Shown here: piece by piece, positions 1-8,959 of the stretch
Numbering within the stretch: the stretch's first letter is position 1
Layout: every line of letters begins with the position of its first letter
Assembly (NCBI GenBank): GCA_016839245.1
Contig: JAEOUN010000020.1
Span: 1-8,959, forward strand
Source: Candidatus Thorarchaeota archaeon
Lineage (GTDB): Archaea; Asgardarchaeota; Thorarchaeia; Thorarchaeales; Thorarchaeaceae
Direction of reading: 5' to 3'
DNA: 8,959 bases
Position numbers and translations under genes: made by a program
Notes under the pieces: model-generated
Told to the model about the DNA's origin: nothing
The model's database searches: none
What the model saw: only the letters and a program-made list of their open reading frames with translations

Positions 1-93
1 GAAGAAAGTACTACTGCGCTCCCTGGTGGGAAGATTATGAGACGACTTGGGCTTCGTCCAAGAGCTGGATGCGAATCGTGCCGAGACATCTAA
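1..93 (+). CDS. 3' end of an unrecognised protein gene (partial)
   Basis: Frame 1 is open from the window edge to a TAA at 91-93 and gives 30 C-terminal residues, including GGKIMRRLGLRPRAGCESC and ending CRDI. The end is basic and carries a CxxC pair (Cys-Glu-Ser-Cys), which could bind a metal, but no family is recognisable. Frame 3 is also open to a TAG around 105 but would be very tryptophan-rich, and the minus strand is open too, so the frame choice rests on codon look only. The stop lies 49 bp before the first methyltransferase and a T-run follows it. It may be the gene preceding the methyltransferase pair; whether it belongs functionally with them cannot be seen. Confidence 0.4.
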   Translation, partial: EESTTALPGGKIMRRLGLRPRAGCESCRDI

Positions 94-108
94 CAGCAAA
101 CTAGTCAA

Positions 109-114
109 TTTTTT
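109..114 (+). terminator. T-run, possible archaeal terminator
   Basis: Six consecutive T residues lie 16 bases after the TAA of the upstream partial gene and before the methyltransferase start. Archaeal RNA polymerase commonly terminates at short T-runs, so this could end the upstream transcript. The same AT-rich stretch lies ~30 bp before the ATG at 143 and could instead act as a weak TATA-like element. No stem-loop precedes it. Confidence 0.3.
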
Positions 115-118
115 AGTC

Positions 119-132
119 AGATAGTCCTATCT
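119..132. repeat. Small perfect inverted repeat before the methyltransferase pair
   Basis: AGATAG and CTATCT are separated by two bases (TC) and lie 10 bp upstream of the ATG at 143. A site of this size just upstream of a methyltransferase start could be an operator, as controller proteins use in restriction-modification loci, but no controller gene is visible and a repeat this short can occur by chance. Confidence 0.3.
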
Positions 133-142
133 CTTAAATGCA

Positions 143-1237
143 ATGCACGAGTCTAAGTCCAAGATGAACACCTCTCAACAACAAAAACAGAAAATTGAAT
201 TCAGACATTTTGAGAAGGTGATTAATCCTCGTTCCATCCATGGTATCTATCCATATAGAGGGAAGATGTCTGCACTGGACGCATCACATGTAATTTCTCA
301 GCTCCCTGTTGATCTTACTCTTTTAGATCCTTTTTGTGGAACAGGAACAATTGTGTACGAAGCTCAAATCCATGGAATGAATGCAATAGGTGTAGATAAC
401 AATCCCTTAGCTTGCACTATTGCATCCGGAAAGACACAACCAATTGATCAATTAACAACAATCTCTCAATTAAAAAAAGCAATACAAAATGCTCAATCCC
501 TTCAATATGTTCCTAATATGCCAACTACTCCTGCACGATATTTTCATGCAGATACTGCGAACCAAATAATGCGTATCCTATCAGTATCCGGGGATTTTTC
601 GTCATATCTACTCTCGTGTTTCTATGGAGCTATCTGTCTTGCTGCTCGAGCATGCAATCACTGGTTATGGACATCTACCTCGATTGGTAGGATCAACCCA
701 CCATTACGAAAGGTGGATTTCTATTCCATGCTTTTGAAAAAAGCTAAGAAACATATTTCGTACATTCGAGGTACACCACCTGCTCAAATCTTCAACTATG
801 ATGCACGAAATATTGGCGACATTCTCCCTCCTAAATCGATTGATGTAATATATACAAGTCCTCCTTATTTTGATGCCTTGGATTACACTGGTTATTATAC
901 AAAGTTAGTAATGGAAATATTAGAAATTGATCGAGCTCAAGTTAGAGAGGGACTCATCCAACGCTATTCAACTTACAAACAGGAGATGAAAAAGGCTCTC
1001 TATGCTCTTGATACTGTACTACATAGCAAATCGTTGGTCATATTCGTTGTGGGTGATCGAATGGTTCATAGAAAACTCATCCACGGCTCAGATTTTTTCA
1101 AGGCCATTGCTCCTTGGGATGACCCCTATGTTGTAGAACGAGAATATACAAAGACCGCAAGCGGACTATGGGATATGATAAACACGACCAATCGAAAGGA
1201 GCAGGTCATAGTCTGGGATTTGGGAGGAAGGAGGTAG
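143..1237 (+). CDS. DNA methyltransferase (N4-cytosine/N6-adenine type), motif I first
   Basis: Amino-methyltransferase of 364 residues, predicted to move a methyl group from S-adenosylmethionine to the exocyclic amine of cytosine or adenine in DNA. Residues 34-41 (GIYPYRGK) resemble the motif X/substrate-entry segment. DPFCGTGT at 62-69 is the SAM-binding motif I, followed by GVDNNPLA (83-90) and a Lys-Thr typical of this methylase group. The catalytic motif IV is TSPPYF at 238-243, followed by DYTG. Motif I comes before motif IV, with ~170 residues between, opposite to the next gene. SPPY rather than DPPY favours N4-cytosine, but this is not decisive. The start could be ATG 143 or ATG 164; neither has a clear ribosome binding site, and a leaderless transcript is possible. 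It overlaps the next methyltransferase by one base, implying co-translation. The motif I context also resembles tRNA Trm-G10 methylases, but the SPPY...DYTG segment fits DNA methylases better. Confidence 0.85.
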   Translation: MHESKSKMNTSQQQKQKIEFRHFEKVINPRSIHGIYPYRGKMSALDASHVISQLPVDLTLLDPFCGTGTIVYEAQIHGMNAIGVDNNPLACTIASGKTQPIDQLTTISQLKKAIQNAQSLQYVPNMPTTPARYFHADTANQIMRILSVSGDFSSYLLSCFYGAICLAARACNHWLWTSTSIGRINPPLRKVDFYSMLLKKAKKHISYIRGTPPAQIFNYDARNIGDILPPKSIDVIYTSPPYFDALDYTGYYTKLVMEILEIDRAQVREGLIQRYSTYKQEMKKALYALDTVLHSKSLVIFVVGDRMVHRKLIHGSDFFKAIAPWDDPYVVEREYTKTASGLWDMINTTNRKEQVIVWDLGGRR

Positions 1238-1239
1238 TG
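1222..1239 (+). promoter_or_regulatory. Shine-Dalgarno site and TAGTG stop/start overlap
   Basis: The last codons of the first methyltransferase contain a purine-rich run, GGGAGGAAGGAGG, at 1222-1234. GGGAGG (1222-1227) lies nine bases before GTG 1237, which shares its G with the TAG stop (1235-1237). This supports the GTG start of the second methyltransferase rather than the ATG at 1168, and suggests ribosomes re-initiate from one gene to the next. Confidence 0.65.
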
Positions 1240-2061
1240 ACAAAGCATCTCGTCGTCATTGGCGACAGTCGTTCCATGAATTTGATTCCTGATGAATCCG
1301 TTCATCTTGTTGTAACATCACCGCCATATTGGCAATTGAAAGACTATGGAAATGAGTATGCTATAGGGCAGTCATCTGGCAGCTACGAAGAATATCTTGA
1401 ATCCATATGTGCAGTATTCAGAGAATGTGTGAGGGCTTTGAAACCAGATGGAAAACTAATCGTGAATATTATGCCATTACTGCTTCCAGGGAAGCGCTCA
1501 AAATTTAATCGACGCGTCACTAAATCTGTTCTTACAGATCTTGAGATGTTTATGACTTCACTTGACAATATGTACTTCCACTCTCTCTACATCTGGGACA
1601 AGCGAAAGGCTGTAAGATTTAGTTCATGGGGATCCTACCCGTATCCTCCAAATCTATTATCGACGTATCCCTATGAATGGATTATTGTCTTCTCAAAGAG
1701 TGGAAAACGAGCTCCGGTAGAGCGGTCAATAAAGGAAGAATCCGCAATCACTCATGAAGAATTTACAAATTGGGTTCAGAATTCAATTTGGGATATTCAA
1801 CCTGTTTCTGCCAAACTAGCCCGCCATCCTGCACCTTTTCCTGAAGAGCTCCCTCGAAGATGTATTCGACTCTATTCCTTTGTGGGTGATACGGTCCTTG
1901 ATCCATTTGCTGGTAGTGGAACGACTCTACGAGTTGCTCGCGAGTTAGGAAGAAATTCAATTGGTTATGAGATCAATCCAGACTTTATTCCAATAATTAA
2001 AGAAAAGATTGGAATTGACGAGTACGACAAATACGACTTTTTCGAGCTTCGTTATACTTAA
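1237..2061 (+). CDS. DNA methyltransferase, beta-class, probably N4-cytosine
   Basis: From GTG 1237 this is a 274-residue SAM-dependent DNA methyltransferase. Catalytic motif IV is near the N-terminus (TSPPYW at 27-32) and SAM-binding motif I is near the C-terminus (DPFAGSGTT at ~222-230, after HPAPFPEELPRRCI). This is the permuted beta-class order; TSPPYW is typical of N4-cytosine enzymes. The segment between (~60-200) would hold the target-recognition region. The frame is open back to an ATG at 1168, but the extra residues lie inside the end of the upstream gene. I prefer GTG 1237 because it overlaps the upstream TAG as TAGTG and GGGAGG at 1222-1227 is well placed as a Shine-Dalgarno site. 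The two genes are almost certainly co-transcribed and translationally coupled. No nuclease gene follows; the next gene is a flavoprotein. Confidence 0.88.
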   Translation: MTKHLVVIGDSRSMNLIPDESVHLVVTSPPYWQLKDYGNEYAIGQSSGSYEEYLESICAVFRECVRALKPDGKLIVNIMPLLLPGKRSKFNRRVTKSVLTDLEMFMTSLDNMYFHSLYIWDKRKAVRFSSWGSYPYPPNLLSTYPYEWIIVFSKSGKRAPVERSIKEESAITHEEFTNWVQNSIWDIQPVSAKLARHPAPFPEELPRRCIRLYSFVGDTVLDPFAGSGTTLRVARELGRNSIGYEINPDFIPIIKEKIGIDEYDKYDFFELRYT

Positions 2062-2065
2062 GGCT

Positions 2066-2076
2066 AAAATATATTT
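2066..2076 (+). promoter_or_regulatory. TATA-like box of the geranylgeranyl reductase gene
   Basis: AAAATATATTT stands just after the stop of the second methyltransferase. An archaeal start site ~25 bp downstream would fall near 2098, giving a leader of ~60 nt before ATG 2161. The leader contains a palindrome and GGGAGG at 2145-2150. No BRE can be confirmed. Confidence 0.45.
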
Positions 2077-2119
2077 GAGAATAAGGGTGACTAACAAATA
2101 CCGTGTCTATCAAATTCAT

Positions 2120-2133
2120 TTTGCATGTGCAAA
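2120..2133. repeat. Palindrome in the leader of the reductase gene
   Basis: TTTGCA and TGCAAA form a perfect inverted repeat around a two-base centre (TG). It lies between the predicted start site (~2098) and the ATG at 2161, where an archaeal repressor could block elongation or initiation. It could equally be a weak RNA hairpin. No regulator gene is adjacent. Confidence 0.35.
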
Positions 2134-2160
2134 TTCTGGTTGTAGGGAGGATAATGTGAA

Positions 2161-3372
2161 ATGCGCAATGATGTTATCATTGTAGGAGCTGGTCCCGCAG
2201 GCTCAGTTGCAGCCTACGAGTGTGCACGAAAAGGACTTGATACACTCATCTTAGAGAAAGCGTCTTTGCCCAGAGAGAAACCTTGTGGTGGAGCTGTCAT
2301 GTATAGGGGAATTAAAATTCTCAATGGGCAAATTCCATCTAGAATAATCGAGCAGAAAATTCATGGGCTCAGATTTGTCCTTCCACAGGGTCACACTTCT
2401 GAATTTGTATCTGACAAATTGATTGGAATAACTGTCTTTCGTGAACGATTTGATGAATATGTTGCCCGAAGAGCCTCTGAAGCGGGTGCTGAGTTAATAG
2501 AGAATGCCAGAGTAATTGATGTATCTACATCTGATGAAGGTGCTACAGTCAGGCTTCAAGATGGTCGTGAATTCACATCTGATTTTCTAATCGGAGCTGA
2601 TGGTGTGAATTCCATCGTAAGTAGAGCACTTGGTCTTCGTCCGAAACGAAATGACCTTCTCAAAGTTGGTCTTGGAATGGAATCTGACTTTTTTGTTGGT
2701 GAAGAAGGTGTGCTTAAAGCCACTAATAATAATCCCTCAGTACTGGAGATTGTTCCTGTTCCTGATCGATACAGCTATGGTTGGGTATTTCCAAAACGTG
2801 AACATCTTGCGATAGGAATTGCTGGATCTGGTATCTATATGCGAAGATTGCGTTCAAACTTTGATAGATTTTGTAGCGATATGCAGAAGCGTCTTGGTGT
2901 AAAGCTAAAACTAGAGAAACGCCGGACGAGTTTTCTGGGTGGTGATGGATTAGGGAGTACGAACGTCGCAACAAGAGCTATTCTCGTTGGAGATGCTGCC
3001 GGGTTTGTGGATCCCATGATGGGTGAAGGAATTGCATATGCCATGCACTCTAGTATCTTTGCAAGTGAAGTGATCGAACATGCAATTGAAACAGAGCAGT
3101 ATGATGAAAAGGCTCTTGATGAGTATCACACCCTTTGTAGAAAGGAATTTGCTGACAACTTTCAGATGGCTGCCTGGGCAGGCGCAAAGGGCACTTCGTT
3201 TGCAGAGAGTCTTCTATCTAAGGCAAATGGTCACAAACTGGCTGCGGACATAATGGCGATGGTTGCACGAGGTGACATTGGATATTCAGAGATACCTGCA
3301 GCGGTAATTCGGAGACTTCCAAGGGAGCTTCCAGGAATTATTCGTCACATCGTTCAATCGCACAGAACATAA
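2161..3372 (+). CDS. Geranylgeranyl reductase family FAD-dependent oxidoreductase
   Basis: A 403-residue flavoprotein. In archaea this family reduces double bonds of the geranylgeranyl chains of membrane lipids at the inner face of the membrane. Dinucleotide-binding motif GAGPAG is at 9-14, with acidic Glu32 ending the second strand (LILEK) as expected for FAD. PCGG at 41-44 is the cysteine-containing signature near the flavin in this family. FRERFDEYVARRA follows at ~93-105, GADGVNS at 145-151 and YGWVFPK at 206-212. The second FAD motif, GDAAGFVDPMMGEGI, is at 277-291. Length is usual for the family. GGGAGG at 2145-2150 lies 10 bases before the ATG; an ATG at 2154 is followed at once by TGA and is not the start. 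Some homologues act in chlorophyll or other isoprenoid metabolism, so the exact substrate is inferred from the archaeal setting. Confidence 0.85.
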   Translation: MRNDVIIVGAGPAGSVAAYECARKGLDTLILEKASLPREKPCGGAVMYRGIKILNGQIPSRIIEQKIHGLRFVLPQGHTSEFVSDKLIGITVFRERFDEYVARRASEAGAELIENARVIDVSTSDEGATVRLQDGREFTSDFLIGADGVNSIVSRALGLRPKRNDLLKVGLGMESDFFVGEEGVLKATNNNPSVLEIVPVPDRYSYGWVFPKREHLAIGIAGSGIYMRRLRSNFDRFCSDMQKRLGVKLKLEKRRTSFLGGDGLGSTNVATRAILVGDAAGFVDPMMGEGIAYAMHSSIFASEVIEHAIETEQYDEKALDEYHTLCRKEFADNFQMAAWAGAKGTSFAESLLSKANGHKLAADIMAMVARGDIGYSEIPAAVIRRLPRELPGIIRHIVQSHRT

Positions 3373-3417
3373 CCGACGTGAAAACCTTCTTAGGTACATA
3401 CGAGAGATGCTGTATTT

Positions 3418-4413
3418 ATGAGATACCACGTCCTCGTCATCATACTTATCCTCCTCATACAAATCCCTTCTATCCACAGCCACCAAACTAGTTATACTCC
3501 AACCTTTGATGGCGACTCTGCATTTAATTATCTATTAGAACAGTGTGAATTTGGTCCTCGTCCTCCTGGTTCTCAGAATCTAAGTAACTGTAGACAATTC
3601 ATTTGTGATGAACTTGTATCTCTAGGTTGGACTGTATTACTGCAAAATTTCACTTATCATAACACAGAGTGTTCCAATATCGTTGCTAGGTGGACAAACT
3701 CCTCTGAATCTCCATTATTACTTGGTACTCACTATGATACTCGGCCTAATGCTACAGAAGACAGTCTCATTAATCAATCAAAAGCAATTATTGGCGCGAA
3801 TGATGGTGCAAGTGGTACTGCTGTGTTGCTCGAGCTTGCTCGAATCTTGTCTGAATCTGTTCGACCTTTGGTCGAACTTGTCTTTTTTGATGCAGAAGAC
3901 TCTGGTGAACTAAATGGCTGGGAGTGGATTCGTGGATCTACTCATTATGTTTCGGAACTGTCTGTGGAAAGAAAGATGTCAATTCATGCTATGATTCTTG
4001 TTGATATGGTTGGAGATGCTGACCTGCAAATTCCAAAAGAAAGTAGTTCGACTAATTCACTTCAAAATGATATATGGGATATTGCTAAATCATTGGATTA
4101 TAGTGAAACCTTTCTAGACACGACTAGTTACTCTATTCTTGACGACCACAGACCTTTCTTAGATGCCGGGATTCCAGCTCTTGATTTGATACAAATTCCC
4201 TTCCCTTGGTATTGGCATACTCTTGAGGATACCCCTGATAAATGTAGTAATGCAAGTCTCCAGATTGTTGGTGAGGTGCTTGAAACATTTATTGTTGAAT
4301 ATGATCTTGAAGGCTCCACGTATGCAATGGATCCTCCCTACCTTCTCTACGGATCCTTTATTGTGCTTGTTCTCCTGATAATCTCTGTCGTCTATATTCG
4401 ATTAAAACGTTAA
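3418..4413 (+). CDS. Membrane-anchored M28 peptidase / glutaminyl cyclase-like enzyme
   Basis: A 331-residue zinc enzyme of the M28 fold. Residues 4-19 form a hydrophobic signal peptide and 307-327 a C-terminal membrane helix followed by basic RLKR, so the catalytic domain should face outside. Expected metal and active-site residues are present: His105 (GTHYDTR), Asp129 (GANDGASG), Glu160/Asp161 (FFDAED), Asp196 (VDMVGD), Asp242/Asp243 (LDDHRPF) and His267 (YWHTLEDT). The DAED...YWHT pattern and DDHRPFL followed by GIPALDLI resemble animal glutaminyl-peptide cyclotransferase more than ordinary M28 aminopeptidases, so it may form N-terminal pyroglutamate or cleave peptides; this is undecided. 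Six N-glycosylation sequons (Asn 54, 77, 94, 111, 119, 278) fit an external location. It follows the reductase by 45 bp; no strong ribosome binding site is seen. Confidence 0.85.
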   Translation: MRYHVLVIILILLIQIPSIHSHQTSYTPTFDGDSAFNYLLEQCEFGPRPPGSQNLSNCRQFICDELVSLGWTVLLQNFTYHNTECSNIVARWTNSSESPLLLGTHYDTRPNATEDSLINQSKAIIGANDGASGTAVLLELARILSESVRPLVELVFFDAEDSGELNGWEWIRGSTHYVSELSVERKMSIHAMILVDMVGDADLQIPKESSSTNSLQNDIWDIAKSLDYSETFLDTTSYSILDDHRPFLDAGIPALDLIQIPFPWYWHTLEDTPDKCSNASLQIVGEVLETFIVEYDLEGSTYAMDPPYLLYGSFIVLVLLIISVVYIRLKR

Positions 4414-4426
4414 TTCCATGTTACAA

Positions 4427-4436
4427 GCTTTTAAAC
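4427..4436 (+). promoter_or_regulatory. Possible TATA-like element before the WD40 gene
   Basis: GCTTTTAAAC lies ~50 bp before TTG 4484 in the 70-bp gap after the M28 gene. A start site ~25 bp downstream would leave a leader of about 25 nt containing GGTGA at 4473-4477. The resemblance is only moderate and read-through from upstream is equally possible. Confidence 0.3.
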
Positions 4437-4483
4437 GGAAAATTCACTATCTAGCTATGGTACTCAGTTTGCGGTGAATCAGT

Positions 4484-5365
4484 TTGGAGCAGACCCTTCT
4501 ATATCAATATGCCAATGGTTTTCCATCACCTATCACGTGTCTCTCTATTGGTCCAAAAGGGCGACATCTAGCTTATGGAGCAACTGATTCGACGATAACT
4601 GTTATAGACGCGCGAACAGGCAAGAAAAAACAGACAATCACTGGACATGAAAGTAAAATTACAGGTGTATCGTTCAAAGATAATAGATACCACTTGCTCT
4701 CATGTAGTTGGGATCAGACCACCCGTCTATGGGATACAAAGGAGAACGATGAACCGATTATCTTGCGACACAACTCAGAGGTAAAAGCCTTGGCGACAGC
4801 TTTGGACCAAAGTAAGGGTGCCGCTGGTGCCTTAGATGGCGAAGTCAAGGTGTTCTCATTAAATACATTGAAAAACCTCAGAAACCTTCAGGCACATCAA
4901 TCAGAAATCACAGGTGTAGCATTCATAGATAATGGAACTAAACTTGTCACCAGCTCTTGGAATGGTGAATGTAAAATTTGGGATTTAAGCTCTTATGAGC
5001 TTGTTCAGGAATTGCCAATACAGAATGATCACATTCGTTCCATAGCTGCCACACCTGATGGTGTTCGTTTTGTTCTAGGACTACATAGCGGCACAATATT
5101 ATCATTCAATTTGGAGCAACCATCAGAGATAGGCAAGCTCAAAGGACACACTGATGTTGTTGAGGCTCTATCAATTGACTCAACAGGAGACCGACTTGTA
5201 TCAGGAAGTTGGGATAGGACACTTCGTCTATGGTCTCTCAACAGCATGAAGGAGATATCGTCTGGTTCTCTCCTGACTGGAATTACAGCTGTTGAATGGT
5301 CTCCAACGAATGAGGTAGTTTATTCAGGGGACTTCTCTGGTACACTTATCTCTTGGAGTATCTAG
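4484..5365 (+). CDS. WD40 repeat protein, single seven-bladed propeller
   Basis: A 293-residue protein made almost wholly of WD40 repeats; I count seven, beginning near residues 17, 59, 101, 142, 184, 226 and 267. The best preserved have GH or AH followed later by a Ser-Trp-Asp/Asn turn and a terminal WD or W: SCSWDQTTRLWD (73-84), SSWNGECKIWD (157-167) and SGSWDRTLRLW (240-250). Seven blades close one beta-propeller, so this is a stand-alone scaffold, probably cytoplasmic; no signal peptide, membrane helix or enzymatic domain is present. It starts at TTG, because TGA at 4475-4477 closes the frame upstream and the only internal Met is at residue 255. GGTGA at 4473-4477 lies six bases before TTG. 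WD40 proteins mediate protein contacts; the partner cannot be told. It is convergent with the next gene, 24 bp away. Confidence 0.88.
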   Translation: MEQTLLYQYANGFPSPITCLSIGPKGRHLAYGATDSTITVIDARTGKKKQTITGHESKITGVSFKDNRYHLLSCSWDQTTRLWDTKENDEPIILRHNSEVKALATALDQSKGAAGALDGEVKVFSLNTLKNLRNLQAHQSEITGVAFIDNGTKLVTSSWNGECKIWDLSSYELVQELPIQNDHIRSIAATPDGVRFVLGLHSGTILSFNLEQPSEIGKLKGHTDVVEALSIDSTGDRLVSGSWDRTLRLWSLNSMKEISSGSLLTGITAVEWSPTNEVVYSGDFSGTLISWSI

Positions 5366-5389
5366 TGTGTCTTCTTTGAGAATTCCTCT

Positions 5390-5968
5390 CTAGATTTTAG
5401 CCCGAATATCAATTCTAAGAAATCCTTCTTTGTTCCAGATCAGACGTATTCGATCATATCTCTGGTTTAAAGGCATTTTTCCATCTGCATCGACTTTTAG
5501 TGGTTCTCCCCTTAAAATCTTAGATATCTCATTTGCCAACTTGTTTCTACTGAATTTATCAAAAGGTATTGGTAGATGTGTTTTGTCCCAAAGCGTAATA
5601 GTAACTGCACGATCAGATAGTCTTGCAAGGGGTTGTGAATAAATGGCACAACCTCTCTTGAAAAATGGTGTCTTTTCCCTCATACTTCGTATTGTAATCG
5701 ATAATTTTCTATGTCGTGCAATCTCAGAACAGGCAGTCTTAACAATATCTGCAAGATATTCGGGTCTCTTATCGAATTGGTCAAAAAACTGCTCACTTAT
5801 AGCTTCAACAATCTTTGATGGTTTTGAAAGATGATTCTTCAATGATGTCTTTATGACCCAGTTTGTTGCATTGGCATAGCGATTTAATTCTTCTTCGAAA
5901 AGTATCTGTTTTTCCTTTGTTAGTACAACACTCTGTAATTTGAGGATTGTAGACTCCATATCTGACAT
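5390..5968 (-). CDS. TnpB-like N-terminal domain protein without RuvC nuclease
   Basis: A 192-residue protein whose whole length resembles the part of TnpB (IS200/IS605 OrfB) before the RuvC nuclease. Residues 6-38 match the TnpB start (LTKEKQILFEEELNRYANATNW, compared with PTKEQ...RF..A.N). YLADIVKTACSEIARHR at 71-87 resembles the helical REC segment. PFFKRGCAIY at 101-110 and TITLWDKTHLPIPF at 123-136 resemble the strands after it. YDRIRLIWNKEGFLRIDIR at 171-189 resembles the last strand pair (DGKFYLHVTVE-like) that in TnpB leads directly into the catalytic GIDLG. Here the gene stops. The 24 bp beyond, and the other frames reaching into the WD40 gene, show no RuvC remnant. It may be a degraded transposon gene or a retained nucleic-acid-binding protein. 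The frame is intact. ATG 5968 is the first start; Met4 is an alternative. The family call is by eye. Confidence 0.65.
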   Translation of the reverse strand: MSDMESTILKLQSVVLTKEKQILFEEELNRYANATNWVIKTSLKNHLSKPSKIVEAISEQFFDQFDKRPEYLADIVKTACSEIARHRKLSITIRSMREKTPFFKRGCAIYSQPLARLSDRAVTITLWDKTHLPIPFDKFSRNKLANEISKILRGEPLKVDADGKMPLNQRYDRIRLIWNKEGFLRIDIRAKI

Positions 5969-6004
5969 AAAACCACATCAATTGAATCAGTACAGTTGGT
6001 CTAA

Positions 6005-6014
6005 TCAATATAGC
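6005..6014 (-). promoter_or_regulatory. Possible TATA-like box for the TnpB-like gene
   Basis: On the minus strand, the 60-bp gap between the nucleotidyltransferase stop and ATG 5968 contains GAGCTATATTGATT. A start site ~25 bp downstream would fall near 5983, giving a very short leader. This would let the TnpB-like gene be transcribed independently of the upstream nucleotidyltransferase gene. Only the TATATT core supports it. Confidence 0.3.
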
Positions 6015-6028
6015 TCAAGAACTAGTAC

Positions 6029-7057
6029 TTAGATTCTATGTGCAATGAATTCTGCTTCACTAATGATTCGACTAATTTCTGTAGGTTGAATGTCATATGC
6101 TCCATGTTCAACTAGTATCTGGTTGAAGAAATCATCGTTATACTCCCGAAGACTCTTTATGAACTCACCATTCTGGCTAGTTCCACCTTTTAGAATAACA
6201 ATTGCTCTACCCAGCGTACAGATTGCTTGACGCATCTCTAGCACTGCGAGTTCGTAATCTCCACCATAAGTTAAACCCAAAGCTCCATGGTACTCTCTCT
6301 GAACTTGTGCAAGTAGACTTGTGATTCGTATCGTATTATTTTCTATAGTACTCTCTTCCAATAATTGTTCTGTTCTTTCCATCCATTCTTTTATTTCTCT
6401 TAAGATGGAAAGAAGCTTTGGCTCATCCAATCCCTTCAGTTTATAGGTTCGAAGAAATAATTGATACGTAATCGGATCCAACATCCGTATTTCTGCCAAT
6501 ATTTCTGCAGGCTTAAGCATCGTGAAGATATTATTTCGCATCACAATTATACGACCTAAGTAAAAGAGCCCCTCTCGCAGCGTATAGATTGCACTCTCAT
6601 TGTCCCCATTCATAACATACATCTTTGCATTTGCTAGTAATTCAAATGCATTTTTTTTCACTTCATTTACTACTGCATCAGCCCAAACATACTGCTGTGC
6701 ACGTTTCCTCCAATTCTCTAGCATATTGCCTTTATCGTGTAAGACTTTGGAAGTTCGAAGGCGATTTATTACTTCTGAAATTTTCAATACGTCTGTTGTG
6801 GTGCCTTCCAATACTGCTTCTATTTCAGAAACTGTCATGAATGCCATATCAACTAGGATTTCTTTATGTGATGATAATAATCTGACAGGAGCTTCATCTT
6901 CTTTCCAGATGATAGCTATATCTAAATCCGAATTCGCTGTTATCGTTCCTCTGACATATGAGCCATATACAAGGATACCAACAACATTGGAATGATCCTT
7001 CCACTCCTTTACTGTATCATTCAATACTTCTTTGAAATGACTATCGAGGTCTTTCAT
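6029..7057 (-). CDS. Nucleotidyltransferase-fold protein with duplicated helical C-terminal domain
   Basis: A 342-residue protein with an N-terminal polymerase-beta-type nucleotidyltransferase domain: GSYVRG at 32-37, catalytic pair Asp44/Asp46 in SDLD (43-46), and third acidic residue probably Asp70 (ILVDMAF). This is the MNT/kanamycin-nucleotidyltransferase type, which transfers a nucleotide to a small molecule, protein or RNA. The rest is helical and seems to carry one unit twice: residues ~142-175 (NGDNESAIYTLREGLFYLGR) and ~258-289 (GGDYELAVLEMRQAICTLGR) share the pattern Gly-Asp, Ala, Arg, Leu-Gly-Arg, Ile-Val. These look like HEPN- or KNTase-C-type helical domains, but no RxxxxH ribonuclease motif is visible. 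The substrate is unknown. ATG 7057 is preceded on the minus strand by GGGAG (7073-7069), 11 bases away. It lies upstream of and co-oriented with the TnpB-like gene, and divergent from rph. Confidence 0.82.
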   Translation of the reverse strand: MKDLDSHFKEVLNDTVKEWKDHSNVVGILVYGSYVRGTITANSDLDIAIIWKEDEAPVRLLSSHKEILVDMAFMTVSEIEAVLEGTTTDVLKISEVINRLRTSKVLHDKGNMLENWRKRAQQYVWADAVVNEVKKNAFELLANAKMYVMNGDNESAIYTLREGLFYLGRIIVMRNNIFTMLKPAEILAEIRMLDPITYQLFLRTYKLKGLDEPKLLSILREIKEWMERTEQLLEESTIENNTIRITSLLAQVQREYHGALGLTYGGDYELAVLEMRQAICTLGRAIVILKGGTSQNGEFIKSLREYNDDFFNQILVEHGAYDIQPTEISRIISEAEFIAHRI

Positions 7058-7112
7058 CTTGGACTATGCTCCCTGTTACTCTCTCCATTTATTATCTACA
7101 TGGGTAATCTCT

Positions 7113-7123
7113 CAATAAAAGTA
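7113..7123 (-). promoter_or_regulatory. Possible TATA-like box for the nucleotidyltransferase gene
   Basis: On the minus strand the sequence reads TACTTTTATTG about 60 bp before ATG 7057. A start site ~25 bp on would leave a leader of ~35 nt including GGGAG at 7073-7069. It is the most TATA-like element in the right place, but the match is modest. Confidence 0.35.
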
Positions 7124-7145
7124 TCTGATACGAGTCCCAACACTA

Positions 7146-7165
7146 ATTAATACCGGATTATTAAT
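7146..7165. repeat. AT-rich inverted repeat in the divergent promoter region
   Basis: ATTAATA (7146-7152) and TATTAAT (7159-7165) are perfect inverted repeats around a six-base CCGGAT spacer. They lie 18-40 bp before the rph start, in the 125-bp region between two divergent genes. One arm could overlap the TATA region of rph; the pair could be an operator. AT-rich repeats of this size also arise by chance. Confidence 0.35.
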
Positions 7166-7182
7166 CAAAAATACGAGGATTA

Positions 7183-7893
7183 ATGATGTCCAGAGCTGAC
7201 GGACGAGCAAATGATGAACTAAGACCAGTTGATTTTGTTAGGAATTATCTGAAACATCCTGAGGGATCCGTCCTGGTTTCTACGGGCGAAACCAAAGTCA
7301 TCTGTACAGCTACAGTTGAGGAAGGTGTACCTGGTTGGTTAAATGGTAGTGGTCAAGGGTGGGTTACTGCTGAATATGGTATGCTTCCAAGATCCACCAC
7401 CGACAGAATAAACCGCTATAAAGTAAGTGGACGAACTCAAGAAATCCAACGATTGATTGGAAGGTCTCTCAGAGCTGCGCTCGACCTAAAACAAATGGGT
7501 GAAAACACAATTAAGATCGACTGTGATGTGATTCAAGCTGATGGGGGGACTCGCACGGCATCAATCACTGGTGCTTTTATCGCTCTCTGTGATGCACTTG
7601 ATTTCATGATTGATATGAGTATGATTGAGAAAAAGCCCATCTTTGGGAATGTGGCTGCAGTCAGTGTTGGTTTAGTAAATGATGAAATCTTGCTTGATCT
7701 TTGTTATGCTGAAGACTCGATTGCAGATGTAGACATGAATATTGTAATGCGCAATGAGGACTTTGTTGAAGTTCAGGGCACAGCAGAAGGTGCAACATTC
7801 AAACGTGAAACTCTTAATGCTATGCTGGACCTTGCTTCTAGGGGCATAGCCGACCTAATGAAAAGACAAGAGGACACTCTTCATGACAAATAA
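7183..7893 (+). CDS. rph: Ribonuclease PH, bacterial type
   Basis: A 236-residue (235 from the second ATG) phosphorolytic 3'-to-5' exoribonuclease. In bacteria it trims tRNA 3' ends using phosphate and forms a hexameric ring. The whole length fits bacterial RNase [14 protein letters not shown] (4-15), [17 protein letters not shown] (25-41), [14 protein letters not shown] (59-72), the phosphate/RNA-binding segment [17 protein letters not shown] (82-98), [17 protein letters not shown] (115-131), DVDMN (182-186) and [10 protein letters not shown] (197-206). The Asp and Arg residues expected at the catalytic and phosphate sites are present. It resembles bacterial RNase PH more than archaeal exosome subunits Rrp41/Rrp42. 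GAGGA at 7175-7179 is three bases from ATG 7183 but six from ATG 7186, so 7186 may be the true start. Its 23S rRNA neighbour is transcribed the same way, with a separate promoter between. Confidence 0.92.
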
Positions 7894-7895
7894 TT

Positions 7896-7913
7896 TTGTG
7901 TGCATATACACAA
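7896..7913. repeat. Inverted repeat directly after rph, followed by a C7 tract
   Basis: TTGTGT (7896-7901) and ACACAA (7908-7913) pair perfectly around GCATAT, starting two bases after the rph stop. Seven C residues follow (7914-7920). As RNA this is a short hairpin at the end of the rph message. As DNA the central GTGCATAT is repeated at 7940-7947, so it may belong to the rRNA promoter region. No T-run follows, so it is not a typical terminator. Confidence 0.4.
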
Positions 7914-7950
7914 CCCCCCCTCTTGATGGACTTTAGAAGGTGCATATGAC

Positions 7951-7963
7951 AAAAACTTTATAC
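7951..7963 (+). promoter_or_regulatory. Candidate BRE/TATA promoter of the 23S rRNA transcript
   Basis: AAAAACTTTATAC fits the archaeal pattern of a purine/A-rich BRE followed by a TATA element of the TTTATA type. The predicted start site ~25 bp downstream is at about 7983, where the first strong stem of the leader begins. It is the best promoter-like sequence in the window and the only convincing one between rph and the 23S gene. Confidence 0.55.
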
Positions 7964-7980
7964 GGAAATTTTGAGCAGTT

Positions 7981-8440
7981 AGATTGCTTTCGCCGAGTAG
8001 GAAAGTATTGTCCGACGGCTATGCAGGGTCGTCGAAGACTGTTCATGTAATCTGGTAACAGAATTACCCTCGACGGATAGCAAGCTTTAAAAAACCAGCC
8101 AGATTGGCTGGCTGAGCAGTCGCTGATATTTCAGTTGAATGCGAAGTTAGGTCCGGAGTTCAGAGAAATTTCTCCCTGAATGAAGGCTCATCGGGACCAG
8201 GCTAAGAGATTGGTGCCATTCCCGATGTAGGACCGTCAATGTATATGTTCCAGTGCCGTGCACTTGTAGGAACAGATACACTGATTGCAGAGGATGGAAG
8301 TACACTGATCGAAAACTTAGGAATAGGAAAAACCAATTATTAGAATTACGAAACTCCTTGGCATGATTGGTTATGAATCAATCATGTTCACAATTTGTGG
8401 ACAACAGGTAATACTGTGTCAACACATGACTAGGTCCGCA
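7981..8440 (+). ncRNA. Structured gene-free leader upstream of 23S rRNA
   Basis: This ~460-nt stretch has no coding frame, tRNA, 5S or 16S gene. It is dense in hairpins, all seen directly: 7981-7997 with 8069-8086 (long imperfect stem), enclosing 8013-8017/8030-8034 and 8054-8058/8064-8068; 8095-8101/8105-8111 (CCAGCCA/TGGCTGG); 8159-8163/8176-8180; 8189-8196/8220-8227 (CATCGGGA/TCCCGATG); 8235-8251/8269-8285 with a 5-bp inner stem; 8362-8369/8379-8386; and 8386-8392/8396-8402. It lacks the conserved boxes of archaeal RNase P RNA (AGAACCCGGCUUA) and SRP RNA (GUCAGGYCCGGAAGG). The likeliest reading is the 5' external transcribed spacer of the 23S precursor, which is normally folded and cut at a bulge-helix-bulge whose other half would lie beyond the window. 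An independent non-coding RNA inside it is possible. Confidence 0.5.
8235..8285 (+). other. Long RNA hairpin in the 23S leader
   Basis: Arms 8235-8251 and 8269-8285 pair at 15 of 17 positions (one a G-U wobble). They continue as a perfect 5-bp stem AGTGC/GCACT (8252-8256/8260-8264) with a CGT loop and a four-base bulge TGTA on the 3' side. The mismatches interrupt long regular helices. This is the strongest single fold in the leader and could be a protein-binding or cleavage element. Confidence 0.6.
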
Positions 8441-8959
8441 ATTTCGCTATACGGTCAGTGGTGGATGACTAGGTTGGCTAGCCGAAGAAGGGCGTGACAA
8501 GCAGCGATATGCCACGGGTAGACGCATGAAGTCGTTGATCCGTGGATTCCCGAATGGGACTTCCTCGCATGGGCTAATACCCTGTGTGGATCCGAGGTCA
8601 TTCTCGGATTGGGAACGCTCGGAACTGAAGCATCTTAGTACGGGCAGGAAAAGAAAACAACTGTGATTCCCTTAGTAACAGCGAGCGAAAGGGGAATAGG
8701 CCAAACTGAATCCTTGTGCGATGAGTACAAGGAGATGTGGTGTTAGGGCCTGGACAAGTGCCTCTGCAAGTAAAGCCGAAGTCGTCTGGAACGATGTGGC
8801 ATAGAGGGTGACACCCCCGTAGGCGTAAAGTGCAGGCATGTCTAAGGATCCAGAGTAGCGCGGGTTGGTTTTCTCGCGTGAATGTCGCAGGTACAATCTG
8901 CGAAGCCTAAATACTCAGCCAAACCGATAGTAAACTATGTAGCGCGAGCGAAAGTTGAA
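8441..8959 (+). rRNA. 23S ribosomal RNA, 5' part (runs off window)
   Basis: The first ~520 nt of a large-subunit rRNA, archaeal type, truncated by the window end. Conserved segments in order: GGTGGAT (8460-8466); GCAGCGATATGCC at ~8500; GAACTGAAGCATCTTAGTA (8622-8640); CCTTAGTAACAGCGAGCGAA (about 8670-8690); GCCAAACTGAA (about 8699-8709); AGGGTGACACCCCCGTA (about 8805-8821); CCAGAGTAGCGCGGGTTGG (about 8850-8868); and CCGATAGTAAAC toward the end. The first ~160 nt correspond to eukaryotic 5.8S rRNA, fused as usual in archaea. The 5' end is estimated from its distance to GGTGGAT in other archaeal 23S genes and may be off by several bases. No 16S or tRNA precedes it within 1 kb; rph does. A 74-residue minus-strand open frame inside it is chance. 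Confidence 0.95.

Follow-up and report, generated by a model that had tools for sequence, protein, structure and literature searches.

Gene content and order at the locus

The window, by which we mean the whole stretch of 8,959 nt analysed here, carries a short gene on the minus strand between a nucleotidyltransferase gene and a convergent WD40 gene. Its product corresponds to the REC lobe of TnpB/Cas12f and is referred to below as the lobe. The features of the region are the following.

4484..5365, plus strand: WD40 gene, convergent, its stop 24 nt from the lobe stop
5390..5968, minus strand: stand-alone TnpB/Cas12f REC lobe (WED + REC), 192 aa, without RuvC
6001..6013, minus strand: conserved element CTATATTGATTAG (consensus TTAGATTGATTAG) with TTGAT in its core, 32 nt before the lobe start codon
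6029..7057, minus strand: nucleotidyltransferase gene, 342 aa, upstream of the lobe in 43/43 loci
7113..7121, minus strand: TATA-like box CTTTTATTG upstream of the nucleotidyltransferase (coordinates counted by hand); the related 9-mer TAGTTTTAT occurs in 25/41 loci
7183..7893, plus strand: RNase PH-type gene (Rrp41-like), the divergent neighbour in most loci extending there
8437-8959, plus strand: first part of an archaeal LSU rRNA gene (Rfam), cut off by the end of the window

The lobe gene runs from ATG to TAG in an undamaged frame. The 43 loci analysed comprise the window, L001-L021 and another 21 loci taken from genomes; L022 is not among them, as its contig breaks off within the lobe gene. 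All 43 frames are intact and end at a stop codon by 178-236 aa, which bears out the intact gene reported by a first-pass annotation of this DNA. The usual length is about 180-200 aa, and longer lobes of 226-236 aa are encoded at L019, L020, L021, L089, L090 and L091; the extra length in L019-L021 is an insertion inside the helical REC part. Among the 26 positions tabulated across the 43 loci, L16, K20, Y31, A79, F103, R173 and R175 are invariant, and P101, S111, P135, D137, K138 and R141 each differ in a single locus.

The order of the neighbouring genes is fixed. At every one of the 43 loci the lobe gene has the nucleotidyltransferase gene upstream of it in the same orientation, with a gap of 40-272 nt (median 58), and the convergent WD40 gene adjoins the lobe in 42/43 (no match in L076). 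Beyond WD40, the genes for an M28 peptidase and then an FAD-oxidoreductase follow in most loci extending that far, and the opposite flank contains the RNase PH gene and LSU rRNA. The 24-nt gap between the lobe and WD40 stops provides space for neither a transposon end nor a 3' guide-RNA region, in agreement with the earlier remark that no transposon-end remnant is visible here. The Rfam search of the window returned LSU rRNA only and no guide-RNA match, and no CRISPR-like array was found in the window, whose eight direct-repeat families have two copies each and are not array-like. The window also contains two different DNA methylase genes (143-1237 and 1168-2061, plus strand) that overlap by 70 nt and both match N6_N4_Mtase; the pair is kept together at many loci of the class.

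The lobe gene was found in 42/47 genomes of the class of G017 (Thorarchaeota) with one match each, and a profile search of the other 180 Asgard genomes found no stand-alone copy. The five genomes of the class that do not show it (G213, G215, G221, G225 and G226) also gave no match for the nucleotidyltransferase, and their RNase PH neighbour was found only as paralogues of 32-35% identity. The best FAD-oxidoreductase matches in G213, G221, G225 and G226 were distant (29-35%); G215 retains this gene at 66% identity, about 1.1 kb from the contig start on the side facing the lobe. We infer that the rRNA-adjacent region is missing from these five assemblies. One further carrier, L015 (QMXQ01000156.1), is titled Bathyarchaeota, and among the 256 genomes searched in its class no other has the lobe gene; as its gene order is that of the Thorarchaeota loci, it is probably a misbinned contig.

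Selection on the gene was estimated with a Nei-Gojobori script in the 15 most similar of 210 lobe pairs. The dN/dS ranged from 0.055 to 0.276 in 13 of these pairs, the other two having saturated dS, and was 0.218-0.276 where dS did not exceed 0.30 (three pairs). The nucleotidyltransferase gave 0.041-0.141 in 14 pairs (15 closest of 171), and the higher values of the lobe indicate that it evolves faster than its neighbour. Purifying selection acts on the lobe gene, and the set contains no random-length remnants interrupted by stops.

Relationship of the lobe to TnpB

The predicted fold of the 192-aa protein matches TnpB/Cas12f from the N-terminus through the end of WED, where RuvC would begin. 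The RuvC region is absent and the C-terminal end of the protein coincides with the WED/RuvC junction. The structure prediction and the profile comparison given below together uphold the reading of the first-pass annotation that this is a TnpB-like N-terminal half without RuvC, and the fold was not an unrelated one. The Pfam search that had been suggested with it did not help, as no family passed the cut-off in any of 30 members. More broadly, neither the protein nor the family had any match above cut-off in Pfam, NCBIfam or the PDB sequences, and the TNB zinc domain is absent from the lobe protein. The NCBIfam hints were weak, namely Cas12f2 in 1/30 members (E 0.015), amid other chance-level families, and TIGR01765, a transposase N-terminal domain, in 2/30 (E 0.027).

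A search of 5.8 billion proteins gave 29 relatives besides the query, of 190-212 aa and 51-78% identity, and a 36-member alignment as query gave 147 proteins at E<=10. Among the best 120 of these 147 and the 29 relatives, the named matches are hypothetical proteins and the organism, where given, is Thorarchaeota, with one labelled Odinarchaeota. A divergent lobe member used as query in the protein search matched its own record alone. A contig scan with the single lobe protein found no relative and with the alignment found 22 loci; no viral contig matched when searched with the lobe family, and the lobe was unmatched by PADLOC.

The link to full-length TnpB came from profiles. The family profile matched 43/227 Asgard genomes, of which 42 have the stand-alone gene and one (G101) has a TnpB. 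The G101 match is a 435-aa open frame aligned over profile positions 14-135 (E 2.7e-7), and a 411-aa ORF of G101 adjoins a 208-aa ORF that by eye is an IS607-type serine recombinase. When the 256 genomes of the class of G015 were searched, three matched, namely the L015 contig, a 386-aa TnpB of G395 in its N-terminal half (E 6.0e-8) and an 82-aa TnpB remnant, a TnpB start, in G394 (E 3.2e-4). Furthermore, when the family profile was compared by hhalign with a profile of 13 archaeal TnpBs, the probability was 90.1 (E 1.6e-6, 154 columns), and the two run collinearly from close to the N-terminus to a point shortly ahead of RuvC; the nucleotidyltransferase profile against the same 13 TnpBs served as control and gave a probability of 0.1. 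Solved Cas12f is in turn matched by these archaeal TnpBs, with E values as low as 2.4e-35. When the longest ORF was taken from each of 60 loci, eight passed the inclusion threshold of the family profile; 30 of the 60 loci had been retrieved because they resemble the G101 TnpB, and the longest ORF is not always a TnpB. Chained alignments did not place the TAM-contact residues of ISDra2 on the lobe, the TnpB profile aligning to ISDra2 only from about its residue 90 onward. As two full-length archaeal TnpBs were matched independently in their N-terminal halves, the lobe gene likely originated by loss of RuvC from a TnpB, going by these alignments. That it derives from TnpB and has been domesticated is in our judgement close to certain.

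The lobe shares the order and boundary of WED and REC with the TnpBs of IS200/IS605 and IS607 elements (ISDra2 and the archaeal L083/L092 and L141). It differs from them in having neither RuvC with its catalytic D-E-D nor the TNB zinc domain, in its size (192 vs about 390-410 aa) and in lying outside any transposon, within a host gene order that is fixed in 43 loci. Compared with Cas12f, the lobe protein likewise lacks the nuclease lobe. To our knowledge, the domesticated TnpB relatives Cas12, Fanzor and TldR all retain the RuvC fold. TldR, which excerpts of PMC13418256 describe as having an inactivated RuvC domain and using a guide RNA, resembles the lobe in being a domesticated TnpB derivative without cleavage that is tied to a non-transposon gene; the lobe departs from that description in that RuvC is absent altogether rather than inactivated, and probably in having no guide RNA, none having been seen and no room for one existing downstream. 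A survey of Fanzor proteins, as excerpted, set aside 166 candidates not aligning to RuvC as potential partial proteins or false positives (PMC10432273). No description of a stand-alone REC-lobe protein was found in the open-licence literature, which was covered mainly by titles and abstract openings. That a gene encoding the REC lobe alone belongs to the core of an entire class shows the lobe to be under selection in its own right.

The TTGAT-containing element upstream of the lobe gene

The region between the nucleotidyltransferase stop and the lobe start contains a 13-nt element with at least 10/13 consensus positions in 39/43 loci and 9/13 in the remaining four; in 200 shuffles 1.1 loci on average, and never more than 5, reached the same level of at least 10/13. 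An unbiased count of 9-mers in the 100 nt before the lobe, with one mismatch allowed, gave ATTGATTAG and TTGATTAGG as the commonest, in 39/43 regions each; the commonest 9-mer of shuffled controls reached 6-9 regions (20 sets). The best 9-mers before the neighbouring genes were found in 26/37 loci for RNase PH, 25/41 for the nucleotidyltransferase, 18/27 for M28, 18/40 for WD40, 10/26 for the FAD-oxidoreductase and 8/14 and 5/9 for the methylases. The element of the lobe is better conserved than any of these comparable boxes, and when it was masked the best 9-mer of the remaining intergenic sequence occurred in only 7/43.

The lobe gene has this conserved upstream element to itself and in promoter position. 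The end-point of TTGATTAGG lies 30-35 nt ahead of the lobe start in 34/39 loci carrying TTGATTAGG. At L089 the element is 33 nt from the lobe start and 226 nt from the upstream stop, which indicates that its position is tied to the lobe start rather than to the upstream stop. Exact TTGAT is present in 38/43 intergenic regions (shuffled mean 4.7, maximum 12); the other five loci have TTCAT (L078 and L082), CTCAT (L017) or CTGAT (L073 and L076). The G within the element is conserved in 40/43 loci, which is unusual for a TATA box. The RRP41 (RNase PH) promoter has AATTAATAG at a distance similar to that of the lobe element, as a box conserved in 26/37 loci, and both divergent promoters, upstream of 7057 (minus) and of 7183 (plus), carry conserved TATA-like boxes.

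Elsewhere in the loci the element was matched six times with up to two mismatches in 764 kb of strand sequence. Across 18 genomes, with up to one mismatch, there were 91 matches to the element and 71 to the reversed pattern, and 13 of the 91 are the lobe's own site as judged by position; single genomes differ in this respect, with 12 vs 3 in G009 and 10 vs 4 in G012. We examined 30 of these matching places, of which 7 are the lobe's own site, 18 lie inside ORFs of at least 100 aa and 5 fall in neither group. Visual inspection of the 30 showed no other gene that repeatedly follows the element, and no regulon was seen. Co-variation of the lobe with the variant elements of L017, L078 and L082 was unconvincing, consisting of F102 replaced by Y (also in one other locus) and the variable position 23.

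Possible functions of the stand-alone lobe

According to excerpts of PMC10097598, ISDra2 TnpB grips the TTGAT duplex with WED and REC and holds its RNA scaffold with WED together with RuvC. TTGAT as the TAM of this TnpB also appears in the part of PMC8612924 available to us, where TAM motifs are said to vary among TnpBs and IS608 to use TTAC. With WED and REC alone, the lobe would keep the TAM cleft and lose much of the RNA surface; these two features, with a TTGAT-containing element ahead of the gene, favour guide-free DNA binding at its own promoter. We suggest that a TnpB lost its nuclease lobe entirely before the radiation of the Thorarchaeota class, and that the remaining WED + REC lobe was domesticated and inherited vertically at one chromosomal site behind the nucleotidyltransferase gene. 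It may still do what it does in TnpB and clasp a short motif of duplex DNA in the WED/REC cleft, now with no guide RNA. As a small and basic protein it would then bind DNA sequence-specifically, chiefly at its own promoter, and so regulate itself, and it may be functionally linked to the nucleotidyltransferase. The kind of gene-specific conserved site in the own promoter that marks a putative autoregulator was found in 39/43 regions.

Taken as a whole, the domesticated, guide-free REC lobe acting on its own promoter is our best explanation, with a probability of roughly 0.45. The binding step itself, guide-free at its own promoter, we propose tentatively on the grounds of fold and motif; it is further favoured by the high pI of the lobe, by its invariant K20, R173 and R175, and by the persistence of lobe and element where the active site of the nucleotidyltransferase is altered (L013, L015, L074 and L075). 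More tentative still is the stricter version, in which the TAM-reading lobe has become a free-standing, guide-free transcription factor at TTGAT in the promoter of a class core gene. The element occupies a TATA-like position and may be the core promoter alone, and its agreement over five letters with the motif of a single distant TnpB may have arisen by chance. The five loci that deviate from TTGAT, the variety of TAM motifs among TnpBs and the missing regulon also count against binding. If the lobe does bind the element ahead of its gene, TAM/PAM reading would be isolated from guide RNA and cleavage, in a TnpB/Cas12 descendant whose sole function is TAM reading, and a 192-aa protein could be used to test how TAM recognition arose and what it minimally requires.

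The main rival takes the lobe as the RNA-binding subunit of the nucleotidyltransferase, which would present structured RNA for tailing or modification, the element being a plain promoter; we consider this rather unlikely. The partner is predicted with a pLDDT of 92.7, and its nearest folds are the aminoglycoside/kanamycin nucleotidyltransferases (ANT/KNTase), LinB, HalB and MNT, with which it shares the nucleotidyltransferase core and C-terminal helices; it differs from them in its 342 aa and in the active-site residues changed in several members. In the window it carries the GS motif, DxD and a third carboxylate. Adjacency on the same strand in 43/43 loci fits a joint function, as does the distribution, in that strong nucleotidyltransferase matches occur in 41 Asgard genomes that equal the 42 lobe carriers minus G022, whose contig ends within the lobe gene. 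The opposite charges are also in keeping with it, the pI being 9.5-10.3 for the lobe (21/21 sequences) and 4.6-6.2 for the nucleotidyltransferase (19/19), as are the contact of WED with the RNA scaffold in the TnpB of PMC10097598, as excerpted, and the RNase PH gene and LSU rRNA that adjoin the cluster.

Against it, RuvC supplies much of the surface with which TnpB holds its RNA, as the excerpts of PMC10097598 describe, and RuvC is absent here; the strictness of the upstream element is also left unexplained. The active site of the partner is a further objection. S33, D44 and D46 are each kept in 37/41 and D70 in 39/41 of the nucleotidyltransferases having those positions, which we take to be the catalytic residues. 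S33 and D44 are altered in L013, L015, L074 and L075, where the lobe and its upstream element are both present, and D46 is replaced by N in L016, L018, L072 and L081, with the gene order unchanged in all of these. An altered active site in eight loci with a conserved lobe argues against a lobe that purely delivers substrate. Moreover, the distant nucleotidyltransferases of other Asgard genomes had no adjacent lobe in the seven loci examined. At L122, L123 and L124 (G080, G081 and G085) such distant nucleotidyltransferases of 315-318 aa lie directly upstream of a 963-aa ORF, without the lobe. In PADLOC, the partner nucleotidyltransferase matched candidate-system models (PDC-S09, E 9.1e-8).

Less probable is a structural or protein-binding lobe that reads no nucleic-acid motif, with the element as an ordinary if strict core promoter. 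The position of the element, that of a TATA box mostly 30-35 nt ahead of the start, and the conserved boxes of RRP41 and the nucleotidyltransferase speak for it. The conserved basic residues and high pI of the lobe are hard to place in such a role, the element is stricter than the boxes of the neighbours and has a G atypical of TATA, and within the loci it is almost exclusive to the lobe start, given the six other matches in 764 kb.

We give very little weight to a split TnpB in which the lobe borrows a RuvC half or guide RNA from resident transposons. Of the 22 host genomes, 19 do have TNB-domain matches. The exceptions are G005, G008 and G017, the last with its locus on a record of 3.16 Mb that is titled chromosome; OrfB_IS605 matches were 0/5 (G005, G007, G008, G017 and G021). 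These counts come from metagenome assemblies that may be incomplete, and as a diverged RuvC half could escape such searches, they do not amount to an absolute absence of TnpB. The 3' end of the lobe gene also has no conserved space for a guide RNA. The function of the lobe thus seems not to need a resident TnpB nuclease lobe. Still fainter is the chance that the stand-alone REC lobe is ancestral and predates TnpB; TnpB could conceivably have been built from a free REC lobe, but the stand-alone lobe is confined to one class, being in 0/180 other Asgard genomes and 1/256 in the G015 class (L015), and TnpBs are far more widespread.

The first-pass annotation had left two options, a domesticated RNA- or DNA-binding protein or a truncated relic. 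The former agrees with the TnpB homology and conservation, the binding partner being our proposal; the latter, for which the missing nuclease lobe and true remnants such as that in G394 could be cited, is refuted by 43/43 intact frames at the same site throughout, fixed synteny, presence in 42/47 genomes of the class and purifying selection with dN/dS well below 1.
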